A stretch of DNA of 64,000 nt, taken from Paenibacillus sp. JNUCC32. GTDB taxonomy: Bacteria > Bacillota > Bacilli > Paenibacillales > Paenibacillaceae. Below are positions 1 to 64,000 of the stretch, piece after piece. The position numbers and the translations under genes were made by a program. The DNA is taken from assembly GCF_014863545.1 (NCBI RefSeq), contig NZ_CP062260.1, positions 4,915,501-4,979,500 on the forward strand. The letters run 5' to 3'. Each line of letters opens with the position of its first letter. Within the stretch, counting starts at the first letter, position 1. The notes under the pieces were generated by a model. That model searched no databases. It was not told where the DNA came from and saw nothing but the letters and a program-made list of their open reading frames with translations.

Positions 1-681
1 AATCACATGAATCGCCCGAAGGGAAGGCTGCTTCCAAATGAGTGCCCAGCCTTCTTGAATGGAGCGCCCTTTCGAAACGCGCGTCTTCTCTTTCGGTTCC
101 GGGGCGGCTTCATGCCGATCCTCTATAAGTTTCATGAAGACTGCCGCTGCCAGGGACAGCGCAAAGGTCAGTCCTATCACGCTGCTTCCGCCCAAGACTG
201 CGACCAGCAGTCCCCCAACCGCCCAGCCTCCCAGTTGGATCATCTGATCCACGATGGCAACAAAGCTGTTCGCTTTCGTTAACTCGGCGGCATCCACCAG
301 ACGCGGCAGCATGGCATGGCTGGCAGGTGCAGCCCAGCCATCGAGCAAGGAGATGAGAAATACGAATCCGAGAATCGCATAAACCGTCGCCTCCTGCTCT
401 CCCAGTGCATAGCAGGTTACCATCAACAGGAACAGCACGGCCGTTTTTCCGATCTGAGACGAAACAAGCAGCGACTTGAGGCTGTACTTGTCCATTAAAA
501 CGGGCGCAAAGCTCCCGCTGATAAACCGGGCCGTCGTCGTAACGAAAGGGATCATGGCCATCAACATGGCAGATCCCGTAATCCCATGGATCATAGTCAT
601 CAGGCCGACAATGTAAAATAAATCGCCGCTATTGGCGAGCGCCTGGCCTATCCAGAGATATCGAAAGGATTTCCGTTTCAT
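1..681 (-). CDS. MFS transporter, N-terminal part (runs off the window)
   Basis: The frame reads leftward from ATG at 679-681 to the window edge without a stop, giving 227 residues of the N-terminal half. It starts MKRKSFRYLWIGQALANSGD, followed by alternating hydrophobic segments and a cytoplasmic loop carrying an LMDKYSLKSLL-type motif, the layout of the first six helices of a major facilitator exporter such as the MdfA/YfiS-like macrolide or multidrug group. Substrate cannot be told. It is divergent from the sigma factor gene at 1042. A perfect 16-bp palindrome lies in the intergenic region and may be an operator. The stop codon lies outside the window. Confidence 0.85.
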   Translation of the reverse strand, partial: MKRKSFRYLWIGQALANSGDLFYIVGLMTMIHGITGSAMLMAMIPFVTTTARFISGSFAPVLMDKYSLKSLLVSSQIGKTAVLFLLMVTCYALGEQEATVYAILGFVFLISLLDGWAAPASHAMLPRLVDAAELTKANSFVAIVDQMIQLGGWAVGGLLVAVLGGSSVIGLTFALSLAAAVFMKLIEDRHEAAPEPKEKTRVSKGRSIQEGWALIWKQPSLRAIHVI

Positions 682-1041
682 CTTTCTACCCCAATTCTGT
701 ATTTAGTTGTGCGGGTTGGGTAGAAAAACCTACATATTCTGGCCTCCGTTCATTTCATATGACTCATATAGTAACATCCTTCATGTCTTCTGTTAAGCTG
801 CTCGGTATTTTTCAATCCCTCCTCATTTCAGCCTTGGATTCGCACAAACGGCGTAACCGGCCTGGTATATCCCTCCATTCGTCTATTTTTTATCCCGGAC
901 TAAAACTATTTGGCCCTCTCCACGGTCTAATGATCAGTCAAGCGCACTCAAGTACTTGAGTTGATCCCATCAATCCGGCCAATGAATGAACAGATCAACG
1001 AATTCGTGCCATGACATGTATACTAGTGCTAGTAGTTAGGA
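682..1041. other. Divergent intergenic region between MFS gene and sigma factor gene
   Basis: This 360-bp region has no convincing gene. It contains the palindrome at 946-961 and a possible extended -10 (TATACT at 1019-1024) in front of the sigma factor gene. I see no clear -35 partner. Promoters for both divergent genes must lie here. Confidence 0.5.
946..961. promoter_or_regulatory. Perfect 16-bp palindrome, candidate operator
   Basis: ACTCAAGTACTTGAGT is a perfect inverted repeat with 8-bp arms and no spacer. It sits about 265 bp upstream of the MFS start and about 80 bp upstream of the sigma factor start. A dimeric winged-helix repressor (HxlR, MarR or ArsR type) is a plausible ligand, but none is encoded next to it in this window. 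Confidence 0.4.
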
Positions 1042-1560
1042 GTGAGTGAACTGAGAGCGAAAGAATCGAAGCAACAACAGTTCAGCGAACATATCGAGAA
1101 ATGCAAGAACAAGTTATACCGGGTGGCCTATTGCTATGTCAAAAACGAGCAGGAGGCACTGGACATCGTCTCGGAAGCGACCTATAAGGGATACCTCGCT
1201 TATGAGCGGATGAACGCGCCGCAGTATTTTGATTCTTGGATGACCCGGATCGTCATTAACGCTGCCATCGACCATCTCGGTCGCAAGAAGCGGTTTACCT
1301 ATATGGAAGACCAGGCCCAGGACTACGCGGCTGCAGAGCATGGGGTCCCGCTGGAGGAGAAAATGGATCTGTACGATGCGCTGGACAAACTGCCGCCGGA
1401 GGAGAAAACCTACATGATTTTGAAGTTTTTTGAGGACCTGCGCTTTAGGGAAATGGCGGATGTGCTGTCATTGTCCGAGAACACCGTCAAAACCAGGTTT
1501 TATCGCATTATCGGAAAATTGAAATCTTATTTAATCGAGGGAGAGGTCGATAGCCTATGA
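1042..1560 (+). CDS. RNA polymerase ECF-type sigma factor
   Basis: A 172-residue sigma-70 family protein of the extracytoplasmic type. Region 2 is visible as ...FYRVAYCYVKNEQEALDIVSEATYKGYLAYE (about residues 25-55), and region 4 as LPPEEKTYMILKFFEDLRFREMADVLSLSENTVKTRFYRIIGKLK (about 115-160), including the helix-turn-helix. It resembles SigV/SigM-like factors. The next gene overlaps its stop by 4 bp and encodes a membrane anti-sigma-like protein, so the pair is translationally coupled. The start is uncertain: GTG at 1042 overlaps the AGGAG at 1038-1042, while an in-frame CTG at 1051 has ideal spacing from it. Confidence 0.9.
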   Translation: MSELRAKESKQQQFSEHIEKCKNKLYRVAYCYVKNEQEALDIVSEATYKGYLAYERMNAPQYFDSWMTRIVINAAIDHLGRKKRFTYMEDQAQDYAAAEHGVPLEEKMDLYDALDKLPPEEKTYMILKFFEDLRFREMADVLSLSENTVKTRFYRIIGKLKSYLIEGEVDSL

Positions 1561-2405
1561 CAGGAAAAGAACGCTACGAACACATTGAAATCCCCGCTCA
1601 GTTAACAGGCGTCATAGATGCTGCGCAGAAAAAGGCGGCCACCCGTAAACGATCCAAACGTATGATGAGGTATTCTTCCGTTGTTGCAGCGGCCGCTGCC
1701 CTGCTGTTCGTGGTCAATATCCCAACGGTAGCCAATGCCTTATCCAAAGTACCCGTGGTGGGCAGCATCGTTCAGGTGCTGCAATTCGGGGGCGGCGGCG
1801 AGCGGACCGACGGCGTTACCGTAGGAACGGAAGCTTCCGAGGATGTATTCAAGATTCATTTTGATCAGGAAGGCGAGTCCGTTTCCAGCGTGCCTGCCTA
1901 TACCGTCGACCATAGAGATGCCCCGAACCGCCTTATTTTCACGTTTAACGGGGTTCGAAATTTTGACTATGATACCATCAAGAAAGACATGCTGGCGCTT
2001 CCGCTGGTGAAGGATGTTTATGAAAATGTGATTCTGGACGATTCGGCCATGCGTTTTGTCGTTGAGCTGAAGGACGGCGTGAAGCATTCCGTATCGGAAT
2101 ATAAAGATCCCGGCTATTTGGAGCTGAAGCTTACTTCCACCGGCGAGCCGGTAACTCCGCGCGAAGTCTTCTATATCCGCAGTGAGACGATGCCGCAAGG
2201 GGAATCCCTGGCCATTCTTGAAGAGATTTACTTGGAAGACGACGTGACCTTCATTAAGGCGGCCGGCGGGGACTTTATCGCGGTCATCGGCGGATTCGAT
2301 ACCCGCGAGGCTGCCGAGCAGAAGCTCGGCGAAATTTCGTCGCGCGAGACCTACGGCGATGATCTTCGCATCGACAGCTGGATGAGCAATGAGCGCCCGG
2401 ACTAA
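1557..2405 (+). CDS. DUF4179-like membrane anti-sigma factor
   Basis: A 282-residue protein with a basic cytoplasmic N-terminus of about 38 residues (RKRSKRMMRYSS), one transmembrane segment (about 40-60), then the motif PTVANALSKVPVVGSIVQVLQF typical of DUF4179 proteins, and a long extracytoplasmic domain. No HxxxCxxC zinc anti-sigma motif is present. ATG at 1557 overlaps the sigma gene stop (ATGA), with GAGAGGT upstream. By position it most likely sequesters the upstream ECF factor at the membrane; the inducing signal is unknown. A strong terminator follows at 2419. Confidence 0.8.
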   Translation: MTGKERYEHIEIPAQLTGVIDAAQKKAATRKRSKRMMRYSSVVAAAAALLFVVNIPTVANALSKVPVVGSIVQVLQFGGGGERTDGVTVGTEASEDVFKIHFDQEGESVSSVPAYTVDHRDAPNRLIFTFNGVRNFDYDTIKKDMLALPLVKDVYENVILDDSAMRFVVELKDGVKHSVSEYKDPGYLELKLTSTGEPVTPREVFYIRSETMPQGESLAILEEIYLEDDVTFIKAAGGDFIAVIGGFDTREAAEQKLGEISSRETYGDDLRIDSWMSNERPD

Positions 2406-2418
2406 CCGGTAACACATG

Positions 2419-2461
2419 AAAAAAGCACCGCTCCGACAAGTGTTGGAGCGGTGCTTTTTGA
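2419..2461. terminator. Bidirectional intrinsic terminator
   Basis: A 14-bp stem (AAAAGCACCGCTCC pairing with GGAGCGGTGCTTTT) with a short loop. The A-run on one side and T-run on the other suit both the rightward anti-sigma gene and the leftward dehydrogenase operon. Confidence 0.85.
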
Positions 2462-2528
2462 TGATCACATTATCAGGTTCGGTTGTACCTCCAGCTCCGG
2501 AAGCAGCTCTTCCTGCCGCAAAGAAACG

Positions 2529-3590
2529 TTATGCGTTTTGATGAGGATAGATCATGACTTTGACGCTGGTGTCCTTTTGCGTGCGGGCAAGCTCCACGGC
2601 TTCCTCGATCTGATCCAAAGAAAACTGGTGGGTGATGATGTCCCGTATGCGGCTGCCCTTGTTCTGCAGCATCTGAATAGCGGCCGGATACGTATTCGCA
2701 TAGCGGAACACACCGTATACATCCAGCTCGGCGTCAACCAAAGCGCCGATATCCACCGGAATGGCATCCTTTGCAGGCAAGCCTACAAACACGATGCGGC
2801 CCCCGCGGTTCACATAACCGATGGAATCCGCGATGGCCCCGGCATTGCCCGATGTTTCGATGATGAGATCGATTCCCTTGCCGCCCGTAAGTTCGACCAA
2901 TCGCTGGGGCACGGATTCGTCCATGGGATTGATCACGCCGGAGGCCCCCATCTGAAGGGCCAGATTGCGCCGGTAATCCACGACGTCGCTGCCGAATACC
3001 TGTGAGGCTCCGGACATTTTGGCTGCCTCCATGGCAAGCAGGCCGATCGGGCCCAAACCGAGCACCAGCACCCGGTCCTCCGGCCGGATACGCCCGCGGC
3101 GTACGGCATGAAGGCCAACGGACAGCGGCTCAAGCAATGCGCCCTCCTCGAAGGACATTTCATCCGGCAGCCGGAACAGGAAGTCGCTGCGAACCGCAAC
3201 GTATTCGGCCCAGGCACCGTCAACCGGAGGAGTCGCCATGAACACCACGTCCGGGCACAGGTTGTAGCGTCCGCTTTTGCAATAGGCGCATCGCCCGCAC
3301 GTAACGCCCGGCTCTACGGCCACGCGGTCACCGACGGAGACATTTGTCACCTTCTCCCCCGTTTTCACAACGACTCCAGCCAGCTCATGTCCCAGAATCA
3401 ACGGCTCCTTCACCTCATACCTTCCGATCCGTCCATGCTCATAATAATGCACGTCCGAACCGCAGATGCCGATGCAAAACACCTGAATCAAGGCTTCATC
3501 CGGCTTCGGCTCCGGAATGGGCACCTGCTTCACCCCAATGGATAAAGGACGATCAAGAACGGCGGCAGACATCAAATTAGGCTGCGACAA
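2529..3590 (-). CDS. Zinc-dependent NAD(P) alcohol/polyol dehydrogenase (sorbitol/xylitol dehydrogenase-like)
   Basis: A medium-chain dehydrogenase/reductase of 353 residues. The catalytic zinc site is visible as ICGSDVHYYEHG with GHELAGVV, and the structural zinc loop as CGRCAYCKSGRYNLC. The nucleotide-binding fold has VLGLGPIGLLAMEAA. The HYYEHGRIG segment is characteristic of sorbitol (iditol) or xylitol dehydrogenases, which oxidise polyols to ketoses. I prefer the TTG at 3588-3590, preceded by AGAGGTGAA, over a GTG at 3629 that directly follows the upstream stop and lacks a ribosome site. It is the second gene of an operon with the alpha-glucosidase, suggesting sugar or sugar-alcohol catabolism. 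Confidence 0.88.
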   Translation of the reverse strand: MSQPNLMSAAVLDRPLSIGVKQVPIPEPKPDEALIQVFCIGICGSDVHYYEHGRIGRYEVKEPLILGHELAGVVVKTGEKVTNVSVGDRVAVEPGVTCGRCAYCKSGRYNLCPDVVFMATPPVDGAWAEYVAVRSDFLFRLPDEMSFEEGALLEPLSVGLHAVRRGRIRPEDRVLVLGLGPIGLLAMEAAKMSGASQVFGSDVVDYRRNLALQMGASGVINPMDESVPQRLVELTGGKGIDLIIETSGNAGAIADSIGYVNRGGRIVFVGLPAKDAIPVDIGALVDAELDVYGVFRYANTYPAAIQMLQNKGSRIRDIITHQFSLDQIEEAVELARTQKDTSVKVMIYPHQNA

Positions 3591-3629
3591 GCTGCATTCA
3601 CCTCTCATTTCAAGAAATCGCTTACCCAC

Positions 3630-5306
3630 TTAGTTTACACGATAAACTATCGCTTCATAAGGGTTTAAGGTGAATTGGCCGAAACTCCGGTCCGACCGCT
3701 CGTAATTGGTGAGCACCACTTCCGGATGACGGCCGCTCCATTCCGCTGGAAACTGAAACTCCGGCGTCCTGCCGTAAAAGTTCAATACGATCAGATATAC
3801 CTCGTTCCCTAATGATCTGGAATAAGCGAAGATCTCCGGATGCTCCTCCAGCACGGCTTCGTATTTTCCGTAGATCAGCACCTCGGTGGACTTGCGCAGA
3901 CGGATCAAGGCCTTATAGTAATTCAGAATGGAATCCGGATCGGCCAGTTGATGCTCCACGTTGATCTCATGATAATTCGGATTGGACCGAATCCACGGCA
4001 CGACGGATGAGAAACCGCCATAAAGCGTGTCATCCCACTGCATCGGCGTTCTTGCATTGTCCCGGGCCCGGTACGCGATTCTGCGCATCGTCTCGGACAC
4101 GTCTTTTCCGTCCAACAGCCGCTCGCGGTAATAATTGTAGATCTCCACGTCCCGATAATCGCTCAGCTCCGGAAACTCGACATTCGTCATCCCGATTTCC
4201 TGCCCCTGGTAAATGAACGGCGTCCCTTGCATCAGCATAAAAAAAGTAGCCAGCATCTTGGCCGATTCCTTATGATAGTGGACCGGATCGCCAAAACGGG
4301 ATACGGAGCGCGGCTGATCATGGTTCTCCATATAGAGAGCGTTCCAGCCCGTCCCTTCCAGGCCCGTCTGCCATTTATGCATGATCTGCTTCAATTCGGC
4401 CAAGTCCCAGACGGCGTAATCCCAGCGCCCTTCGAGTCCGAAATCGAGATTGACGTGCTCAAATTGAAAAATCATGTTCAGCGCCCCGTTCTCCTCCCCG
4501 ATCCAGCGGTCTGCTTCGGCGATCGGAATGCCGCTGGCTTCGCCCACCGTCATAATGTCATAATCGGCGAACGCTTCGCGTTTGAATTGCTGAAGAAATT
4601 CATGGATTCCCGCGATATTCCGGTGACCGGGATTTGAATCGACATATCGAAGGTTGTTTGGATTCGGCATGTCGGGCAAACCCGGCAGCTTCTTAATATG
4701 GGTGATCGCGTCCACGCGAAAGCCGTCGATCCCTTTATCCAGCCACCAGCGGATCATCCGCACCAGCTCTTCCCGGACCGCCGGATTCTCCATATTTAGA
4801 TCAGGCTGCTTTTTCGAATAGAGATGGAGATAATATTGACCCGTTAATTCGTCGTACTCCCAAGCGGAACCGGTGAACACCGATTCCCAATTGTTCGGCT
4901 CGGCCCCGTCCCTCGGGTCCCGCCAGATGTAATAATCCCGCTTCGGATTCGTTCGGGAGGAGCGGGCTTCCATAAACCACGGATGTTCATCCGAGGTATG
5001 ATTAAGCACCAGATCCATGATAAGGCGCATGCCGCGCTTATGGATTTCGGCCAGCAGCCGGTCGAAGTCGGCCATCGAGCCGAATTCCGTCATAATATCC
5101 TGATAATCGCTGATATCATAGCCGTTGTCGTTATTGGAGGATCGATAGATAGGGCATACCCATATGACGTCAATCCCGAGATCCTTCAAATAATCCAGAC
5201 GGGATATCACCCCTTGCAGATCCCCGATGCCATCTTCATTCGAATCCATGAAACTGCGCGGATAGATCTCATACGCAACGGCTTCTTTCCACCATGCTTT
5301 CCGCAT
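3630..5306 (-). CDS. Alpha-glucosidase / oligo-1,6-glucosidase, GH13
   Basis: A 558-residue intracellular GH13 enzyme without signal peptide. It hydrolyses alpha-glucosidic bonds in small oligosaccharides. Conserved regions in order are DLVLNHTSDEHPWF (region I, about residue 100), GFRVDAI (nucleophile Asp), TVGEASG (acid/base Glu) and MENHDQPR (transition-state Asp). The YEIYPRSFMDSNEDGIGDLQG opening and total length fit the GH13_31 oligo-1,6-glucosidase and trehalose-6-phosphate hydrolase group. No PTS or sugar ABC genes are adjacent, so the exact substrate is open. GGGGGATC precedes the start. The dehydrogenase follows directly in the same operon. Confidence 0.92.
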   Translation of the reverse strand: MRKAWWKEAVAYEIYPRSFMDSNEDGIGDLQGVISRLDYLKDLGIDVIWVCPIYRSSNNDNGYDISDYQDIMTEFGSMADFDRLLAEIHKRGMRLIMDLVLNHTSDEHPWFMEARSSRTNPKRDYYIWRDPRDGAEPNNWESVFTGSAWEYDELTGQYYLHLYSKKQPDLNMENPAVREELVRMIRWWLDKGIDGFRVDAITHIKKLPGLPDMPNPNNLRYVDSNPGHRNIAGIHEFLQQFKREAFADYDIMTVGEASGIPIAEADRWIGEENGALNMIFQFEHVNLDFGLEGRWDYAVWDLAELKQIMHKWQTGLEGTGWNALYMENHDQPRSVSRFGDPVHYHKESAKMLATFFMLMQGTPFIYQGQEIGMTNVEFPELSDYRDVEIYNYYRERLLDGKDVSETMRRIAYRARDNARTPMQWDDTLYGGFSSVVPWIRSNPNYHEINVEHQLADPDSILNYYKALIRLRKSTEVLIYGKYEAVLEEHPEIFAYSRSLGNEVYLIVLNFYGRTPEFQFPAEWSGRHPEVVLTNYERSDRSFGQFTLNPYEAIVYRVN

Positions 5307-5500
5307 TGCCTGATCCCCCGTTTACAATCAAAATGCTGCCCATCGCGGTATACGGACATTAGTCGTTTATTCTTATGAACCGACTCCTGCCTAAGCCGCA
5401 GTCTGTGGCAGCATACAGTATTGCCGTTTAAACGATCATATAAGCCTGATAACCATAGAATGGCCATGCCGCGGGGATATGCGGCACAGCCATTCTAAGT

Positions 5501-7753
5501 CTATCCTCTCACGTATTTACCGGTCAGGGAGTGTTCCGCCGCGATCAGTTCGGCGGGCGTTCCTTCGAATATGACCCTCCCTCCCCTGCTGCCGCCTTCG
5601 GGCCCGAGATCGATGATCCAGTCCGCCTGACGGATCACGTCCAGATTGTGCTCGATCACGATCACCGAGCTGCCGTTATCGACGAGCCGATTCATCATGT
5701 CCAGCAGATGCCCGACATCCGACATATGCAGCCCCGTCGTCGGCTCATCCATGACGTAAATCTGCCCCTGCTTGTGCAGCTCGCTGGCCAGCTTGATGCG
5801 CTGGCTTTCGCCCCCGGACAGGGTGCTCAGCGGCTGTCCGAGGGTCAGATAGTGCAGGCCCACGTCATGCAATGCTTCCAGCCGCCGCTTGATTTCTTTT
5901 TTCTCGAAAAAATCCAGCGCCTGCAGCACCGTCATGTCCAGCACCTCGGTGATCATTTTTCCATGGAGCTTGTACTGGAGCACATCATCCTTAAAACGTC
6001 TGCCGTCACAGGTATCGCACGGCGACTTGATGCCTTCCATGAAAGCCAGGTCCGTATAGATGAAGCCGAGCCCGTGGCAGTCGGGGCAGGCCCCTTTGGA
6101 ATTGAAGCTGAACAGGGACGGACTCTGGCCGTTCGCCTTGGCGAACATGCTCCGGATGTCATCCATGATCCCCGTGTAGGTGGCAGGGTTGGAACGGATC
6201 GAGGCGCTGACGGCGGACTGGTCGATGACAACAGCCTCGGGATGCTGGGACAGGAAGGCATGGTGAATGAGCGAGCTCTTTCCTGATCCCGCTACGCCCG
6301 TGACCACGGTCAATACGCCTACCGGGATCTCCACCGTCACATTGTTCAGGTTATGATGATTCGCATTGGCAATGCGCATATGCCCTGTAGGTACGCGAAA
6401 CTGTTCCTTCATCGGCATCCACCGCTTCATATACCGCCCGGTTAAGGTGGAAGCTTGGTCGCACAGCTGCTCGACCGTCCCTTCGAAGACAATTTCCCCT
6501 CCCCGGGTACCGGCATTCGGCCCCACATCCACCACATGATCGGCAATTTCAATCACGTCACGGTCATGCTCCACGACCAGCACGGTGTTGCCCTTGTCGC
6601 GAAGCTTCCTCAGCATGCCGTTCAGACGGTGGACATCCCGCGGATGCAAGCCCACGCTCGGCTCATCAAAAACATACATCATGTCCGTCAGGCTGCTGCC
6701 CAGATGCCGGACCATCTTGACCCGCTGCGACTCGCCTCCGGAGAGCGTGGTCGTCTCCCGGTTCAGCGTCAGGTAATCCAGTCCCATATCCATCAAATGC
6801 TGCAGCCGCTCCGCTAAGCTGGCTACCATGCCGGCAGCGATCGGCTCCTTGATATCCAGGATGAACGCTCTTAGGTCCCCGATCTCCATGGCCGCACACT
6901 CGGCGATGTTGAATCCGTTGATCCTGCAGCTTAACGCAGCTTGGCTGAGCCGTGTCCCCTCGCATAACGGGCATGTGCCGTGCGTAATGAAATTTTTCAC
7001 GTGATTGAAGGTTCGTTCGGACAATTCGCTGCTGTCTCGCTGAATATACAGCCGGTTAAATTTCAGCACGAGGCCTTCGAAGTCGGACTGCACCGGTCCG
7101 CCTTTGGACGGGAACGTCACTTTTCCCTCCTTGCCGTACAGGAAGAGATCCCATTCCGCTTCGGAATAATCGGCCAGCTTCTTGTCGTTATCAAAGAAAC
7201 CGGACATGGTGTAGTTCTTCATATACCAGCTGTCCACCGAGAAAATCGGAAACCGGACCGCTCCCTCATTCAAGGATTTGGTCGTATCCAGCAGCTTCGT
7301 CAGATCCAGCTCCACCTTCTTCCCGATTCCCTGGCATTCCGGACACATGCCCTGCGGATCGTTAAAAGAAAACGCATTGGAATAACCTACGAATGGCTGC
7401 CCCACCCTCGAAAACAGCAGTCGAAGAACGGCGTACAGATCGGTGATCGTGCCGAGCGTGGAACGCGAGTTCCCTCCCAGCCGCTTCTGGTCGATGACGA
7501 TGGCGGTCGACAAATTCTCGAGCGAGTCCACGTTCGGGCGGCTATGCCGGGGAAGCCGGTTCCGAACAAAAGCGGTGAACGTCTCGTTCAGCAATCGCTG
7601 GGCCTCGGAACTGATGGTATCAAACACGATGGACGATTTGCCCGAGCCGGATACGCCGGTAAAGACGGTGATTTTTCGTTTTGGAATTTGGAGCGAAACA
7701 TTCTTTAGATTATTCTCCCTGGCACCGCGAATGCGGATATATTCTTGCGGCAT
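5501..7753 (-). CDS. Short UvrA-like ABC ATPase (UvrA paralogue)
   Basis: A 750-residue twin-ABC protein of the UvrA superfamily. The first Walker A is GVSGSGKSS and the second GVAGSGKSS. Signature sequences TTLSGGESQRVKM and STLSGGESQRIKL are followed by Walker B segments YVFDEPSVGLHPRD and YVMDEPTTGLHMSD. Zinc-type Cys pairs (CPECQG, CPLCEG, CPDCHG, CDTCDG) are present. Canonical UvrA is about 950 residues; this form is about 200 shorter, and the missing part corresponds to the region between Walker A and signature in NBD1 that holds the UvrB-binding domain. It therefore probably acts outside classical excision repair, like DrrC/UvrA2 proteins linked to drug or damage tolerance. The start at 7753 is chosen for GGAGGAACGGCC upstream. 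Confidence 0.92.
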   Translation of the reverse strand: MPQEYIRIRGARENNLKNVSLQIPKRKITVFTGVSGSGKSSIVFDTISSEAQRLLNETFTAFVRNRLPRHSRPNVDSLENLSTAIVIDQKRLGGNSRSTLGTITDLYAVLRLLFSRVGQPFVGYSNAFSFNDPQGMCPECQGIGKKVELDLTKLLDTTKSLNEGAVRFPIFSVDSWYMKNYTMSGFFDNDKKLADYSEAEWDLFLYGKEGKVTFPSKGGPVQSDFEGLVLKFNRLYIQRDSSELSERTFNHVKNFITHGTCPLCEGTRLSQAALSCRINGFNIAECAAMEIGDLRAFILDIKEPIAAGMVASLAERLQHLMDMGLDYLTLNRETTTLSGGESQRVKMVRHLGSSLTDMMYVFDEPSVGLHPRDVHRLNGMLRKLRDKGNTVLVVEHDRDVIEIADHVVDVGPNAGTRGGEIVFEGTVEQLCDQASTLTGRYMKRWMPMKEQFRVPTGHMRIANANHHNLNNVTVEIPVGVLTVVTGVAGSGKSSLIHHAFLSQHPEAVVIDQSAVSASIRSNPATYTGIMDDIRSMFAKANGQSPSLFSFNSKGACPDCHGLGFIYTDLAFMEGIKSPCDTCDGRRFKDDVLQYKLHGKMITEVLDMTVLQALDFFEKKEIKRRLEALHDVGLHYLTLGQPLSTLSGGESQRIKLASELHKQGQIYVMDEPTTGLHMSDVGHLLDMMNRLVDNGSSVIVIEHNLDVIRQADWIIDLGPEGGSRGGRVIFEGTPAELIAAEHSLTGKYVRG

Positions 7754-7929
7754 GGCCGTTCCTCCTTTGTGCCCTGTAGTGCTCCTATTATAAAAGGGCA
7801 TTCATGACATGTACTGTCATAATGAAGGAAAGCTGCTATGATTCCGGTCGAACCCGCGCCGGGAAAATATCAGAAGGGTTGCCGGCCTATTAATGTTATA
7901 CTTAGTTTATAATGAGTCAGGGGAAAGAA

Positions 7930-8034
7930 ATGCAACATCCTTCCATTTTTGATTTTGGTTTGCCAATATGCATCCTGTCCATTACAATTTACGGAACATC
8001 ATCTTTCGAAGATTTCATGATTACAGGAGAGTAA
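7930..8034 (+). CDS. Possible 34-residue leader ORF before the deoxyribonucleotidase gene
   Basis: ATG at 7930 with a purine-rich GGGGAAAG just upstream opens a 34-codon frame ending TAA at 8032-8034, 7 bp before the next start. The product has no recognisable domain. The ribosome site of the next gene (AGGAGAG) lies inside its last codons, so translation could affect the downstream gene. It may be a chance frame. Confidence 0.25.
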   Translation: MQHPSIFDFGLPICILSITIYGTSSFEDFMITGE

Positions 8035-8041
8035 TGACGAT

Positions 8042-8617
8042 ATGAGCAAAAAAATAGTCGCCATCGATATGGATGATACGATCTGCCATCTGATTCCCAA
8101 AGCCATCCATTATCACAATTTGCAGTACAAGGATCCCCAGCTTACGCTCGATCAGATTACCGATTACAACCTGCACCAAATCTGGCATCCTGAATGCTCG
8201 GAAGAATTTTTCTTCGGAAAGCCCGGTTTGTATGAAGAGCTCGAACTATTTGACGAATATACGATTGACGAGGTTCACAGAATGACACATGATTATGATG
8301 TCATTGTCGTTACCGCAGCCCGCCCATCCTCGGTGCCTGAGAAATGGAGATGGCTGCAGAGGCATATGCCTTTTATTCCGTTCGAGAATTTTTTCGTGGC
8401 CAAGCGCAAGGATTTAGTAGAGTTTGACCTTCTGATTGACGATGGTCCCCATAATGCGATTGCTGCGAGAAAAGCCGGAAAACAGACCATCCTGATTCCG
8501 CGCCCATGGAATGCGCATATTCAGCATGAATTTATTCTGAAGGATTCCTGGAAGGGAATGAACGAGTTAGTAGACCGCATGTTATCCGATTCTAATCATC
8601 AAGGGGAAATGAAATGA
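8042..8617 (+). CDS. 5'(3')-deoxyribonucleotidase-like HAD phosphatase
   Basis: A 191-residue HAD-superfamily protein. Motif I is AIDMDDTIC (Asp nucleophile and acid/base, about residues 7-15), motif II is VVTAARP (about 95-101), a Lys in VAKRKDL fits motif III, and LLIDDGPHN gives motif IV. The family removes 5' or 3' phosphates from nucleoside monophosphates, notably dUMP and dTMP. AGGAGAG lies about 10 bp upstream. The next small gene overlaps its stop by 4 bp, so they form a coupled operon ending at the terminator at 8853. Confidence 0.85.
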   Translation: MSKKIVAIDMDDTICHLIPKAIHYHNLQYKDPQLTLDQITDYNLHQIWHPECSEEFFFGKPGLYEELELFDEYTIDEVHRMTHDYDVIVVTAARPSSVPEKWRWLQRHMPFIPFENFFVAKRKDLVEFDLLIDDGPHNAIAARKAGKQTILIPRPWNAHIQHEFILKDSWKGMNELVDRMLSDSNHQGEMK

Positions 8618-8844
8618 ATATAGACCGCAATAGCCGGTACCTGTCGCAAGACATCCATTTTTTCGCTGCCGCGCTGTCGGAAACGCTGGTTTCCGTGTGG
8701 GAGGAAGACCCCGCAAGCGTATACGTGGAGATCGAGCGAGGTTACATTGAATGCTACACGCCGGATGTCGTCCGCATCCGCAACGAAGAAACAGGTTATT
8801 TGACGCACTACAGCCGTGATACCGCAATGTTTCAGCGGATGTAA
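8614..8844 (+). CDS. Small hypothetical protein, coupled to deoxyribonucleotidase gene
   Basis: A 76-residue soluble, acidic protein that I do not recognise. ATG at 8614 overlaps the upstream stop (ATGA), with AAGGGG in front. It has no transmembrane segment and no cysteine motif except a single Cys near the middle (YIECYTPDV). The strict overlap and the terminator directly after it support a real gene co-expressed with the nucleotidase. Confidence 0.65.
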   Translation: MNIDRNSRYLSQDIHFFAAALSETLVSVWEEDPASVYVEIERGYIECYTPDVVRIRNEETGYLTHYSRDTAMFQRM

Positions 8845-8852
8845 AATACGAT

Positions 8853-8890
8853 AAGAGCCGCTTCCCTTGCCGGGAGGCGGCTCTTTTTAT
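8853..8890 (+). terminator. Intrinsic terminator
   Basis: The stem AAGAGCCGCTTCCC pairs with GGGAGGCGGCTCTT, followed by a run of T. It closes the deoxyribonucleotidase operon. Confidence 0.85.
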
Positions 8891-8916
8891 TGCCCGATTT
8901 ACCTTTTTTGCCAAGT

Positions 8917-9072
8917 TCACCTTTTAGCTGACAAGACAAGAAACAGGGTTGCGAGCGGGCCTAACAACAGTGACAGCAGAAACCAGTTTAATCCCGTTCT
9001 GTTCTTTCCTTGGGCCAGCCCGGCATTGATCAGCGCCAGCGTTCCCCATCCCACGTAAAATTCGTTATTCAT
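8917..9072 (-). CDS. Small membrane protein, 51 residues
   Basis: ATG at 9070-9072 is preceded by GGAGGGGATAC and opens a 51-codon frame ending at 8917. The product begins MNNEFYVGWGTLALINAGLA, has a polar turn (QGKNRTG), and then a hydrophobic helix LNWFLLSLLLGPLATLFLVL with a short basic tail. Two hydrophobic segments around a G-K-N-R turn resemble widespread small bacterial membrane proteins of unknown role. Its start overlaps the stop of the 65-codon frame upstream, so three leftward frames (with DinB) overlap in series. Confidence 0.65.
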   Translation of the reverse strand: MNNEFYVGWGTLALINAGLAQGKNRTGLNWFLLSLLLGPLATLFLVLSAKR

Positions 9073-9266
9073 CGTATCCCCTCCGAACCGCATTCTATCT
9101 GGCTTAATACGTATGGCGGAATGAATCGTTGCAGGATATGCGCAAAAAGAGCAAGGAATGCTCCCTGCCCTGCGTGGTTATAAAAATTATGGCACATTCG
9201 CTTAAAATGCCGCGATGCGCGGCTCCGGAAGAAGCCGAAGCTTCCCAGCGTCAGGACGATGCTCAC
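9069..9266 (-). CDS. Possible 65-residue protein between DinB-like gene and small membrane protein
   Basis: GTG at 9264-9266 overlaps the DinB-like gene stop, with GGAG 6 bp upstream, and its own stop overlaps the next start, so both junctions are 4-bp overlaps. The product is basic with one weak hydrophobic stretch (GAFLALFAHILQRFIPPYVL) and no known domain. The overlap pattern favours translation, but the composition is unremarkable and the frame could be fortuitous. Confidence 0.35.
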   Translation of the reverse strand: MSIVLTLGSFGFFRSRASRHFKRMCHNFYNHAGQGAFLALFAHILQRFIPPYVLSQIECGSEGIR

Positions 9267-9814
9267 GCTTGCTCCAATTCCCTTAACAGCTGAAATATCT
9301 GTCCCCTGTGATGGGACTCATGCTCAATCAGATGATAGATGACCCATTCGGGCGTCACATCGTACGCCTCCAGTCGTCTGGGTCTTCTCCAGTCCGAAAG
9401 GTCCATGCCTCGGAAATGGGCAACCAGTTCCTGACGAACCATGTGCATACGGTGGAGATGCTCAGCGAGCGGCTGATCCGGCACTTCGGAAAGACGGTTA
9501 TCCTCCGTACGGTGATCCCAGGGGAAACCTGCCTTTATTTTCGGGTCCCAATCGGATTCAAGCACCTCGACGTACAGCCAGTCCGCTTCGATTAAGGCAA
9601 TATGGTATAGCAGTGAACCGATGGATTGCCGGCCGGCCGCCTTATGATTCAGATGCTCATATGGGATCCCGGCCAGCCGTTTCAATATCGTCCGCCGCAC
9701 GTCCTCAAGTCCCCATATCCAGCGGCCGATCTCCGGCTCAAACCCAGGCAGCGCCTCAACGGTCAACGTTTTCCTTTGCAAGTCTTTCACGCTCCCTCTC
9801 ATGATCTCATGCAC
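9263..9814 (-). CDS. DinB family protein
   Basis: A 183-residue four-helix-bundle protein of the DinB/YfiT superfamily. The metal-binding histidines are visible as LLYHIALIEADW (first His, about residue 71) and LIEHESHHRGQI (second and third His, about 165-171). Such proteins are damage-inducible or thiol-dependent S-transferase-like enzymes; the specific reaction is unknown. The start is ambiguous, with ATG at 9814 and 9802 and weak ribosome sites. It heads a leftward operon with two small frames overlapping in series. Confidence 0.85.
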   Translation of the reverse strand: MHEIMRGSVKDLQRKTLTVEALPGFEPEIGRWIWGLEDVRRTILKRLAGIPYEHLNHKAAGRQSIGSLLYHIALIEADWLYVEVLESDWDPKIKAGFPWDHRTEDNRLSEVPDQPLAEHLHRMHMVRQELVAHFRGMDLSDWRRPRRLEAYDVTPEWVIYHLIEHESHHRGQIFQLLRELEQA

Positions 9815-9898
9815 TTTAGGATAACAGGCGGGAGACGCAGGCTACAAGGTAACGTTCGGTTTAGACCAAAATGATCCTGGGGCCCATTGCAGCCGTTC

Positions 9899-10174
9899 TT
9901 ACTTCTTTCTGGTCGCAATCGCCTCTGCCGTTTGTTTAACGGCCTGATGCCCGAATACGGCGAACGCTCCCGCAAGGATGCCTTGGATGATATTCTCCAC
10001 GCTCCAGCCGATCAAGCCGGTTGTCAACAGGATGGATACGACCATAACCACATATACGATGCTCCAATTCGGAACCTTAGGCGTTTGCTTCAGCACGTAT
10101 CCGATCACCCAACAAGCGGCAACGACCATGAACAGCCGCGGATCGATCAGTTGAAAAATGACGCTCCATTCCAT
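9899..10174 (-). CDS. Phage-type holin (Hol44 / holin superfamily V-like)
   Basis: A 91-residue membrane protein, MEWSVIFQLIDPRLFMVVAA..., with three hydrophobic segments (about 8-28, 38-58, 62-80) and a charged C-terminus (KQTAEAIATRKK). The motif KQTPKVPNWSIVYVV followed by ENIIQGILAGAFAVFGHQ is typical of the Hol44-type holins found in Firmicute phages and prophages. No lysin or phage structural gene is adjacent, so it is an orphan. AAGGGTGGG before ATG at 10172-10174 supports this start. A degenerate relative lies at about 16.3 kb next to an amidase. Confidence 0.8.
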   Translation of the reverse strand: MEWSVIFQLIDPRLFMVVAACWVIGYVLKQTPKVPNWSIVYVVMVVSILLTTGLIGWSVENIIQGILAGAFAVFGHQAVKQTAEAIATRKK

Positions 10175-10381
10175 GACAAACCCACCCTTTCCATTCATTT
10201 TCTACATCCTATTCCTAGAGCCTATCGATCGGCTTGTACTTATATCCTTATTCCCGCAGGCAAAATAATAGAATCTGCCGATGGAATTCATGATAGGTTC
10301 ATGGATGGGCAGACGAAGCGCCAATCGCGTATTTCCGGGTGGAGGGAATACAAGAAGGTATTCTTTGAAGTGGCGTTGAAA

Positions 10382-10939
10382 CTAAAGGTCATTGCCTGCC
10401 GCTTCAATGATCCCGCAGATCCAATCGGTCAACCGCCGATCCTTCTCTTCCTGACTGCAGTCCGTTGGCAAGGCAAGGTAGTGCTGATGCTCGGGAATCC
10501 GGGGTATCCCCTTCTTCATGACGGCATCCGCCCTGGTATCATTTTGGTATTCTATAAAACGAAGATCCCTTCCGTCCAATGTCTGATAGGCATAACAGCT
10601 GTACTCGATTTCGTCGATGACGGTCCAGTGATGTCCCTGCCTCCTGGGATTGCACAACAAATGCGTACCCTTCAGCTTGTTCAATGAGTACAGAAAGCCT
10701 TGCAGCTGGGCTTCCGTTATGTGGTAGTCATCCAAGTAATACCGCTGCGAGACTCTGTCCGCATTCGTGTCGATGATCTGATAGTTTAGAATAAACGCAG
10801 CACCTTTGCGCAGCACCGGATCGAAGTAATCCTTCTGTATCCGCCCCTTATGACGGGAAAGGCGATCTGACACCAGATCATCCATGTTGCTATGGTCCAG
10901 GTTATGACCGAAAGTGATCAAGAACTTGCGATTCTTCAT
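10382..10939 (-). CDS. Hypothetical protein, 185 residues
   Basis: I do not recognise this family. The product is soluble and rich in charged and aromatic residues, starting MKNRKFLITFGHNLDHSNMDDL and containing YYLDDYHITEAQLQGFLYSL and DLRFIEYQNDTRADAVMKKG. No transmembrane segment, signal peptide or Cys-based metal site is evident. GGGGGAGTTCTGC precedes ATG at 10937-10939. It is monocistronic, between the terminator of the ABC operon and the holin. Confidence 0.6.
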   Translation of the reverse strand: MKNRKFLITFGHNLDHSNMDDLVSDRLSRHKGRIQKDYFDPVLRKGAAFILNYQIIDTNADRVSQRYYLDDYHITEAQLQGFLYSLNKLKGTHLLCNPRRQGHHWTVIDEIEYSCYAYQTLDGRDLRFIEYQNDTRADAVMKKGIPRIPEHQHYLALPTDCSQEEKDRRLTDWICGIIEAAGNDL

Positions 10940-11002
10940 GCAGAACTCCCCCTTATATGACCGATATAATTCCAGTATATTCCACCCATTATTATACAAA
11001 AC

Positions 11003-11034
11003 AAGGCAGCCTCCTCACCAACGGAAGCTGCCTT
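11003..11034 (-). terminator. Intrinsic terminator of the ABC exporter operon
   Basis: AAGGCAGC..TCC pairs with GGA.GCTGCCTT around a small loop. On the minus strand it is followed by a T-rich stretch, 48 bp after the last ABC gene stop. Confidence 0.75.
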
Positions 11035-11081
11035 GCTCATAAACCTGTTCAAACATCCCCAATTCCAAACCACATTGAATG

Positions 11082-12884
11082 TTATACCTTACTAACCTCG
11101 GCTTCATCCGCTACCGCGGCCTCGGTCTCGGTCGTGGACTGACCCTGCCATAACAGCTGCATCTCTTCGCTCGTGGCGAGCAGCTCCGCCAAGCTTCCCT
11201 CCGCTTCGATCCGTCCATCCTTCATGACGATGATATGATCGGCCTTGGACAGAGCCGCCCTGCGGTGCGATACTGCAATGCAGGTGACGTCACGCTCCTT
11301 GAACATTCCCTCCCATACCAGCTGCTCCGTCTCCACGTCCAGCGCGCTGGACAGATCGTCGAAGATGTACAGATCCGCGCCGGTCATCAGCATGCGCGCC
11401 GTGGCCGCGCGCTGGATCTGTCCCCCCGACAGCATGACGCCTCTCGGGCCGACAAACGTCTCCAGCCCTTGATCCAGATTCTCGATGTCCTTCTCCATGA
11501 CGGCCAGCCGGACGGCCCGTTCCAGCGCTTCCTCGGCCCGCTCTTTCTTCCCTTGCACGATGTTCTCTCTCAAAGGATCGCTGAACAGCCTTGGAACCTG
11601 CGGGGTATAAGCCGCCCGAGGGGGCATCAGGAAGGTAGCCGGATCGACTTCTTCCCCGTTCCAGCGAATCGTGCCCGCCTGCTTGGGCAGCAGCCCCAGC
11701 AGGGTCCGGACAAGCGTCGATTTCCCGGCCCCGATTCGGCCGGTCACCACCAGAAACTTGCCGCGCTCCAGGCGGAGGTTAATATTCGATATCCCATTCT
11801 CCGAATTCGGATAATGATAGGATAAATTCTTTACCTCCAGCTCTTTGAGCTTCTCCCCCGGCTCCCTGCGAATGAGAGGCAGTTCCGGAGGATCTTCGTT
11901 CAGATACGTTTCCCTCGCCTCAATAATCCGGTCCTCCTCGCCGGGGCGGAACAGCGAGCGCATACGGTCAAAGGAAACCTTCAGCCGTTTGTGCTGGAAC
12001 ACCATATATCCGAATAAGGAAATGCTGAACCCGATATTGGCCAGGTACGTCGTAAACAACGCAAAATCACCGACGGTGAAATGTCCGGCCTGCATCTCGG
12101 TTGCGCACATCAACAGGATCAGCCCCGTACAAATGCTCAGCACATGCTGGTTCAGGGACCGCATCCATTGTTTGAACAGATTATCCTTCAGCGCTGCCTG
12201 CCGGCGGTCCTCATTCAGCTTCGTGAAGCGTTCATGGACATGATCTTCGGCCTGCCCGAGCTTCAATGCTTGAACCGCGCCGAAGGTTTCGGCAATGAAG
12301 CTGGTGATGCGCCCCGTAGCTTCCCGGTTCTTCAGGCCGTAACGCCGTGCGCGGTTGCCGGATAAATTGTTCAGGAGCGTGACCACCACGAGCGGCAGCA
12401 CGGCCACCAGCATGATTTTCCAGTTAATGCTTGCCATGATGACAACGGATACGAGCGCAAAAACAAGGCGTCCCCAAAAATCCACCCAGGACTCCACGTA
12501 TTCCACCACTTCATCCACGTCATCGCGGAAGCGACTCATCGCCTCCCCTGGAGAAGCCGGCAAATTCCGTCCCGGCCAGCGCATGATCCCCGCCAGCATG
12601 TTGGTGCGCAAGATAGCCTGGATATGATAAATATACGTTACCCATTGATAGAAGGCTGCAAAGAACGTCCCCACCCGCGCGACCCTTACAACGGCAATAA
12701 AAATCAAAGGAACGGCCAGCCATACATAATCCGTGGAATTCGATGTGGCCCGGTCGAAAAACCACTGCATTCCGAGCCCGATCAATAACGGCAGCGAATG
12801 AAAGATGCACCACAATAAACCGTTGATTAAAAATAATGAGGGCCTAAATCGAAACAGCCGCCCTATAAAACCCGTGATGGTCAC
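11082..12884 (-). CDS. ABC transporter ATP-binding/permease protein (degenerate-site half of a heterodimer)
   Basis: A 600-residue half-transporter: an N-terminal six-helix membrane domain (about residues 15-320) and a C-terminal ATPase domain. Walker A is [10 protein letters not shown], the signature is LSGGQIQRA, and the Walker B segment is [12 protein letters not shown], where the usual catalytic Glu is Asp. The switch His is in [12 protein letters not shown] at 12882-12884 overlaps the stop of the partner gene by 4 bp, so the two are translationally coupled. Together they form an ABCB-type exporter of drug, lipid or peptide; substrate unknown. Confidence 0.92.
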
Positions 12885-14626
12885 GCCAGCTCCTCCTCTC
12901 TGCCTGTGCTCAGCAGTCTCGCATAATGCGATGCCGGATCTAACGCAAGTGCTTCCCGTGCGCCGAATTCCAGAATTCGTCCGTCACCCAGCACCATGAT
13001 TTTATCCACCTGCTCCAGGGTAGCCAGCCGATGCGCGATGATGATGCCCGTACAACTGCTCATCAGCTGATCGACGGCTGCCTGCAGCATGGTCTCCGTT
13101 GCGGCGTCCAAGCGGGAAGAGGGTTCATCCAGAATCACCAGGCTCGGCTGCGTCAAAAATACCCGGGTTAACGCAAACAGCTGCGCTTCCCCGGCGGACA
13201 ACGAGGCCCCGCCTGTGGTCAGATGCGTATCCAGACCTTCCGGCTGCGCATCGATCCACTGCCGAAGCCCGAGACGCTCCGTCGTTTCCAGGATGAATTC
13301 GTCCGACACGCCGTGATCGAACAGCGTCAGGTTGTCGCGCAGCGAGCCGTCGAACAGCTGCACATCCTGCGTAACCATCCCCACCCGGCGGTAAAGCGCC
13401 GGCAGCTTCAGCTTCGTGATATCCGTGCCTCCGACGCGGATGACCCCGCTGTCGATGTTATACAGCCGAAGCAGAATGCGGCTGAGACTCGACTTCCCGC
13501 TGCCGGTACGTCCGATGATCCCCAGGCGTTCACCCGGCTTCACTTCGAAGTTAATGTCCTTTAATACCGGTTTATCCGCGTTGTAACTGAAGTTGACGCC
13601 CTCAAACTCCAAACCGAGCGCGCCTTCGGGCAGCTCTTCCTGCTCCCCGTTCACGATCTCGCTCTTGTTGGACAGCAGCTCTCTGGAGCGCAGCATGCCG
13701 GATTTCGCTTTCTGGAACTCCTGCACTTGGTCGCCCAGCATCTCGATCGGATCGTTTAACATCTGCGTATATTGATAGATCAGGAACAGGGTTCCCAGCG
13801 TAATTTCATTGATCAAATAATAGCGTACCCCCAGTAACAGGACTGCGGTAACCGCTAGGGCAAACAGGATCACCGTAGTGTTCCAGGGTACGACGCGGAG
13901 CATCCAGGCTTTTCTCCCCTTCAGGAACACGCTGCGCATCAAGCGGTGAAACCGGTTCATGACGTACGGCACGTTGCCATTTGCCTGAACATCCTCGATG
14001 CCGGCGATGCGTTCCTCAATCAATCCGAACAGCGAAGCGCTGGCTTCCCGTTCGTTCTTGGAGGAATTGACGCCCATATTCCGGATGAACACCATGAACA
14101 GAATGGACAGCAGCGTGAACACCGTCATCACGATCGCGATGGGCAAATTGACCGTAAACATGAATCCCAATATGCCGGCAAGCAGCACGAAGCTGCCGAT
14201 CACCTGCACGATGAACATCGCAAAGAAATTCGAGATATTCGTCACGTCTCCGTCAATCCGCTCAATCATCTCGCCGGGCGTTTTCACATTATGAAACCGC
14301 ATATCCAGCCGTAAGCAATGCTTCAAAAGATCGCCGCGGAGCCGGTTCGTCGCGCGCCATGAAATATCATTCCCCAGATAACTGACAGCTACGGTAATCA
14401 GCTGGTTCAACACAGCCACGATCAGGAATAATCCCGCAAGCTGGATCAGCGTGGCTATCACGCCTCCGCCGGCTGCCGTGTCGATAAAGCGTTTGACAAT
14501 CTGCGGATTCAGCAGCTGCAAGCCGGTCGACGTCAGCAGCATGGCCAGCAGCAGGATCAGCCGTCCTTTTACCGGCTTCAAATACCGCAGCAGCCATGAC
14601 ATGGATACCTTTTCTTTTTTGGGCAC
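12881..14626 (-). CDS. ABC transporter ATP-binding/permease protein (catalytic half of a heterodimer)
   Basis: A 581-residue half-transporter with an N-terminal membrane domain (about residues 15-310) and an ATPase domain. Walker A is [10 protein letters not shown] and Walker B is [12 protein letters not shown] with the catalytic Glu intact, but the signature is LSAGEAQLF instead of LSGGQ. Its degenerate signature matches the partner's degenerate Walker B, the known asymmetry of heterodimeric exporters. The GTG at 14624-14626 follows GGGGGTGG at good spacing; ATGs at 14647 and at residue 9 of this call are alternatives. It is the first gene of the operon. Confidence 0.9.
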
Positions 14627-14740
14627 AGTGCCCACCCCCATATGCAAGCAAGTATGTACGGACCGTCATCCCCCAAACACAGGCATGCCCGGCAGTAAAT
14701 CATTACCAGTCTACATGAAAACCCCGATCATTCCTAGGTA

Positions 14741-14774
14741 AAGAATAATTATAATGTGATGATCGTTTATTCTT
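14741..14774. promoter_or_regulatory. Inverted repeat in the ABC operon upstream region
   Basis: AAGAATAA (14741-14748) and TTATTCTT (14767-14774) form a perfect 8-bp inverted repeat with an 18-bp spacer that contains TATAAT-like sequence on the minus strand. It could be an operator over the ABC exporter promoter. Confidence 0.3.
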
Positions 14775-14952
14775 AAGTGCATAACTGCACGGCCTCTCTG
14801 CGATTATATACAATTGAAGGAGCCCCTTCCGTCTTCTCTTCCTATATAAATCTAACGAGTCAATACCCGCTTCAAAAAAAAGCGAATCCGATAATTCAGC
14901 ATACTCGTATATGTATAATAGAGTGACGTGCAACTTTTTGGAGGTGGGCATA

Positions 14953-15285
14953 ATGAATACTGGGATCAGTGGATTAGACGGACTGGATGAAGAGAAGCTA
15001 TCAGAAATTCGCGAAAATGCCGCAAGGCTCTCGGACATGAAACAAGAGGTGCCCGTGGAAGAACTGTTCTCGGAATCATTTATTCAAAGACATACGAAGT
15101 TTTCTTCCATCGATCACTTGCTGAAGGCCGCTGGATACGAGGGAAGCACCGATGAAGATTTTGACGAATTCATACAAGGTCGCACGATTAACCCGTTTAT
15201 CGTTGAGCATACCCCATTTCGCAGCTGGCAGGATTTTCAGGAATTAGCCGTATCCGCTTATATTACGAAATGGCTGGGATTGTAA
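14953..15285 (+). CDS. Hypothetical protein, 110 residues
   Basis: A small acidic soluble protein that I do not recognise, starting MNTGISGLDGLDEEKLSEIREN. GGAGGTGG lies 5-6 bp before ATG at 14953, which is clearly better than the upstream in-frame ATG at 14911. The middle (FSESFIQRHTKFSSIDHLLKAAGY) looks like an amphipathic helical region. A -10-like TATAAT lies about 36 bp upstream, and a strong terminator follows at 15341, so it is a monocistronic unit. Confidence 0.7.
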   Translation: MNTGISGLDGLDEEKLSEIRENAARLSDMKQEVPVEELFSESFIQRHTKFSSIDHLLKAAGYEGSTDEDFDEFIQGRTINPFIVEHTPFRSWQDFQELAVSAYITKWLGL

Positions 15286-15340
15286 ATATTCCATCAGTAC
15301 CGTACCCCGGGTCTTTCCTCTAATAAGGGAAGACAACCAA

Positions 15341-15388
15341 AGAAGCCCCTCTAACCTATGTTAGAGGGGCTTCTGATATATTTTTTTA
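15341..15388 (+). terminator. Intrinsic terminator
   Basis: A perfect 15-bp stem (AGAAGCCCCTCTAAC with GTTAGAGGGGCTTCT) and a 4-nt loop, followed by a T-rich run. Confidence 0.9.
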
Positions 15389-15540
15389 AAAGGGGTGCTT
15401 TTATCTTATGCCTCAAATATTAAGGGAAGCTTAAATTACGATTAAAGAGACATAAATTGTTCAACATGAACGCGTCCTTGTGCATCTACATCAAGACACG
15501 GCGAGGAAGGCACTTCATCTAAAAGCCACCGGACTCGAGT

Positions 15541-16275
15541 CTATTCGGTCGTCACCGTAGCCGTCTTGGTCTTGTTATCCCATCCCACCTTGACGCCTAA
15601 TGCCTCACCGATGGCCCGGAGCGGTACATAGGTCACGCCATTCTCCAGCTTGCCATCTTCGATCTGCTTACCGTTTACAATGACATTGACCTTATCGCTC
15701 ACCGCAGCAGCCCCCTCTTTCTTCTGAAGTCCCAGGTATTTGGCAATGCCGTTGACATGGCCTCTCGCCAGAGCGTCCAGCACGTCCGGCCGTTTCAGCT
15801 TGGCTGCATCCGCTGCCACATCGATAAACAGGTTCTCGGTCAACACCGCAGGCATTTTAGATTCACGGACCATATGCAGGTTAGCCGCCTTCTGTCCTCG
15901 ATCACTTGCCCCGTAGGATGTAATCGCGCTCATGACCTCCGAATGAATAACATTCTGGAGTTTTACCGAACCAGGGCTTGCGGAGGTATATCGATATGAC
16001 TCGAAGCCCCCTGCACCGCCGCCTGCGTTACAGTGGATGCTTACCAGGACATCGGCACCGGCAGCGTTTGCCTTATCGGTCCGTTCCGCCAATTCCAGAA
16101 ACACGTCGGAAGACCGGGAGAGGTATACCTGAACGCCGTCGTATTCGGCTTCCAATCGTTTTTTCACGGCCAGGGACAGCGCTAATACGATATCCTTTTC
16201 CTGCAGCCCGTTTCCGGTGGCTCCGGCATCCTTTCCGCCATGTCCTGCGTCAATCCAAACCTTTTTCACGATCAT
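15541..16275 (-). CDS. N-acetylmuramoyl-L-alanine amidase with C-terminal stalk domain
   Basis: A 244-residue cell-wall hydrolase. The N-terminal Amidase_3 domain (about 1-175) has the zinc-binding WIDAGHGGKDAG, an ADVLVSIHCNAG segment and ENLFID, which carries the catalytic Glu. The C-terminal 50 residues (VIVNGKQIEDGKLENGVTYVPLRAIGEALGVKVGWD) form a copper-amine-oxidase-like stalk domain common in Paenibacillus surface proteins. No signal peptide is present, so export could depend on a holin, as for phage and mother-cell lysins such as CwlC. AAAGGCGGTGA precedes ATG at 16275. The start overlaps the end of a broken holin gene. Confidence 0.9.
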   Translation of the reverse strand: MIVKKVWIDAGHGGKDAGATGNGLQEKDIVLALSLAVKKRLEAEYDGVQVYLSRSSDVFLELAERTDKANAAGADVLVSIHCNAGGGAGGFESYRYTSASPGSVKLQNVIHSEVMSAITSYGASDRGQKAANLHMVRESKMPAVLTENLFIDVAADAAKLKRPDVLDALARGHVNGIAKYLGLQKKEGAAAVSDKVNVIVNGKQIEDGKLENGVTYVPLRAIGEALGVKVGWDNKTKTATVTTE

Positions 16276-16480
16276 TCACCGCCTTTGTAGGTTGTTGAAT
16301 AGCCTGGTGGCTAAATACAGCGGAGTAGGCCGCGTCCCTTCCTTCCGCTCATGCTTCCACGTTTACTAGGCAAGGCAACTATAGATCCTACTGCAAGGAC
16401 GAGTATATAATATAAGATACTCCAATGGGGTACGGTCGGTGTTTGCTGGAGCCTATATCGAATGGCCCGGTTACGGTTTT
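16244..16480 (-). pseudogene. Degenerate holin gene upstream of and overlapping the amidase
   Basis: The minus strand reads LQQTPTVPHWSILYYILVLAVGS (about 16450-16380), matching the KQTPKVPNWSIVYVV core of the intact holin at 9899. In another frame it then reads AAYSAVFSHQAIQQPTKAVNDRE (about 16335-16265), matching GAFAVFGHQAVKQTAEAI. Between them there is a frame change and an in-frame TGA (VEA-stop-AEG), and the N-terminal helix is not recognisable. The second frame ends inside the amidase gene. This reads as a holin inactivated by frameshift and truncation, originally a holin-endolysin cassette. Confidence 0.6.
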
Positions 16481-16636
16481 GAGCTGACCTCTTGTGCCCC
16501 AGGCCCAAGCTTCATTTCATCCGGAATCCCTGATATTATGCATACAATGGAACTTTCCCGGAGATTGCCTTCATGTTTGGCTAGGCGGTGATTTCATCCG
16601 TGTTACTTCTATTCTAACCGATCGGAGACGGGTTAT

Positions 16637-16858
16637 ATGTCTGGATTTGTACTTATCGTGTTCGCTACAGCTCTTATCATTCGTGGTGTCATGAGGATGC
16701 GCAAACCCACATGGGGGTCCTTATATAAAATGTGGAGCATAAAGTATGGGTCGGAGCCTGATTCCGACTACATTCGCTATATAAAATCCAGCGGGATTCT
16801 TCTGGTGGTTCTGGGATCAATCGTACTCGTATTCGGTATCCTGATGGTTATATTTTGA
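16637..16858 (+). CDS. Small membrane protein, 73 residues (DUF6199-like)
   Basis: Two hydrophobic helices (MSGFVLIVFATALIIRGV, residues 1-18, and SSGILLVVLGSIVLVFGILMVIF, about 51-73) flank a polar loop containing KPTWGSLYKMWSIKYGSEPDSDYIRYIKSSG. Spacing and loop resemble DUF6199-type small membrane proteins; function unknown. GGAG lies about 12 bp upstream of ATG at 16637. A terminator follows at 16889. Confidence 0.65.
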   Translation: MSGFVLIVFATALIIRGVMRMRKPTWGSLYKMWSIKYGSEPDSDYIRYIKSSGILLVVLGSIVLVFGILMVIF

Positions 16859-16888
16859 GCCCCATTACCGATCATCCCTTTAGGATTT

Positions 16889-16925
16889 AAAAAGCCCTGC
16901 CGACATGAGTCGGCAGGGCTTTTTG
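16889..16925. terminator. Bidirectional intrinsic terminator
   Basis: The stem AAAGCCCTGCCGAC pairs with GTCGGCAGGGCTTT around a 4-nt loop, with A- and T-runs on the two sides. It separates the rightward membrane protein gene from the leftward yjcZ-like gene. Confidence 0.85.
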
Positions 16926-16943
16926 TTGCGAAGAGAAACGAAA

Positions 16944-17039
16944 TTATACCCAGAAAGAAGCAGTAATGATAACCAACAAGATGAAGAGAACAAGAATCGC
17001 TCCCACAGAGTTATACCCACCGTATCCAACTTCGCCCAT
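16944..17039 (-). CDS. YjcZ family sporulation protein
   Basis: A 31-residue peptide, MGEVGYGGYNSVGAILVLFI followed by LLVIITASFWV. The YGGY-(x)n-hydrophobic helix ending with an aromatic residue is the signature of the YjcZ/YjcM-type sporulation peptides expressed in the spore compartment. GGAGGGAATCTC precedes ATG at 17037-17039. The longer in-frame opening upstream lacks support. Confidence 0.85.
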   Translation of the reverse strand: MGEVGYGGYNSVGAILVLFILLVIITASFWV

Positions 17040-17209
17040 GAGATTCCCTCCTTTGCTTACGATACGATATAACGTATTCAAAATTTCATGAAGTGTCAGG
17101 GCGCATGTACTGCTCATAGACAAAAAATACCCCCGCCAGCCTCTGCCAGCGATCCAAATGTCACTCGGCGACGATATTTCCTGTCCAGTCAGGCGGTAAC
17201 AACTTATTT

Positions 17210-18172
17210 TCAATCCCGGTAAATCAAATTTGGCACGATACGTATATAAACAAGCTCGGCAATTAGCTCTATCACGGTTTGAGTGACGATTACCGCTGCT
17301 GCAATCGTAGCCATTTCCTCAGGCAGGGTAAGTGCTAAAGGAAGAACGACTAATGAATTCCGTGTCCCTGCACTAAATATAAGCGCTCTCCCATCCTTGG
17401 GTCCGATTCGAAAAAACGCCGAGGTCGCCCGTGAAATAAACGGCGTCATGATATGGAATAGAACATAAATGGGAATAACCGCTATGATAACGCTAAGATC
17501 TTCATACACCCTCCCGATTTGTGAAGCAATGACTACAAAAAGAACGATTGCCATAAAGGGTACAGGGAGCCATGCGGTTAATTGCAACGATTTTGAACCC
17601 TTGGCACTTTTCTTGGCCCAGAACTGTGCAGCCAAAGCAAGAAGCAACGGGACGAAAATCAAGAAGATAAATGCCTCGACAAATGGGCCCACCTTGACCA
17701 TTTCTGCTGCTTCCGAGCCAAGGAAAAGCCACAAGTAAAACGGAAGCATAATCATCTGTACTACAAAAAGGATCGGTGTGGACGCAAGAATCAATCGCTC
17801 ATTCCCTTTCCCTAACTGTGTAAAAACAATAACATAATCAATGCATGGCGTCAGAAGCACAAGGCAAACACCAAGTAAAACGGGAGCCGGTTGAGGAAAT
17901 ACCAAGGTTAGAATATAGACGAGAACCGGTGTCAGAACAAAATTCACAAGCAATAAAGCTCCTATAAAACGCCCGTTGGATAAAGCCTCCCTCAGCTTAA
18001 GGAATGGAATTTGACAAAACATGCTGAAAAGAAGAATGGCAATCATGAATGATATGGCAGGCTCAACAAACATGCCTATGGCGGGACTTAATAAGCCCAT
18101 TACTGCACCTAATATCAAGGCTGCTGCATAAACGCCTATTTGATTCTTCTCTACACTCTCCAGTCTAAGCAT
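17210..18172 (-). CDS. ACR3/bile acid:sodium symporter-family permease (arsenic resistance protein-like)
   Basis: A 320-residue integral membrane protein with about ten hydrophobic helices. The segment LLTPCIDYVIVFTQLGKGNERL places a conserved Cys in the fourth or fifth helix, as in the ACR3 arsenite carriers (APCTAMV), although the motif differs and no arsR or arsenate reductase is nearby. Export of arsenite or transport of another organic anion is possible. ATG at 18170-18172 with GTGGAG upstream is preferred over GTG at 18187. Confidence 0.8.
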   Translation of the reverse strand: MLRLESVEKNQIGVYAAALILGAVMGLLSPAIGMFVEPAISFMIAILLFSMFCQIPFLKLREALSNGRFIGALLLVNFVLTPVLVYILTLVFPQPAPVLLGVCLVLLTPCIDYVIVFTQLGKGNERLILASTPILFVVQMIMLPFYLWLFLGSEAAEMVKVGPFVEAFIFLIFVPLLLALAAQFWAKKSAKGSKSLQLTAWLPVPFMAIVLFVVIASQIGRVYEDLSVIIAVIPIYVLFHIMTPFISRATSAFFRIGPKDGRALIFSAGTRNSLVVLPLALTLPEEMATIAAAVIVTQTVIELIAELVYIRIVPNLIYRD

Positions 18173-18187
18173 CTGTCCACGCTCCAC

Positions 18188-18554
18188 TTTTTTATCCGAA
18201 TTATATCACGGGACCAGCACGGCACTGCTTAATACTGCTTTTGGGGGCCGCGCTGCTATCAGCCATTGCATATACCCTATTTAGCTCTTGGAGAATAGGC
18301 ACACCCATCTCTGAAAGGGATTAAAGGCGTCCTAACCATAATATTGGCTTATTTGTTGTTAGGCGTTGTTAGTGGCGTTATCGTTATGGCTAACAAGGGT
18401 AACTTAAAACCTGAAAGCGGCAGTCCAAGACGATATCCATGTCTTAGCTTACCGCTTGTCTTTAGTTATAGGCCCTAGCCCATTTTCGAATCTTTTAATT
18501 AGGCAGCAGCATAGGATAATCGGAAAATGATGAAACGATAAAAGGAGAATGAAC
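18188..18554. other. Intergenic region with a possible membrane-protein remnant
   Basis: On the plus strand, about 18309-18478 reads SLKGIKGVLTIILAYLLLGV and on through a hydrophobic segment to a stop, without a normal start codon or ribosome site. It may be the remains of a small membrane protein gene. Otherwise this stretch holds the promoters of the divergent genes; I could not assign them. Confidence 0.3.
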
Positions 18555-19100
18555 ATGTACCGCGATCCATGTTACCCTTATCAAGTGTTTGATCCGAGAT
18601 ATCAATACTGGAACGATTACAACCGGCTTCATAGCTTGAATCCTCATTATTTCAGTTGGTATGATGCCCGTTGGAATCGTGATGATGAAGATATTCAAAT
18701 AACGGATTATGGGCGAGGACCACTTGTACTGAATATTGATCAAGCTGCGAAACAAAACAATACGTACCGAACCGCTTTATGGACAGGGAAGCACTTACAA
18801 GTGACCCTAATGAGCATTCATGTTGGAGATGACATTGGATTAGAGGTTCACCCCACAACCGACCAATTCATACACATTGAACAAGGTCAAGGGCTTGTTC
18901 AAATGGGCGATAGCAAACATAATTTAGATTTTCAACAAATGGCCTATGATGGCTATGCCATCATGATACCTGCTGGAAAATGGCACAATGTCACCAATAT
19001 GGGCAGCGTACCGCTAAAAATATACGTGATATATGCCCCTCCAGAGCATCCATTTGGCACGGTCCACGAAACAAAAGCAGAGGCCATGTCTGCTGATTAG
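18555..19100 (+). CDS. Cupin domain protein
   Basis: A 181-residue protein with an unusual N-terminus rich in Tyr, Arg, Asn and Asp (MYRDPCYPYQVFDPRYQYW, reminiscent of spore-coat proteins) and a C-terminal cupin barrel. Cupin motif 1 is DDIGLEVHPTTDQFIHIEQGQG, with His and Glu at metal positions but one canonical His replaced by Thr. Motif 2 is IPAGKWHNVTNMG, with the second metal His. Enzyme activity or a coat role cannot be decided. The second ATG, at 18555, is 8 bp from GGAG; the first, at 18549, is too close. Base composition is more AT-rich than most neighbours. Confidence 0.8.
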   Translation: MYRDPCYPYQVFDPRYQYWNDYNRLHSLNPHYFSWYDARWNRDDEDIQITDYGRGPLVLNIDQAAKQNNTYRTALWTGKHLQVTLMSIHVGDDIGLEVHPTTDQFIHIEQGQGLVQMGDSKHNLDFQQMAYDGYAIMIPAGKWHNVTNMGSVPLKIYVIYAPPEHPFGTVHETKAEAMSAD

Positions 19101-19148
19101 AATTTGTTATTCTTAGGATTTTGCTAATTTATATGCCGTTAGAAAACT

Positions 19149-19182
19149 GAAGCCCGTCAGCTTAATGCTGGCGGGCTAAAGT
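19149..19182 (-). terminator. Intrinsic terminator for the leftward membrane protein gene
   Basis: The AGCCCGTCAGC/GCTGGCGGGCT stem (one G-T pair) is followed on the minus strand by CAGTTTTCT. It also lies about 50 bp after the cupin gene stop. Confidence 0.6.
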
Positions 19183-19430
19183 GTTATACAAAAAATATAT
19201 AACGAGACTAAAAAACATAAACAGCACGAAATGATGGATAAGAACAGTTTGCTATCTTCACTTTCCCCTCTTTTCACTCCAACAATGTGCATTAGGTATC
19301 CGGCACTTACAGACAGCGTTACAAACCCTAAATATAACGTTTTGTGAGAACTGAACCAAACGCATATAACAAAAATAAAGGCTATCCACGTGAATATATA
19401 TCTCAAAGCTTTAAATGGTCTATCGCCCAA
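19176..19430 (-). CDS. Hypothetical membrane protein, 84 residues
   Basis: The start is TTG at 19428-19430, preceded by GAGGTGATATT. The product has three hydrophobic helices (about 9-28, 31-50 and 62-84) with short polar links (SSHKTL and KRGESEDSK), and three cysteines in the last helix. I do not recognise the family. It is AT-rich like the flanking cupin and reductase genes. Confidence 0.55.
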   Translation of the reverse strand: MGDRPFKALRYIFTWIAFIFVICVWFSSHKTLYLGFVTLSVSAGYLMHIVGVKRGESEDSKLFLSIISCCLCFLVSLYIFCITL

Positions 19431-19659
19431 AATATCACCTCAAGAAAAAGTTGCATTCACCTTCTGTACCAACCATTCCATCAATTTATTTCATATCATA
19501 TCACGCTCCTTCGAAGAAATAAAAAAAGCCGCTCCAGGAGGGAACGACTTCAGTTTACATAAAATCATTTTAACGAGGTTAGGCGTTTTATGACATAAGG
19601 TGACGTATTTGAAGTCTATACTGGATGGTAGATTAACGTAACGAAAGGAGCAATAAATC

Positions 19660-20217
19660 ATGGCACGAAGAATAATTTTAGATTTAGCGGTTACTTTGGA
19701 TGGTTTTATTGAAGGGAAACATGGTGAAGTTGATTGGTGCATTATGGACTCTGAAATGGGGTTTAATCATTTTTTAAATCAAATCGATACCATTTTGTAT
19801 GGAAGAAAAAGCTATGATTTATGGGGACAATTCACTCCGGAAATTGGACATGCGGATTCCGAAAAAGAGTTTTGGGAATTGGTTCATAGTAAAGAAAAGT
19901 ATGTGTTTTCCAGGACGCAAAAGGGGAGTGATCATAAAGCAATATTCATAAATGATCGCATTCTTGAAGAAGTAAATAAATTAAAGAATCAGCCTGGTAA
20001 AGACATCTGGCTGTACGGAGGGGCAAGTCTTATTACGACTTTTATCAATTTGGGACTTGTTGATGAATATCGATTATCCGTTCACCCTGTCGTTTTGGGA
20101 GAAGGAAAACCGCTGTTTGTGGATATAAAACAGAGGTTGAATTTAAAAATGGTGAATACAAGAACGTTCTCCTCAGGCGTTGTGCAACTAATTTATCATT
20201 TTGATGGGAACGAATAA
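19660..20217 (+). CDS. Dihydrofolate reductase family protein (RibD C-terminal-like)
   Basis: A 185-residue NAD(P)H-binding reductase of the DHFR/RibD superfamily. The opening IILDLAVTLDGFIEGKHGEVDW, the middle TILYGRKSYDLWGQF, and WLYGGASLITTFINLGLVDEYRLSVHPVVLGEGKPLF are hallmarks of the YyaP/YwjB-type family. The natural substrate of these small stand-alone proteins is mostly unknown. GAAAGGAG lies upstream of ATG at 19660. It is clearly AT-rich relative to most of the window, which suggests transfer. Confidence 0.88.
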   Translation: MARRIILDLAVTLDGFIEGKHGEVDWCIMDSEMGFNHFLNQIDTILYGRKSYDLWGQFTPEIGHADSEKEFWELVHSKEKYVFSRTQKGSDHKAIFINDRILEEVNKLKNQPGKDIWLYGGASLITTFINLGLVDEYRLSVHPVVLGEGKPLFVDIKQRLNLKMVNTRTFSSGVVQLIYHFDGNE

Positions 20218-20245
20218 TATTGCGCATTCGCCAACACGTACAAAT

Positions 20246-20283
20246 AACGGCCCGGTTCCCGAATGACGGAAAACCGCGCCGTT
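20246..20283 (-). terminator. Hairpin between reductase gene and tRNA-Thr
   Basis: AACGGC-C-CGGTT pairs with AACCG-C-GCCGTT. On the minus strand the stem is followed by ATTTG, so it could terminate the tRNA transcript. Confidence 0.5.
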
Positions 20284-20299
20284 ATTGACTTTATGAAGA

Positions 20300-20371
20300 T
20301 GCTGGTGAAGGGAATTGAACCCCCGACCTACGCATTACGAGTGCGTTGCTCTACCCCTGAGCTACACCAGC
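20300..20371 (-). tRNA. tRNA-Thr (anticodon CGU)
   Basis: A complete 72-nt cloverleaf on the minus strand. The acceptor GCTGGTG pairs with CACCAGC, the D stem is GCTC/GAGC, the anticodon stem ACGCA/TGCGT encloses the loop CTCGTAA with anticodon CGT, and the T loop is TTCAATT. CGU reads ACG, threonine. The 3' CCA is not encoded. Confidence 0.95.
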
Positions 20372-20479
20372 ACATGTGGTTCGATGATATTCCTCTCGAA
20401 ACAACAAAAATTATTATAATACTTCGGCAGCAAAAAGCAAGTCCTATTCTAACGGGAATATCCACCGAATTTGGCGGCA

Positions 20480-20785
20480 TTACCCGCCTAACTTTTCCTG
20501 CACGGATTGGATCTTCTGTTTGCTTGAGGAGACCCGGTCCCTGCGGTCGTCAATTTTAACGGAAGTCGATACGCGCTTTGCCCCGGACAGAAAAGGCGCT
20601 TCATGCAAAGCCTCAATCGCCCGCCAGATCATGTTAAGCTCTCCCTCGATGATCGTGCTCATCGATGTCAGCTCATAGGAAATCCCTTCCTGCTGTTTCA
20701 GTATTCGCTGCATCTCGGCGACATAAGCGCTTAAACTCGTGGTTGCGGTTCCGATCGGAATCACCGTTACCTCTGCTATTGCCAT
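20480..20785 (-). CDS. Thiamine-binding protein, MTH1187/YqgV family (DUF77)
   Basis: A 101-residue protein beginning MAIAEVTVIPIGTATTSLSA. The fold-defining segments are LEVTVIPIG-like, GISYELTSMSTIIEGELNMIWRAIEALHEAPF and GAKRVSTSVKIDDRRD, which match the MTH1187/YkoF-like thiamine-binding family. It probably binds thiamine or its pyrimidine part in the cytoplasm. GAGGGGGG precedes ATG at 20783-20785. It is divergent from the nrd region. Confidence 0.85.
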   Translation of the reverse strand: MAIAEVTVIPIGTATTSLSAYVAEMQRILKQQEGISYELTSMSTIIEGELNMIWRAIEALHEAPFLSGAKRVSTSVKIDDRRDRVSSSKQKIQSVQEKLGG

Positions 20786-20908
20786 CTGAACAACCCCCCT
20801 CGTCATATCTCAATCATGCGATGCTCTTCCATTTTCCAATTCCAATTCCGGATACGGATATCATACCAATTTCGGTCCGCCATATCAAAGCCCTTCAGTT
20901 TTAGCTTC

Positions 20909-20924
20909 ACACAAGATATAGTGT
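20909..20924. promoter_or_regulatory. Distal NrdR box
   Basis: ACACAAGATATAGTGT matches 15 of 16 positions of the NrdR consensus (acaCwATATaTwGtgt). It lies about 210 bp upstream of the promoter-proximal NrdR box pair. Confidence 0.6.
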
Positions 20925-21077
20925 ATCCTGCCCGCCTCATCCATACGGTAATATCCTATTTTGTCAAAACGAGAATATACGCGGTATCTGCGCAGAAAAG
21001 GTCGCATTTGGTCACAATCCAGGAAATCTTATCGCCTTTTGACAGTTTCTTAACTGGCACAATGACCGCTCGTTTGC

Positions 21078-21141
21078 TATAATTCTTTTTGCGTTCAATT
21101 TTAAGAATATGGTTTACAAACACAATATATTGGGTTAAATT
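21078..21141 (+). promoter_or_regulatory. nrd operon promoter region
   Basis: Two candidate promoters are seen. One is an extended -10, TGCTATAAT (21075-21083). The other is TTTACA (21113-21118) with a 17-bp spacer to TAAATT (21136-21141). The second has NrdR box 1 lying in its spacer. Confidence 0.5.
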
Positions 21142-21167
21142 AGATTAACAACAACCAAATATAGTGT
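21120..21167. promoter_or_regulatory. Pair of NrdR boxes
   Basis: Box 1, ACACAATATATTGGGT at 21120-21135, matches 15 of 16 consensus positions. Box 2, CAACCAAATATAGTGT at 21152-21167, matches about 12. Their starts are 32 bp apart, three helical turns, as is usual for paired NrdR sites. Confidence 0.75.
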
Positions 21168-21169
21168 AT

Positions 21170-21415
21170 ATAGGTGCCGGATCAACCCATAAGGCAGTCC
21201 GGCTTAATAGGGAAGCATGGTGTAAATCCATCACGGTCCCGCCACTGTAAGGGCTCTTAGGCTGTTCATCATTTTTTTCAGCCATCCTCATACGGCATAG
21301 CCGCCGAAGAATCGGATCAAGGTTTTCGGGAGGCACCGCCGGGAGGCAGAAGCCCGAGTCAGAGACCTGCCTATATGCAGCAGACACCAACCTACGGGGC
21401 TTTAGGTAAGTGTTC
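21170..21415 (+). promoter_or_regulatory. Cobalamin (B12) riboswitch aptamer
   Basis: The leader carries the conserved B12-riboswitch elements in order: GGTGCC at the start, GGGAAGC-ATGGTG-AAATCC, CCCGCCACTGT at about 21238-21248, and the B12 box AGCCCGAGTCAGAGACCTGC at 21351-21370. The variable arm lies between them. Adenosylcobalamin binding is expected to favour the downstream terminator at 21495-21537 and so repress nrdA transcription. Confidence 0.93.
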
Positions 21416-21494
21416 GTTAAACTTGCGTCTGTACATAACATCATGCCCGTTCAAGGGCTTATGTCAAACGTCATTTCCGAATCACAGCGCACGG

Positions 21495-21537
21495 ACATTT
21501 TCAAGCCTGCCCGCGGGTTTTAGAAAATGTTTTTTTG
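21495..21537 (+). terminator. Riboswitch expression platform: intrinsic terminator before nrdA
   Basis: ACATTTTC (21495-21502) pairs with GAAAATGT (21523-21530), enclosing a GC-rich inner segment and followed by seven T. It ends about 45 bp before the nrdA start, the position expected for riboswitch-controlled transcription termination. Confidence 0.85.
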
Positions 21538-21582
21538 ATGTCCTTTTTCATATTTCCCCCGAAGAAAGCGAGGAATTTATTC

Positions 21583-23916
21583 ATGCCCCAGCTCGTAGTT
21601 AAACCGAACAACCGTCAGCTCGCCTTTGATGAAATTCGCCTCTCCGTCTATGCCGACCGGACTCTGAAAGGATTGGACATGCTCGATAAGGAGCGTCTGC
21701 TTCGCGGCGTCAATGCCAAATTGCGCGGTGAGCAGGTTACCGGCGAAGAAATCAGCAGCGCCTTCACGATGTCCGCCCTTGAGCTTGTAACTAAAGAGGA
21801 GCCGAATTGGAAGTTTGCAGCTGCGCGTTCGTTTCTGACCTCTTTATATAAAAAAGCGGCTACCAACCGCCGATACAAAGCATACCCGGAAGAACCATAC
21901 GGTGCCTTCTACCCGCTCATTACGGAGCTTGTGCAAAAAGGCATCTATCGCGAGGACCTTCTGACCAGCTACACCAAAGAACAAATCGAAGAACTCGGCG
22001 AATGCATCGATCCAAGCCGGGATCTGCTGTTTGACTACATCGGTCTGTTGACGCTGGCTGAGCGTTACCTGGCAAACGACTTTGACGGTCGCGTCATGGA
22101 ACTTCCGCAAGAACGCTACATGGTCATCGCGATGTTCCTCATGCATAACGAGCCTGCCGACAAGCGTCTTGACCTTGTCAAGGAAGCCTACTGGGCCATG
22201 AGTAACCTGTACATGACGGCGGCTACGCCGACCATGTCCAATGCAGGTAAAAAAGTAGCCGGCCAGCTGTCCAGCTGCTTTATCGATACCGTGGACGACT
22301 CCCTGGAAGGAATCTTCGATTCCAATACGGACATCGCCCGTCTCAGCAAAATGGGCGGCGGCATCGGGGTATACCTCGGTAAAGTCCGTGCACGCGGCTC
22401 TGACATCCGTGGTCACAAGAATACCAGTTCCGGCGTCATCCCTTGGATTCGCCAGTTGAACAACACCGCTGTTAGCGTTGACCAATTGGGAACTCGTAAA
22501 GGCGCCATCGCGGTGTACTTGGACGTGTTCCACAAAGACATCCTGTCCTTCCTGGATCTGAAGCTGAACAACGGCGACGAGCGCATGAGAGCGCATGACG
22601 TGTTCCATGGCGTATGCCTGCCCGACCTGTTCATGGAGGCTGTAGAAGCTCGTGAAGAGTGGAGCCTGTTCTGTCCGCATGAAGTGAAGAAAATCATGGG
22701 CTGGAAAGACGAGAACGGCCGTCCGCTAGGTCTGGAGGACTTCTATGACCATACTCAAGGCGAAGGCGAATTCCGCCAAAAATACGCGGAAGCCGTAGCG
22801 AACCCGCTGCTGCCGCGCATTACGGTACAAGCCATCGACATTATGAAGCGCATCATGAAATCCCAGCTTGAAACGGGTACGCCGTACATGTTCTACCGCG
22901 ACACGGTCAACCGTGCGAACCCGAACTCGGCTCATGGCATGATCTACTCTTCCAACCTGTGCACGGAGATCATGCAGAACCAATCTCCGACGGTCGTTGA
23001 GCAAGAGGAGCTGGTTACGAAAGACGGCCAAACCCGGATCGTGATTTCCAAAATCCCTGGCGATTTCGTTGTCTGCAACCTGAACTCCATCCACTTGGCC
23101 CGTGCCGTACCTGCCGGTGTGCTGGAGCGTCTCGTTCCGATCCAGGTTCGCATGCTGGATAACGTCATCGACATTAACAATATTGAAGTTCTGCAAGCTC
23201 AATACACCAACAGCCAATATCGCGCGGTCGGTCTCGGCACCTTCGGTCTGCACCACTTGCTGGCGCTGGAAGGCATCCGCTGGGAATCCGACGAAGCCGT
23301 TGCCTATAATGACAATCTGTACGAACACATCAACTACCTGCTCGTCAAATCCAGCATGGAGTTGGCCAAGGAAAAAGGCCACTACCCGAAATTCAAAGGC
23401 TCCGACTGGGAGAGCGGCGAGTACTTCACGTTCCGCGGTTATACCGACGGCGAGCATGAAGGCAAGTTCGTGACCACCGAACAGTGGCGTGAATTGCAGC
23501 AGGAAGTGCAAGCGAACGGCGTCCGTAACGCATGGCTGTTTGCCATCGCGCCGAACGGCTCCACTTCGATCATCGCGGGTTCCACGGCGAGCATCGATCC
23601 ATTGTACGAACTTCTGTCTTATGAAGAAAAAACCACTTATAAAGTGGCGAACCCTGCTCCGGATCTGTCCGAGAAAACGATCTGGTACTATAAAACGGCT
23701 TTCTTGATCGACCAGCATTGGTCCATCAAAATGGCTGCCGCCCGTCAGCGTCACGTTGACCAAGCGCAAAGCTTTAACCTGTACGTCCGCCCTGATATCC
23801 GGGCTTCGGAATTCCTGGAGCTGCATCTGCATGCCTGGAAAGCCGGCATCAAATCCACGTACTATGTACGCAGCCGCGCGCTGACGATTGAAGAGTGTGA
23901 GTCGTGCGCAAGCTAA
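21583..23916 (+). CDS. nrdA: Class I ribonucleoside-diphosphate reductase, alpha subunit
   Basis: A 777-residue catalytic subunit that reduces ribonucleoside diphosphates to deoxyribonucleotides. The N-terminal 90 residues form an ATP-cone. Active-site residues are visible: Cys232 (GQLSSCF), the thiyl-radical Cys460 with Glu462 (SNLCTEI), Cys498 (VVCNLNS), the PNGSTSIIAGSTASIDP loop, and the C-terminal CESC (772-775) that regenerates the disulfide. The protein is B12-independent, yet it lies behind a B12 riboswitch and NrdR boxes. ATG at 21583 follows GAGGAA; an earlier in-frame ATG at 21535 lies inside the terminator. The beta subunit gene starts 804 bp downstream. Confidence 0.95.
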   Translation: MPQLVVKPNNRQLAFDEIRLSVYADRTLKGLDMLDKERLLRGVNAKLRGEQVTGEEISSAFTMSALELVTKEEPNWKFAAARSFLTSLYKKAATNRRYKAYPEEPYGAFYPLITELVQKGIYREDLLTSYTKEQIEELGECIDPSRDLLFDYIGLLTLAERYLANDFDGRVMELPQERYMVIAMFLMHNEPADKRLDLVKEAYWAMSNLYMTAATPTMSNAGKKVAGQLSSCFIDTVDDSLEGIFDSNTDIARLSKMGGGIGVYLGKVRARGSDIRGHKNTSSGVIPWIRQLNNTAVSVDQLGTRKGAIAVYLDVFHKDILSFLDLKLNNGDERMRAHDVFHGVCLPDLFMEAVEAREEWSLFCPHEVKKIMGWKDENGRPLGLEDFYDHTQGEGEFRQKYAEAVANPLLPRITVQAIDIMKRIMKSQLETGTPYMFYRDTVNRANPNSAHGMIYSSNLCTEIMQNQSPTVVEQEELVTKDGQTRIVISKIPGDFVVCNLNSIHLARAVPAGVLERLVPIQVRMLDNVIDINNIEVLQAQYTNSQYRAVGLGTFGLHHLLALEGIRWESDEAVAYNDNLYEHINYLLVKSSMELAKEKGHYPKFKGSDWESGEYFTFRGYTDGEHEGKFVTTEQWRELQQEVQANGVRNAWLFAIAPNGSTSIIAGSTASIDPLYELLSYEEKTTYKVANPAPDLSEKTIWYYKTAFLIDQHWSIKMAAARQRHVDQAQSFNLYVRPDIRASEFLELHLHAWKAGIKSTYYVRSRALTIEECESCAS

Positions 23917-23938
23917 GAGTTTAGATTAACCTTTTTCG

Positions 23939-24010
23939 AACCCACCCAACCCCTCCCTTCCAAGGGAGGGCCCCAAGGGCTCTGCCCTCTGGACACCCGC
24001 AAGGTGGGTT
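23939..24010. repeat. Dyad-symmetric GC-rich element after nrdA
   Basis: AACCCACC (starting 23939) and GGTGGGTT (ending 24010) flank an inner hairpin CCCTCCC...GGGAGGG and a CTGCCCTCTGGACACCCG segment. It looks like a dispersed intergenic repeat, which would need a genome-wide search to confirm. It could act as a processing site or attenuator between nrdA and nrdB. Confidence 0.45.
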
Positions 24011-24022
24011 GGATGTGAATGA

Positions 24023-24440
24023 GGCGCTTCTTAAGTTGCTTTAGTGGCTAGGAGCGCTTTCTCCCTGCGGGAACGCTGGAATGCGGCGCGGGGACTTCTG
24101 AGTTACTTCGTGTGATTTGTTGAGTTACTGTCTGCTGGGATCGCTCTCCCCTTGGGAATCGCTTCTCATGCGGTGCGGGGACCTTTGAGTTACTTCGTGC
24201 TATTTGTTGAGTTACTGTCTGCGTGGATCGCTCTCCCTTTGGGAATCGCTTTTCATGTGGTGCGGGACTACTGAGCTACTTCGTGCGATTGGTTGAGTTA
24301 CTGCCTGCGTGGATCGCTCTCCCCTTGGGAATCGCTTTTCATGTGGTGCGGGGACTATTGACCTACTTCGTGCGATTTTGAGTTACTGCCTGCGTGGTTC
24401 GCTCTCCCTTTGGGAATCGCTTCTCATGCGATGCGACAAG
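24023..24440 (+). repeat. Tandem repeat array, about 87-bp unit, four to five copies
   Basis: Four similar units begin near 24090, 24177, 24264 and 24350 (periods of 87, 86 and 87 bp), and a diverged copy precedes them from about 24023. Each unit carries GAGTTACT twice, then TCGCTCTCCC-TT-GGGAATCGCTT and a CATGCGGTGCGGGG-type end. Units differ by substitutions and small deletions. No convincing coding frame runs through the array. Confidence 0.85.
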
Positions 24441-24720
24441 CGTCGAGCGGCTGCATGCGGGGGGTCTCGCATAGCAGGCGGGAATAAGCTTTCTAACTAA
24501 AAGACTACAAGGGTAAGGGTATCCAATCGGAAGAGTTTACGTCCGCCTTTGGGAGCCCTTTGCAACCTTTAAAATACATTAAGGCAAAGGGCGGACAACA
24601 GCGGCTGGAGATGGATACCCGTCCCGGTGTGGATACCCGTTCCATGAATATGCTGGGAGGTTTCCCTCAGGCTTCGCCTATGCGCCGCCCTATTATGAAA
24701 TACAAGGAGAGAAAATCGGC
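24441..24720 (+). other. Leader region of nrdB
   Basis: This 280-bp stretch has no supported gene. It contains an imperfect inverted repeat (TCCGCCTTTG near 24542 and CAAAGGGCGGA near 24587) and a duplicated GGATACCCGT (near 24615 and 24630). No NrdR box was found here, so nrdB may depend on transcription from nrdA or on an unrecognised promoter. Confidence 0.4.
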
Positions 24721-25752
24721 ATGCAAATGCAAAAGATATTTAACACCGAAGCACCCAACCGCTCCACTCGCGTCATTGAAGGTGAATGCTCCGGGATCCT
24801 GAACTGGAACGACATTCGGATGCCTCATATGTATAAATTGTATAAGGTTCTGCTGCTGAACCACTGGATCGCGGATGAAATTCCGATGTCCAAGGATGCG
24901 CAGCAGTTCCCGCGCCTGGACCCTGAAGAGCAGCGCACCTTCAAAATCAACATCTCCCTGCTGGCTGTGCTCGATTCCATGCAGACGATGTTTGTCGGCG
25001 ACGTGAAGCGTTACTTCACCGACTCGTCGCTCGAAGCCATCTCGGCCATCATCGGTCAGCAAGAGGTGGTTCACAACCAATCCTATTCCTACGTGCTTTC
25101 CTCCATCGTATCGGAGCAGGAGCAGAAGGAAATCTTCGAATACTGGAAGCATGATCCGGTTCTTCTGGAGCGCAACCAGTTCATCTCGAACATTTACCAG
25201 AATTTCCGCGACAATCCGTCGCCGCAATCCTTCTTCGAAGCCATGGTCGCCGACCTGATCCTGGAAGGGATTTTCTTCTACAGCACGTTTGCCTTCTTCT
25301 ACAACCTGGCCCGTGACCAAAAGATGATGGCAACCAGCCAGATGATCTCCTATATTCAGCGTGACGAGAACCAGCACTGCTACTTCTTCGCCGAAGTGTT
25401 CAAGCAGCTGCTCAAGGATTTCCCTGAGCTGAACACCAAAGAGAACATCGACTACCTGTACCGCACCATTGACCGTGCCGTCGAGCTCGAAACCAACTGG
25501 GCCCACTACACGCTCAGCAATGTGCGCGGCATCGATCTGAACGAGTTGAGCGATTACATCAAGTACATCGCGAACCGTCGCATCACCATGATGGGTCTGG
25601 AAAAAGCTTACGAAGGCGTGGACGTCAACTGCATGCCATGGATCAAGCCTTTCTCCGACGAAGCCCTCAACGCAACGAAAACCGACTTCTTCGAAGCCAA
25701 ATCCCGTAACTACGGCAAAGTTGGCGACGACAACGGCTTTGACGATCTATAA
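24721..25752 (+). CDS. nrdB: Class I ribonucleotide reductase, beta (radical-generating) subunit
   Basis: A 343-residue ferritin-fold protein that holds the metal cofactor and tyrosyl radical for NrdA. Ligands are at Asp85 (LLAVLDSM), Glu115 and His118 (GQQEVVHNQSY), Glu182 (LILEGIFF), Glu216 and His219 (RDENQH). Tyr122 falls at the position of the E. coli radical tyrosine, so a tyrosyl-radical class Ia/Ib enzyme is expected. No nrdI or nrdH lies nearby, so metal usage (Fe or Mn) is open. GGAG lies upstream of ATG at 24721. A terminator follows at 25771. Confidence 0.95.
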   Translation: MQMQKIFNTEAPNRSTRVIEGECSGILNWNDIRMPHMYKLYKVLLLNHWIADEIPMSKDAQQFPRLDPEEQRTFKINISLLAVLDSMQTMFVGDVKRYFTDSSLEAISAIIGQQEVVHNQSYSYVLSSIVSEQEQKEIFEYWKHDPVLLERNQFISNIYQNFRDNPSPQSFFEAMVADLILEGIFFYSTFAFFYNLARDQKMMATSQMISYIQRDENQHCYFFAEVFKQLLKDFPELNTKENIDYLYRTIDRAVELETNWAHYTLSNVRGIDLNELSDYIKYIANRRITMMGLEKAYEGVDVNCMPWIKPFSDEALNATKTDFFEAKSRNYGKVGDDNGFDDL

Positions 25753-25770
25753 GTTTCCTTCCATATACAC

Positions 25771-25813
25771 AAAACCTCCGAGGTTCCCTAAACAGGATCC
25801 CGGAGGTTTTTTT
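25771..25813 (+). terminator. Intrinsic terminator of the nrd operon
   Basis: AAAACCTCCG pairs with CGGAGGTTTT around a 20-nt loop region, followed by seven T. Confidence 0.85.
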
Positions 25814-25846
25814 ATGCCTTATATAAGACGGCTGCAATCCGCTCCT

Positions 25847-26800
25847 CTACATTAAGCGTTGCCCCCTCGCTGCCCATACCTCGATCTCCACCTGAAGGGA
25901 CGGCATCGCCAGCGCCGGCACGTAGGTCATCGTCATGGACGGCGCCTTCCCCCCGTGGAATTTCTCCCATACCCGGTGGAAATGATCCCAGTCGACCTCC
26001 TGAACCGCCCAAATGTTGATTTTGACGATATGATCCGCCGACATGGCTTCCGAAGCCAATACCCGCTGGATATTCGCCAAGGTGTTCTCTACTTGCTCCT
26101 TCATATCGGCCGGCAGGCTCCCCTCCCTGTCGGTCCCCACCTGGCCGGAGAATACCAACAGCTCAGCCCCTCTCGCAACCTTGGTTACATGGGTATACGG
26201 ACCGATCGGCGGGGCGATGACGGACGGATTGTACCGGTGAATCGGGGACGATGCCTCCTCATCGGCTTCATTCAACATAGCCAGTGTCTGATGGTCCTCC
26301 CACTTCCCGTTAATCTTCACGTTTTTCCTGGCGATGCCTTCTTTATGGAAGCCGGCCTTCAGGAGCACTCGGATCGAGCCTAGGTTGTGCGGCATCACGC
26401 CCGCTTCAATCCGGTGAAACTTCAATTCCTGAAAGGCAAACCTCACCACCATTTGAACGGCCTCGGTCATGTACCCCTTACCGTTATGGTCCCGGTCCAG
26501 AAAATAACCGATCCAGCAGCTCTGCAAATTCCCCCGTACCACTTCCGTCAGCATGATCTCCCCGATGATCGTTTCGGTATCCCGCAGTCCAATCATATAG
26601 AGATACGCCTGATCCGCCTTGCTGGATTCCCGGGCCTTGCGAATCCGTTCGAGTTGTCCCTCAAGGGTATAGAATTCGTCGTCCCTTAAGCCCGTGAACC
26701 GTTGAAAAAAATCCCGGTTATCCACCTCGAGCTTCCATAGCGCTTCCGCATCCGATTCCTCTACCGACTTGACATAGATTTGTTTACCTTGCATGAACAT
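25847..26800 (-). CDS. GNAT acetyltransferase fused to a RidA-like domain
   Basis: A 317-residue two-domain protein. Residues 1-180 are a RimJ/RimL-type N-acetyltransferase: WIGYFLDRDHNGKGYMTEAV is the acetyl-CoA binding loop, followed by HRIEAGVMPHNLGSIRVLLKAGF. Residues 185-317 are a YjgF/YER057c (Rid) domain: PPIGPYTHVTKVARGAELLVFSGQVG...TYVPALAMPSLQVEIEVWA. The Arg that binds the imine substrate in active RidA enzymes (CRxxV position) is absent, so enamine/imine deaminase activity is doubtful. The frame is continuous, with no internal ribosome site needed. AAAGGAGAGG precedes ATG at 26800. The acetyl acceptor is unknown. Confidence 0.9.
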   Translation of the reverse strand: MFMQGKQIYVKSVEESDAEALWKLEVDNRDFFQRFTGLRDDEFYTLEGQLERIRKARESSKADQAYLYMIGLRDTETIIGEIMLTEVVRGNLQSCWIGYFLDRDHNGKGYMTEAVQMVVRFAFQELKFHRIEAGVMPHNLGSIRVLLKAGFHKEGIARKNVKINGKWEDHQTLAMLNEADEEASSPIHRYNPSVIAPPIGPYTHVTKVARGAELLVFSGQVGTDREGSLPADMKEQVENTLANIQRVLASEAMSADHIVKINIWAVQEVDWDHFHRVWEKFHGGKAPSMTMTYVPALAMPSLQVEIEVWAARGQRLM

Positions 26801-26836
26801 GGTCTACCTCTCCTTTGCTCGTATCATTAGAAACGC

Positions 26837-26910
26837 AAAAAACACCACAGCGCACCTGTGGTGTACATGCCGATCTATGCAACCACAAGCCAGCGACCTG
26901 TGGTGTTTTT
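26837..26910 (-). terminator. Alternative-hairpin terminator upstream of the GNAT-RidA gene
   Basis: ACACCACAG (26842-26850) and CTGTGGTGT (26856-26864) form a 9-bp hairpin that on the minus strand is followed by a T-run. A second CTGTGGTGTTTTT (26898-26910) can pair with the same arm over 13 bp, and CCACA at 26883 offers a third partner. It terminates the small gene at 26926 and may also work as an attenuator for the GNAT-RidA gene. Confidence 0.6.
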
Positions 26911-26925
26911 AATTCCACTGCTCCC

Positions 26926-27069
26926 TCATTTTAGTGAATAGCATGAAGGATCCTTGATCGCCGAATATCCGATTTTGGACAGACTTCTCCCGTCATCGGA
27001 CCGATCAAAGAAAACAGCGGTGGAGTATCCCATGCCTTTGGACAACGACGCCAATGATCTTTTTTTCAT
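26926..27069 (-). CDS. Small hypothetical protein, 47 residues
   Basis: ATG at 27067-27069 is preceded by GGAGGAGTATTCAC and opens a 47-codon frame starting MKKRSLASLSKGMGYSTAVF. The product is basic and serine-rich, with no hydrophobic helix or known motif. The strong ribosome site and the terminator directly after its stop support expression. It could be a small regulatory or stress peptide; I do not recognise it. Confidence 0.45.
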   Translation of the reverse strand: MKKRSLASLSKGMGYSTAVFFDRSDDGRSLSKIGYSAIKDPSCYSLK

Positions 27070-27208
27070 GTGAATACTCCTCCCTGCCAAGATTTCAACC
27101 ATCTATGTTCATAACAAGTAGCTTGCCTTATGGCTCGCTAATTCCATCGTCTCGATTACCCATAGGATACATGATTCTGCATGAAGGATCAAATCCGCTG
27201 AGCTACAT

Positions 27209-28006
27209 TCACATGACCGTTCCCTTCGGATTGCCTTTGGACGGGCCTCTCCCCTGCTTGATATGCTTCAGCTGGGCCACAATGATGACGCTGATGACCA
27301 CCAGCAGGAACCACGAGCTGATTTTTCCGATATGCACCAGACTCCATGTCCGTTCCTGCCCCGGATAGGTCCAGGCCCCGAGAAACGTGGAGATATTCTC
27401 AGCGATCCAAATAAAAAAACCAATCAACAGGAACGACAGCACCAGCGGCATGCGCAAGGTTTTTCCGTCAACGTCGAAATACACCATGGTTCTGCCAAAC
27501 ACCACGAACAACAATGCGGTCAGGAGCCAGCGCGCATCCCACACGTAGTGATGGGTAAAGAAATTGGCATAGATCGCCGCGCTGATCAGCACGGTCAGCA
27601 CAGGCAGCGGCCAGCCGGTGATGCGCAAATTCATTCGCCGCCAAGCCTGGCAGATATAACTGGCCACGCTGGCATACATGAAGCCGCTGTACAGCGGAAC
27701 GCCGCCGATTTTGCTCCAGCCCTCGTCCGGGTAAGACCATGAGCCCATATGCACTTTATACAGCTCCAGCATCAATCCGATGACGTGAAAGACGCAGATG
27801 ACCTTCAGTTCATCCCATGTCTCCAGCTTGCTGACCAGCATCCCGATTTGCGCCAAGACGCAGATGAGAAGAATGAGATCATACCGCGGCAAACCCGGAA
27901 TCTCGACCACCTTGGTCAGTCCCAGCGCGCCGAAGATAATCACCGGAAATAGGCAGGACAAAGCCTGCTGATAACCGAAAACCCACAGCTTCCGTATAAA
28001 TTCCAT
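27209..28006 (-). CDS. DUF817 family membrane protein
   Basis: A 265-residue integral membrane protein with about eight helices. Conserved DUF817 features include LELYKVHMGSWSYPDEGWSKIGGVPLYSGFMYASVASYICQAWRR and FFIWIAENISTFLGAWTYPGQ...WSLVHIGKISSWFLLV. The conserved charged and aromatic residues within helices suggest an enzyme or transporter, but no function is established. It stands alone; a 47-codon gene follows with a separate ribosome site. Confidence 0.88.
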   Translation of the reverse strand: MEFIRKLWVFGYQQALSCLFPVIIFGALGLTKVVEIPGLPRYDLILLICVLAQIGMLVSKLETWDELKVICVFHVIGLMLELYKVHMGSWSYPDEGWSKIGGVPLYSGFMYASVASYICQAWRRMNLRITGWPLPVLTVLISAAIYANFFTHHYVWDARWLLTALLFVVFGRTMVYFDVDGKTLRMPLVLSFLLIGFFIWIAENISTFLGAWTYPGQERTWSLVHIGKISSWFLLVVISVIIVAQLKHIKQGRGPSKGNPKGTVM

Positions 28007-28312
28007 AAGCTCCTCCTAGCGCCTGCATTCGTATACTTCACCCTACCACAGACCGCGAATTGAATAAAAGAACAGCTTTGTCATATTTCATCCAGGCTAT
28101 TAAGCGCAAAAACAAAATAAGAGAGCAGCTCCTGCAGCTGCTCTCTCATCGGTTAACGGGCTATCCGACGATCCTTAAGGTTATACCTGCGGCATGCAAG
28201 CTCTTAGGTTCAACCTTGTTCAATCGCTAGATTATATTCGGGTTCCCGGCATCTTGGGCCGGTCTCAACAGCCTGAAGGCTCCTCCTCTTCATACAGCCG
28301 GGGCATGCCCGG
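28007..28312. other. Intergenic region with a hairpin
   Basis: GAGAGCAGC (28121-28129) pairs with GCTGCTCTC (28137-28145), a 9-bp stem between the leftward exporter gene end and the DUF817 start. It is probably the exporter terminator, although it lies about 170 bp after the stop. No gene is supported here. Confidence 0.45.
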
Positions 28313-29731
28313 TCAGAGCGCGATATGGCGAGCCGATTTTTTCTTTTTGACCCGTAACAAAAATGTAAGAGGTATGGCTGCCACCGCCACCATCGTGCCG
28401 ATCATGAACACGTCATCAATGCCCATGGTCGTTGCCGCACGCGGAGTCACAGTTCCGGCGCCCATGTAATAGGATGTTCTGGTTACCACCAGCGCGCTGA
28501 AAATGCCGATGGATAACGAAGCCAGCCCCTGGCGCGCCCAGTTCGTAATGGACGATGCATGGCCTGAGTACTCGCTGGACACCGCGCTCATCGCGGCGTT
28601 CGTTAACGGCATGTTGCACAGCGCTATGCCGAGGCAGCGAACCAGCTGCAGCATGGAAATGTACAGAACCGACGTATTCGTGCCGATCCCGCTGAAAGCC
28701 AGCGTGGCGGCCACAATGATAAGGACACCCGTGATGACCAGCCGGAACGGACCGATCCGGTCATAAAATTTGCCGATAATCGGCGATGCCGCCGCCATGA
28801 CGATCGCGCCCGGCAGCATGATCAATCCGGTATCCATCGGGGACAGCTTCAGCACGGTCTGCAAATAGAGCGGCACCAGCAAGGTTCCCGTATAGAGGGA
28901 GATCGTCACGATGCAGTTCAAGATCAAGCTGTACCGGAATCGGGGGAATCTGAATACCTTCAGCTGCAATAGCGGGAACGGGATGCGAAGCTCCCACTTA
29001 ATAAAGAACAGCAGCAGCAAAATGCCGGCGACGAGCAAGGAGATCGTCTTCCAGGACCCCCAGCCCCAATCGTTGCCATGGCTGAAGGAGAGCAGCAAAC
29101 AGGAGCTGCCCGCCACCACCGTCAAGAAGCCGAGGAGATCGAAGCTCTTCTTCCCGGTCAGTCGATAAAATGGAATGAATTTGCTTACGATGACGATCGA
29201 TATCAGGCCGATGGGGACATTCAGAATGAATATGGATTTCCAGCCAAAGTATTGCACCAGCCATCCGCCCAGGGTCGGCCCTATCACCGGTGCCAGCATG
29301 GAAGCCAGGCTCCACAAGCCCATGGCGTAGGCCTGCCGCTCGCGCGGGAATACCTGGTAAATGATCGTCATCGTAATCGGAATGATCATCCCGCCGAAGA
29401 CGCCTTGCGTGATCCGGAACGCGATCAATGTCTCGATGTTCCAGGCGACAACGCATAGCAGCGACGAAAGGGTAAAACCCGTCAATGCCAGTACGAACAG
29501 CCTCTTATAGCTTAGCTGGTCCCCCATGTAGCCGACGATGGGGGCCACGATCCCCGTTGCCAGCAAATACCCGGCCATCAGCCATTGGGTTGTGCTCAGC
29601 GTGGCATGAAACTGTTCCATCACCACCGGAAAGGCGACGTTGATGGTGGTAATGCTCAGCACCGCGAGAAAATTGCCGAAAAACACGGCGCTCATAATTA
29701 GCCAGAATGAAGATTTTTCGTCTGTATTCAC
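28313..29731 (-). CDS. DHA2-family MFS exporter (EmrB/QacA type, 14 helices)
   Basis: A 472-residue drug:H+ antiporter-like protein with about 14 hydrophobic helices. Visible signatures are TTINVAFPVVMEQFHATLSTTQWLMAGYLLATG, GYMGDQLSYKRLF (loop 2-3 motif) and APVIGPTLGGWLVQYFGWKSIFILNVPIG (motif C of exporters). The start is GTG at 29729-29731, with AGGAGG 6 bp upstream; longer in-frame extensions are not membrane-protein-like. It lies 79 bp downstream of a marR gene in the same direction, so MarR-controlled multidrug efflux is likely. Confidence 0.92.
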   Translation of the reverse strand: MNTDEKSSFWLIMSAVFFGNFLAVLSITTINVAFPVVMEQFHATLSTTQWLMAGYLLATGIVAPIVGYMGDQLSYKRLFVLALTGFTLSSLLCVVAWNIETLIAFRITQGVFGGMIIPITMTIIYQVFPRERQAYAMGLWSLASMLAPVIGPTLGGWLVQYFGWKSIFILNVPIGLISIVIVSKFIPFYRLTGKKSFDLLGFLTVVAGSSCLLLSFSHGNDWGWGSWKTISLLVAGILLLLFFIKWELRIPFPLLQLKVFRFPRFRYSLILNCIVTISLYTGTLLVPLYLQTVLKLSPMDTGLIMLPGAIVMAAASPIIGKFYDRIGPFRLVITGVLIIVAATLAFSGIGTNTSVLYISMLQLVRCLGIALCNMPLTNAAMSAVSSEYSGHASSITNWARQGLASLSIGIFSALVVTRTSYYMGAGTVTPRAATTMGIDDVFMIGTMVAVAAIPLTFLLRVKKKKSARHIAL

Positions 29732-29810
29732 AAGAAGCCTCCTAAACAAAGTAACCCCGCCCGGATCTGATAACAGAACTGGAGGCAGGATTACTTCAGT
29801 TTCATATCGT

Positions 29811-30242
29811 TTACTCTGTTGGAAATAGCTTTCGGCCAAGCAATCGCAGCAAAATATACAGGTTATCCGCCTCGTCCTCATCCAGCTGCTTGAAGGATTC
29901 CATGACGGCATAATCCCCCTCGCTGCGCGCGTCGAGCACCAGCTGCCGGCCTTCTGCCGTAAAATTGACATAGTGGCTGCGTCCGTCACTCGGATTCGGC
30001 GTTCGAATCACCAAGCCCCGTTGTTCCAAGGCATCCACCAAATAAGTAATCGTTGCAGCTTTAAGCTCCATGTGCTCAGCCAACCGGTTGGGAAGCCACG
30101 GTCCCTGCTGCTCGATCAAACTTAGGATTTTATACTGATTCATCGTCAAATCGTTCTTTCTTAAATGACTCAAGAAAGACACGACCCGATGCCTCGTCAT
30201 TTTATCCGATAACTCACGATACATGTCCATGAGTCTCTCCAC
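29811..30242 (-). CDS. MarR family transcriptional regulator
   Basis: A 143-residue winged-helix repressor. The recognition region is LPNRLAEHMELKAATITYLVDALEQRGLVIRTPNPSDGRSHYVNFT (about residues 50-95), with the SDGRSHYV wing. It precedes the DHA2 exporter in one operon and presumably represses it and itself until a toxic ligand binds. A good sigma-A promoter with a partly dyad-symmetric spacer lies 45-70 bp upstream. Confidence 0.92.
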   Translation of the reverse strand: MERLMDMYRELSDKMTRHRVVSFLSHLRKNDLTMNQYKILSLIEQQGPWLPNRLAEHMELKAATITYLVDALEQRGLVIRTPNPSDGRSHYVNFTAEGRQLVLDARSEGDYAVMESFKQLDEDEADNLYILLRLLGRKLFPTE

Positions 30243-30285
30243 GCTTGCTTCTCTTCCGTTCTCCAGAGCATTTCACCTCGTTCTT

Positions 30286-30314
30286 ATTTTAGTTCAATGA
30301 TTCTAACTTGTAAA
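30286..30314 (-). promoter_or_regulatory. Sigma-A promoter of the marR-exporter operon
   Basis: On the minus strand, TTTACA (30309-30314) is separated by exactly 17 bp from TAAAAT (30286-30291). The spacer AGTTAGAATCATTGAAC has imperfect dyad symmetry (AGTT...AACT including the first base of the -10 flank), a candidate MarR operator. Confidence 0.6.
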
Positions 30315-30508
30315 CACCATTTTCATGATTTTCATTCTAATTCATCCCAATTATCGAGGTATAATGGACTAATTACTTAAATTATTCAAAGTTTATTTCG
30401 AGACATTGAACCATTCTAATTCTTAAAATCAGAAGCATCTACGGAGAGAAATCTCTTATTCATGCCTTGGCAGGAAACGGTCAGTACAATAACAGGCCCC
30501 CAATGCAA

Positions 30509-30542
30509 AAAGGACTCGCAAGATCTAGCGATCCGCGAGCCC
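30509..30542 (-). terminator. Hairpin terminator of the AAA ATPase gene
   Basis: GGaCTCGC pairs with GCGAGcCC around a loop containing AGATCT, just downstream of the leftward ATPase stop. Confidence 0.5.
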
Positions 30543-30555
30543 TTATCTTTCCCGT

Positions 30556-31314
30556 TTATTCCTCATCATCTGCAAACAATTCATGCAGCATCGCTTCCCG
30601 GCGATTCACGAATTCCTTCGTGATCATGTAATGATCCGTTTCCTCCAGGCTCGTCTCTTCCACGCCTTCGGATGTCAGCTTGTAGATGATCGAATCCGGA
30701 TAAGCCATGACAATCGGCGAATGCGTGGAAATAATAAACTGCGAGTCTTCATGAACCAGGTCATGGATGCGCCTCAGCAGCGCCATTTGGCGAAATGGCG
30801 ACAAGGCCGCTTCCGGCTCGTCCATGATGTACAGCCCGTTCCCCCAGAACCGATGCAAAAAGGTGGCAAAAAAGGATTCTCCGTGCGACTGCTGGTGAAG
30901 CGATTTGCCGCCATAGGAATCATAAAGTCCAGGACGCTCCCGCTCCAGTGCATCCACTTCGCTGGCGACGTTATAATAGCTCTCCGCCCGGAAGAAAAAC
31001 CCGTCCCGCGGTTTGCGTGCGCCCCGGACGGTTCGAATATATTCATACAGCCTGGAATGGGTCTCCTCCGTCGAGAAGGAGAAATTGAGCGTCCCTCCTT
31101 CCGGATTGAACCCGAGGGCCGCGGCAATCGCCTCCAGCAGCGTGGATTTGCCCATTCCGTTCTCGCCCACGATATAAGTGACCTTCGGATGAAAGCGAAG
31201 TCCGTCCATAGCCGCTACGGCCGGCAAATTAAAGGGGTATTCGTTAAATGACGGGATGCGATCCCTCATTAACACAACGCTTCGAAGATAGGCAAGCATA
31301 GCCGAGTTATCCAA
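30556..31314 (-). CDS. AAA-family (RecF/SMC-like) ATPase
   Basis: A 252-residue ABC-type ATPase without membrane domain. Walker A is VGENGMGKSTLLEAIA (about residues 49-64), the signature-like part is KSLHQQSHGESFF, Walker B is GLYIMDEPEAALSP, and the switch His is in FIISTHSPI. The single-domain architecture resembles proteins annotated as AAA family ATPase or putative ATP-binding protein, related to OLD/RecF-type nucleases but lacking a nuclease domain. Cellular role unknown. TTG at 31312-31314 follows GGAGGGAAAGCGG. Confidence 0.88.
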   Translation of the reverse strand: MDNSAMLAYLRSVVLMRDRIPSFNEYPFNLPAVAAMDGLRFHPKVTYIVGENGMGKSTLLEAIAAALGFNPEGGTLNFSFSTEETHSRLYEYIRTVRGARKPRDGFFFRAESYYNVASEVDALERERPGLYDSYGGKSLHQQSHGESFFATFLHRFWGNGLYIMDEPEAALSPFRQMALLRRIHDLVHEDSQFIISTHSPIVMAYPDSIIYKLTSEGVEETSLEETDHYMITKEFVNRREAMLHELFADDEE

Positions 31315-31615
31315 CCGCTTTCCCTCCTTGAAATCTACGTTAACCGATCATGACAAGTCTACTACTATATAACATTCCGGCTTCGGTTCCAATTCAGGAT
31401 CTCGCGATGCAGGCTGCACGCTCTCATAGAACGCATTCCTGGACATACAGCGAATCCGAGCAGCCCGCTGTTTGCTGCGATAGCAGGCAGACCGCTTCCT
31501 TGAAGCAATCGAAGATGCCCCGATATTCAAAAAAATGCGCCATCACAGGGCTTGCCGGGACCTGGAATGACGCAATTTTTCATCCGATATTGAATCTGTT
31601 GTTACGATATACTTA
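31315..31615. other. Intergenic region, nothing recognised
   Basis: This stretch between two leftward genes carries no convincing gene, terminator or repeat. A 60-codon open frame on the minus strand lacks a ribosome site and domain similarity. Confidence 0.5.
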
Positions 31616-32206
31616 CTATTCGCTTACGATAAATTGATAGAGCTCCTCGACCTTCTCTTCCGTCAGATCGCCGCTGTTATCAAACACCTTGATGGACGTT
31701 TGCGGAATATCCCAGTTCACTTCCGGAACGAAATCGACGCGCTTCTTGAAGTCGTCCCAATGATCCAGCTTCCACTGATCCCGCTCGGTCTGTCTGTCAA
31801 TGATCCGCTCCTTCTGCAAATCCATGTCCTTGAGCGCAACCACGATGACCTTCACGTCAACGTCGTTCTTCGTTAATCCCGCGGATGCGATGACCTCTTC
31901 AATCCATTCGCGGTTCTTGAGCTCCGCCGTGAACGGCGAGATCATAAAGACATTTTGCCCGGCACCCAGGTTCTCGATGCAAATATCCTTGGTCGTATCA
32001 TATTCCAGATCGCGCAGATTCTCTTTATAGAAGGAAGAATCGCGGTCGTTCGGATCCAGTCCGTTGCTCTCCAGGAACTTCTCGACAAACCGTCCCCCCA
32101 CCGTATCACGGTCGAGGAATGCAGCCGGTATGAGGACTGCAAGTTTCTTCGCTACGGTTGTCTTGCCTGTGCCGGCCACGCCGACAAAAAACACTAGCTT
32201 TTGCAA
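31616..32206 (-). CDS. P-loop kinase-like ATP-binding protein
   Basis: A 196-residue AAA_33/nucleoside-kinase-fold protein. Walker A is FFVGVAGTGKTTVAKKLA near the N-terminus, followed by FLDRDTVGGRFVEKFL (a substrate-binding Asp-Arg region as in gluconate, shikimate or zeta-type kinases), and a lid-like Arg-rich segment KERIIDRQTERDQWK. The substrate is unknown. The start is TTG at 32204-32206, because GGAGGGATACCA precedes it and the in-frame ATG at 32221 lies on the ribosome site. Confidence 0.8.
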   Translation of the reverse strand: MQKLVFFVGVAGTGKTTVAKKLAVLIPAAFLDRDTVGGRFVEKFLESNGLDPNDRDSSFYKENLRDLEYDTTKDICIENLGAGQNVFMISPFTAELKNREWIEEVIASAGLTKNDVDVKVIVVALKDMDLQKERIIDRQTERDQWKLDHWDDFKKRVDFVPEVNWDIPQTSIKVFDNSGDLTEEKVEELYQFIVSE

Positions 32207-32266
32207 ATGGTATCCCTCCATATGATCTATATCGCTAGAACACCCCTGCCGTCACTCACGCTATCC

Positions 32267-32818
32267 CTATGCGCGTTCTGTCCGGTAACGGGTTTCTTCA
32301 ATCAATTCCTCCATCGCGGAGGCCAAACGCTCCTGAAGCACTTCCGCTACGTCAAACCCGCCATCCTCGGTACGCGCCACCTGGGCATCCACGGCGTACA
32401 CGCCGCCCAGAATATGCCGGGCCCCGATCGAGGAAAGCACGGGCTTGAGCGAATAATCAATCGCCAGCAAATGCGCGAGACTGCCGCCAATGAACATCGG
32501 AAGCACGATTTTGCCAGCCAAGCCTTTTTGCGGAATCAGGTCCAAAAATGTCTTAAGCACGCCGGTAAACGAAGCTTTATAAACCGGACTTGCCACAATC
32601 ACGGCATCGGCCTCGGCCACAAGCCCGTTGGCTTTGACGATATGCTCGCTCTCAAACTTCGTATGAATCAAATCCTCGGGCGGCAGCCCGGCCACGTCGA
32701 TCCGGCTCACCTCGAAATTGGCAGCAGTTAGTGCCTGCTCCGCAAAATCCATAACCGCATTCAATCGGGATCCGGCTGTAGGGCTCCCGTTAATAATAAC
32801 AGCTTTCGCCATAATCAT
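32267..32818 (-). CDS. NADPH-dependent FMN reductase (SsuE-like)
   Basis: A 183-residue flavodoxin-fold reductase. The phosphate-binding loop is INGSPTAGSRLNAVMDFA, and ASPVYKASFTGVLKTFLDLIPQKGLAGKIVLPMFIGGSLAHLLAIDYSLKPVL matches SsuE, which supplies reduced FMN to desulfonating monooxygenases. No ssuD or sulfonate transporter is in the window, although a sulfate uptake operon lies 10 kb away. GAGGTG precedes ATG at 32818; ATG at 32812 is an alternative start. Confidence 0.9.
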   Translation of the reverse strand: MIMAKAVIINGSPTAGSRLNAVMDFAEQALTAANFEVSRIDVAGLPPEDLIHTKFESEHIVKANGLVAEADAVIVASPVYKASFTGVLKTFLDLIPQKGLAGKIVLPMFIGGSLAHLLAIDYSLKPVLSSIGARHILGGVYAVDAQVARTEDGGFDVAEVLQERLASAMEELIEETRYRTERA

Positions 32819-32925
32819 TGTTCACCTCAGCTTATCTTATAATGTCACCATTTCATCCACGCACCATCAGATCGCTATGTAAGGTCCTCTCGATATAGAG
32901 TCAGACCGCCATAGCCTGAATCTCA

Positions 32926-32960
32926 GAAAAAAAAGACTTTACAGGATACGGCAAAGTCTT
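32926..32960 (-). terminator. Intrinsic terminator of the vanW-like gene
   Basis: AAGACTTT (32933-32940) and AAAGTCTT (32953-32960) form an 8-bp stem followed on the minus strand by eight T. The remaining bases from 32961 to 33174 show nothing recognisable. Confidence 0.75.
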
Positions 32961-33174
32961 CCGGTCAGCAGTCGCTCTTGCATCCGACATCAACCGGCAT
33001 AAATCAGAGCAAACTTGTCAGAATTAGTATCATCGTATCAATGTGTCCGCGCTTTTGTCAATCCGGCAGAATGCGTCAAACCGATGTTCTCCATTGCCCG
33101 CTCCATTTAACCGATCACGAACAGGGCTCCCCATGCGAATACGGTTTAAGATCGGCACCTGGCCCCTCCCTTGA

Positions 33175-33990
33175 TCAGGACGACCCACTTCCTTGTTCGG
33201 CAAGCAGCGGCGAGTACATCATGAGCGCATGGTTCTCGGTAATCCACTCATCCCGAATCCGTTCGCCTTCCCTGTTGAACACTTTGCGGCCAATGACGTT
33301 ATGCCTCGCATATCCTCCCCAAACTTCCTGGGTAATGCGATGGTCCCGCTCATATACTTCATAGCGATGCAGCGGAGCGGCGCTGGATCGCCATTCCCCG
33401 ATCAAATCCTCCTCTGATACATATACCGACAGCTGGTATGTATCGTTCGTCGGATTATAAATCTGAAGGTCCAAATAATTATAGGCGCACGTAGCGCCGC
33501 TTCCGAACGGCTGGGTCCGGTTCGCATCCGGAAATACGTCATAGCTGTGCCGATGCCGTTCTTTCACTTCCAGAGGGGTGTGCAGCGTCATCCAGTATAT
33601 GAGGTTGGACAGCTGGCACAGCCCTCCGCCCACGCCGGCCTTAAAGCCTCCATAGAACAGGACCATGCCGTCGACATACCCTTTCCTGCGGGTCGGGCGT
33701 CCAATGCTCCTCCAATAGGACAGCGTCTCTCCCGGACGAACCAGCAGTCCATCCAGATGGCGCACGGCCAGACGCAGGTTGATCACCTTATGATGCTGAT
33801 ACCACATATCAACGTCCTTGAGCTGGCGTTTCAGCGGGGTTTGGTGTGTGAACACCGAATATCGCAGTAGCTCAGGACTTTGCGTGCGGGCGATGCCGCC
33901 CCTCTTCCTCATCCATGCCCAATAACGCCGGTACGTAAAATACTGCTTGCCTGCCCACAGGCGGAATTTTGAACGCTTGACGGGTTTCAT
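33175..33990 (-). CDS. VanW family protein
   Basis: A 271-residue protein of the VanW family, named from an accessory gene of a vancomycin-resistance cluster; function unknown. The core motif is YRSIGRPTRRKGYVDGMVLFYGGFKAGVGGGLCQLSNLIYWMTLHTPLEVKERHRHSYDVFPD. It lacks a signal peptide and the N-terminal peptidoglycan-binding domains present in longer homologues. GGGGGCACGG lies upstream of ATG at 33990. No van genes are adjacent. Confidence 0.9.
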   Translation of the reverse strand: MKPVKRSKFRLWAGKQYFTYRRYWAWMRKRGGIARTQSPELLRYSVFTHQTPLKRQLKDVDMWYQHHKVINLRLAVRHLDGLLVRPGETLSYWRSIGRPTRRKGYVDGMVLFYGGFKAGVGGGLCQLSNLIYWMTLHTPLEVKERHRHSYDVFPDANRTQPFGSGATCAYNYLDLQIYNPTNDTYQLSVYVSEEDLIGEWRSSAAPLHRYEVYERDHRITQEVWGGYARHNVIGRKVFNREGERIRDEWITENHALMMYSPLLAEQGSGSS

Positions 33991-34201
33991 CCGTGACCGT
34001 GCCCCCTTGGCCGTATTGATGAATTTGGAAATATTTTACCACAATAGCCCAAAGGACATCGTAAAAAATCCGTAACCCGCGCGTTTGCGCACGACCTTTC
34101 ACCTATTCTGTTCACAACCGGCACCCTGGACTGGGCGAATGCATAGAGATAAAGCATCGACGTTCCATGAATAACATCCCGTATACCAAAGGAGGAATGA
34201 A

Positions 34202-35110
34202 ATGAATCCCCAACAGCCCATTCCATACGTAGGCTCCAAAACCGAATGCAAAGAACAGCTCATCGCTTTCCCTCCCCAGCATCAAAACTGCCAGCCGGGC
34301 CTTGAAAGCCTGATGTCGCCGCGTCCGATCAGCGAAGATCCCGCCTACCGGGGCAGCGGTAAACTGGATGGCAAAATCGCCATTGTGACCGGGGGGGACA
34401 GCGGTATCGGCAAAGCGACCGCCATTGCCTTCGCCAAGGAAGGTGCCGATCTGGTCATCCCATACTTATATGAGACTTCGGATGCGGAAGTGACGAAGCA
34501 GCGGATTGAATCGCTCGGCAGACGATGCCTCTTAATGAAGATCGATCTGCGCTACAAAAAAAACTGCGAAGCCGTGGTTAATGAGACGATCGCCTGCTTC
34601 GGCAGAGTGGATGTTCTCGTGAACAACCATGCCGTCCAGTATGTGCAGCGCAGCATTCTGGACATTACGGAAGAACAGCTGCATCACACCTATCAGACGA
34701 ATATCTTTCCGTTCTTCTTCATGATCCAGGCTGCGCTGCCCCATATGAAAGCAGGGGCATCGATCATCAACACGGCCTCCATTACGGCCTATGACGGTTT
34801 AAAGGAGCTCATCGACTATTCCTCAACCAAAGGCGCCATCGTTTCCCTTACCCGATCCCTGGCCCTTTCGCTGGTCGATCAGGGCATCCGCGTCAACTCC
34901 GTCGCGCCAGGCTCGGTCTGGACGCCGCTCATCCCTTCCAGCTTCTCCGCCGATGAGGTTGCCGTATTCGGAACGAATTCGCCGATGAAGCGAGCCGCAC
35001 AGCCTTATGAGCTGGCACCCGCTTATGTTTACCTGGCATCGTCCATCACTTCTTCTTATGTCACGGGTCAGGCTATTCACGTCAACGGAGGGCAGATGGT
35101 AACCAGCTAG
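34202..35110 (+). CDS. SDR-family oxidoreductase (glucose/ribitol dehydrogenase-like, general stress type)
   Basis: A 302-residue short-chain dehydrogenase. After an N-terminal extension of about 55 residues typical of the YhdF/YhxC/GsiB-stress group (QPGLESLMSPRP), the NAD(P) motif is VTGGDSGIGKATAIAFAKEGAD. LVNNHAVQ, the catalytic Ser in NTASITAYDG, and YSSTKGA (Tyr and Lys) complete the active site. It probably reduces a carbonyl under stress. AAAGGAGGAATGAA precedes ATG at 34202. A small stem without T-run (35114-35130) separates it from the next gene. Confidence 0.9.
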   Translation: MNPQQPIPYVGSKTECKEQLIAFPPQHQNCQPGLESLMSPRPISEDPAYRGSGKLDGKIAIVTGGDSGIGKATAIAFAKEGADLVIPYLYETSDAEVTKQRIESLGRRCLLMKIDLRYKKNCEAVVNETIACFGRVDVLVNNHAVQYVQRSILDITEEQLHHTYQTNIFPFFFMIQAALPHMKAGASIINTASITAYDGLKELIDYSSTKGAIVSLTRSLALSLVDQGIRVNSVAPGSVWTPLIPSSFSADEVAVFGTNSPMKRAAQPYELAPAYVYLASSITSSYVTGQAIHVNGGQMVTS

Positions 35111-35166
35111 CATGGATGCCGCAGGCATCCGAGGATTCCACGAATAACGTGCAGAGGATGTGTACA

Positions 35167-35622
35167 ATGAACACCGGAATTCCCAAACGGTCCGCCCGGA
35201 TGGACATGGGGTTTTATGCATTAAACAAGCTGGCCAGCGCCGGTATCGTCGTGCTGCTGCTGAGTCTGCTGGATTGGGCGTGGCCGTCCGGCGCGGATCA
35301 GGCCTCGGAGTGGTTAGGCCTTTACATGCCGCAAGAACACTGGGTGTACGGTTACGCGCTGACGGCCTCTCTCGCGGCCGATGCCATACTCGCGTTCCTG
35401 CCTTCGCTGCATAAGGGGAAACAGGCTGCCGTGTATGGAGCGGTCGGTTTTCTGTTCTTCGCCTTGTTCACGGGCGGTCATCCGGAGCAGCTCTGGCTCC
35501 GTGCCGCTGCCGGAACCCTGACGCTGCTTCTGTTCTTGTGGGGAAAGCATGCATTCTCCAGCAATTCGCTGGCCACCCCGTTCTTTGCCCTGGCCGTTCC
35601 CCTGCTGTGCTGGGTAATCTGA
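35167..35622 (+). CDS. Hypothetical membrane protein, 151 residues
   Basis: After a short basic N-terminus (MNTGIPKRSARMDMG) the protein has four hydrophobic helices (about 22-40, 62-80, 92-107, 116-150). I do not recognise the family. GAGG lies about 9 bp upstream of ATG at 35167; an earlier in-frame ATG at 35116 lacks one. It follows the SDR gene by 57 bp and may be cotranscribed. Confidence 0.6.
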   Translation: MNTGIPKRSARMDMGFYALNKLASAGIVVLLLSLLDWAWPSGADQASEWLGLYMPQEHWVYGYALTASLAADAILAFLPSLHKGKQAAVYGAVGFLFFALFTGGHPEQLWLRAAAGTLTLLLFLWGKHAFSSNSLATPFFALAVPLLCWVI

Positions 35623-35649
35623 TTCAAGAGCTATAGCCTCTTCCCATGG

Positions 35650-35677
35650 AAAAAGGGCCCTCTGATGAGGGCCCTTG
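35650..35677. terminator. Bidirectional terminator between convergent genes
   Basis: A perfect 10-bp stem AAGGGCCCTC/GAGGGCCCTT with loop TGAT, between the rightward membrane protein gene and leftward nnr. Confidence 0.7.
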
Positions 35678-35687
35678 GCTCTTTGCT

Positions 35688-37433
35688 TCAAAGCGCTTCG
35701 ATGACATCCCCGGCGATGACCGAGGCGGGATGCCCCCGATGCCGCGCGGCCCGCTCGCCGGCACGGCCGTGCAGCCACACGCCAAGCGCGGCTGCAGACG
35801 GACCGGCATGCCCTTGCGCCAGCAGGCCGGCAATGATGCCGGTCAACACGTCTCCGGTGCCTCCGGTCGCCATGCCGGAGGCACCGGTCGTATTGATGTA
35901 GGTTTGTCCGTCCGGCGAAGCCACGACGGTATGCGCCCCCTTGAGCACGAGGGTAACCCCGTGGCCGGTCGCGAACCCTGCGGCGGCACCGATCCGGTCC
36001 CGCTGCAGCTCGGCAGTAGGAATGCCCAGCAGCCGGGACATCTCCCCGGGATGCGGGGTCAGCACCGTGGCCGCGGCACGCGGCTTCCAGGCGCTGAAAT
36101 CGCCAGCCGCAGACAGCATATTCAGCGCGTCGGCATCCACCACCAGCGGCCCTTCCCATTCTTCCCACAGTCGGCGGAGCCACCTGTCGTCTCCTTCGAA
36201 GCGGCCAAGCCCCGGACCTACGGCCAGCACATCGCGGGACTTGGCGAGGGACAGGACCTGCTCCGCGGAGGCCTCATTCCAGTAGCCGCCGCTCTCCTCT
36301 GTCGCAGGGGCGAGCATCACCTCGGGCGCGGCTCCGCTCAGCGGCAGCACCAGGCTGGCAGGGAGCGCCCAGGTCACCAGGCCGCAGCCCGCGCGGAGCG
36401 CCGCCCGGGAAGCGAGCAGGCCTGCGCCGCTCATCGTGCGGCTGCCTCCTACGGTCAGGACGTGGCCGTAGGTGCCCTTATGCCCGTCCGGCGCGCGGCG
36501 GCGCGACACGTCGGCGCCCAGCTCCGTCCGAAGGACATGCGGGGTAAGCAGACGCGTGCTGACGCCCTGCTCCCGGCACAGCGATGCCGGAATGCCGATG
36601 GAGCGGACCACCACCCGGCCCGCGGCCCCGGCGCCGGGGTACTGCACCAAGCCTCGCTTCAGGAAGGCGAGGCATACCGTCACCGCGGCCGAAATGCACG
36701 GCTCGTGCCGCGCGCCGGTATCGGCGTCCAGTCCGCTCGGAATATCGGCGGACACAATCGGCAGGCCGCTGTCGTTCGCGGCCTGGATCAGCGCGGCGTA
36801 AGCGCCGCGGGGCGTGCCCGTCGCGCCCGTCCCGAGCAGCGCGTCCACGATGCCGGTGTACGCGCCGTAGTCCACGGCGGCACGGCCGTGGACCAGAGCC
36901 GGGATGCCGAGCGCTGCCGCGGCATCCCGCTGCACTGCCGCCTCGTCGGCCAGCGCGGACGGCTCGGCGGCGTAGAGCAGCGTGACGCTTATGCCGGCGT
37001 CACGCAAATGCCGTGCGGCGACCACGCCGTCGCCGCCGTTATTGCCTTTGCCCACCAGAATGAGCCAGTGCTCCTGCGCCGCCAGCGCGGTGGGCAATCG
37101 CGCGTCTCCGTCGATGACAGGCGACGGGCGGCTCATCTCGATAACCCGCTCATTTCCGGTGAAAGGGCCCTCTGACGCTGCCGAATAATCCAATAAGGAA
37201 GTCGGCCGGTCGCACCTCTCATCCTCCGGCAAGTAGGCTTGATCGCTTCCGCATGTCCGAGCGGCCGCCGTGGACGGTAACTGGCTCGCGACATGACGCT
37301 CCAGGCATAATTTCAGGACTTCCTCGGCAATCGCTTTACCCGCATTTTCCATAAGCGCGATGGCCGGAATGCCGATGCGGCGAATCGCGTAGTTATCGAG
37401 TGCCCTCATCTGTTCGGACGTCACAACATACAT
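35688..37433 (-). CDS. nnr: Bifunctional NAD(P)H-hydrate epimerase / ADP-dependent dehydratase
   Basis: A 581-residue NAD(P)HX repair enzyme. The N-terminal YjeF_N epimerase domain has VGKGNNGGDGVVAARHL and ADIPSGLDADTG. The C-terminal YjeF_C dehydratase (ribokinase-like) domain has GTYGHVLTVGGSRTMSGAGLLASRAALRAGCGL, LTPHPGEMSRLLG and GMATGGTGDVLTGIIAGLLAQG. Between helix 2 (LMENAGKAIAEEVLKL) and the GNNGGDG strand lies an extra segment of about 65 residues (about 44-110) not usual in the family, with two cysteines and low-complexity character. GGGGAGAG precedes ATG at 37433. It is monocistronic. Confidence 0.95.
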   Translation of the reverse strand: MYVVTSEQMRALDNYAIRRIGIPAIALMENAGKAIAEEVLKLCLERHVASQLPSTAAARTCGSDQAYLPEDERCDRPTSLLDYSAASEGPFTGNERVIEMSRPSPVIDGDARLPTALAAQEHWLILVGKGNNGGDGVVAARHLRDAGISVTLLYAAEPSALADEAAVQRDAAAALGIPALVHGRAAVDYGAYTGIVDALLGTGATGTPRGAYAALIQAANDSGLPIVSADIPSGLDADTGARHEPCISAAVTVCLAFLKRGLVQYPGAGAAGRVVVRSIGIPASLCREQGVSTRLLTPHVLRTELGADVSRRRAPDGHKGTYGHVLTVGGSRTMSGAGLLASRAALRAGCGLVTWALPASLVLPLSGAAPEVMLAPATEESGGYWNEASAEQVLSLAKSRDVLAVGPGLGRFEGDDRWLRRLWEEWEGPLVVDADALNMLSAAGDFSAWKPRAAATVLTPHPGEMSRLLGIPTAELQRDRIGAAAGFATGHGVTLVLKGAHTVVASPDGQTYINTTGASGMATGGTGDVLTGIIAGLLAQGHAGPSAAALGVWLHGRAGERAARHRGHPASVIAGDVIEAL

Positions 37434-37502
37434 CCAAGCTCTCCCCTTTGCTTCGATATATCCTACCCAAACGCTCTGACGACTTCGCTTGATGCCTGTC
37501 GA

Positions 37503-38135
37503 TTAATAAGCAACGGTAAAACGGGACTGAATGAACTGCGGATCGTCCAGCTCATCAATCACGGCTACCGCAAAATCTTCAACCGAGATCCGGCTGCTTC
37601 CGCTCTCATCCGTCACCAGGCGGTCCATGCCGATCCGGAATTGTCCGGTACGTTTCCCCGGCTCGATGATGGCCGCCGGACTGATATACGTCCATTCCAG
37701 ATCGCTTTCCTTATAAAGGTCGTAAGCATCCGCATGCGCACGGGCAAGCGGTCTGATCTCTTCCGGAAATTCCGGGGTTTCCATAAGCGGTACCCCGCTG
37801 TCGGCGATCAGGCTGCCTGCGCCGCCAACGATCAACAGGCGGGTTACGCCGCCGCGTCTCGTTCCCTCCACAATGGTCCGCGCGGCTGCTACAAGCTCCT
37901 CTTCTTGGCCGAACTTCGGACCGAAAGCGCTGATCACGGCATCGTGTCCCTGAACAGCCTCTTCCAATGACGAAGGATCCATCACATCCGCTTTGACTTT
38001 CTGTAATCGCTCATGCTCCGCTTCAAGGCGATCCGGATTACGCAGCACCGCCGTTACCTCGTGTCCCCGGCGCAGCGCTTCTTCCGTAATGCGTTTCCCG
38101 ATCGTCCCGCTTGCTCCAATCAATGCTACCTTCAT
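37503..38135 (-). CDS. NAD(P)H-binding SDR-like oxidoreductase (YwnB-like)
   Basis: A 210-residue atypical SDR. The dinucleotide motif is VALIGASGTIGKRITEEALRRGHEVTAVLRNPDRL, with VKADVMDPSSLEEAVQGHDAVISAFGP next. The family includes flavin reductases and NmrA-like redox sensors; it lacks the classical YxxxK pair, so activity is uncertain. The second ATG (38133-38135) is 8 bp from GAAGGAG and is preferred over the first at 38141, which is too close. Confidence 0.85.
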   Translation of the reverse strand: MKVALIGASGTIGKRITEEALRRGHEVTAVLRNPDRLEAEHERLQKVKADVMDPSSLEEAVQGHDAVISAFGPKFGQEEELVAAARTIVEGTRRGGVTRLLIVGGAGSLIADSGVPLMETPEFPEEIRPLARAHADAYDLYKESDLEWTYISPAAIIEPGKRTGQFRIGMDRLVTDESGSSRISVEDFAVAVIDELDDPQFIQSRFTVAY

Positions 38136-38500
38136 GTTCATCGCTCCTTCGTTTAAAAATTATACTACATCACCCAGGATGGGGAATGGTTCTCTTATAT
38201 CTTAAGTAGTAGTATGAACACCCGGTGCCGCGTATAGCCGCACTTGGTCGATCGCACCTCCTATTTACTTATCCCCTTGCAGACCTCTTCAAACTCCACT
38301 TATTCATTTTTCCTCAAAACATTAGATCTTTAGACCTATGAATTGCGATATTGTTTTCACCGATAGAATACATAAGTGCACATTTATGAAAATATATATT
38401 TGGCGTAATGACTTCTAACGCAATACTAATGGTATACGCTTGTCGAAGATTGTCCTAATGCTTATGTTTAAATCGTAATGAAAAGGAGAACATCCATCCT
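38136..38500. other. Divergent intergenic region
   Basis: An AT-rich stretch that must contain the promoters of the leftward oxidoreductase and rightward secreted protein. A weak pair TTGGCG and TACTAA with 18-bp spacing lies near 38400-38430. Nothing else is recognised. Confidence 0.35.
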
Positions 38501-39394
38501 ATGAAAAAACAATACGTCCGCTTGCTGGCTCTCTGTCTCGCCGGCGGCCTGCTGCTGCTAAGCAGTCTGTCCCTTCATCCTGATGCCGCGGAAGCGAAAC
38601 CCAGCCAGAAGGCAACCTGGTTCTGGGATACCCCGCAAATCAAAGACTCCGCCGATGACATTCTGAGCTTTGCCGGCAGCCAGGGAGTGAACGTGCTCTA
38701 CCTGCAGATGAACCGCGATGTCCGTCCCGAGTATTACCGCAGCTTTATCCGCCAAGCAGGAGTGCAAGGGATCGAGGTCCACGTCCTCGGCGGGGCGCCG
38801 AACTGGGCGCTGGAATCGGAACGTCACCGGCTGGAGACGTTTATTCAATGGACCGCCGAATATCAAGCGTCCGCTGCCCCGAATGAGCGCTTCACCGGCA
38901 TCCATGTCGATATCGAGCCGCATGTGCTGGCCGAATGGAAAACGAACCAGTCCTCGGTCGTTAAGCAGTGGCAAGCGAGCGTCCGTTATCTGGTCGATGA
39001 AGCGCACAAGCTGAATCTGCCGATCGGCTCCGACATGACCTTCTGGCTGCATACCTACCGGCTGCCGGATCAGTCGATGTCGATCAGCCGCTGGATGATC
39101 AAGCAGTTCGACCAGATCGTCATTATGGCCTATCGCGATCAAGCGGATAACATATACAACCTCGCCGCGACCGAGCTAAAGGAAGCCGACGAACTCGGCA
39201 AGGAGGCCCTGATTGCCGTGGAGACCAAGTCCAGCAATGAGGGAGCTTACATTACCTTTTTCGAGGAAGGCACGGCCTATATGGAGGAACAGCTGAGCAA
39301 GGTATGCACCAAGGCGGAAAAGCACCCTTCCTTCTCCGGGTTCGCCATTCACGACTACAGGTACTGGAAGGAACTTCATGACTCCGATCGATAA
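38501..39394 (+). CDS. Secreted TIM-barrel-like protein of unknown function
   Basis: A 297-residue protein with a signal peptide (MKKQYVRLLALCLAGGLLLL; cleavage likely after DAAEA, about residue 32). The mature part has a glycosidase-like beta/alpha pattern: WFWDTPQIKDSADDILSFAGSQGVNVLYLQM, then FTGIHVDIEPHVLAEW, then IGSDMTFWLHT, QIVIMAYRDQ, ALIAVETK and FSGFAIHDYRYW. The DIEP at about residue 137 resembles the catalytic DxE of GH18-type enzymes. It may be a wall- or polysaccharide-active hydrolase; the substrate is unknown. AAAGGAG lies upstream of the start. Confidence 0.75.
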   Translation: MKKQYVRLLALCLAGGLLLLSSLSLHPDAAEAKPSQKATWFWDTPQIKDSADDILSFAGSQGVNVLYLQMNRDVRPEYYRSFIRQAGVQGIEVHVLGGAPNWALESERHRLETFIQWTAEYQASAAPNERFTGIHVDIEPHVLAEWKTNQSSVVKQWQASVRYLVDEAHKLNLPIGSDMTFWLHTYRLPDQSMSISRWMIKQFDQIVIMAYRDQADNIYNLAATELKEADELGKEALIAVETKSSNEGAYITFFEEGTAYMEEQLSKVCTKAEKHPSFSGFAIHDYRYWKELHDSDR

Positions 39395-39420
39395 CGTTGC
39401 GATCCTTACATTCTGGCATT

Positions 39421-39468
39421 AAAAAAGATGGCGTTTCAAGAGGGTGTGTCCTCTGGCGCCATCTTTTA
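39421..39468 (+). terminator. Intrinsic terminator
   Basis: AAAGATGGCG pairs with GCGCCATCTTT, with an inner AGAGG/CCTCT stem, followed by T-rich sequence after the secreted protein gene. Confidence 0.75.
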
Positions 39469-39520
39469 TGTTTAGATGAAGGAACTTATCCTCTCCTTCG
39501 GGTAAAAGGCCTGATCGCCT

Positions 39521-39604
39521 TCAAACCGTCAACATGAGAAGCAGTACATAACCGACCGTCATTTTCGCGCGTTGAAGCGGCGCTTTTTTTACCTGCACTT
39601 CCAT
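39521..39604 (-). CDS. Possible 27-residue small membrane peptide
   Basis: ATG at 39602-39604 is preceded by GGAGGGGCCGGGGTG and opens a 27-codon frame, MEVQVKKAPLQRAKMTVGYV followed by LLLMLTV. A basic amphipathic N-terminus and a hydrophobic C-terminal helix resemble small membrane peptides. Family unknown. The rest of the 39395-39773 gap shows only the terminator at 39421. Confidence 0.35.
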   Translation of the reverse strand: MEVQVKKAPLQRAKMTVGYVLLLMLTV

Positions 39605-39773
39605 CACCCCGGCCCCTCCCTCTCTTCGATGTCTTATTCATATACTATATGCGGCTCGGCCCCTTTTGTTACCTTGAGGAAACATTGTTTACCAAGAGAA
39701 AAACCGATCCGTCATGAATAGTAGCATACGATCAAGCTTCCTGCACTGGAAGCGAACCCGGGCAGCATGCGGC

Positions 39774-40526
39774 TCATTTACGATCAGCATAGCGCTCTAT
39801 GACGTCCTGCAAATATTGTTCTGCTTCCATTACAAGCTGACGCTCTCCAGCGTTCCATTGATCCCGATTGTTATCGACCGCTAAAAAGGCAGCATGAATC
39901 CGTTCGTCGCCATGGGTCACACGTTGAACCATCTGTTGCCATTCTTGGGCTAAGGCCCTGGCTAAACGGGACTCGATGGGGACGTTTGAGGCCTTATAAG
40001 CTGCAGCTTGCAGCGATATTTTTCTGAACGTATTGTAAAAATCCAATACCGCCTGCTCAGAGTCAAATACTTTTTGAAACAGCCGCGCGTCTTCCTCCGA
40101 AAATTCGTATTCTTTCCAAGCCGACATATCGACCTCATTCAACGAACGCATAAGATGGGCTAACAGCTCCCAGGGTACGTTGTACCCTTCTTTCATCATT
40201 TCCTTTGCCACATGCAATCCGTCAAGCTTGGCTTGGATGCTCTCTTTCTGTGAATAAAGGATCGATGCCTGGTAATCTAGAATGTTCTCGATATCCTGCT
40301 CCTCGGTGCCCACAATCAATTGTTCTTTGATCTTTTTTAAAGAGAAACCGATGGCTCTATAGAACATAATCTGCTCAAGTACATACAGCTGTTTATCATA
40401 ATATACTCTATGCCCCAGCTCATCTCGCTCCGCTTTAAGAATCCCTTCATTATCGTAGTACTGAATGGTTCGCGGTGTTATTCCCGACAATCGGCTGATT
40501 TCTTTTACGGAATATTTTTTCCCCAT
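39774..40526 (-). CDS. MerR family transcriptional regulator (TipA-like)
   Basis: A 250-residue regulator. The N-terminal MerR DNA-binding domain is YSVKEISRLSGITPRTIQYYDNEGILKAERDELGHRVY, followed by a dimerisation helix (YRAIGFSLKKIKEQL). The C-terminal part, after about residue 115, is helical and resembles the TipAS/TipA-type ligand-binding domain. It lies 22 bp downstream of an alpha/beta hydrolase gene in the same operon. The operon promoter has the 19-bp spacer that MerR proteins act on, so autoregulation with the hydrolase is likely. Confidence 0.9.
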   Translation of the reverse strand: MGKKYSVKEISRLSGITPRTIQYYDNEGILKAERDELGHRVYYDKQLYVLEQIMFYRAIGFSLKKIKEQLIVGTEEQDIENILDYQASILYSQKESIQAKLDGLHVAKEMMKEGYNVPWELLAHLMRSLNEVDMSAWKEYEFSEEDARLFQKVFDSEQAVLDFYNTFRKISLQAAAYKASNVPIESRLARALAQEWQQMVQRVTHGDERIHAAFLAVDNNRDQWNAGERQLVMEAEQYLQDVIERYADRK

Positions 40527-40547
40527 GAACCCATCCCTTCCTGTCCC

Positions 40548-41531
40548 TTACTCGATTTTCGCTAAAAAGGCTTCTATCGTTTCCAGTAACTCTTCAGGGT
40601 ATTCCCCGTTAATCGCATGCGAGGCCTCTTCAAATAAAACCATCTCGCTATTAGGGTCTTTCAAGGCATCCATCCCCGTTTGATACGACTTTTCAGCATG
40701 GTTCATCGTCGATTGTCCAGCTAAAATACCGAGCACCGGTATCGTCAGCTCAGCTAATTGTTCCGGCTGGATGGCTTCGGGCATGGGCAGCTTGCTCTTG
40801 AATGTCCGCATACCGGTTTCGATTAGTTTGGCGGTCGGATCGCTGTCATCGACTTCAGCCCCGCCGGATATATAGCTGAGCATTTTCTCCCGGATCGGCT
40901 TGGGCACCATGGGCACCGTCGCCGGAATGGAGGCCAGTATCATTTTCAATGGAATGGGGCCGAACACATAGACGGGGTCCAGCAATATGAGCGAGTGAAT
41001 CTTCTCCGGATGCTTGAGCGCCAGATTCGCCGCACTCCACCCGCCGAACGACAGCCCTAATAGGTGGATCTCTGATTCCGGCAGCTGATCCAATACTTGC
41101 CCTAACCATGCTGCTTGGTCCGCAGCGGTTTCAATCCGTCTGGTTTCTGTGCTTAAACCCGGTTCTCCTATCAAATCAACGGTGTATACAGGCCGGTGTT
41201 CTAAAAAGCCGCTAAGATTGGCCTCCCACATGGGTGTAGCAGATCCCTTTCCCGGAAGCAGCAACAAAGGCGTTTTGTGCGGCGTATCGCTCCCCTGGAA
41301 CTTGTAGAGCTGAACCACGCCAAAATCGGTATGAACCTTGATCGACTCAACCGGTTCTGGCAAGTGACTCATCGCCTCCTCATAAGCCGCCGCATATTCC
41401 TTCTGCCCATCCTCTGTAACAAAACCGCTTAACGACCCGTCATCTCTGAATAGAAAGCCTGCTACCGTCAGTATAGCTAGTATCGCAATGAGAATGCTAC
41501 CCAAGATAATCCATCCTTTTCTTCGTTTCAC
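40548..41531 (-). CDS. Membrane-anchored alpha/beta hydrolase
   Basis: A 327-residue protein with an N-terminal transmembrane anchor (about residues 6-28) and an alpha/beta-hydrolase domain. The oxyanion region is LLLLPGKGSATPMW, the nucleophile is Ser in GLSFGGWSA, and the catalytic His is in FEEASHAING, with an Asp in between. Orientation suggests an extracytoplasmic enzyme that could hydrolyse an ester or lactone drug. GTG at 41531 follows AGGAGGGG. First gene of the operon with merR. Confidence 0.88.
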   Translation of the reverse strand: MKRRKGWIILGSILIAILAILTVAGFLFRDDGSLSGFVTEDGQKEYAAAYEEAMSHLPEPVESIKVHTDFGVVQLYKFQGSDTPHKTPLLLLPGKGSATPMWEANLSGFLEHRPVYTVDLIGEPGLSTETRRIETAADQAAWLGQVLDQLPESEIHLLGLSFGGWSAANLALKHPEKIHSLILLDPVYVFGPIPLKMILASIPATVPMVPKPIREKMLSYISGGAEVDDSDPTAKLIETGMRTFKSKLPMPEAIQPEQLAELTIPVLGILAGQSTMNHAEKSYQTGMDALKDPNSEMVLFEEASHAINGEYPEELLETIEAFLAKIE

Positions 41532-41551
41532 TTCAATCCCCTCCTAAGGCG

Positions 41552-41582
41552 ACTATAAGCTATGACGTAACGTTATACGCAA
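41552..41582 (-). promoter_or_regulatory. MerR-type promoter with 19-bp spacer
   Basis: On the minus strand, TTGCGT (41577-41582) and TATAGT (41552-41557) are separated by 19 bp. The spacer contains the palindrome TAACGTTA. This overlong spacer with internal dyad is typical of promoters activated by MerR-family proteins. Confidence 0.65.
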
Positions 41583-41679
41583 CCCCCATGCGCTCTATAG
41601 CTGCCTGTTACCGAATCGGCTTGAAATCCCTTCCTTCTTGTGCAATAGTGAAAGGTAGAATATTGAAGGAGGGATCCGC

Positions 41680-42591
41680 TTGTCCCTTACGGAATGGATG
41701 GTTGATATCTTTGGCTCGCTGGACGGGCTCGTGGCCGCGCTTCTTGCCACTGCGGTATTTGCGGGCCTGTACATATACAGTGCGTCCCGGCTGCTCGGTG
41801 CACGCAAGGATTCGCTCGCTCGCATTCGTCAGACCTTGACGGTCTACGCCAGGCTGGCAGGGCTTCTCGGCACGCTGATCCATCGACCGACCCGGACGGC
41901 CGTCCCCGAGGATCTGCTGATCCGGCTTCTGCAGGAATGCAAATCCGCTGACCTGTTGACGCGTGAGCTCCACGAACAAATGGATATTTTTCTAAGCGAT
42001 CGCGATGAATCCCGATTGACGACGCTTCACAAGCTGCTGGACCGCGAGATCAACAGACTCATGAAGGAGCGCGACGAGCTGGTTGGACGGCTGGAGAAGC
42101 CCGGCTGGGGGATGGGCTTGTGGCTGCTCCTAAAACCTGCCGTACCTGCCCTTTCACTGGGTGCCGCGCTCCTATGGACGGCGGTCCTTGCGGAGGAACT
42201 CAGGCAAACCTCGGCCTGGGCAAGCCCCGAGGTTTGGTGTTTATGGCTCTCCAATATCATTGCCACGATCTCTTTCTACCGTTTATTGATGGATTCGAGA
42301 AGAAAAACGCATGGCATGATTTATACCGTGCTGCATCTGCTGATTGTGGCTTCGGCCTTATTTAATCTGATCGGCGGCGAAGCCTCGCCTTACGTTCTGG
42401 CTACCCAATGCTTGCTCTATCTGGCGGGTTTCCGGGTAACGGCCACCCGTAAGCGGCGTGAGCGGCCCTATGCCGGCCATCCGGAGCTGATGGAGCAGTT
42501 CCTTCATCCTGCCGGGGATCACGATCCTCTAAGCGAAACAACAGGCGCAGGCGAGCCGGAGATCGGCAGCAGCCCGCTCCGGTCGCGATAA
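41680..42591 (+). CDS. Hypothetical membrane protein, 303 residues
   Basis: The product has one N-terminal helix (about 14-34), a helical cytoplasmic region of about 100 residues rich in Leu, Arg and Glu (LLDREINRLMKERDELVGRLE, possibly coiled coil), then four more hydrophobic helices (about 150-255) and a polar tail. I do not recognise the family. TTG at 41680 follows GGAGGGATCCGC. A terminator follows at 42619. Confidence 0.6.
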   Translation: MSLTEWMVDIFGSLDGLVAALLATAVFAGLYIYSASRLLGARKDSLARIRQTLTVYARLAGLLGTLIHRPTRTAVPEDLLIRLLQECKSADLLTRELHEQMDIFLSDRDESRLTTLHKLLDREINRLMKERDELVGRLEKPGWGMGLWLLLKPAVPALSLGAALLWTAVLAEELRQTSAWASPEVWCLWLSNIIATISFYRLLMDSRRKTHGMIYTVLHLLIVASALFNLIGGEASPYVLATQCLLYLAGFRVTATRKRRERPYAGHPELMEQFLHPAGDHDPLSETTGAGEPEIGSSPLRSR

Positions 42592-42618
42592 GATGCCTGA
42601 TACATGAATACGATTAAC

Positions 42619-42654
42619 AAACAGCCCGACCGATTCAACGGCCGGGCTGTTTGT
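42619..42654 (+). terminator. Intrinsic terminator
   Basis: AAACAGCCCG pairs with CGGGCTGTTT, with an inner CCG/CGG, followed by a T-rich tail. Confidence 0.8.
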
Positions 42655-42681
42655 ATTATTCATATACTCTATCTCTAATAG

Positions 42682-42801
42682 AAAAGAACTCCCGCATGAT
42701 TCCCAAAGCGCGTTCCCCTGGTCTACTTGGTCAACACCCGTGGTGTCTTACCCATGTCGACTGGACAGGCTGCACTTCAGTTATCTGGCGGAAGTTCTTT
42801 T
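42682..42801 (-). repeat. 120-bp element bounded by 14-bp inverted repeats, downstream of yezD
   Basis: AAAAGAACTCCCGC (42682-42695) and GCGGAAGTTCTTTT (42788-42801) are inverted repeats with 13 of 14 matches. The interior holds a perfect ACACC/GGTGT hairpin. On the minus strand the element starts 27 bp after the yezD stop and ends with a T-rich arm, so it could be a structured 3' RNA with terminator, or a MITE-like repeat. Confidence 0.5.
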
Positions 42802-42827
42802 TACGGTACCTGGTAGCTTTTGCTTAG

Positions 42828-43049
42828 TCATCTTGTATTCGTTCTTCGCTGTTGGCCGGATGCCCGGGACGATCCTGACGTCTTGACCGTTCCGGAGGCC
42901 GTATTCTCGAAACGCTTGCGCTCCGTTCGTTCCATCTGAACGATTTGACCCTCATGCACTACGATTTGCAGCGAACCGAATTCCATGTCGTTCAGCAGGC
43001 TTGCTATGCGCTCGAGCCACATTTCATCCACTTTTAATGGTTTAGCCAT
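42828..43049 (-). CDS. YezD family protein (DUF2292)
   Basis: A 73-residue protein. The core KVDEMWLERIASLLNDMEFGSLQIVVHEGQIVQMERTERKRFE is the DUF2292/YezD family, small proteins repeatedly found with sulfur-assimilation genes. The C-terminal 20 residues are basic and low-complexity. It lies 145 bp downstream of cysW in the same direction, consistent with a role in the sulfate uptake unit; the molecular function is unknown. Confidence 0.85.
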   Translation of the reverse strand: MAKPLKVDEMWLERIASLLNDMEFGSLQIVVHEGQIVQMERTERKRFENTASGTVKTSGSSRASGQQRRTNTR

Positions 43050-43194
43050 GGATACGCCTCCTCACCGGGCAAAGCCCTCATTTATTCACTCATCTTCATC
43101 AGCCGAAGACACATTCACAATGTAAACGATCATTATTCATTCTTTTCCAACCAATATAGTATGAATTAACCTTAGCATGGGGTGGAAACGACTG

Positions 43195-44061
43195 TCAATG
43201 GGCATTTTTTCGCGTAAACCAATTTTTAAGCAGCAGCGTAATCACGGCTAACAACAGCAATAAGGAGGCCACCGCGAACGATGCCGAAAACTGATACTCA
43301 TTGTACAAAATCTCGACATGAAGGGGCAGCGTATTGGTCTCTCCGCGGATATGGCCGGATACGACGGACACGGCCCCAAACTCGCCCATGGCCCTGGCAT
43401 TGCACAGAATGATGCCGTACAGCAGCCCCCATTTGATATTGGGCAGGGTGACCCGCCAGAAGATTTGCCAGCCCTTGGCGCCGAGCGTTACAGCCGCCTC
43501 CTCTTCCTTCGTCCCTTGGTCCTCCATCAGCGGGATCAACTCCTTGGCCACAAAAGGAAACGTAACGAATAACGTAGCCAGAACGATGCCGGGCACGGCA
43601 AATATGATCTTGATATCATGGCTTTCGAGCCAAGGGCCAAACCAACCCTGACGGCCGAAAATAAGCACGAAGACGAGGCCTCCGATAACCGGCGATACCG
43701 CGAACGGTAAATCCAGCAGCGTAATCAGCAGATTTTTGCCTTTAAAGCGGAACTTCGTTATGGTCCAAGCCGCGATGACGCCGAATATCGAATTCAGCGG
43801 TACCGCAATCGCCGCCACCAGTAAGGTCAACCGCAGCGCGGACAAGGCATCGGGATCGGACAAGGCCGCGATATAAACCTCCCATCCCTTCTTCAGCGCT
43901 TCGGACAGCACCGTAACGAGCGGCAGCACAATAAGCCACAGAAGCACAAGGCCAGCCAAACTAATGAAGGTCCATTTCACCCAGGTTTTCTCCGCTGCAG
44001 CCGGAGAGGGCGATGTGCCTCGTTTCCCTGCCGGGACGGCAGCGGGTACGGTTCCAGCCAT
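43195..44061 (-). CDS. cysW: Sulfate ABC transporter permease CysW
   Basis: A 288-residue inner-membrane permease with six helices. The ABC permease EAA-type loop is visible as [31 protein letters not shown], and [35 protein letters not shown] is specific to CysW. Together with CysT it forms the channel for sulfate/thiosulfate uptake. GGAGGGGGAAC precedes ATG at 44061, 14 bp after the cysT stop. Confidence 0.93.
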
Positions 44062-44075
44062 ATAGTTCCCCCTCC

Positions 44076-44924
44076 CTAGCGTGCGGTTTTCCGCGTCCAG
44101 TGTTGTAAAATATTGATTCCGAGCAGCAGCGCGAAAGAGATGAGCAGCAGAATCAAGGCAACCGCCGTAGCGCCGGCATAATCAAACTGCTCCAGCTTCG
44201 TCATGATCAACAGCGGCGCAATCTCCGTCTTCATCGGCATATTTCCCGATATGAAGACGACGGAGCCGTATTCTCCGATCCCCCGGGCAAAAGCGAGCGC
44301 AAACCCGGTCAGCAGCGGCGGAATCAGAGTCGGCAGAATGATGGTGCGGAACGTGCGCCACCGGCCTGCCCCTAGCGTGGCTGCCGCCTCTTCCGTGTCC
44401 CGCTCCGCGTCCTCCAGCACAGGCTGTACCGTCCGCACGACGAACGGTATGCCGATGAACATCAGGGCCAGCGTGATGCCCAAGGAAGAGAACGCCGCCT
44501 TGATGCCGAGCGGCTCCAGCAGCGATCCGATCCATCCATTCGCGGAATAGATCGCGGTTAATGCCACCCCCGCCACGGCCGTTGGCAGGGCGAAGGGCAG
44601 GTCGATCAGGGCATCCCACCATTTTTTGCCCGGAAAATCATACCGCACCAGCACCCAGGCCAGCAGCAGCCCCAGTATCGTATCCGCTAATGCGGCCAGC
44701 GCCGCCGTCGTCAGACTGACCCTGTAGGATGCCAGCACCCTCGGATCGGTTGCAACCGACCAGAACTTCTCCCAGGTCAATCCGGTTTGATTAAGAAGCA
44801 GCGCCGATAGCGGCACGAGCACAACCAAACTCATATAAAGGACAGTCAGTCCCATGCCGACTCCAAAACCCGGGAGCACCCTGCGATGATTTCTGCCTTG
44901 CTTCCGTACGGGGAGTACCGTCAT
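44076..44924 (-). CDS. cysT: Sulfate ABC transporter permease CysT
   Basis: A 282-residue permease with six helices. The EAA loop is [32 protein letters not shown], and [28 protein letters not shown] marks CysT (CysU). ATG at 44922-44924 is 9 bp from AAAGGA; the upstream in-frame GTG at 44930 is too close. It lies 38 bp after sbp in the operon. Confidence 0.93.
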
Positions 44925-44962
44925 ATCCACTCATCCTTTCCTGCCTTCGGCGGTTATGCCGA

Positions 44963-46039
44963 TCAGCTGCCTGGCACGTAAATCTGATTAAAGATGCCGC
45001 CGTCATTAAAATGCTTGGTTTGCGTCTCTTCCCATGTTCCAAACACGTCCTTGAGCGTAAACAATTCGATGGCCGGGAATTTCTCCTTGTATTTGTCGGC
45101 TACGCTGGCAAGCGTCGGACGGTAGTAGTTCTCCGCCGCAATCGTCTGCCCCTCTTCGCTGTACAGGTATTCCAGATAGGCTTCGGCCACCTCCCGGGTG
45201 CCGCGCTTGTCAACGTTCTTATCCACGACGGCAACCGGCGGTTCTGCCAAAATGCTGACGGACGGGTTCACGATTTCGAATTTATCCGGTCCCAGCTCGT
45301 TAATCGAGAGATAGGCTTCATTCTCCCAAGCCAGCAGCACGTCCCCGATTCCGCGTTCCACAAAGGTGGTTGTCGCTCCCCGTGCGCCGCTGTCCAGCAC
45401 CGGCACATGGGTGAACAGCTCTTTCACGAATTCCTGTGCTTTCGCTTCGTCGTTGTTGTTAACCTTGAGTGCATAACCCCATGCCGCCAGGTAGTTCCAC
45501 CGTGCACCGCCGGAGGTCTGCGGGTTCGGCGTGATGACCTCCACGCCCTCCTTAATCAGATCCGGCCAATCCTGGATGCCTTTCGGGTTTCCTTTGCGGA
45601 CGAGGAAAACGATGGTCGAGGTGTAAGGCGCGCTGTTATGCTCAAACTTGCTCTCCCAGCCTTCATTGATCAATCCGGCCTGACGGATCGCATCGATATC
45701 GTATCCGAGGGCCAGTGTCACCACATCCGCCTCCAAACCGTCGATAACCGAACGGCTTTGCTTGCCCGAACCTCCGTGCGATTGCTTAAACGTCACCTTC
45801 TGGCCTTGTTCCTTCTCCCAATGCGCCGCGAATGCCTTGTTGTACTGATCGTATAACTCCCGGGTCGGATCGTAAGAAACATTAAGCAGTTCCACGCTCG
45901 GCTTGCTTGAACCCGAAGCAGGCGTTGCTTCGCCGGCGGTTGCGGCCGTTTCTGTTTTCTGTGAGCCGCAAGCCGTCAGCGCCGCCGTCAGCATGACTGT
46001 TAATCCGATGAGAACCCCTTGCTTCAACACCTTTTTCAT
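44963..46039 (-). CDS. sbp: Sulfate-binding lipoprotein of ABC transporter
   Basis: A 358-residue substrate-binding protein. The signal sequence [20 protein letters not shown] ends in the lipobox LTAC-G, so it is a membrane-anchored lipoprotein. The mature domain has the sulfate-family blocks [51 protein letters not shown] and [19 protein letters not shown]. It delivers sulfate (or thiosulfate) to CysT/CysW. No cysA ATPase gene lies in the cluster. ATG at 46037-46039 is 8 bp from GGGGGAG; GTG at 46048 overlaps the ribosome site. A long leader precedes it. Confidence 0.93.
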
Positions 46040-46091
46040 ATGGATCACTCCCCCTATTCTTCTCTACTAAACAGGCCCCATGGCAAAAAAA

Positions 46092-46219
46092 GACGGAGGA
46101 AGGCTCATCGGAACAGAGTCAAGCCGGTTTGCAACCGTGCCTGCCCTTGTTCTTCGAGCGTTCCTCCGTCGATACGGTGAGAACAATATATTATAATTCC
46201 TACCTGTTTAGTATGTTAT
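46092..46219 (-). promoter_or_regulatory. Leader RNA of the sulfate operon with intrinsic terminator
   Basis: Between the predicted transcription start (about 46219) and sbp, GACGGAGGAA (46092-46101) pairs perfectly with TTCCTCCGTC (46161-46170). Inner stems are GCTC/GAGC, GAACA/TGTTC and CGGTT/AACCG, and seven T follow the hairpin on the minus strand. This terminator lies about 50 bp before the start codon, as in transcription-attenuation leaders. It does not match the S-box consensus I know. Confidence 0.65.
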
Positions 46220-46225
46220 GTTGCT

Positions 46226-46254
46226 ATTGTAATAAGTCCCCCTTCTGCTGTCAA
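46226..46254 (-). promoter_or_regulatory. Sigma-A promoter of the sulfate operon
   Basis: TTGACA (46249-46254) and TACAAT (46226-46231) are separated by 17 bp on the minus strand, a near-consensus promoter. AT-rich sequence with ATACTAAA and TAGGAATT follows just downstream and could hold a CymR-type operator. Confidence 0.8.
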
Positions 46255-46399
46255 ACCTTTTTTTCAAAAAATTTCAAGTTTAGGACCATTCGGACCATAG
46301 AACCATTTTTGGTACAACAAACGCGGTCACGGCGCGGATTTCCATTTACTGATGGTTGTATGAACCCGTTTCCAACCTTATAATTCTACCCCAAAGGAG

Positions 46400-47059
46400 T
46401 TGATCACGATAAGAAAGCCAATACGGAAAATCATATCTGCTTTTTTCCTTAGTGTTCTTCTGATCCTGCCGACATTCGCCCAAACGACGGAGGCCGCTCC
46501 GCTGTTAAAGCCCGGCAGTGAAAACGGGGATGTCTGGGACCTTCAATATCGCCTGAAAACGCTGGACTTCTACACGCAGCCGCTGGATGGCAAATATGGC
46601 GCAAACACGAAAGCAGCCGTTAGCCGTTTTCAAAAAGAATACGGCGTGCCAGCCGATGGAATTACCGGTGCGCAAACCTGGAGACAGCTGAAAAAATATA
46701 CGTTGAATCAATCCGAAATGGACGTCATGGCCAAAGTCATTTACAGCGAAGCCCGCGGTGAGCCGTACAAAGGGCAGGTTGCGGTCGGGGCCGTTGTCAT
46801 GAACCGCATTCAATCCAGCGAATTTCCGAATGACATTCGGGGCGTCGTCTTTCAAAAAGGGGCTTTTACGGCCGTGGATGACGGACAATACTGGCTGACG
46901 CCGAACCGTTCCGCCTATCTTGCCGCATTGGATGCCGTTCGCGGCTGGGATCCGACTTACGAATCCCTGTATTATTTCAATCCTAAAACCGCGACCAGCG
47001 ACTGGATCTGGTCCAGGCCGCAAGTGCTGCAGATCGGCAATCATATTTTTGCTCATTAA
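46400..47059 (+). CDS. SleB-like cell wall (spore cortex) hydrolase with peptidoglycan-binding domain
   Basis: A secreted protein of about 216-219 residues. A signal peptide (RKPIRKIISAFFLSVLLIL, cleavage near TTEA-AP) is followed by a PG_binding_1 domain (GDVWDLQYRLKTLDFYTQPLDGKYGANTKAAVSRFQKEYG, about 42-85) and a Hydrolase_2 domain (VMAKVIYSEARGEPYKGQVAVGAVVMNRI, catalytic Glu in SEARGE, through YYFNP). SleB enzymes are lytic transglycosylases of spore cortex. The start is odd: TTG at 46400 touches the AAAGGAG ribosome site, while the expected position (46409) reads ATA, not ATG. Confidence 0.88.
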   Translation: MITIRKPIRKIISAFFLSVLLILPTFAQTTEAAPLLKPGSENGDVWDLQYRLKTLDFYTQPLDGKYGANTKAAVSRFQKEYGVPADGITGAQTWRQLKKYTLNQSEMDVMAKVIYSEARGEPYKGQVAVGAVVMNRIQSSEFPNDIRGVVFQKGAFTAVDDGQYWLTPNRSAYLAALDAVRGWDPTYESLYYFNPKTATSDWIWSRPQVLQIGNHIFAH

Positions 47060-47156
47060 GGATTCATTCAGTTAATCTTTCATTAGCTGAAACACACGAA
47101 GACAGAATTTTCGACGCCTTGTTCCTTGTCCGTCGCTGCGGGCAAGGAGAGACGCA

Positions 47157-47206
47157 TAAAAGAAGCAGCTTGATTCCCTTCCCGGGTCTTCAAGCTGCTT
47201 CTTCTT
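47157..47206. terminator. Bidirectional terminator between convergent genes
   Basis: AGAAGCAGCTTGA (47161-47173) pairs with TCAAGCTGCTTCT (47190-47202), a 13-bp stem with A- and T-rich flanks. Confidence 0.85.
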
Positions 47207-47215
47207 TCATATAAG

Positions 47216-48289
47216 TTAACGTTTGTTTGCTTTGGCCTTCTCCACGGGACAAATGCACACCGGGCGCGTGACTTCCAACGTATAGCCCGTAGAGACCAGA
47301 TTCCCCGTATCCGGGTCGATCCGGAAGCTTGCGATCAATCCGTTATCCTGATTCGCCGTAAGCAGGAAGCCATCCGGCAGTATATTGAAGTGGCGCGGCG
47401 TTTTGCCGCCGGAAGACACCCAGTTGACGGCACGGAGCGTACCGGCTTCCTGGTCGATTACATATTGGACGATGCTGTCATGGCCCCGATTTGAGGCATA
47501 CAGGTAACGGCCGCAAGGAGATACCAGCAGATGGGCCGATGTATTGCTATCCATCACGACGTCCTCCGGCAAGGTCGAGATATGCTGCAATATTTTCAGA
47601 TCCCCGAACGTTGCGTCGTTCGCGTATGCCGTTACCGTGCTGTTCAGCTCGTTCGTGCCGTATACCCACTTGCCAGACGGATGAAATGCCACATGCCTCG
47701 GGCCGGATCCTGGCGGCAGGCTGATCTCGCGGTGGGTCACCAGCTTTCCGTCTTCCAGCCGGTACACAATCACGTCATCCATCCCCAGGTCACTGACCAG
47801 GATATACTTGTTGACCGGGTCTTGGAATATCGAATGGGGATGCGCCTCAGATTGACGGTCATCGCGAAGGCCGCGTCCGCTGTGCTTGATCTTGGAGGCC
47901 AGCTCGCCGACCCGTCCGTCCTGCTCCAATGCCAGCACCGAAATTTGTCCATCGCCGTACCCTGTCGTAAGCAGATGCTTCCCGTCCGTTGTGCGGGATA
48001 CATGACACGCGCCGGACGAGCAGGTAGACTGAACATTCAGCAGCGTCAATTCGCCGGTGACCAGATTGGCCGAATAAGCCGACACGTCGCTTTCGCCCTT
48101 CTCGCTCGCTGCATACAATACGGAAATCGAGTCATCGAAATCCAGATAGGTCGGGTTCTCGATGCCTGCCGTACCGCCTAACAGGCGCAGCTCCCCGGTA
48201 GCCCGATCCATCGCCCCCCAATGAATGCGATTCTCTTCTTCCGAACCATAGGTTCCTATGTAAAATATCAGTTCCTGTCCTGCTGTCAT
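47216..48289 (-). CDS. Lactonase family protein (6-phosphogluconolactonase-like beta-propeller)
   Basis: A 357-residue seven-bladed propeller of the YkgB/Pgl (COG2706) family. Typical pieces are FYIGTYGSEEENRIHWGAMDRATGEL, NPTYLDFDDSISVLYAASE, AHPHSIFQDPVNKYILVSDLGMDDVIVY, GPRHVAFHPSGKWVYGTNELNSTV and TPRHFNILPDGFLLTANQDNGLI. The family hydrolyses 6-phosphogluconolactone or related lactones. ATG at 48287-48289 with AAAGGAG upstream is chosen over an in-frame start 26 codons earlier. Confidence 0.9.
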   Translation of the reverse strand: MTAGQELIFYIGTYGSEEENRIHWGAMDRATGELRLLGGTAGIENPTYLDFDDSISVLYAASEKGESDVSAYSANLVTGELTLLNVQSTCSSGACHVSRTTDGKHLLTTGYGDGQISVLALEQDGRVGELASKIKHSGRGLRDDRQSEAHPHSIFQDPVNKYILVSDLGMDDVIVYRLEDGKLVTHREISLPPGSGPRHVAFHPSGKWVYGTNELNSTVTAYANDATFGDLKILQHISTLPEDVVMDSNTSAHLLVSPCGRYLYASNRGHDSIVQYVIDQEAGTLRAVNWVSSGGKTPRHFNILPDGFLLTANQDNGLIASFRIDPDTGNLVSTGYTLEVTRPVCICPVEKAKANKR

Positions 48290-48526
48290 GTGATCCACTC
48301 CTTTGTCTGATGAATGATCCGGTGGCCCGGCCTGATTCTTACTATGTATTACCCATCGGAGCCCCATGCCTACCGCCTTTTTTTAAGTCGTTCCGGCAAG
48401 CCGTCACCGCGCTGTCTCTACCAATTACTGCACATAAAGAAATGTATTGCTACCATTGGTTTTATCATGTACGATTACCACAATTACCTCTCTATTCTAT
48501 CATTCGTTGAAGGAGATGACAGCACA

Positions 48527-49687
48527 TTGAAGAAAAAAATCAGCCTACTGGCTATCGCTTTCCTGTTCTTGTTCGCAAGCGCGGCCCAAGCCGCTCCGGC
48601 AAAGGATCAAGGGAAAATCAGGGTCTATCTCGATAACCGGGAAATTCAATTTGCGGCGGCGCCGATCATGAAGAACGGAGTCACTTTCGTTCAATTCCGC
48701 CCTTTGTTCCAAGCCCTGGATTATAAGGTCCATTGGAACGGCGCGAACAAGCAGGTGACGGGTACATATCTCGATCAGAAGCTGCAGATGACGATCGGGC
48801 AGAAGACCGCCTATGTCAATGGCGCAAAAACCACGCTGCAGATCGCTCCTTTCACTCAAGGCGGCAATACGCTGGTTCCCCTTCGTTTTGTGGCTGAAGC
48901 CACCGGACTCCCGGTAAAGTGGGATTCCAAGGCGCGTACCGTCAAGATTGACCGCGAGGGTGCGAACGCCAAAGCCGAAGACGAGGTGAAGAAGCTTTAC
49001 CATATCATTGAAGAGGCTGGAAGCGCCAAGAAACTGGACGAAGTTATGAGCGTATTCCATCCCGAATCTCCCGTTCTTGCGGAGGTTAAGCAAAACTATC
49101 AGGATCAATTCAAGAACGACAAACATGTATCCGCGGACGTATGGGATGTAGCGGTAGCCGGAACGTCGATCCACGCCTACACCAGTGTGAGCCTAGACCG
49201 CATCGGCGGGCCGTTTGCATGGGATGTTACGCTCCATTACGAGAATCTCCTGAAGAAGGATGCGTCGGGCGCATGGAAAATCTATGATTTGAACCTGTAC
49301 GAGACAGAATATTTCCTCGGAGACAAACTGCTTGAAGCTCGTCCCGTAGTGCCGGAAGCGGAGCAGAAAGCCATCGTGGAGTCTATCGACATTCAGTACA
49401 AGGGCTTCAATGAGGAGAATGGCCCGCTGCTCATGTCCGTCATTCACCCGGACTCGGTCTTCCACGAGATGTTCCAAACCAGCATTGAGGAAGGCATCTT
49501 CGATGAGGTGAATTTCAACCTCAAATCGGAGGAGCTCCGGACGGTCTTCTTCCAAGGAGAAGACGCCGTCGTTTATGCCGAAGAAAGCGATGATGCGGAC
49601 GGCGAAACGATCTATTCGACGTCGCTCTATTGGCTCAAGAGAACCGAAGGCAAATGGCTGATCTATGACGTGCTGGAGCTTGAATAG
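48527..49687 (+). CDS. Secreted stalk-domain protein with NTF2-like C-terminal region
   Basis: A 386-residue exported protein. The signal peptide (KKKISLLAIAFLFLFASAAQ, cleavage near AQA-AP) is followed by a copper-amine-oxidase-like stalk domain (about 28-140; VYLDNREIQF...FVQFRPLFQALDYKVHWNGANKQV...LVPLRFVAEATGLPVKWDSKARTVKI). Two SnoaL/NTF2-like repeats follow (about 150-260 and 275-386), each with a KLDEVMSVFHPESP- or LLMSVIHPDSVFH-type helix. It is probably a surface protein; ligand unknown. TTG at 48527 lies 10-11 bp after GAAGGAG. Confidence 0.8.
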   Translation: MKKKISLLAIAFLFLFASAAQAAPAKDQGKIRVYLDNREIQFAAAPIMKNGVTFVQFRPLFQALDYKVHWNGANKQVTGTYLDQKLQMTIGQKTAYVNGAKTTLQIAPFTQGGNTLVPLRFVAEATGLPVKWDSKARTVKIDREGANAKAEDEVKKLYHIIEEAGSAKKLDEVMSVFHPESPVLAEVKQNYQDQFKNDKHVSADVWDVAVAGTSIHAYTSVSLDRIGGPFAWDVTLHYENLLKKDASGAWKIYDLNLYETEYFLGDKLLEARPVVPEAEQKAIVESIDIQYKGFNEENGPLLMSVIHPDSVFHEMFQTSIEEGIFDEVNFNLKSEELRTVFFQGEDAVVYAEESDDADGETIYSTSLYWLKRTEGKWLIYDVLELE

Positions 49688-49718
49688 ATTGTGGATATCA
49701 TGAAAAGCTTACGTAATA

Positions 49719-49759
49719 ACCGTGAATTCCCAGCAAGGGAAATTCGCGGTTTCTTTTTT
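49719..49759 (+). terminator. Intrinsic terminator
   Basis: AACCGTGAATTCCC and GGGAAATTCGCGGTT pair with one or two mismatches, followed by a TTTCTTTTTTT tail. Confidence 0.8.
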
Positions 49760-49850
49760 TGCATCTTCTTTAATGAAATCCTCCTCCGTCTAGGTCTACT
49801 TCGCCCCAGGTGACATATATCATAATAGTAATCCATAAAGGAGGGGTTTT

Positions 49851-50237
49851 ATGGGGATTAAATTAATCAAAATCGCTGCTGTTTACTTCGTGCTCGGGGT
49901 GCTGCTCGGCATGTACATGTCGATCACCCACAGCTACGATTACGCCTCGGTTCACGCACACGTCAATCTTCTGGGCTGGGCGTCCCTGGCTCTTGCAGGC
50001 GTTATTTATGTTCTGTTCCCGGCTGCCGGGGAGTCCACTGCCGGCAAAGTGCATTTCTGGCTGCACAATATCGGTCTGCCCGTCATGATGATCGGTCTTG
50101 CCCTGCTGATGAGCGGCATCGAATCGGTAGAGCCGGTCATTGCCGTGGGAGGCGTTCTGGTAACGCTGGGCGTTCTCGCTTTCCTCTATAATGTGTTCAC
50201 CCATGTGAAGAGCTCGCAGAGTAGAAGGAAACGCTGA
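49851..50237 (+). CDS. Small heme-copper oxidase subunit I-like membrane protein
   Basis: A 128-residue four-helix membrane protein. The segment HSYDYASVHAHVNLLGWASLALAGVIYVLFP resembles the HAHxxxxGW helix of cbb3/NorB-type oxidase subunit I, with further His in VHFWLHNIGLP. It is far too short for a full subunit I (about 450 or more residues), so it is a stand-alone relative, perhaps a heme- or redox-sensing protein. GGAGG precedes ATG at 49851. It is monocistronic with a terminator at 50250. Confidence 0.7.
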   Translation: MGIKLIKIAAVYFVLGVLLGMYMSITHSYDYASVHAHVNLLGWASLALAGVIYVLFPAAGESTAGKVHFWLHNIGLPVMMIGLALLMSGIESVEPVIAVGGVLVTLGVLAFLYNVFTHVKSSQSRRKR

Positions 50238-50249
50238 CTTTTTTCCTTG

Positions 50250-50280
50250 AAAAATCGCCTATTGAGGGCGATTCTTTTTC
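50250..50280 (+). terminator. Intrinsic terminator
   Basis: AATCGCC (50253-50259) pairs with GGCGATT (50267-50273), followed by TCTTTTT. Confidence 0.7.
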
Positions 50281-50375
50281 ATGTTTCAAACTGCTCCTTA
50301 AGGGAAAGATGGGTCACAGTTACCGACTATTGGGTAAAAGTAGATACCTTTCTCTTTGAAGGAGGCAACATAGAC

Positions 50376-50786
50376 ATGGAAACGAACACGGCAATTCAAG
50401 TCCAATTCCACTGCCGCCAGTGTCAAACGGAAATCGGGGTTACGTTCACATCCGAACAGTTCACCACGGTTCACTGCCCGGAGTGCGATTACAGCTATTC
50501 ACTCATGCGACCGACCATCGGGGAAGAGATATTGCTTGATTGGGAGAAAGAAGCCGTATTCCAAAAAGTCCGCGCAGACCAAACCGAGCATGACAAAATG
50601 GAGCTGATGCTCCTCGTCATTAAGGTTGTCGAGCTGCTGACCTGGCGGGATGAAGGCAACGGCCATATCCGTGCCATCGAAACGCTTCGCCAATGGCTGA
50701 TCCTCAACGGCGTGCCCAAAGCTCTGATCGAGCTGCTGGATGCTAAAGGACCGGCAGGAAGCTCCCCTACCGAGCGCAGGGAATAG
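50376..50786 (+). CDS. Zinc-ribbon hypothetical protein, 136 residues
   Basis: An N-terminal zinc ribbon is formed by CRQCQTEIGVTF (first CxxC, about residues 13-16) and TVHCPECDYSY (second CxxC, about 34-37). The rest is helical and acidic. The fold suggests nucleic-acid or protein binding; I do not recognise the family. GGAGG lies 10 bp before ATG at 50376; an earlier in-frame ATG at 50247 lies in the preceding terminator. Confidence 0.65.
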   Translation: METNTAIQVQFHCRQCQTEIGVTFTSEQFTTVHCPECDYSYSLMRPTIGEEILLDWEKEAVFQKVRADQTEHDKMELMLLVIKVVELLTWRDEGNGHIRAIETLRQWLILNGVPKALIELLDAKGPAGSSPTERRE

Positions 50787-50824
50787 CGGCATCGACCCAT
50801 GATCCAGGATTTAAATAAATGAGA

Positions 50825-50873
50825 AAAAAGGAACCGTCCTCCGGCCTTCATGGTCGGGGGCGGTTCCTTTTTC
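50825..50873 (+). terminator. Intrinsic terminator
   Basis: AAAAGGAACCG pairs with CGGTTCCTTTT, with additional CC/GG and CCG/CGG pairs inside, followed by T. Confidence 0.8.
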
Positions 50874-51044
50874 CACCGGGATCGGCATTTATGCCATCCG
50901 CAATCCGTACTCTTGGTGGTGCAGAAGATCGAGAGATGACACGGAACCCAGCGATCTGAGAATATGGTACTTAAAACTTATGGGTAAAGTAACCTTGGCA
51001 TTCGGCGCATTGGTCATTCTGATGAGCTTTCAGCATCTCTAATC

Positions 51045-52442
51045 TCATCGAATCGGCACCTCGAATGCCTGCTCCATAACGCCAGGGTAGCTGCTTAACG
51101 TAAACGTGAGCGGCTGCGGGTAATCCCCGGGTTTAAGGTGGATATACTGCGTGATGAGGCTTTTCCCGGTATCCGAAGAGGATCGGGACGAGGAACTGAG
51201 TCCACCTGCGTCCTCGTTAATTGTATGCTTGTTCCCTTCCCCGTCCACGAACTCCGGCTCAATCGATACGCTGCCCATATGCCGGTCAGCCCGCTCCTCG
51301 TATTCCAATGTCAGCGTATGCCCCGTGTACGCTCCGAACCGAAGATCGCCGTCCGGTGCACGAAGAATCTCCTTCTTATCCGTATCGACTACAAGTTTCA
51401 TCTCGGAGGGGTCCACCGCTTGGAATCCGCTCGCTTTCAGCGTGATTGATTCCGGATTCTCCAATATATTGCTGTCGAAGAAGTATGTCATGTCCCCTCC
51501 TCCCGCACCAGGCAAAAATGCGGAATCGCTGTTCAATCGGATCTGCTCGCCGTTCACCGCGGTTTCCAAATACACGTCCCATAAACCGGATACCTTCATC
51601 GTATTGGTCGAAGGGATGTTCGCTTTCAAGACGATGCCGGCAGGGGATAACACGGCTTCCTTCAAATAGAACCTTTGACTCTCAATCTGCAGCATTTTGT
51701 TGAGCGGAATCGTGCGGGTAAACTTTTGGACGGTCTCCATATCAACGGATACGTCGATATCGAGAACCTGCTCGCCCTCTGCCGAGGATTGATGCACCGT
51801 ATTCGTTGTATAAGGGGCGATGCTAAAAGATAACGTCATTTCTTCGGGCACGAATTGGTTCTCGCCCATATGAATATCCGATCGGGAACGGAATGTTTGG
51901 CCGGGCTTAATCTGGGTTCCACCCGACGACCCGATGCTATATGGCAGCGACTGGCTGGAGCCCTTACGCTTCATCTCGACCCGCTTTAGGTCCGCATGAT
52001 ACTCCGCATCGTTTTGGATCGTATAAAACACCTCCATCTGCTGGGAGCCGACAAGTATCCCGTTCAGCGTTATCGTATAATCCCCCCGGGTCACCGATTG
52101 ATTCACCGGCTGGATCATGCCGTGTTGGTTAGCCGTATTCAGCGTAATATCTTCTCCGAGATCAAACCCGGTCAATGGCGGGTACGGCCCTTGCGCCGCC
52201 ATTTGCTCCTTCGGCTCCACGATGCCTCCATCTCCGCCCCATACCACGAACAGCAGTGCGGCAGCTACAGTGGCGATCACGGAAGAAAAGGCAGCCATTC
52301 GCTTCCGGCTCCGCTGCATGCCCCGTCCTCTCCGCATTCCGCTTCGAACAGCCGCTTCCAATGCTTCATCGGACACAACCGCCGTGTAGATCTCCGCATC
52401 CCTATTCATCTCGTTCAGCATCCGCTCTTCCTTCTCATACAT
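51045..52442 (-). CDS. DUF4179 membrane anti-sigma factor
   Basis: A 465-residue membrane protein. The cytoplasmic N-terminus (about 1-50: EKEERMLNEMNRDAEIYTAVVSDEALEAAVRSGMRRGRG) is followed by one transmembrane helix (about 55-72, SSVIATVAAALLFVVWGG) and a large extracytoplasmic DUF4179-type domain. It contains no zinc-binding HxxxCxxC. The start at 52442 lies within the end of the sigma gene (8-bp overlap), preceded by GGAGGTGCC, so the pair is coupled. It most likely restrains the ECF factor encoded upstream. The C-terminus has a Ser-rich loop (GGLSSSSRSSSD). Confidence 0.82.
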   Translation of the reverse strand: MYEKEERMLNEMNRDAEIYTAVVSDEALEAAVRSGMRRGRGMQRSRKRMAAFSSVIATVAAALLFVVWGGDGGIVEPKEQMAAQGPYPPLTGFDLGEDITLNTANQHGMIQPVNQSVTRGDYTITLNGILVGSQQMEVFYTIQNDAEYHADLKRVEMKRKGSSQSLPYSIGSSGGTQIKPGQTFRSRSDIHMGENQFVPEEMTLSFSIAPYTTNTVHQSSAEGEQVLDIDVSVDMETVQKFTRTIPLNKMLQIESQRFYLKEAVLSPAGIVLKANIPSTNTMKVSGLWDVYLETAVNGEQIRLNSDSAFLPGAGGGDMTYFFDSNILENPESITLKASGFQAVDPSEMKLVVDTDKKEILRAPDGDLRFGAYTGHTLTLEYEERADRHMGSVSIEPEFVDGEGNKHTINEDAGGLSSSSRSSSDTGKSLITQYIHLKPGDYPQPLTFTLSSYPGVMEQAFEVPIR

Positions 52443-52965
52443 GGAATACGGCACCTCCTGGCTCGATTTTTTGCCGAAGCAGCTTTAATCCTTGATGCAG
52501 CCGGGTTTTGACCGTTCCCTCCGGTACATCGAGAATATGCGCGATATCGCTGATCGTCATGTCCTGGTAATATTTCAAGATCAGCACATGGCGATATTTG
52601 GGCTTCATGCGGCTCAGCGCGCGCTCCAGATCCAGCTTGCTGTCGCTGACCATCTCCGCAGCCGTCTCCCGGCTGCGCACTTCTTCTACGGGAAGCATGC
52701 GCTTTTTCCGTTTCTGTTCATCCACGCAGCAGTTAATCAATATCCGAATGAGCCAAGGGACGAACGCCTCCGGATGCTTCAGCTTCCGGCATTTCATCCA
52801 CGCCCGGCATACCGTCTCCTGCAATGCCTCCAAAGCGTCGCTCTCGTTATGCAGATAACTGTACGCAATTCCGTATAGGCGCCTCCGATACTCGGTGACG
52901 AGTGCATAGAACGCTTCCTCGTCTCCCCTGCATGCCGCAGCCGCCAGCTCTTTAGTTTCCAACAT
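52435..52965 (-). CDS. RNA polymerase ECF sigma factor
   Basis: A 176-residue sigma-70 family factor. Region 2 is FYALVTEYRRRLYGIAYSYLHNESDALEALQETVCRAWMKCRKLKHPEAFVPWLIRILINCCVDEQKRKKR (about 19-90). Region 4 is LSRMKPKYRHVLILKYYQDMTISDIAHILDVPEGTVKTRLHQGLKLLRQKI (about 116-167). It resembles SigV/SigM-type stress factors. The anti-sigma gene overlaps its end. This is the second such module in the window, not closely similar in sequence to the one at 1042. Confidence 0.92.
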   Translation of the reverse strand: MLETKELAAAACRGDEEAFYALVTEYRRRLYGIAYSYLHNESDALEALQETVCRAWMKCRKLKHPEAFVPWLIRILINCCVDEQKRKKRMLPVEEVRSRETAAEMVSDSKLDLERALSRMKPKYRHVLILKYYQDMTISDIAHILDVPEGTVKTRLHQGLKLLRQKIEPGGAVFHV

Positions 52966-53061
52966 CCGATATACCTTCCCCTCGTTCGACCTGCCTCGCT
53001 GTTTACTTCACTCTATATAAAGACTGCTAAGCCAATCAAACGGTTTTTTTATTTTTATGCA

Positions 53062-53085
53062 CAAAAAAAGCCCGCCCGGGCAAGG
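53062..53085 (-). terminator. Short GC-rich terminator
   Basis: GCCC/GGGC stem followed on the minus strand by seven T, just after the small leftward gene at 53108. Confidence 0.5.
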
Positions 53086-53107
53086 CAGACTTGTATGTCA
53101 GTCCCAA

Positions 53108-53299
53108 TTAACTTCGTCTTCTGCGTCCTTTAAAGAAATAATGGTATCCCAGATAACCGATGCCGCATAACAGCAGCATCAGAGCGGAGATCCAGATGAC
53201 AGGAAGCAGGTATGGCGTGTGCTGGCTGGCTACGTATAACAGAACTGCGGAGAAGGCATACATGACCATCAGAAGTACGATGCGTTTGAACATATCCAT
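53108..53299 (-). CDS. Small membrane protein, 63 residues
   Basis: Two hydrophobic helices (about 5-25 and 30-50) joined by SQHTPY, with a very basic tail KGRRRRS. I do not recognise the family. GAGGGG precedes ATG at 53299, and ATG at 53293 is an alternative. A terminator follows at 53062. Confidence 0.55.
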   Translation of the reverse strand: MDMFKRIVLLMVMYAFSAVLLYVASQHTPYLLPVIWISALMLLLCGIGYLGYHYFFKGRRRRS

Positions 53300-53459
53300 A
53301 TCGTCCGCCCCTCATCCTTCATCTAAACAACCTACATTTTTTTCCGTATATCTATCTTTATGGTAACGCAAACCGACGAAAATTGCACTCAAAATTTGGT
53401 AAATATATAAAAATTTTAGTGGTTCAAAGGCTCTATTCATGAAAATGTTAAAATCAGGC

Positions 53460-53503
53460 TTGCTAAAACTAATATCATTAGTTATTATACTAATAACATT
53501 AGT
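53460..53503 (+). promoter_or_regulatory. Promoter with twin ACTAATNNNATTAGT operators
   Basis: TTGCTA (53460-53465) and TATTAT (53483-53488) are 17 bp apart. Operator 1, AACTAATATCATTAGTT at 53467-53483, fills the spacer. Operator 2, ACTAATAACATTAGT at 53489-53503, follows the -10. Their centres are 21 bp apart, two helical turns. The TetR gene of this operon is the natural candidate ligand. Confidence 0.75.
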
Positions 53504-53527
53504 TTTAAGCGAAAGGGGTTCGGCTTT

Positions 53528-54247
53528 ATGTTAAAAACGACGATTGAACAGGTGACTCAAATTTCTTTTCTTCCTCGCCTTTTTCCGATCAATGTTTACC
53601 TAGTAGAAGAAAGCGATGGGGTTACCCTCATCGATGCGGGGATGTCATTTTCCCAAAAGGGAATCCTGCAGGCTGCGGCCGATATCGGAAAACCCATTAA
53701 ACGGATCGTGTTGACCCATGCCCACGGCGACCATGTCGGTGCGCTCGACGGATTAAAGAAGGAGCTTCCGAATGCCTCGGTCTGCATCTCGCGGCGCGAT
53801 GCGCTGCTGTTGAAAGGAAATGCCGAGCTTCAGCCCGGAGAGCCGCAAACGCCGATACGCGGGGATATCCCGAAGAACATTAGCACCGTTCCGGACGTTC
53901 TTCTGGAGGACGGGGACTCCATTGGTTCCCTCAAAGCCATCGCGACTCCAGGCCACACGCCGGGGCATATGGCGTTTCTCGATGAGCGCAGCGGCATCCT
54001 GATCGCCGGCGATGCTTGGCAGACGCGTGGCGGATTGGCCGTATCGGGCGTCATGAAACCATGGTTTCCGTTCCCTGCCATGGCCACCTGGAGCAAGGAG
54101 CAGGCCTTGGAAAGCGCCGGAGTGCTTACCGCGCTCAAGCCCGCCGTTCTGGCTGTCGGCCATGGACGGATGCTGAGAAATCCGGCGGGTGCCATGCAGC
54201 AGGCCGTTGCGGAAGCCGAATCATCGTTCAGGAGGAATGCACGATGA
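53528..54247 (+). CDS. MBL-fold metallo-hydrolase
   Basis: A 239-residue metallo-beta-lactamase-fold enzyme. The metal motif is LTHAHGDHVGALDGL (about residues 58-72), with a further His in ATPGHTPGHMAF, an Asp in LIAGDAW and a C-terminal His in LAVGHGRML. The substrate is unknown; thioester or lactone hydrolysis is common for the family. It is the first gene of an operon with a TetR regulator, whose start overlaps its stop by 4 bp. GAAAGGGG lies upstream of ATG at 53528. Confidence 0.92.
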   Translation: MLKTTIEQVTQISFLPRLFPINVYLVEESDGVTLIDAGMSFSQKGILQAAADIGKPIKRIVLTHAHGDHVGALDGLKKELPNASVCISRRDALLLKGNAELQPGEPQTPIRGDIPKNISTVPDVLLEDGDSIGSLKAIATPGHTPGHMAFLDERSGILIAGDAWQTRGGLAVSGVMKPWFPFPAMATWSKEQALESAGVLTALKPAVLAVGHGRMLRNPAGAMQQAVAEAESSFRRNAR

Positions 54248-54819
54248 GTCCAAGACCCGGCATCGATCGGCTTCAACTGCTTCAAACCGCTGCCGAATTA
54301 GCGGATCGGGAGGGACTTCACGCGGTGACCCTGGCTGCGCTTGCAGCCAAGCTGGGCGTTCGCTCCCCTTCCCTGTATAACCACGTAGACGGGCTTTCCG
54401 GTCTGCATGCAGCCCTGATGCGGCATGGTCTCCAGACGCTCCATGACCAACTGCTGAAGGCTGTCGCCGGCCGGTCGGGCGAAGATGCCCTGCGCCTTGT
54501 ATGCCTTACTTATGTCAACTTTGCTCGAACACACCCCGGATTGTACGAAGCCGCATTGCAGCCTGTCCGTCCCGAAGAACAGGAGACGCAGCGAGTAGGG
54601 AATCAGATTGTCGAGCTGCTGCTTCAAATCCTGGCCCCTTACCAGCTCAGCGAGGCGGAAGCGTTGCATGCCGTACGGACCCTTCGCAGTCTATGCCACG
54701 GTTTCTCTTCCCTGGAACGCGCGGGCCAATTCGCCATGGATCTGAGTGTTGACGACAGCCTGGATTTCATGATCCGGAGTTTCGTCACCGGGCTACATCT
54801 TCAAGACGGACGGCGCTAG
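54244..54819 (+). CDS. TetR/AcrR family transcriptional regulator
   Basis: A 191-residue repressor. The HTH is LLQTAAELADREGLHAVTLAALAAKLGVRSPSLYNHVDGLSGLHAALM (about 10-58), followed by a TetR_C_33/WHG-type domain (HPGLYEAALQPV...LRSLCHGFSSLERAGQF). AGGAGGAATGCACG precedes ATG at 54244, which overlaps the hydrolase stop. It probably represses its own operon through the twin palindromes at 53467 and 53489. Confidence 0.93.
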   Translation: MSPRPGIDRLQLLQTAAELADREGLHAVTLAALAAKLGVRSPSLYNHVDGLSGLHAALMRHGLQTLHDQLLKAVAGRSGEDALRLVCLTYVNFARTHPGLYEAALQPVRPEEQETQRVGNQIVELLLQILAPYQLSEAEALHAVRTLRSLCHGFSSLERAGQFAMDLSVDDSLDFMIRSFVTGLHLQDGRR

Positions 54820-54870
54820 AAGGGCCGTACCTCCTGCGCCTGCCTGATTTTGCCTGGCATCAGAATGTGC

Positions 54871-54880
54871 TATAATCATA
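54871..54880 (+). promoter_or_regulatory. Extended -10 promoter of ccdC
   Basis: TGCTATAAT gives an extended -10 about 50 bp upstream of the ccdC GTG. The upstream TTGCCT is at a shorter than ideal distance (15 bp). Confidence 0.5.
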
Positions 54881-54928
54881 AGGCAGCACATTGTGATGTC
54901 ATTTTATTTATGGAAAGAGGTCTGAATT

Positions 54929-55420
54929 GTGGTTAATTTCGATTCCCCAATTCTTCAGATAGGCTCTACGATCGCGATGCTGGTTATGGCGCTGGCCGTT
55001 ATTTTCATTCGAATGAAGGCGAGCAACCGCCCCGTAACCGTCAAGAAGATTATCATCCCTCCCGTAGCGATGAGCACCGGATTCCTGATGTTCGTTGAGC
55101 CGCAGGTACGCATCCCTTTATGGTGGGCGGGAATCGCCTTTTTGGTAGGCTGGTTCATCTTCTCGTACCCACTGATCCGCAGCACCAAATTCGAGAAGGT
55201 CGACGGCCAGATCTTCATGCAGAGATCGAAAAGCTTCGTGTACATTCTGCTTGGCCTGCTGGCTGTCAGGCTCCTGCTCCATGGATATATTGAACAGCAT
55301 ATTTCCATCCCGCAGACCGCGGCGCTGTTCTTCATGCTGGCTTACGGCATGATTGTCCATTGGCGCATTTCGATGTACCGCCAGTATCAGCAGTTCATGA
55401 CGCCGGAGGCGGCGATATAA
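54929..55420 (+). CDS. ccdC: CcdC family membrane protein (DUF1453)
   Basis: A 163-residue membrane protein with five hydrophobic helices. Blocks IFIRMKASNRPVTVKKIIIPPVAMSTGFLMF, FLVGWFIFSYPLIRSTKFE, GQIFMQRSKSFVYILLGLLAVRLLLHGYIEQHISIPQTAALFFMLAYGMI and WRISMY match CcdC, encoded with cytochrome c biogenesis genes in Bacillus, although CcdC itself is dispensable there. No ccdA or ccdB is adjacent here. GTG at 54929 follows AAAGAGG. Confidence 0.9.
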   Translation: MVNFDSPILQIGSTIAMLVMALAVIFIRMKASNRPVTVKKIIIPPVAMSTGFLMFVEPQVRIPLWWAGIAFLVGWFIFSYPLIRSTKFEKVDGQIFMQRSKSFVYILLGLLAVRLLLHGYIEQHISIPQTAALFFMLAYGMIVHWRISMYRQYQQFMTPEAAI

Positions 55421-55463
55421 GCGGTCACGTTCCATCGTAACCAGTCATGAAACTTAGTTAAAC

Positions 55464-55576
55464 GCAAAAAGAAGAGTGCCGAAAATCACGCCATCCGGGA
55501 GGCAATTGCCCTTCCAGCCGCAAAGCTCCCTCCGAGGAGACTTGCGAAGTCGTGAAATCGACACTCTTTTATTTTT
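55464..55576. ncRNA. Three-way-junction element between convergent genes (terminator or structured RNA)
   Basis: P1 pairs AAGAGTG-CGA-CACG (55472-55490) with CGTG-TCG-CACTCTT (55551-55568). P2 is the hairpin GGGAGGC...GCCCTTCC (55497-55515). P3 is CGCAA-CTCC...GGAG-TTGCG (55519-55546). All three stems are continuous except for small internal loops, and both ends carry A/T runs. It may serve simply as an elaborate bidirectional terminator, or be a conserved RNA or repeat. Confidence 0.6.
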
Positions 55577-55590
55577 TGTATGTCAAAGGA

Positions 55591-56604
55591 TCAGCTTTGT
55601 TCTTCGCTTACCTTCACCAGCTGTTTCCCGAGATTTTCTCCGGAGAACAGCCCCAGAAACGCCTCAATCGTCTTGTCGAAGCCGTCGACGATATTCTCGG
55701 TGTACTGAATCTTGCCATCCCTTAGCCATTCGGCCAGCTCCTGCAGCGCCTCATTGTACCTGCTGGCGTAATCGCCGACCAGAAAGCCCTTCATCAGAGC
55801 CGTATTGGTCAGCAGCAGGCTCTGGATTCTTGGGCCCGTATCCGGCTTCTCCAGGTTATAGAGCGCGATTTGGCCGCAAATCGGGATCCGCGCATTTTTG
55901 TTGATCAGGCGCAGAACCGCATCCGACACCTCGCCGCCGACATTGTCAAAATAGACGTCAACCCCGCCCGGACAAGCTTCCGCCAAAGCCGAAGCCACAT
56001 CTTCGGTCCGGTAATTGATCGCAACGTCAAAGCCGAGCTTCCCGGTCAGGTATCCGGTCTTTTCGTCAGAACCGGCAATACCGACCACCCGGGCTCCCTT
56101 GATCTTGGCAATCTGCCCGACAATCATGCCAACGGCGCCAGCGGCGCCCGATACAACCACCGTCTCCCCTTCCTTCGGCTGACCGATATCCAGGAGTCCG
56201 AAATAAGCCGTCAAACCGGTCATCCCCAACACGCCCAGCGCGGTCGAGACGGGTGCCAGATCCGGGTTGACCTTGCGCAGCGTCCCGGTGCGTACGGCGG
56301 CAAAGCGCTGCCAGCCCCAGGTGCCTGCAACAAAATCGCCCTCCCGATAGGTCGGATCCGTCGATTCCATGACCTGCCCTACTGCGCCTCCGGCGATAAC
56401 CTGCCCTACCTCATATGGCTTGGCATAACTCTTGGCATCGCTCATTCTGCCCCTCATATACGGGTCTACCGATAAATACACGGTCCGTACAAGGACTTCT
56501 CCGGCTTGAGGTACGGGCAAAGGCTGCTCCTCAAACGTAAAATCCGACTCCTCCGGCATGCCTTGCGGCCGCTTGGCTAGTAAAATTCGTTCATTCACGG
56601 ACAT
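55591..56604 (-). CDS. NADP-dependent oxidoreductase (CurA/leukotriene B4 dehydrogenase-like MDR)
   Basis: A 337-residue zinc-free medium-chain reductase. It begins VNERILLAKRPQGMPEESDFTFEEQPLP and has the VDPYMRGRMSD motif, the NADPH-binding VVSGAAGAVGMIVGQIAKIKGARVVGIAGSDEK and GGVDVYFDNVGGEVSDAVLRLI, all diagnostic of the YfmJ/YncB/PTGR family that reduces enone double bonds. Members detoxify reactive carbonyls. AAAAGGAGGGTACTCAG precedes ATG at 56604. Confidence 0.93.
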   Translation of the reverse strand: MSVNERILLAKRPQGMPEESDFTFEEQPLPVPQAGEVLVRTVYLSVDPYMRGRMSDAKSYAKPYEVGQVIAGGAVGQVMESTDPTYREGDFVAGTWGWQRFAAVRTGTLRKVNPDLAPVSTALGVLGMTGLTAYFGLLDIGQPKEGETVVVSGAAGAVGMIVGQIAKIKGARVVGIAGSDEKTGYLTGKLGFDVAINYRTEDVASALAEACPGGVDVYFDNVGGEVSDAVLRLINKNARIPICGQIALYNLEKPDTGPRIQSLLLTNTALMKGFLVGDYASRYNEALQELAEWLRDGKIQYTENIVDGFDKTIEAFLGLFSGENLGKQLVKVSEEQS

Positions 56605-56701
56605 CTGAGTACCCTCCTTTTAGTAAAGCCGTCATCTTATCTTTACCCATTTTGTCCGTTTACCAATTTCCTAGCCTTTGCCGAAGCCCGTCCTTCATCC
56701 C

Positions 56702-56962
56702 CTACCTGCTCTTTACGAGCAAATTAACGGCATCCTGCACAAGCTTCTCCGTATCCTCGCCGTTCGCTTCGGCCTTGCGCACGCAGTCCACCAGATTGGA
56801 GCTTACGACAACGCCAATGGTCCGGTCGATTGCCGTACGCGAAGCGGATAATTGCGTGATGACCTCCCTGCAGTCCTTGTTTTCCTCCATCATCTTCAAA
56901 ATGCCGCGAAGCTGTCCTTCAATCCGCTTGATCCGGTTTTTCATCTGATCGTCGTATTGCAT
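56702..56962 (-). CDS. CsoR/RcnR-family regulator, CstR-like
   Basis: An 86-residue four-helix DUF156 repressor, YDDQMKNRIKRIEGQLRGIL at the N-terminus. Cys31 (NKDCREV) and Cys60 (NLVDCV) are conserved, but the copper-binding His of CsoR, four residues before the second Cys, is Asn56. This Cys31/Cys60 pattern without His is that of CstR persulfide sensors, so reactive-sulfur sensing is more likely than copper sensing. AGGAGGACAACATAT precedes ATG at 56960-56962. No rhodanese or copper gene is adjacent. Confidence 0.88.
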   Translation of the reverse strand: MQYDDQMKNRIKRIEGQLRGILKMMEENKDCREVITQLSASRTAIDRTIGVVVSSNLVDCVRKAEANGEDTEKLVQDAVNLLVKSR

Positions 56963-57232
56963 ATATGTTGTCCTCCTCATTGCGTATCTGCTTGTCAGGC
57001 TTGCCCTTATCCCTTTATTATACAACAAACGCCGGCTCTTTCCTCTTGACTGCCCCTCCCGGCAAGATCTCGCTAAAGAACCTGGTCGTTCCGGCTTCGA
57101 TGCAGCACGGAGATCTGCCGCTTGTACTTAGGGCTTGAATACGCTCAGAACGCGTGGTATATTTTTAATCAGCTAATGAATTCATAAGCAACCCGATTCA
57201 AACCTCATAATTTAAAGGCAATGTTATCTTAC

Positions 57233-57278
57233 AAAGGTACAACCTCGGCTATTCATAGTCCTGGCTGTGCCTTTTTTT
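57233..57278 (+). terminator. Terminator-like hairpin in the leader of the neopullulanase gene
   Basis: AAAGGTACA (57233-57241) pairs with TGTGCCTTT (57266-57274) including one G-T pair, followed by a T-run, 15 bp before the AAGGAGG of the next gene. An upstream AAAGGCA (57214-57220) can pair with the same 3' arm. This could be an attenuator. Confidence 0.45.
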
Positions 57279-57305
57279 ATTTTACTATTTAAGGAGGAAT
57301 TATCG

Positions 57306-59054
57306 ATGTTTCTGGAAGCCATCTATCACCGCCCGCGCAAAAACTGGTCCTACGCTTATAACGGCACGACCATCCATCTCAGAATCCGCACCAAAAAGGA
57401 CGACCTTACCGAAGTGTATGCCCTTGCAGGCGACAAGTACCTGTGGGATCAAACGATGGAATACATTCCGATGACCAAGCTGTCCTCGGATGAGATGTTT
57501 GACTATTGGGAGTGTGAAGCAACTCCTCCATACCGCCGCTTGAAATACGGCTTCCTGCTGCAGCAGGGCGACGAGAAGCGCTGGATGACCGAATATGATT
57601 TCCTGACGGAGCCGCCGGCCAATCCGGACCGCCTGTTCGAGTACCCGTTCATCAATCCGGATGACGTTTTTCATCCGCCGGCATGGGTCAAAGACGCGAT
57701 TTTCTATCAAATCTTCCCGGAACGCTTCGCGAACGGGGACACGAGCAATGACCCGGAAGGCGCCTTGCCTTGGGGCAGTGCCGAACCGACGCCGAAGAAC
57801 TTCTTCGGCGGTGACCTTCAAGGGGTTATCGACCATCTCGACCATTTAAGCGAGCTCGGCGTCAATGCGATTTATTTCACGCCGCTGTTCACGGCAACGA
57901 CAAACCATAAATACGATACCGAAGACTATATGGAAATCGATCCGCAGTTCGGCGACAAGGACACGCTGAAGAAACTCGTTGATCTGTGCCACGCGCGCGG
58001 AATCCGCGTTCTGCTGGATGCGGTCTTCAATCATTCCGGCAGAACGTTTGCCCCGTTCGTCGACGTGCAGAAGAACGGTTTGAACTCCAAATACAAGGAT
58101 TGGTTCTACGTTCGCTCCCTGCCGCTGGAAGTGGTGGATGGCATTCCGACCTACGATACGTTTGCGTTCGAGCCGCTGATGCCGAAGCTGAATACGGAGA
58201 ATCCGGAAGTCCGGGCTTATCTGCTCAAGGCTGCGGAGTACTGGATCAAGGAAACGGGCATCGACGGCTGGCGCCTGGATGTAGCCAACGAGGTGGGACA
58301 CAGCTTCTGGCGCGAATTCCGCCAAGTCGTAAAAAAAGCCAACCCGGATGCTTACATCCTTGGCGAAGTGTGGCATGAATCCTCCATCTGGCTGGAAGGC
58401 GACCAGTTCGACGCCGTCATGAACTACCCGTTCACGAATGCCGTACTGGATTTCTTCATCAACCGTACCGCCGATGCCGAGAAGTTCTCGTTCATGCTCG
58501 GCAAGCAGCTTGCCGGCTATCCAAGACAGGCCAGCGAAGTGATGTTCAACCTGCTGGACAGCCATGACACCGCAAGACTGTTAACGCAGGCGAACGGCGA
58601 CAAACGCCTGATGAAGCTGGCCGCCATGTTCCAGTTCACGTACTTCGGCACGCCTTGCATCTATTACGGCGACGAAATCGGCATGGACGGCGGGCACGAT
58701 CCGGGCTGCCGCAAATGCATGGAGTGGGACGAGTCGAAACACGACAAAGACCTCTTCCATTTCTACCAAACGCTCATTAAGCTCCGCAAAGAGCATTCCG
58801 CTCTCCGCACGGGAACCTTCAAATTTTTGAAGGCCGAGAAGAACGGGGGCAAAATCGCTTACCTGCGCGAGGACGACAATGAAACGATCCTCATTGCCGT
58901 CAACAACGACAAGGCGGGCAACACGATGACCCTCCCTGTGCTGGACCGCCAGTGGACGAACCTGTGGAACGGCGAAGGCCTCAGCGCGAAGCAAGGCCAG
59001 CTGACCGTGAAGCTGCCTGCTTACGGCTTTACGATCTTGAAAGCCGGGCAATAA
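57306..59054 (+). CDS. Neopullulanase / cyclomaltodextrinase-type alpha-glycosidase, GH13_20
   Basis: A 582-residue cytoplasmic enzyme. The N-terminal CBM34-like domain (about 1-120: FLEAIYHRPRKNWSYAYNGTTIHLRIRTKKDDL) is followed by the GH13 barrel: GVNAIYFTPLF, DAVFNHSGR (region I), GWRLDVANEV (nucleophile Asp), LGEVWHES (acid/base Glu) and NLLDSHDTARL (third Asp). It hydrolyses cyclodextrins, pullulan and maltooligosaccharides. AAGGAGGAATTATCG precedes ATG at 57306. It is monocistronic, behind a terminator-like leader. Confidence 0.94.
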   Translation: MFLEAIYHRPRKNWSYAYNGTTIHLRIRTKKDDLTEVYALAGDKYLWDQTMEYIPMTKLSSDEMFDYWECEATPPYRRLKYGFLLQQGDEKRWMTEYDFLTEPPANPDRLFEYPFINPDDVFHPPAWVKDAIFYQIFPERFANGDTSNDPEGALPWGSAEPTPKNFFGGDLQGVIDHLDHLSELGVNAIYFTPLFTATTNHKYDTEDYMEIDPQFGDKDTLKKLVDLCHARGIRVLLDAVFNHSGRTFAPFVDVQKNGLNSKYKDWFYVRSLPLEVVDGIPTYDTFAFEPLMPKLNTENPEVRAYLLKAAEYWIKETGIDGWRLDVANEVGHSFWREFRQVVKKANPDAYILGEVWHESSIWLEGDQFDAVMNYPFTNAVLDFFINRTADAEKFSFMLGKQLAGYPRQASEVMFNLLDSHDTARLLTQANGDKRLMKLAAMFQFTYFGTPCIYYGDEIGMDGGHDPGCRKCMEWDESKHDKDLFHFYQTLIKLRKEHSALRTGTFKFLKAEKNGGKIAYLREDDNETILIAVNNDKAGNTMTLPVLDRQWTNLWNGEGLSAKQGQLTVKLPAYGFTILKAGQ

Positions 59055-59057
59055 ACA

Positions 59058-59124
59058 CGAAACTCCCTTTGAATGCCATCGAGCCCGAGTATGCGGGCCG
59101 GCAGTCGAAGGGAGTCTTTTTTAT
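59058..59124. terminator. Terminator between convergent genes
   Basis: ACTCCCTT and AAGGGAGT form the outer stem, with TGCC/GGCA and GCCCG/CGGGC inside, and T-rich sequence after it. Confidence 0.8.
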
Positions 59125-59996
59125 CCGAGCAAAAACTGATCCGCCAAAGTAAACAGCAGAATCGTCAGACTAATCACCTGATTCAGATTGTAGGAGGCAA
59201 GCTGCATCCGCCTGCGGCTGGAAGGCTTGATCATGCGATGCTCCACGGCCAGCAGCAGCACCGAGACGGCAATTCCCGTCAAGTAGAGCCAGCCCAAACC
59301 TTGGATAAAGTAAAGGGAAAGCAGCAGCATGACCATAATCCCGTGCAGCATTCTGGAAATGAGCAGTCCGCCTTCGAATCCAAACGCGCGGGGAATGCTC
59401 CATAAGCCGGTGCTGCGATCGAATTCGATATCCTGCGTGGCGTAGATGATATCAAATCCCGCAATCCACAGCATCACGACCGTGCCGATGATAAACGGAA
59501 TGAAGGCCAACTCCCCCGTTACGGCAAACCATGCCCCGATCGGAGCCGAAGCGATCGTAAAGCCCAGGTACAGATGGCACAGCCAGGTGAAGCGCTTGGT
59601 GTACGAGTACGTGCAGATCAGCACAATCGCTGCCGGTGATAGCACCAAGCAGAGCGGATTCAGCATGCCGGCCGCGAGAATAAAGACGGCAAAGTTAACG
59701 ACCACAAATACGTACACCTCGCGAGGCAGCAGAAGCTTTCTTGGCATATGGCGGTCCGCCGTTCTCGGGTTGGCCGCGTCGAACTTCAAATCGACGACGC
59801 GATTGAAGGCATTGGCCCCGTTGCGGGCGGCCACCAGCGCAATCAACGACCACAGCACGACATGCCATGACGGCACGCCGCCGGCGGCCCAGACCATGGA
59901 TATGATCGCAAAGGGCAGCGAGAACAGCGTGTGGGAGAACATCACCAGTTCTCCGAACATTTTGGTCTTATGAACGACTTTATACATCATCTGCAT
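59121..59996 (-). CDS. UbiA-family 4-hydroxybenzoate-type polyprenyltransferase (MqnP-like)
   Basis: A 291-residue membrane enzyme with about nine helices that transfers a polyprenyl chain to an aromatic acid. The first Asp motif is NAFNRVVDLKFDAANPRTADRHMPRKLL, and the second is DIIYATQDIEFDRSTGLWSIPRAFG. In Firmicutes this group (UbiA/MqnP) is tied to menaquinone synthesis, particularly the futalosine route, but no mqn genes are visible here. It ends a leftward cluster behind the class III aminotransferase (20-bp gap) and the U32 gene. Confidence 0.9.
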   Translation of the reverse strand: MQMMYKVVHKTKMFGELVMFSHTLFSLPFAIISMVWAAGGVPSWHVVLWSLIALVAARNGANAFNRVVDLKFDAANPRTADRHMPRKLLLPREVYVFVVVNFAVFILAAGMLNPLCLVLSPAAIVLICTYSYTKRFTWLCHLYLGFTIASAPIGAWFAVTGELAFIPFIIGTVVMLWIAGFDIIYATQDIEFDRSTGLWSIPRAFGFEGGLLISRMLHGIMVMLLLSLYFIQGLGWLYLTGIAVSVLLLAVEHRMIKPSSRRRMQLASYNLNQVISLTILLFTLADQFLLG

Positions 59997-60016
59997 CCGG
60001 ATCCAACCTCATTCGT

Positions 60017-61315
60017 TTATGTTTGGGATAACCCTGCCAGCACCTTATCCAAGGCACGGAGCATCGCTTCGATCCCTTCCTCCGGGATGATCATGGCGGG
60101 CTGAAAGGCCAGCACGTTTCGGCCCACCCCATTTTTACCGATAATAAAGCCTTCATCCTTCATGCGCTCCAGAATAATATCCGTCCGTGCTGCGCTCTCC
60201 TCGTCGGTCGCACCCCGGATTTCGGCTCCGGCCATAAACCCTTTGCCTCGGACATCGGCGATAAGCTCGTATCGGCCCTGCAGCTCCCTCAAGCCCTCGA
60301 TGAGCCGCCCGCCAACGCGCAGAGAACGTTCGACCAAGCCTTCCTGCTCGATGTAATCCAATACGGCAAGCGCCGTGGCGGATGATACCGGATTGCCGCC
60401 AAAGGTCGAGGCGGAGGGCCGATTCAGACTGGCGGCGATCTCATCCGTCGTGCAGAACGCGCCGATCGGCACGCCATTGCCCAAGGCCTTCGCCATGGTG
60501 AGAATATCGGGCACGATGCCGTAATGCTCGATCGCGAACATGCGTCCGGTGCGGCCGCAGCCTGTCTGGATTTCGTCGGCAATCAGGAGAATGCCGTGCT
60601 CCTCCAGCATCGCCTTCAGCTCGCGGAAATACCAATCCGGCGGCGCGATCATTCCCCCGTTGCCTTGGATCGGCTCTACGATCATGGCAGCAAAGCTGTC
60701 TCCCTTCGCAGCGAGCACGCTCGCCAAGGCATCCAGGGAGCGGCGGGCAGCGGCATCCTGGTCCATGCCGGGATCATAAGGTCGCGGAATAAACGCAGCC
60801 ACGTCCTCATCCAGGAAATCGTCGGCACGCCACATCGGAATGCCGGTCACGTTCATGGTCAGGAAGGTGCGGCCATGAAGGCCGTATTCCAGCGCAAGAA
60901 AATTGCGGCGTTTCGTATGCAGACGCGCAACAAGCAGTGCGCCTTCATTCGCCTCGGAGCCGCTGTTCACAAAGAACGTTCGCTTTAGGTTGCCGGGCAA
61001 AACGCCGTTTGCCAACCTCTCCGCCAGGTCCACCATCGGCTGGGTGAGGTAAATGGTTGACGTATGCTGCAGCGTCTGCAGCTGTTCAATCGTTCTTGCG
61101 GTAATAGCTTCATTGCAGTGGCCGCAGGCGACAACCGACACCCCCGTGAAGAAGTCGATATACGCTTTGCCATCATGGCCGTAAAGTTTATGCATCTTGC
61201 CGCTGACAATCTGGGGCGGTTCGCTATAGAAATGCGCCGTGCAAGGATAGCCGTACCGCAGGCGCTTGGCAGCGACGGCTTCCGGACCGGTATGCGTATG
61301 GCCTTCATGTTTCAT
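60017..61315 (-). CDS. Class III PLP-dependent aminotransferase
   Basis: A 432-residue fold-type I enzyme. The PLP-phosphate region is FFVNSGSEANEGALLVARLHTKRRNFLALEYGLHGRT, the PLP-stacking Asp is in ILLIADEIQTGCGRTGRMFAIEHYGIVPDILTMAKALGNGVPIGA with the Schiff-base Lys in MAKAL, and TFGGNPVSSATALAVLDYI follows. It resembles GabT, ornithine and alanine-glyoxylate aminotransferases; the amino donor cannot be inferred. It starts at ATG 61315, 111 bp after the U32 gene, with a GAGGAGCATCC ribosome site. Confidence 0.92.
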   Translation of the reverse strand: MKHEGHTHTGPEAVAAKRLRYGYPCTAHFYSEPPQIVSGKMHKLYGHDGKAYIDFFTGVSVVACGHCNEAITARTIEQLQTLQHTSTIYLTQPMVDLAERLANGVLPGNLKRTFFVNSGSEANEGALLVARLHTKRRNFLALEYGLHGRTFLTMNVTGIPMWRADDFLDEDVAAFIPRPYDPGMDQDAAARRSLDALASVLAAKGDSFAAMIVEPIQGNGGMIAPPDWYFRELKAMLEEHGILLIADEIQTGCGRTGRMFAIEHYGIVPDILTMAKALGNGVPIGAFCTTDEIAASLNRPSASTFGGNPVSSATALAVLDYIEQEGLVERSLRVGGRLIEGLRELQGRYELIADVRGKGFMAGAEIRGATDEESAARTDIILERMKDEGFIIGKNGVGRNVLAFQPAMIIPEEGIEAMLRALDKVLAGLSQT

Positions 61316-61426
61316 GGATGCTCCTCCTCTTTCGATTATTTCCGTTTTTCCATGTTCGGTGAAAAGAGACTGAGGACAACGGCGCCTCGCATCGGATCAT
61401 CTTCCTGCCCCGTCTCTATGCGGATA

Positions 61427-63406
61427 TCATGCTTCCGTCAGCTCCAGTTCCAGGGAATGGCCGAATTGGAGCGAACCGAGCGTGAACCCGGCGTATACCG
61501 GTGCCATGCTTTGATACAGCCTGCCGCATGCATCCAGGTTCAGCGAAGCTTGACGATATAACCGCACCAGGCTGCGAAGCTGCTCGGTCGTATACGTTTT
61601 TCCTTCGATGCGGAAATGATGGACGCCGGCTTCATACAGCTCCTTCAGGATCGGCATGTAGCACAGCTCCTTCGCCAGCGCCAAGTGGTTGCGCCCTGCG
61701 GCGTCCCGGTATACGGGATTCTCCCCTTTATCCGTAAGCAGCACGAGATGACGGTTATCCACGAAACGGTTGTCCTCTTCCGCTATGGGCTCGAACTCTG
61801 CGGCATTGGCGTATAAATCATGCTCCAGATACATGACGATTGGCGAGCCGTGAACGATGATCTCAAGGGGAATTTCCGGATGACGCAGCAATTTTGTCAA
61901 ATCATGGAGCTGAAGCTCTAGGGACGGATTGATTCGGGATATGCCAAAATGGTCCTGATAAAACGAAGCCGCCATATGGTTGTAGATGTTCAGGCTGAAA
62001 TCGGCGATCAGCGGCAGCCCGATGGTTTGAAACCTGTGCATGGCACCGATGTTGGTCGCAAGCAGGCCGTCCAGACCATAATGGTTAAACTCCTTGCCTG
62101 CGCTGAGAAACTGATGGTACTGCTCCATCTGAAGCTCATTCATCATGCGGGGCATGCCAAGGACAATCTCCGCGTCCCCTTTATCCGCCGTCAAGGCTTC
62201 GATGTCTTTGCGGCCAAACGGACGATCCGGCTGGAATACGTCCCCCGTCAGGTAAATGACGCCCGCTCCTTCTTCTAATGCCGCACGGGCCTGCTCTACC
62301 GTGTTGACATGCACCGTAATTTGCGGAATCGACGTGCCCTGCCGTTCCCGCTTCGCATGGCGAAGCGATTCCTTCACCTGGAGCACCCGTTCCTCCTTCG
62401 TCTCGCGTTCGGCGGTAGGCGTACTGAACACCTTCCCCGTACTGTAAAACTTGCCCGTTCCCTCATAGCGGCGATTAATGAAGCCCAGTCCCGGCTTGCC
62501 GAAGGCATAAGCCGTCGTGAAATCGCGCTTGCGATGTTTATGCAGCGTGTCCGCCCCCGCCTCGCGATTGTAGCCCAGCGGATCCGCAATATAACGATCG
62601 ATGGCATCTCCGTACGAATTCACGACCATCAGCAAAAACTCGGTGTCCCTCATGCGTCCTTCAATCTTGAAGCTGGTGATGCCGGACTTGATCAGCTCAG
62701 GAATGCTCTCGTACATGTACATATCCTTGGCCGCGAGCGGATACTCGGTCGGATAGAGATAGCCGTCCTTCTTCACCCGGTAATCCCAGCGGCAAGGCTT
62801 CATGCAGCGCCCGCGGTTAGAGCTGTTGCCGAACAGCATCGAGCTGTACAGGCAGTTGGCCCCGTGAACCGTGCACATGTCGCCGTGCACAAAATACTCG
62901 AACTCCATCCCGCTCCTGGCCTGCAGCACCTCTGCCGTTTTCAGGTCCATTTCGCGGGAAGCCACGATGCGGGAAACGCCCAATGCTTTGAGAGCTTCGA
63001 TCATTTCCAGGTTGTGCACGTTCATCATGACCGAGGAGTGAACCGGAATATTCGTGTAATTCATCTCTTGGATCAAGGGAAACACGGCCAGGTCCTGCGC
63101 GATAATGGCATCCGGGCCGATCTCGTTCAGAAAGGCGAAGTAGCGCTTCGCTTCCTCCAAGTCCTCTTCATTCATCAGGTTGTTCACTGTAATGTAGGCA
63201 CGTTTCCCGCGGTCATGCGCCAATTGGACGGCCTCGCCGACCTCCTCATAACTTAAGTTGTATCCCTTGCGCATCATACGCATGTTCAGCGATGGCCCCC
63301 CGAAATATACGGCATCGCAGTTTGCGTCAATGACGGTCTTGAATATCTCGAATGTTCCGGCTGGAGCCAACAGTTCCACTTCTTTACCATTAAAATAACG
63401 AGCCAC
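61427..63406 (-). CDS. Peptidase U32 family protein with Fe-S type cysteines
   Basis: A 659-residue protein with an N-terminal U32 barrel (about 1-310) and a second related half (about 350-650). The U32 core is VELLAPAGTFEIFKTVIDANCDAVYFGG, and FEYFVHGDMCTVHGANCLYS...RGRCMKPCRWDYR carries Cys178, 185, 201 and 205 in the arrangement that binds a [4Fe-4S] cluster in U32 proteins such as UbiU, UbiV and RlhA. U32 proteins are now linked to oxygen-independent hydroxylation and RNA modification rather than proteolysis. First gene of a cluster with an aminotransferase and a UbiA enzyme. A candidate Fnr box lies upstream. Confidence 0.9.
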   Translation of the reverse strand: MARYFNGKEVELLAPAGTFEIFKTVIDANCDAVYFGGPSLNMRMMRKGYNLSYEEVGEAVQLAHDRGKRAYITVNNLMNEEDLEEAKRYFAFLNEIGPDAIIAQDLAVFPLIQEMNYTNIPVHSSVMMNVHNLEMIEALKALGVSRIVASREMDLKTAEVLQARSGMEFEYFVHGDMCTVHGANCLYSSMLFGNSSNRGRCMKPCRWDYRVKKDGYLYPTEYPLAAKDMYMYESIPELIKSGITSFKIEGRMRDTEFLLMVVNSYGDAIDRYIADPLGYNREAGADTLHKHRKRDFTTAYAFGKPGLGFINRRYEGTGKFYSTGKVFSTPTAERETKEERVLQVKESLRHAKRERQGTSIPQITVHVNTVEQARAALEEGAGVIYLTGDVFQPDRPFGRKDIEALTADKGDAEIVLGMPRMMNELQMEQYHQFLSAGKEFNHYGLDGLLATNIGAMHRFQTIGLPLIADFSLNIYNHMAASFYQDHFGISRINPSLELQLHDLTKLLRHPEIPLEIIVHGSPIVMYLEHDLYANAAEFEPIAEEDNRFVDNRHLVLLTDKGENPVYRDAAGRNHLALAKELCYMPILKELYEAGVHHFRIEGKTYTTEQLRSLVRLYRQASLNLDACGRLYQSMAPVYAGFTLGSLQFGHSLELELTEA

Positions 63407-63444
63407 AGTCCGTTCCCCCTACTCCGAAAAATATATTTTTTTCA

Positions 63445-63487
63445 ATTGTAACATAATTCACAAATATGATTAGTGAATTAATTCACA
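63445..63487 (-). promoter_or_regulatory. Fnr/Crp-type box and -10 element upstream of the U32 cluster
   Basis: On the minus strand, TGTGAATTAATTCACT (63472-63487) fits TGTGA-N6-TCACA at 9 of 10 positions and contains a perfect 14-bp palindrome. TACAAT (63445-63450) is a good -10, with no good -35. The box centre falls about 41.5 bp upstream of the expected start site. Two more TGTGAAT half-sites flank it. Confidence 0.55.
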
Positions 63488-63548
63488 GCGATATTCACAG
63501 TAGGATCCCAGCTTTGAAAAGCAAATCAAGATACGAATCAATTTTATA

Positions 63549-63577
63549 TTGACCGAATGTTCATTCAATAATAAAAT
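63549..63577 (+). promoter_or_regulatory. Promoter with inverted repeat, upstream of the hydrolase
   Basis: TTGACC (63549-63554) and TAAAAT (63572-63577) are 17 bp apart. The spacer starts with the inverted repeat GAATG-TT-CATTC (63555-63566), a plausible TetR-type operator. Confidence 0.6.
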
Positions 63578-63627
63578 AATGTTCATCAAGCGCTTCACAT
63601 TATTGAAAATCGAATGGAGGTATTCTA

Positions 63628-64000
63628 TTGGATCTGCACTATGAAGTTCATGGAAACGGTAAGCCTATCGTCCTTGTTCACAGCGGTGGAGCCGATCTGC
63701 GGGACTGGAGTTATCTTGTCCCTCTTTTAGCGGAGCATTTTTGCGTCATTGCCTTTGACGGTCGCGGAGCCGGACGCTCTCCCTCTCCCGCTCAGCCGCC
63801 GAATTTTGTTGAAGACTTGTTATCTCTTCTTGATCATCTGGATATTCCGCAAGCTGCGATTGTCGGTCATTCTATGGGCGGCCGGATTGCCACGGAGTTC
63901 GCGATCCATTATCCTGAAAGGGTATCGGAACTGATTGTCATAGCGCCCGCCCTGTCCGGCTTCCCTTATTCTGAGGAAATGCAAACCTACATGCTCGGGG
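63628..64000 (+). CDS. Alpha/beta hydrolase, N-terminal part (runs off the window)
   Basis: The frame starts at TTG 63628-63630, preceded by TGGAGGTATTCTA, and is open to the window edge (124 codons). It begins MDLHYEVHGNGKPIVLVHSG, with the oxyanion region HSGGADLRDWSYLVP, FDGRGAGRS, and the nucleophile elbow VGHSMGGRIATEFAIHYPERV. This is a cytoplasmic esterase, lactonase or haloperoxidase-like enzyme; the substrate is unknown. The catalytic Asp and His lie beyond the window. Confidence 0.88.
   Translation, partial: MDLHYEVHGNGKPIVLVHSGGADLRDWSYLVPLLAEHFCVIAFDGRGAGRSPSPAQPPNFVEDLLSLLDHLDIPQAAIVGHSMGGRIATEFAIHYPERVSELIVIAPALSGFPYSEEMQTYMLG

Follow-up and report, generated by a model that had tools for sequence, protein, structure and literature searches.

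The class I ribonucleotide reductase gene nrdA of Paenibacillus sp. JNUCC32 is preceded by a leader of ~470 bases that carries, in order, a distal NrdR box, a pair of NrdR boxes, a cobalamin aptamer and a U-tailed terminator. We think it probable that this leader acts as a two-input gate, in which NrdR and a B12 riboswitch both control a reductase that does not itself need B12. We analysed a 64,000-nucleotide stretch of the chromosome (the window) together with the rest of the genome and related leaders. The boxes, the aptamer, the terminator, the covariation of the antiterminator, the presence of nrdJ and nrdR, the conservation in kin and the failure to find a ring-building methyltransferase are all computed results.

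NrdR boxes and promoters

The original prediction of a distal box and two boxes 32 bp apart was borne out. The distal NrdR-type box (ACACAAGATATAGTGT, 20909–20924, forward strand, as are all features below) lies 211 bp 5' of box 1 and shows 0 mismatches to ACACWANATATWGTGT, which we take to be the NrdR-box consensus, and 15/16 identities to ACACWATATATWGTGT. Five close kin (L009, L011, L012, L013 and the P. lautus locus L014) have a counterpart with 12–14 of 16 matches at 209–211 bp from box 1, and no site was found at this distance in the remaining loci of the same set. Box 1 (ACACAATATATTGGGT, 21120–21135) has 1 mismatch and is retained in kin; when the window was shuffled 100 times, the average number of matches with ≤1 mismatch was 0.00. 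Box 2 (CAACCAAATATAGTGT, 21152–21167) departs from the pattern at 3 positions, and with that tolerance chance alone would yield 1.72 matches per window. It is weak alone, and we credit it because of the 31–32 bp spacing and its conservation in kin, AAATATAGT being unchanged across the 13 aligned leaders. Single NrdR-like boxes prove nothing, since a genome-wide search allowing 2 mismatches returned 27 matches, compared with 54 in a reversed control. The boxes at 21120 and 21152 form what marks the NrdR regulon, a pair of 16-bp sites about three helical turns apart over a promoter.

That promoter, identified by a consensus scan, is TTTACA-17-TAAATT (21113–21141), and RNA is expected to start near 21148. 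TTTACA is invariant and the spacer nearly invariant in the 13 aligned leaders, and the same promoter is also found before nrdDG in kin. Box 1 fills the spacer of this conserved promoter, while box 2 abuts helix P1, adjoining or overlapping its first bases (P1 starts at 21167 in the RNAalifold structure); this placement is new here. The consensus scan also gave an upstream candidate, CTGGCA-18-TATAAT with a TG before the second hexamer (21054–21083), and a second promoter at this site may escape NrdR. By eye, several kin leaders also show a TATAAT-like sequence at about this position.

Cobalamin aptamer, terminator and proposed switch

A covariance-model search confirmed the predicted cobalamin aptamer at 21155–21388. 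By cmscan it matched RF00174 with 76.9 bits (E 3.3e-17; gathering score 31.5) over positions 1–189 of the 189-position model, without truncation, and two-sided changes at 14/37 pairs among 12 aligned aptamers indicate conserved helices. The riboswitch had been called complete, which is true of the full-length match but not of its core. Comparison with kin aptamers shows that a single base is deleted from the B12-box core (AGTCA-GAGACC, 21361–21364): the window aptamer lacks one G of the conserved 3' core, which reads GGAGAC in all 12 other nrdAB-type aptamers. The intact core, AGYCAGGAGACCTGCC, is thus absent from the window, whereas 12/12 other nrdAB-type and 22/26 nrdDG-type aptamers have it. 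The family assignment survives this gap, because the whole model was passed and the match does not depend on one base. The missing G nevertheless lowers our claim of normal riboswitch function, and this strain may respond to B12 less strongly or not at all.

Downstream, folding gives a P13-type hairpin at 21381–21417 (CCTACGGGG...TTAGG within ACACC...GTGT), whose CCTACG is found in all 13 aligned leaders. As predicted, a U-tailed terminator precedes nrdA: a hairpin of −15.4 kcal/mol at 21493–21536 with a T run at 21530–21536, its stem conserved in the 13 leaders. A simple terminator scan did not list this hairpin, probably owing to the limits of that scan on stem and loop. The loop and 3' side of P13 (21397–21415) can pair with 21493–21508 as an antiterminator strand. 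When the RNA was cut before the terminator 3' arm, all or some of the 5' arm was paired with the P13 region in the minimum free energy fold of 13/13 leaders, with only 4 such pairs in L012. Cognate duplexes between P13 and the terminator arm had a mean of −14.5 kcal/mol, compared with −8.8 for partners swapped between the two sequence groups; none of 20000 permutations of the partners was as low, and among eight representatives 8/40320 were, the cognate one counted. In L010, L012 and L019 other segments paired more strongly with the terminator arm than P13 did, which ranked 7/43, 6/43 and 8/41 by duplex energy, respectively. The antiterminator and terminator are therefore mutually exclusive, less clearly in these three loci, and the covarying antiterminator formed by the P13 3' side and the terminator 5' arm, likewise new here, predicts a B12-OFF switch. 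Two other pairings were dropped: an antiterminator from ~21455–21467 with the terminator arm, where the folds choose otherwise, and an outer helix UGCGUCUGU/ACAGCGCA, present in one sequence group but not in the other. By eye, leaders before nrdDG-nrdAB have equal anatomy.

We assign the ligand, the direction of switching and NrdR binding by inference or from what is established for these families. At high deoxynucleotide levels, dATP-loaded NrdR would occupy both boxes at the proximal promoter, which would block initiation. In the RNA, aptamer bound to adenosylcobalamin would keep P13 closed and its 3' side unavailable to the terminator 5' arm, so that the terminator would form and transcription would end before nrdA. 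Without B12, P13 would open, the antiterminator would form and nrdAB would be made.

The core deletion raises the alternative that the riboswitch is decaying in this genome, B12 sensing being broken and NrdR alone governing nrdAB, with constitutive partial termination or read-through. We regard this as a serious possibility, though it falls short of an even chance. The deletion falls in a highly conserved segment of the aptamer, and this segment is also altered in four of 26 nrdDG-type aptamers (L037, L047, L050 and L077) and in four degenerate leaders (L020, L055, L072 and L076); in L022 the aptamer is lost while the promoter and NrdR boxes remain. However, P13, the antiterminator and the terminator of the window are intact and near-identical to those of close kin, the Rfam score lies inside the range of the 12 other nrdAB-type aptamers (76.1–104.6 bits), and three of the four degenerate leaders still pass the gathering score (46.2, 54.8 and 32.8). 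The missing G could also be an assembly error.

Reductases, B12 supply and the link to nrdJ

The leader stands before nrdA (21583–23916; 777 aa), the large subunit of a class I reductase (NCBIfam PRK09209.1, 1294.7 bits; PF02867, PF00317). The small-subunit gene nrdB (24721–25752; 343 aa; NCBIfam PRK09614.1-3, 411.4 bits; PF00268) follows after 804 bp and may have its own promoter. Both nrdJ and nrdR, which the original prediction presupposed, are present in the genome: B12-dependent nrdJ as an open frame of 885 aa that scores over the cut-off (TIGR02504, 566.9 bits), and nrdR with 218.5 bits (TIGR00244). NrdR-type box pairs also stand before nrdJ, 33 bp apart, and before nrdD, 31 bp apart with one weak box (11/16). 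The box-neighbour locus L090 is nrdD, covered partly by the locus, with 493.7 bits to the anaerobic reductase model (cut-off 764); at L091 no reductase gene was seen by eye. Two cobalamin riboswitches were found in the genome, one before nrdA and one before the gene for a BtuF-like substrate-binding protein (BtuF model 87.8 bits, below the cut-off of 234), and none was found at nrdJ. The four TP_methylase genes found encode two uroporphyrinogen-III methyltransferases, a 16S rRNA methyltransferase and YabN. As no corrin-ring-building methyltransferase is among them, B12 is probably imported and the strain a scavenger. With NrdR boxes but no riboswitch found at nrdJ, imported B12 would move the cell from the class I to the class II reductase, and a probable scavenger could in this way bring together, in a single leader, its responses to deoxynucleotide level and to B12 supply.

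The cassette recurs in Paenibacillus ahead of nrdAB or nrdDG-nrdAB, and we compared its presence with that of nrdJ in 80 genomes. It occurs in 43 of the 58 genomes with nrdJ and in 0/22 without (riboswitch and nrdJ 43, riboswitch only 0, nrdJ only 15, neither 22; Fisher p 3.5e-10). The 43 include the four degenerate leaders and three assignments across contig breaks; without these seven the counts are 36/0/15/22 (p 5.1e-9). The idea that B12 shuts off class I and leaves the cell to rely on NrdJ keeps the support of nrdJ, of nrdR and of a cassette never seen without nrdJ in these genomes, and is weakened for this strain by the aptamer core deletion.

A kinship-corrected test of the link between riboswitch and nrdJ was not significant. 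It is conceivable, if rather doubtful, that the association reflects shared ancestry alone, one clade having lost the riboswitch early and, in some members, nrdJ later, the two being functionally unconnected. Of the 37 riboswitch-less loci, 31 fall on the same side of a supported branch, and the tree requires 4 changes of the riboswitch label and 8 of nrdJ. Few events underlie the association on the tree, and the sign test is not significant: of 6 independent nrdJ contrasts, a mean of 1.9 agree, 0 disagree and 4.1 show no riboswitch difference. However, 200 random pairings gave no contrary pair, and both riboswitch and nrdJ are missing from L064 and from L056 and L057, which have identical NrdA and are nested among riboswitch-bearing kin. 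That the leader senses another cobamide, or that the aptamer region just sets a constitutive degree of attenuation while NrdR does the actual regulating, is very unlikely: the ligand is not readable from sequence and by eye a terminator-like hairpin persists in L022 without the aptamer, but RF00174 membership, compensatory changes and the covarying antiterminator favour a selected switch, and none of the 22 genomes without nrdJ was seen to have the cassette.

Known systems and a leader with another hairpin

B12 riboswitches on class I reductases have precedents. Borovok in 2006 reportedly demonstrated by experiment a B12 riboswitch on nrdABS of Streptomyces coelicolor, a class I reductase operon as in the window, in an actinobacterium. 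The original view that the arrangement in a Firmicute is worth documenting is overstated: cobalamin riboswitches are reported to precede the class I reductase genes nrdAB of Bacillus methanolicus (PMC4342826) and nrdEF of Priestia megaterium (PMC8390425), both Firmicutes like the window strain. They differ from the window leader in that NrdR boxes go unmentioned: 'nrdr' has 0 occurrences in the text of PMC4342826, and the passage of PMC8390425 that describes the P. megaterium riboswitch does not refer to such boxes. For Propionibacterium acnes, PMC3848588 describes an nrd-box over the nrdAB promoter, an annotated cobalamin riboswitch, premature termination and nrdJ in the genome. This species differs from Paenibacillus in having a single nrdAB box and separate riboswitches on nrdAB and nrdDG, whereas Paenibacillus has one cassette before nrdAB or joint nrdDG-nrdAB. 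Similar logic is described for deltaproteobacteria, a different phylum, in PMC545781: B12-elements precede nrdDG, class III only, and the B12-independent reductase is predicted to be B12-repressed where NrdJ exists. The principle is therefore already known and the window leader is a well-supported further instance, which extends the NrdR-plus-riboswitch design, known from an actinobacterium, to a Firmicute genus. Within the genus, nature provides a series that runs from intact through core-mutated to fossil leaders, together with sensorless leaders where the B12-dependent enzyme is missing; whether sensor, enzyme or operator was lost first thereby becomes testable.

Sixteen of the 80 loci belong to the Paenibacillus pabuli/xylanexedens clade, where the promoter, NrdR boxes and terminator are kept and the B12 aptamer is gone, its place taken by a conserved extended hairpin of ~157 nt that is unrelated to the B12 sensor. 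We tentatively suggest, at a rather low probability, that the nrdA leader is built as a modular cassette with an exchangeable sensor, and that this hairpin could represent a novel class of RNA that senses a metabolite or protein and controls ribonucleotide reductase; the clade offers a candidate for a new RNA that regulates the supply of DNA precursors. We rejected the idea that these leaders are decayed aptamers that a model can still recognise: the highest R1 score there was 13.5 bits, over the box region, and in the seven of 16 loci scanned the leader matched no Rfam family, with no cobalamin match at E up to 0.5. A search for leaders of this type in 100 genomes of the window's genus, a set without a positive control, gave no match. 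Within the clade, the hairpin occurs in 9 genomes with nrdJ and in 7 without.

Leader layout and the B12 core

The nrdA leader in the window carries a cobalamin aptamer at 21155-21388, which scored 76.9 bits (E 3.3e-17); across 12 aligned aptamers including this one, 14 of 37 pairs show two-sided compensatory changes. Upstream lie a promoter candidate (21054-21083) and a proximal promoter, TTTACA-17-TAAATT (21113-21141), with NrdR box 1 (21120-21135) in its spacer and box 2 at 21152-21167. A P13-type hairpin (21381-21417) and an intrinsic terminator (21493-21536) precede nrdA (21583-23916), whose product is 100% identical to NrdA of Paenibacillus lautus NBRC 15380. nrdB starts 804 bp after nrdA; the gap (23917-24720) contains 4.1 copies of an 87-bp unit, and ranges from 15 to 1005 bp across kin with both ends seen. 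A distal NrdR-type box (20909-20924) sits between the nrdA promoter and the divergent gene for an MTH1187-family thiamine-binding protein (20480-20806, minus strand).

Within the B12 core, the window aptamer has a gap, reading AGTCA-GAGACC where the consensus is AGYCAGGAGACC. This gap is unique to the window among 13 nrdAB-type aptamers (cassette directly before nrdAB), the other 12 being intact. The same segment is intact in 22 of 26 nrdDG-type aptamers, which precede a joint nrdDG-nrdAB cluster, and altered in four (L037, L077, L047 and L050). For L047 and L050 the reading comes from L143 and L135, which we took to be from those genomes, judging by contig number and position. None of the four degenerate leaders (L020, L055, L072, L076) retains an intact core motif. 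Because the gapped segment includes junction J6/3, which we take from known structures to lie at the ligand, the B12 response of this strain may be impaired; the missing base could instead be an assembly error.

In the published work covered here in part, the B12-isozyme logic, the class I and nrdDG targets and the combination with nrd-boxes are already described. We noticed no Paenibacillus nrd riboswitch in the portions covered of PMC8123684 or PMC8390425, the two papers listed for the genus, riboswitches and this enzyme together, in a search that took in little of the subscription literature; neither nrd nor ribonucleotide reductase occurs in the text of PMC2211319. The arrangement is ordinary in principle and its details are well supported; its notable features are the core deletion in this genome and the natural series of leaders in its kin.

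Leaders in related genomes

We compared the best 80 of 156 relatives, and the conclusions apply to these close kin. The riboswitch search model was built from aptamers, and a 50-genome scan used stricter filters. The cassette lies either immediately before nrdA or ~3 kb upstream, before nrdD-nrdG-nrdA. Counting the window and omitting L087, 13 loci are nrdAB-type (in L018 the assignment spans a contig break), 26 are nrdDG-nrdAB-type (as it does in L038 and L047), four have a degenerate riboswitch and 37 have none. nrdD comes next in all 26 nrdDG-nrdAB-type loci, followed by nrdG and nrdA in the 24 where these were seen. One B12 riboswitch stands before joint class III and class I genes (L023, L037, L063, L073, L077, L100-L105, L115 and others), and the NrdR box pair is present wherever upstream DNA was covered. 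L076 retains nrdD remnants (2283-2530) between its decayed riboswitch and nrdA, and may represent a step between the nrdDG-nrdAB and nrdAB arrangements. A locus from another family of the same order (L148, 331-750) has a similar promoter, a box-like site and a 99.3-bit aptamer, behind which lies a distant class I nrdA (30% identical). The leader of L146 (1501-1570) matches the window at promoter, boxes and terminator, not at the aptamer.

In 16 loci of the Paenibacillus pabuli/xylanexedens clade (L024, L025, L028-L031, L033, L034, L036, L039, L040, L042, L043, L071, L074 and L075, at about 2460-2840 in each), a conserved extended hairpin of ~157 nt replaces the aptamer, with promoter, boxes and terminator kept. 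For 10 of these loci, 96.1% of cells are paired, compared to 29-47% when slid, and six pairs show two-sided changes, where shuffles give 1.4 (0/500 as high). Against this, further pair types showed no excess over shuffles (496/500 as high), only a small covariation term was obtained (-0.8 kcal/mol), and folding sequences singly gave z-scores of just -1.1 and -1.7. Rfam gave no family at the leader in the seven loci scanned, and nrdJ is present in nine of the 16 genomes and absent from seven. That the hairpin substitutes for the B12 sensor is a lead, not a finding.

Predicted pairing of P13 with the terminator

When the RNA ends before the terminator 3' arm, the 5' arm at minimum energy base-pairs with the P13 region in all 13 aligned leaders, with just four such pairs in L012. 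Duplexes between the P13 strand and the terminator arm average -14.5 kcal/mol for cognate partners, compared to -8.8 when partners are exchanged between the two sequence groups. None of 20000 permutations of strand partners was as low as the cognate set; among eight representatives, 8/40320 were, the cognate one counted in. Better partners than P13 occur elsewhere in the leaders of L010, L012 and L019 (P13 ranks 7/43, 6/43 and 8/41). These pairings are what a mutually exclusive P13/antiterminator switch would predict, in which a ligand-bound aptamer would keep P13 closed, leaving the terminator free to form and turning nrdA off.

Reductase and cobalamin genes in the genome

The original prediction supposed a class II enzyme elsewhere; a search of the 7.0-Mb genome found both nrdJ and nrdR, and nrdD is also present. 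Among the 80 genomes, 43 had riboswitch and nrdJ, none riboswitch alone, 15 nrdJ alone and 22 neither (Fisher p 3.5e-10; 5.1e-9 after dropping degenerate and contig-break rows; 1.1e-8 with degenerate riboswitches scored as absent). With kinship correction the association was not significant, the six independent nrdJ contrasts averaging 1.9 in the same direction, 0 against and 4.1 without difference, so that evidence for the link is then thin.

At up to two mismatches, single NrdR boxes matched the genome 27 times, fewer than the 54 of a reversed control, so the NrdR claim rests on box pairs. These stand before nrdA (32 bp apart), nrdJ (33 bp) and nrdD (31 bp, one member matching only 11/16). 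Within the window, the chance expectation for boxes at one mismatch or fewer averaged 0.00 (100 shuffles). Box 2 is weak by itself (three mismatches, 1.72 matches expected at random in the window), but leaders in kin share its spacing and core.

The genome yielded two cobalamin riboswitches (150 of 429 candidates scored). The one not at nrdA follows cbiB (201.4 bits, cut-off 165.9) and precedes a gene for a substrate-binding protein resembling BtuF (87.8 bits, under the cut-off of 234). Of the four TP_methylase matches, two are uroporphyrinogen-III methyltransferases (one carries a fused part resembling uroporphyrinogen-III synthase), one is a 16S rRNA methyltransferase and one is YabN. As no ring-building methyltransferase is among them, B12 is probably scavenged rather than made.

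At 47779 of contig 2, the same genome (G000; loci L005 and L006) has a further class I nrdA, scoring 1257.7 bits. No NrdR box at 13/16 or better was found near it in L005, nor a cobalamin riboswitch by the genome scan or the kin-built model. Beside it are an HNH-type gene, recognized by eye with no NCBIfam match, and a RuvC-like gene scoring below cut-off.
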